From Thermoproteota archaeon (lineage in GTDB: Archaea; Korarchaeota; Korarchaeia; B14-G2), in assembly GCA_003661385.1 (NCBI GenBank), contig QMWA01000112.1, forward strand, positions 1 to 5,938: a stretch of DNA of 5,938 bases, read 5' to 3'. The notes beneath the pieces are model-generated. The model did no database searches. It worked only from the letters and a program-made list of their open reading frames with translations, and was not told the origin of the DNA. Position numbers and translations under genes: made by a program. Shown here in pieces: positions 1-5,938 of the stretch. Each line of letters opens with the position of its first letter. Position 1 is the stretch's first letter.

Positions 1-1
1 C

Positions 2-172
2 AAGCTAGCAGCTGGAAAGCCGCCCAAAAGGCACCTAGTAGATTCCAAAGCATCGGACAGCCTGAGAAGCAGAAGCACAGTTCAGAGAGCTGAGAGACAG
101 GTAAGGAAGCTGAGAAGGAGGCTATGTAGGCACGCTCATAAGGTGATGACTCTGGCGATAGTACCCAGGTAG
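2..172 (+). CDS. Possible C-terminal end of a basic protein, cut by the left edge
   Basis: A reading frame open from the window edge runs 56 codons to TAG at 170-172. The peptide is strongly basic, with about 17 Lys or Arg in 56 residues and a cluster reading RKLRRRLCRHAHK near the end, and it uses mainly AGG/AGA for arginine, as the clear genes here do. Such a tail could bind nucleic acid, but no domain can be recognised from so short a piece. The opposite strand is also open over the same bases, so the coding strand is not certain. The next clear gene starts 193 bases downstream with its own promoter elements, so the two are probably transcribed separately. No function is proposed. Confidence 0.3.
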   Translation, partial: KLAAGKPPKRHLVDSKASDSLRSRSTVQRAERQVRKLRRRLCRHAHKVMTLAIVPR

Positions 173-265
173 CTGCTAGGCCATATGGCACTGTAATGTG
201 GCTTTGCTTTACAGCTGGTCTACTGCCTCATCTAACCTTTAGCAGCTTCTGGCCTAACCATCACA

Positions 266-280
266 GCCTCAATAGGAGGC
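266..280. repeat. Small inverted repeat, 5-bp stem
   Basis: GCCTC at 266-270 and GAGGC at 276-280 form a perfect 5-bp stem around a 5-base loop. It lies in the 173-364 stretch, which otherwise shows no convincing gene, and about 30 bases before the TATA box of the next gene. It could be a minor regulatory or transcript-end structure for the gene entering from the left, but a stem this short occurs often by chance. Confidence 0.2.
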
Positions 281-307
281 GTATAGTTCCATCAATGTCA
301 TGTAAAG

Positions 308-316
308 CTTTTAAAG
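308..316 (+). promoter_or_regulatory. Putative archaeal TATA box for the membrane protein gene
   Basis: The sequence CTTTTAAAG is preceded by the purine-rich GTAAA, as expected of a BRE plus TATA element. Archaeal transcription normally starts about 25 bases downstream, here near 338. That gives a 5' leader of about 27 bases before the ATG at 365. GGTGG at 356-360 complements the archaeal 16S rRNA tail in part (GGTG) and lies four bases before the ATG, so translation could use a weak Shine-Dalgarno site. Confidence 0.45.
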
Positions 317-364
317 CCCTGATTCAGCTGGGATCCACGTAAGTGGGCATAGAATGGTGGTGTA

Positions 365-1126
365 ATGCTCCAGAAGCCTAGCAGCTACATGAGTGCACTA
401 GGATACTTCACCTCTGCCACACTAGTGACGTATATGCTGGCGTATGCAGCATCACACCTAGCCCCAAGCCCCAGCCTACTGGTGCAGCTAGCATACCCAG
501 TGATGCAGATGGCACTGACGTATATTGCTTCAAGGGCTTTCTACGGAGACCCATTCAAGATCAAGTCTCCATCAAGCCACCTCGAGTCCCTGAAGTATAC
601 ACTGGCCTTGATGCTCCCCGGCTACCTCCCTCCTGTCATAGCAATCGCTGTCCAAGGCCCGAGAACCCAGTATTTAATTGGGAAACCAGGGTTCGTCAAA
701 GACTGGAAGCCCTACCTCCCAGCTTATGGGCTAATACTCTGGGGAGTAAACAGCCTGATAGTAGCCTACCTCTACAACGCCGTGACATACGAGCTATTCA
801 GGAGAAAGAGGAGCATAGGGATAGCTGCAGTAACAGGGCTAGTTGCCCTAAACTACAATGCCCCCCTCCTCTCAAACTACTGGAACCTATGGGACATCAT
901 CTTCTTTGGCACAGCATTCGCATACTCCTACTCAGTGAAAAGAAGCCCACTAGCACTATCGCTCACATACATCATATCAGAAGCACCCCTATGGTGGTGC
1001 ATCCTAGCTCCACTAGGAGAATGGGCATACGCCTCATACTTCCTCGGTAGGCTAATTCTCTCAGCAATCTCAATCCCAACCGCACTTAGCAGCAGCCATC
1101 AGGAGAAAACACAGCGCGCAACTTGA
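365..1126 (+). CDS. Polytopic membrane protein of unknown function (distant CPBP-like resemblance)
   Basis: A 253-residue protein made almost wholly of hydrophobic helices, with about seven or eight membrane segments near residues 8-30, 36-58, 77-97, 117-141, 150-168, 176-190, 195-214 and 220-241. The C-terminal 12 residues are polar. Basic residues cluster after the fourth segment (FRRKRS, 145-150) and at KR 192-193, which fits cytoplasmic loops. The back half loosely recalls CPBP/CAAX-type membrane proteases: ELFR at 143-146, a helix ending ALNYNAP where the family has a histidine, then a FFGT...SPLALSLTYIISE run resembling the late helices. The double Glu motif and the catalytic histidines are missing, so if the relation is real the protein is not an active protease of that family. 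The ATG follows a TATA box and a GGTGG site. Its last 41 bases overlap a possible minus-strand gene. The membrane assignment is firm; the family is a guess. Confidence 0.85.
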   Translation: MLQKPSSYMSALGYFTSATLVTYMLAYAASHLAPSPSLLVQLAYPVMQMALTYIASRAFYGDPFKIKSPSSHLESLKYTLALMLPGYLPPVIAIAVQGPRTQYLIGKPGFVKDWKPYLPAYGLILWGVNSLIVAYLYNAVTYELFRRKRSIGIAAVTGLVALNYNAPLLSNYWNLWDIIFFGTAFAYSYSVKRSPLALSLTYIISEAPLWWCILAPLGEWAYASYFLGRLILSAISIPTALSSSHQEKTQRAT

Positions 1127-1268
1127 TGCTCTCTATGAGGTCAAGTACCTTTGAAATCCTTGCCGCAGATCTTTTTAAGCAGTCAACTAGGAACTTTCGA
1201 GAGAATGCATGTTCATTGGCTTCCCGGTGTCGCTTCAACTCTTCGACTCTTTTCTTTAAACCTTCCAA
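1086..1268 (-). CDS. Possible small helical protein, perhaps with its N-terminus lost by frameshift
   Basis: This frame gives 60 residues from a TTG at 1268 to TAA, overlapping the 3' end of the membrane protein gene by 41 bases in antisense. The peptide is amphipathic and charged, beginning EGLKKRVEELKRHREANE and continuing with a helix-like KFLVDCLKRSAARIS run. The coding strand is purine-rich, as in genuine archaeal genes. A TATA-like ATTAAAAA lies at 1295-1302, about 30 bases before the TTG, so it could be a leaderless gene. A second frame directly upstream (TTG at 1317 to TGA at 1213) also reads as a charged helix and would join this one after a +1 shift near 1251-1260. It may therefore be an intact small gene, a pseudogene, or a sequencing indel. 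I recognise no family. Confidence 0.35.
   Translation of the reverse strand: MEGLKKRVEELKRHREANEHAFSRKFLVDCLKRSAARISKVLDLIESIKLRAVFSPDGCC
1172..1176 (+). terminator. Possible oligo-T terminator for the membrane protein gene
   Basis: Five consecutive T residues lie 45 bases after the stop codon of the 365-1126 gene. Archaeal RNA polymerase often terminates at short T runs without a hairpin, so this is a candidate end for that transcript. The run also falls inside a possible minus-strand coding region, where it encodes a Lys codon, so it may simply be coding sequence. Confidence 0.25.
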
Positions 1269-1340
1269 GACTTTCTTTTAACTCTTCTTTGCTGTTTTTA
1301 ATTCCGAGTGCGCGCAAGTTGCCTCTACTTGGCGAGAAGG

Positions 1341-1348
1341 CTTATATA
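1341..1348 (+). promoter_or_regulatory. Strong TATA box for the 88-residue coiled-coil gene
   Basis: CTTATATA is preceded by the purine-rich GCGAGAAGG, a reasonable BRE. The centre of the box lies about 28 bases before the ATG at 1373, so transcription should start at or next to the start codon and the mRNA would be leaderless. GAGGAG at 1366-1371 sits only one base from the ATG, too close to act as a normal Shine-Dalgarno site. The box is nearly symmetric, and the reverse strand reads GTATATAAGC about 27 bases before the TTG at 1317. It could fire in both directions, although the BRE favours the plus strand. Confidence 0.65.
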
Positions 1349-1372
1349 CTACATGTGTTCTGTTAGAGGAGT

Positions 1373-1639
1373 ATGGGTGCTGGGGAGAAGCTGTCGAAGC
1401 TTGAAGCTGAGGTCAGAGGCTTAAGTGACAGGGTTAGCAGGCTGGAAGGGCGCTTAGAGGAGATATCGAAGCGCATAGACGACCTGAGGAATGACATGAA
1501 CCACAGGTTTAAAGAGCTGAGAGAAGACATCAGGGAGCTGGGAGGAGACATTAGGGAGCTGAGGGGGAGAAGCTGGTGGATTGTAGGCATTCTTTTGAGC
1601 ATGTGGGTGACAATAATCCTGGCGATAATGCTCAAGTAA
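1373..1639 (+). CDS. Small tail-anchored coiled-coil membrane protein
   Basis: An 88-residue protein with two parts. Residues 5-66 are a highly charged coiled coil: hydrophobic residues fall at 7, 10, 14, 17, 21, 24, 28, 31, 35, 38, 42, 46, 49, 53, 56, 60 and 63, a regular 3-4 spacing broken once between 42 and 46. Residues 68-87 (WWIVGILLSMWVTIILAIML) form a single membrane helix with one Lys after it. There is no signal peptide, so the likely topology is a C-terminal tail anchor with the coil in the cytoplasm, forming dimers or higher oligomers at the membrane. Small proteins of this plan are common in hyperthermophilic archaea and usually have no assigned function. The promoter implies a leaderless mRNA and an independent unit. 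The gene converges on the large surface-protein gene 357 bases away. The reading frame is convincing; the role is unknown. Confidence 0.85.
   Translation: MGAGEKLSKLEAEVRGLSDRVSRLEGRLEEISKRIDDLRNDMNHRFKELREDIRELGGDIRELRGRSWWIVGILLSMWVTIILAIMLK
1514..1570 (+). repeat. 21-base tandem repeat encoding heptads of the coiled coil
   Basis: Two full units at 1514-1534 and 1535-1555 and a partial third from 1556 each begin GAGCTG. The full units encode ELREDIR and ELGGDIR, and the third starts ELRG. The period equals exactly one coiled-coil heptad, so the rod appears to have grown by duplication of single heptads at the DNA level. The high nucleotide identity suggests the duplication is fairly recent or that the units are kept alike by gene conversion. 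Confidence 0.6.
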
Positions 1640-1722
1640 GCTGTCTTACCCGGATAGCTGTCAAGCTGTTTGTTAATGGCATGAATGCTGCCATCAAGGC
1701 TAGAGCTGCTAGGTCTCCTGTC

Positions 1723-1755
1723 AGCTGGCTGAGGCCTGCTCTCCTCAGCAGAGCT
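1723..1755 (+). repeat. Hairpin-forming inverted repeat downstream of the coiled-coil gene
   Basis: GCTGAGG at 1728-1734 and CCTCAGC at 1743-1749 form a perfect 7-bp stem with an 8-base loop. Outside an internal loop of one base against two, AGCT at 1723-1726 can pair with AGCT at 1752-1755, giving 11 bp in all. The hairpin begins 84 bases after the stop of the coiled-coil gene. No T run follows directly, so it is not a bacterial-style terminator; it could be a transcript-end processing or stability element. Confidence 0.45.
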
Positions 1756-1797
1756 AGCCTCACAGCTCTTAGGGAGTGTGTTTGTGGGTGCGCTAGG

Positions 1798-1819
1798 GAT
1801 ATCAGCTGTAGCTGAGATC
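1798..1819. repeat. 22-base near-perfect palindrome
   Basis: TCAGCT at 1802-1807 and AGCTGA at 1810-1815 are inverted copies two bases apart. GAT at 1798-1800 and ATC at 1817-1819 extend the symmetry beyond one mismatched position on each side. With so short a centre it fits a binding site for a dimeric protein at least as well as an RNA hairpin. No promoter lies beside it, so a role as a classic operator is doubtful. Confidence 0.4.
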
Positions 1820-1996
1820 ATAGCCGTCTGGCATGTTCTTTTATCTGCTGGCAGCCTAGTAGAGGGTCTAGGAGGTCTGAGGGTACTCTTGCAAAGGGTT
1901 TTACATTAAATGGAGGTAAGCTTATGCTGTAAGCTGTGGTCTGGGTGTTTCGAGGGCTTCTGGGGCTGTCTGGGAGGCTGCTTTCTTCAAGGGGAG

Positions 1997-4900
1997 CTAT
2001 GTCATGAGGGTGTAGTAGAGTTCTAGCTCTATGCATCTGAGGAATGCTTCTAGGAGCTCGAGGGCTGCTCCTGCTCTTTGGGTCTGGGAGTGTTCATCGT
2101 GCCACCATGATGTGATCATCTCATCGAGCTTGTAGGCTTGGTCGTAGAGCCTCCTGTATGCGTCATTGACTTTATCGTAGAAGTCATATTTGATGTACTC
2201 GTACTCTATGTCATCTATCTCGTAGTTTTTCCTCTTTATCTCGCTGCTTATCTCCTTTAGCCCCTTCTTCACCTGCTCATCTAGCTTTCTCTTGGCTTCC
2301 GTCAGCTTATCAACGCTTTCCTCGATCTTCTCAGTTATGGCGTGTGCTACGGTGGTGAGGTGAGCAGGTAGGCCGCTGGGCTCCTCAGATAAGGCATCTA
2401 GCTCAGCGGTTATGAGCAGGGAGCTGAGGATCATTGCTGTGTTGAACGTTATTGCATAAGCTATCTCTGCTGTAAGGCCGTATATAGCACCGAGAGCGCT
2501 CCCTATGCCTCCTGCAATAGGCCCCCAGAACATCAGCAGGAAGGAGATGCCCTCGAGGTTCATCCGTGTTATCTCCCTGTTCTCCACGGAGTCGTGGTAG
2601 AGGACACCATACCCGTACTTCAGCTCCTTTGAAACCTCCCAGTTTTTCAGGATGCTATACCCGCTCAGGTTCGCCTCCCAGCTAGCCTCCAGAGAGAGTA
2701 GGTCTCTAGAGAACTTCTCTCTTGAAGGCATGCTGAAGCCAGCTACCCACCACCCTGATCCATACTTAGCTGCCCTAAGCCTTCTCTGCTCTAGTGTGTC
2801 ATCTATCTTGAAGGGGTCTCCGCTTTGGAGCCTCTTCCTCCTCTCCTCCATCTTGCTGAGGACAGTTTTCGCGTCGAATAAGGGTGCTAGCCAGCTTGCT
2901 CCCCTCCGTATCAGGCCATCTATGCTCTTCTCGAATGTCGTGTACTCTCTTGGGTAGCTGTCCTCGTAGGCTAGCTTCCTCAGCTTCATGTAAGCTCTCT
3001 GTAGCTTAGTGATCTGCTCTAGCAGCTGCCTGCATGCTGACTTCCCCTCAACTGCTATGGTCCTCTCCACTATCCTCGGAGGGTCAGGGTACTGTAGCCC
3101 GCTGTCACATATCTTGCATGTCAGCCTTATCCTCCCAGTCCTCAGTGGAGCTCTGAAGGCTATGCACTCGCCTTCACTCGTCAAGAGGAACCTCCCTGCT
3201 CCAAGCTTGTCCTCAGCTTCGTCCAGAAGCTCCCTGAGCTCCTCAGCTGTAAGCAGGTCTCTTAGCCCCTTGTCCTCGAGCTCCTCCTCCAGCTTGCCTC
3301 TCACGTCGCTTGGAAGCGCCCTTACCATCTCCTCGATAAGCTCTTCCAGCTTCTCTAGCTCTGAAGAGCCCTTCTCAACCCACTCGGCATGCCACTTGAA
3401 GAAGAGCCTGTCATTGAGCTTGAGTGCAGCTCTGCAGTGGCTACACTCCGTGCTGCCTGAGGCGTAGCCTGCCTCCCTCCCCTCCTTAAGCTGGCAGTAT
3501 GCCACAAGCAGGTCAGTGTCCTTTCCGTGTGCACTGATTATCGTGGTCTGCCCAGGCCTTAGCTTAAGCACCTCACCTCTCCTCGGGTATGTGATGTCAG
3601 CGTCTATGCCACTGTAGTCTAGCCACTTGGCAGCTGGAGAGCACTCTCCTCTGCTTCCCTCTAGGATCTTGCTGAGCTTCCTGGTGAACTCGGCTCTAGC
3701 CTTCTCAGCTTCCTCTCTGCTCCTCTTGGCCTCTTCCATGAGCTTCCTGAGCAGCCTCCTGTAGTCTACGCCCTCGATGACTTTTCGAAGGCTGTCTCTA
3801 GCCTCCTTGATCTCAGCGTAGGCCTCCTCCTCTATCACTTCCATTTCCCAGTGTCTTATGAGCTTAGAAGCCTTCATCGCCATCATGAGCTTTAGCGCAG
3901 TGTTCAGGAGCCTCTCACATGCTACAGCATCACACACCACTTGCGCTTTTGCTCTGCTCTCTCTCGCCTTCACCTCAGCTTCTCTCCACTCTCTGAGAGC
4001 CTGCTCTAGCTCCCCCCTTAACTCAGCTTCCTCTGGGATCTGCTCTACCACGTGTTCAGCTAGCTTCAAGTCCCAGGGGAGAGGCTCCTCTAGTGCGCTT
4101 CTGCCTGCTAGGTTCCTCTTGACGAGGATTAGGTCCTCTATGTGGAGCTTCTCGTAGAAGCTCAGTCGGCTAAGCTCCTCACTGAGCTTGGTGAACAGGC
4201 TTTCATCTGATATTCTCACCTTAACCTCGTGTACTACCTCATAGGCTCCTGTTTCCCTGCTCTTGGCAGCAGGGTCATCTAAGTCCTCAACCTTATACTG
4301 GATGTCGTTTACAGAGAGCCTTATAGTAGCCTCCCTATGAGGGGCTGGCTGCGGGCGTGTAATGAACTTGTACGCCCCATGTAGCGGAGGCGGCGCCACG
4401 TACACTGCTACAGGCCCTGTGCTCACGGTGGAGCGTCCAGGAGGGTGCTGTGAGTGTGGCAGCATGGCCCCAGACCCCTCTACCAGCTCCCACCTGCATG
4501 TGATGCTGTCTGGTAGAGGTACTCTCAGAGAATTCTGGCAGGCTACCCTACCACTGAGGCAGTCTACTTCATGGCATGTTACTGTCAGGTAGTCCTTGTC
4601 TACTGCCTCTACTGCTAGTGGAAGCAGCCCTCCATAGGGCACAGTAGCCTCTCTGTCACTGAGCAAGGTGGCCTCTAGCTCTCCTCCCTTCTCGAACTTA
4701 TAGCTGAGGCAGCATGCTTTAACCTTAACAGGAGCAGGAGGCTTCCTCCTCTTCCCTGCTGTGTAAGCTGCTACAGCTGCTCCAGCTGCTACAGCTGTAG
4801 CTATGACTGCTGTCCTCACGCTGATCTTTCCTCCCTCAGCTTCTGAAGGCGGAGCCTCCTCTCTAGGCTGAGGGCTTGTAGCCTCAACTGGAGGAGACGT

Positions 4901-5938
4901 AAAGGGAGCTGAAGGCTGAGGTGGTGGAGTTGGAGGCTGTGGAGGAGATGGGAGCGGAGTCAATGGGGTTGGAGGGGGTGGAGAGGCTGTAGGGAATGGA
5001 GGTGGGGTTGTTATAGGAGGTGGAGAGGGTGTAGGGAATGTTTCTAGTGGTGGGACTGTTATGGTTATGTGGCACATGTTGTTTTCTTCGTTTGCCTCTT
5101 GGATTACGTTATATGGGTCTATGTACACGTATATCGTGTAGTCTCCGGGGTTCTGGAATGCTAGCTCTATCCAGAGCTGCTTTACCTCGCCTGCCTCTAT
5201 GCTCTGGCGTGTTTCTCCCAGCTTGTATCCCTCTGGGAGCTCTCCCAGCGTGAATAGTGCCTTAAAGGAGGTGGAGAGGCCTGTTGACTTGACTTCAGCT
5301 GTCACCTTGATGGGCTCACCTGGGCTTGGGCTTGTGCTGTTGGCTTGCATCCCCACGCAGCTTAGGTCTCCCATGGGCTGTGGAGGTGGCGGTGGTGTGG
5401 TTGGCTCAACTTTGATTGCTGGTGTGGCTGCTACATCAGAGTAGTATGGCTGCTCTAGGCATGTTGCCTTGGCTCCAGCTATGAAGGATGCTTCCCCTGG
5501 TGTGGTGGGCTTGTAGACCCATTTGACTTCTGCTGTGGATCCTGGTGGGAGCTGTGGTATGAGCTCTGGCACTGGGCCTTCGATGAGCTCCAGCTTGCAT
5601 GTCGCGTTACATGCTATTATAGGCCTTATGTTTGTCATGTTAGCTGAGCCTGTGTTCTCGATTACAGCCTTAACCTCCACTGCCTGCCCTACATGCAGGG
5701 CTGTAGCATTGACTTCTATCCTTATGCTCAGGTTGCAGGCTGCCTCAAGTACGGTAATCTCCCCTATGCAAGCTGATGTTATGCTCTCGCCCATGAGCTC
5801 CCCTAGGACAGTAGCCTGCACCACATAGCGTCCAGGTGAGGTAGCTAGTAGAGTATAGGTGAAGGAGGCTTCAGGCATCTCAGAGGTCAGCGTAGCATTG
5901 GGTGGGCTGGGGCCAGCTACAACCTCCAACCCCTCTGG
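1997..5938 (-). CDS. Very large multidomain surface/membrane protein with CARDB-like, Ig-like and coiled-coil regions (5' end missing)
   Basis: The frame stays open to the window edge, so the TTG at 5929 is taken as internal and the true start and any signal peptide lie outside. Residues are counted from 5929. Residues 1-62 end one NEW3/CARDB-like domain, 66-175 form a second, and 186-293 form a CARDB domain with the typical DPYNVIQEANEENN ending. Residues 294-365 are a Pro/Thr/Ser stalk; 369-392 are an Ala-rich membrane helix followed by KRRK. Then come Ig-like module A (402-541), a coiled coil (575-757), Ig-like module B (772-961) split by a helical insertion (856-911), a helical region, a Gly-rich hydrophobic hairpin (1126-1176) and a C-terminal coiled coil (1190-1272). 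Six N-glycosylation sequons lie before the membrane helix and one after, supporting N-outside, C-inside. CARDB-like domains commonly mediate adhesion or ligand binding on archaeal surfaces. No enzymatic motif is visible. Possible roles are an adhesin, a surface receptor or an envelope scaffold; none is proven. Confidence 0.9.
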   Translation of the reverse strand, partial: PEGLEVVAGPSPPNATLTSEMPEASFTYTLLATSPGRYVVQATVLGELMGESITSACIGEITVLEAACNLSIRIEVNATALHVGQAVEVKAVIENTGSANMTNIRPIIACNATCKLELIEGPVPELIPQLPPGSTAEVKWVYKPTTPGEASFIAGAKATCLEQPYYSDVAATPAIKVEPTTPPPPPQPMGDLSCVGMQANSTSPSPGEPIKVTAEVKSTGLSTSFKALFTLGELPEGYKLGETRQSIEAGEVKQLWIELAFQNPGDYTIYVYIDPYNVIQEANEENNMCHITITVPPLETFPTPSPPPITTPPPFPTASPPPPTPLTPLPSPPQPPTPPPQPSAPFTSPPVEATSPQPREEAPPSEAEGGKISVRTAVIATAVAAGAAVAAYTAGKRRKPPAPVKVKACCLSYKFEKGGELEATLLSDREATVPYGGLLPLAVEAVDKDYLTVTCHEVDCLSGRVACQNSLRVPLPDSITCRWELVEGSGAMLPHSQHPPGRSTVSTGPVAVYVAPPPLHGAYKFITRPQPAPHREATIRLSVNDIQYKVEDLDDPAAKSRETGAYEVVHEVKVRISDESLFTKLSEELSRLSFYEKLHIEDLILVKRNLAGRSALEEPLPWDLKLAEHVVEQIPEEAELRGELEQALREWREAEVKARESRAKAQVVCDAVACERLLNTALKLMMAMKASKLIRHWEMEVIEEEAYAEIKEARDSLRKVIEGVDYRRLLRKLMEEAKRSREEAEKARAEFTRKLSKILEGSRGECSPAAKWLDYSGIDADITYPRRGEVLKLRPGQTTIISAHGKDTDLLVAYCQLKEGREAGYASGSTECSHCRAALKLNDRLFFKWHAEWVEKGSSELEKLEELIEEMVRALPSDVRGKLEEELEDKGLRDLLTAEELRELLDEAEDKLGAGRFLLTSEGECIAFRAPLRTGRIRLTCKICDSGLQYPDPPRIVERTIAVEGKSACRQLLEQITKLQRAYMKLRKLAYEDSYPREYTTFEKSIDGLIRRGASWLAPLFDAKTVLSKMEERRKRLQSGDPFKIDDTLEQRRLRAAKYGSGWWVAGFSMPSREKFSRDLLSLEASWEANLSGYSILKNWEVSKELKYGYGVLYHDSVENREITRMNLEGISFLLMFWGPIAGGIGSALGAIYGLTAEIAYAITFNTAMILSSLLITAELDALSEEPSGLPAHLTTVAHAITEKIEESVDKLTEAKRKLDEQVKKGLKEISSEIKRKNYEIDDIEYEYIKYDFYDKVNDAYRRLYDQAYKLDEMITSWWHDEHSQTQRAGAALELLEAFLRCIELELYYTLMT
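4977..5040 (-). repeat. Direct repeat in the proline-rich stalk coding region
   Basis: Two 22-base copies at 4977-4998 and 5019-5040 differ at one position and lie 42 bases apart, in frame (14 codons). They encode FPTASPPP and FPTPSPPP inside the Pro/Thr/Ser stalk of the large surface protein. The surrounding DNA is similarly G-rich on the plus strand, so slipped pairing could change the stalk length between strains. Confidence 0.6.

Follow-up and report, generated by a model that had tools for sequence, protein, structure and literature searches.

Does the large ORF of this locus encode a protein in which surface domains are connected through a single membrane helix to a large internal scaffold, and does such a protein belong to any described family? 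The window, i.e., the whole stretch of DNA analyzed (5938 bases), corresponds to the entire contig C112 of the genome (1.74 Mb) of a heat-loving archaeon. The ORF (1997..5938) lies, like all the features described below, on the (-) strand and encodes 1313 aa; its reading frame is still open at the contig end, which has cut off the 5' end and with it the signal peptide and the first domain. The order of the parts given in the first-pass annotation, namely an ectodomain, a Pro-rich stalk, an Ala-rich helix, the sequence KRRK, and more than 900 further residues, was borne out and is common to the four orthologues identified. As had also been supposed, no described family covering this architecture as a whole was found: Pfam, NCBIfam, PHROGs, and sequence searches against the PDB yielded only CARDB/Ig domains and generic coiled coils. 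CARDB is the only domain recognized by Pfam above its cut-off, NCBIfam adds nothing to it, and the PHROGs and PADLOC matches were weak, those of PADLOC involving mostly long coiled-coil proteins. Archaeal CARDB proteins are numerous and diverse, PMC8416519 giving 489 architectures among 914 proteins, so that one more arrangement would by itself cause no surprise. The answer we favor, the chances of which we put at about even, is that the ORF encodes a type-I membrane adhesin of Korarchaeia with an internal scaffold.

The same domain order was sought in archaeal genomes, as the annotation had advised, and was found in four other Korarchaeia genomes, which appear in the public records as the Thermoproteota MAGs INS_M12_B43, Aegir_M25_B147, B8_G17 (Guaymas), and AUK061; the contig prefix QMVU01 of one of them (G025) corresponds to a Korarchaeia genus (PMC10667645), and the assignment to this class is based on it. 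The family is present in 5 of the 29 genomes of the phylum, and the module profile search detected it in no other genome among the 394 archaeal genomes; no relatives were found in viral contigs and plasmids. Three orthologues are complete (1161 aa in G007, 1237 aa in G009, and 1286 aa in G025) and carry N-terminal signal-type helices. The fourth (G022) consists of an N-terminal part of 240 aa ending contig C151 and a C-terminal part of 682 aa ending C65, the middle being unseen and the contig ends showing no overlap. The signal peptide missing from the window protein is supplied by the three complete orthologues as well as by the N-terminal fragment of G022. Since four other genomes carry the same architecture, an assembly chimera was ruled out as its origin. 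The inspection of neighboring genes, which had also been advised, gave a negative result: no conserved neighbor or partner gene with a telling function was found near the family genes, and no operon is visible downstream of the gene in G009. The HEPN/nucleotidyltransferase neighbors present in G009 and G022 were judged to be incidental, because toxin-antitoxin pairs of this type are common in thermophilic archaea.

The ectodomain starts at the contig end with an incomplete Ig-like domain of the NEW3 type (residues 1-64, 5747..5938), the Ig-like character of which was assigned by eye only. It is followed by a second NEW3-like Ig domain (residues 66-175, 5414..5743), in which residues 84-144 match NEW3/NPCBM_assoc (PF10633) below the cut-off (E 0.0069, 17 bits vs. 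a gathering cut-off of 24.4), and by a CARDB domain (residues 191-289, 5072..5368; PF07705, E 1.2e-14, 54.8 bits vs. a gathering cut-off of 22.7), which the orthologues match as well. When the family profile was compared with solved structures, the CARDB-type entries 3idu, 2kl6, and 2l0d were obtained, over the CARDB stretch only. The CARDB component of the ectodomain described previously is therefore firmly established, while the NEW3 component corresponds to a weak match. The Pro-rich stalk (residues ~291-368, 4835..5068) is conserved in kind in the orthologues. Surface proteins encoded in the same genome (e.g., C189, C120, and C144) show similar features, consisting of a signal peptide, an Ig-type ectodomain (including CARDB in C189 and C120), a Pro-rich stalk, and an Ala-rich helix. 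Ig-type surface proteins of this genome, 549-583 aa long, end ~10-20 residues past the helix, whereas 919 residues follow it in the window protein and the post-helix part is long in the orthologues too; the helix is therefore not placed as in C-terminally anchored surface proteins, in which it lies at the very C-terminus and is followed by no more than a short basic tail. VARTIG of the Thermococcales (arCOG07710) is likewise a large archaeal Ig/CARDB surface protein. It differs in that its hypervariable Ig domain, which defines the head of an operon of variable membrane proteins, is C-terminal, and the passages of PMC8416519 dealing with it mention no coiled-coil part in the cytoplasm.

The membrane helix, which had been annotated at residues 369-392, was placed at residues 372-394 (4757..4825). 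It is rich in Ala, is preceded by the residues EAEGGK and followed by KRRK, and the flanks of the helix are mostly acidic before it and basic after it. Its Kyte-Doolittle peak (1.74) is within the range of shuffled sequences of the same length and composition (p 0.45), and the peaks are higher in G009 (1.99) and G025 (2.01). A hydrophobic helix occurs between the Pro-rich stalk and a conserved CC motif in the window protein and in all three orthologues covering this region, and the alignment with the family profile extends across the membrane anchor at the C-terminus of C189 (E 5.4e-19). It is on this shared position and on the homology with the C189 anchor, rather than on hydrophobicity alone, that the membrane assignment is based.

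Beyond the helix, two copies of one Ig-like module were identified: module A (residues 407-579, 4202..4720), which starts with the CC motif, and module B (residues 765-966, 3041..3646), which ends with the signature IxC..DSGxQ..D. Both of them, and hence the Ig-like modules reported at this place in the annotation, were significant (A, 9.1e-15; B, 2.8e-10) in searches with a module profile for which the modules of the orthologues and of the bacteria were used and all rows from the window were left out. Neither module matches any Pfam entry, nor any PDB entry by sequence. The coiled coils previously noted were also confirmed, the window protein containing 111 heptad-type windows vs. a mean of 2.9 in shuffled sequences. 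They form an arm that separates A from B (residues 580-764, 3647..4201), delineated from the heptads and a low-confidence model, and an insert in a loop of module B (residues ~846-910, 3209..3403), delineated from the heptads and the alignment. The structure prediction suggested at the outset was run with AlphaFold on residues 360-1313 with six alignment rows, and the resulting model (pLDDT 39) served as a rough guide to helices and strands, not for fold searches; it contains long helices at residues ~635-693 and ~703-760. Paired long helices are visible in this low-confidence model (pLDDT 39).

The modules are joined by ~25-28 residues in the bacterial pair described below and by a helical arm of ~160-290 residues in the archaea. 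Inserts inside B occur after a conserved W in the window protein and G022, and G025 and, again, G022 carry one in a loop that comes earlier; module B of G007 and G009 has no coiled coil inside, so that this feature is present in three of the five members. The arms differ in length and position among the orthologues, and the Ig cores are kept. Those inserted inside B are probably antiparallel hairpins, since both ends of the insert must rejoin the same Ig core. Module B is followed in every member by a hydrophobic helical pair and further helices; these belong to a helical C-terminal region (residues 967-1313, 2000..3040, delineated from the low-confidence model and the profile), which is the least conserved part of the protein (16-31 percent to the window). 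The pair (residues ~1128-1180, 2399..2557), which closely follows B in each of the five members, corresponds to the second hydrophobic stretch mentioned in the annotation. A decayed copy of the C-terminus is present in G028, which belongs to another class. Weak matches to the C-terminal profile in other archaea (the best being 4.8e-5, in G161) were set aside, as helical regions yield such matches.

The succession of an ectodomain, one helix, and a long coiled-coil interior recurs in the phylum, judging from the sequences, since a second family has it too. Its member P0002 (G007:C43, 1130 aa) consists of an Ig/CARDB ectodomain on a stalk and a single helix, after which come 630 residues of coiled coil predicted to be cytoplasmic. 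A homologous interior occurs in G027, again from another class, where the ectodomain ORF ends contig C20 and a 772-residue interior ends C214, the two contigs sharing a 23-base end. This second family has no A+B modules and carries a C-terminal GLWDW domain of its own, which showed no relation to the C-terminal domain of the window family in profile comparisons. Such a layout is the general plan of chemoreceptors and sensor kinases, and since the coiled coils of P0002 begin soon after the helix, it might be asked whether the window protein is a signaling receptor of this kind, in which the ectodomain would sense a ligand, the helix would relay the signal to the coiled coils, and a partner would give the output. 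This is the main rival to the adhesin-scaffold reading, and we consider it unlikely: neither HAMP, MCP signal, kinase, nucleotidase, nor any other output domain was detected with Pfam and NCBIfam, there is no conserved partner gene, and the length of the arms is not conserved among the orthologues. Because this length changes freely and the Ig cores stay the same, the arms are better regarded as spacers or oligomerization arms than as a register-sensitive signaling rod.

The relatives of modules A and B outside the archaeal family throw light on their origin. The scan of genome contigs gave no relative with a single-protein query, whereas the alignment query matched the Omnitrophica protein L068 (GWA2_52_8). 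The tandem A+B pair was then recognized in several more Omnitrophota among the 384 genomes searched (2e-20 to 1.6e-13, in genomes outside the profile), the carriers being L068, G429, G710, G426, and G424, and G476 having a more distantly related one. Secreted Omnitrophota proteins were the only A+B carriers found besides the archaeal family. They share with it the order A then B and the motifs WE(L/I), GPAxxYxAP, and DSGxQ. In contrast to the archaeal proteins, they are secreted or are lipoproteins (a signal peptide or lipobox is present wherever the start is visible), have no membrane helix directly before the pair and no coiled coils within it, and several of them show an HExGH-type motif close to their C-terminal end. 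A tree of 23 modules placed all the A modules except the divergent one of G476, archaeal and bacterial alike, in one clade (support 1.0), in which the archaeal A modules were nested (support 0.97). The sequences therefore indicate that A and B had already been duplicated when the family split into its archaeal and bacterial branches, and a transfer of the pair between the archaeal and bacterial lineages, in either direction, seems likely. A predicted model of the L068 pair (pLDDT 76) is nearly all beta; its module B resembles the Ig-like structure 2yhg (Z 9.2, rmsd 2.5 over 93 residues) and its module A gave weaker matches (best Z 6.4). Foldseek matches (E near 1e-4, TM-scores near 0.2) were too poor to name a family. 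As far as the tools used can show, A+B appears to be an undescribed family of Ig-like domains. A life on other cells is assumed for many Omnitrophota (PMC10066038).

On which side of the membrane the modules lie in the archaea is the next question, since the bacterial pair is extracytoplasmic: if a cytoplasmic site in the archaea does not reflect a genuine relocation, it is where the model is weakest. The annotation's placing of CARDB, NEW3, and Ig-like domains normally outside the cell is thereby sharpened, as the modules following the helix are themselves secreted domains in the Omnitrophota. We nevertheless hold it likely that A, B, and the whole post-helix region are cytoplasmic. This location is favored by the charges flanking the helix, by a cytosol-like composition, and by the depletion of sequons. 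The composition score of the post-helix part is -0.065, as compared with a mean of -0.056 (sd 0.028) for cytoplasmic proteins and +0.071 for the protein's own ectodomain, the control being a small one (67 cytoplasmic-type and 6 surface proteins from the same genome); one sequon is present in the 919 aa after the helix vs. six in the 290 aa of the ectodomain. For the Ig modules alone, the composition score fails to separate inside from outside, the secreted bacterial modules scoring alike. The cysteines point the other way: those of the archaeal modules were kept or gained (the CC motif; C766 and C941, which are invariant in alignment A1), and would suit an oxidizing compartment. Many thermophilic archaea have disulfides in the cytosol, Ca. 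Korarchaeum cryptofilum having fewer signs of them than Nanoarchaeum equitans (PMC3177088). The parity of cysteines in the cytoplasmic-type ORFs gave no signal of cytosolic disulfides (60 even vs. 59 odd). An ORF of 232 aa in the genome, a size that a PDO might have, matches Thioredoxin_3.

For A+B to be outside, residues 372-394 would have to fall short of spanning the membrane, or the protein would have to be cut or inverted, with the C-terminal hydrophobic hairpin as the true anchor. The secretion of the pair in the Omnitrophota, the conserved cysteines, and the mild hydrophobicity of the Ala-rich helix in the window protein, not above that of shuffled sequences, are consistent with this possibility. 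It seems to us unlikely, given that the helix occupies the same site in the window protein and in three of the three orthologues covering it, is stronger in G009 and G025, and is aligned with the anchor of C189, and that the charge bias, composition, and sequon depletion after it all speak for the cytosol. Lastly, although the helices flanking a hydrophobic hairpin recall alpha-helical pore formers, and the C-terminal region is the most divergent and has left a decayed copy in G028, a contact-dependent effector that would dock on another cell through its ectodomain and insert its C-terminal helices into a membrane is most improbable, because this region stays behind the membrane helix, no immunity-type neighbor or toxin-family match was recognized, and the divergence fits the distance between genera.

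Returning to the adhesin with an internal scaffold, the protein might work as follows. After removal of the signal peptide, at least two NEW3/CARDB Ig domains would be exposed on the Pro-rich stalk, one helix would cross the membrane, and some 900 residues would lie in the cytoplasm. This inner part would comprise the A+B pair and its helical arms, which are probably antiparallel and separate A from B and in many cases also extend from the loops of B, and the hydrophobic hairpin of the helical C-terminal region would pack on or in the membrane. The outer domains may bind a surface partner or an S-layer component, the Ig pair and the arms may oligomerize inside the cell into a stiff scaffold under the membrane, and the protein would thereby couple outer contact to inner organization. 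Of the transmembrane link to an internal scaffold proposed in the annotation, the topology is retained here, on indirect evidence, as the best reading; no ligand, partner, or conserved neighbor was found to go with it.

The outer Ig-type adhesion domains, the single helix, and the inner linkage recall cadherins and integrins by analogy only, no homology being claimed, and the inner part of the window family is large and made of Ig modules and coiled coils. It is conceivable, though we advance this tentatively, that the family is a prokaryotic counterpart of the layout of animal adhesion receptors, with Ig/CARDB domains outside, a helix, and a cytoplasmic Ig/coiled-coil scaffold, in which a secreted pair of the bacterial type moved inside and arms grew from its loops. 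What appears to be new, as far as the tools show, is the A+B family itself, its spread across two domains of life, its place after a membrane helix, and the presence of helical arms in the Ig loops. A+B would be an undescribed Ig-like family common to Omnitrophota and hydrothermal archaea. If the proposed topology is true, contacts at the surface of some Korarchaeia would be connected directly, by a mechanical or signaling path, with a large scaffold inside the cell, which would bear on how TACK archaea organize their surface and interior.

Two open reading frames lie on the plus strand beside the window gene: one of 88 aa (1373-1636), which is predicted to form a coiled coil and to end in a membrane helix and which matched generic coiled coils only, and one of 253 aa (365-1123) with several hydrophobic segments, for which no matches were obtained in Pfam and NCBIfam. 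At two loci orthologous to the window gene, a HEPN gene adjoining a nucleotidyltransferase-type frame occurs downstream in convergent orientation (L064, 13828-14542; L070, 2177-2813); the nucleotidyltransferase Pfam match holds at L064 only, and not at L070.

Among the secreted Omnitrophota proteins carrying the A+B Ig-like pair, several (L068, 946-6432; L103, 2-2371; L107, 47-4156) have an HExGH motif near the C-terminus, which suggests that they contain metalloprotease-like domains. In the single HExGH protein tested, that of L068, such a domain was not recognised by Pfam.

P0002, the second ectodomain-helix-coiled-coil protein, is encoded by an intact gene in G007 (C43, 10099-13488). Since the match in the sister genome G009 (C9, L140; 79 percent identity) is interrupted and its frame broken, a recent loss of this gene in G009 is suggested. 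In G027, the P0002-type gene spans two contig ends (C20 and C214; L033 and L147), which have a 23-base end in common within this single gene; its product carries a C-terminal CFIxTAxYGS-type motif region that was also matched in six other archaeal genomes.

A frame-broken remnant in G028, which belongs to another class of the phylum (C45, L028, 4072-4292), is a decayed copy of the C-terminus of the window protein: it shows 71 percent identity with residues 1237-1278 (42 residues compared) and is closer to this C-terminus than is any same-class orthologue. The decayed copy has probably moved laterally.
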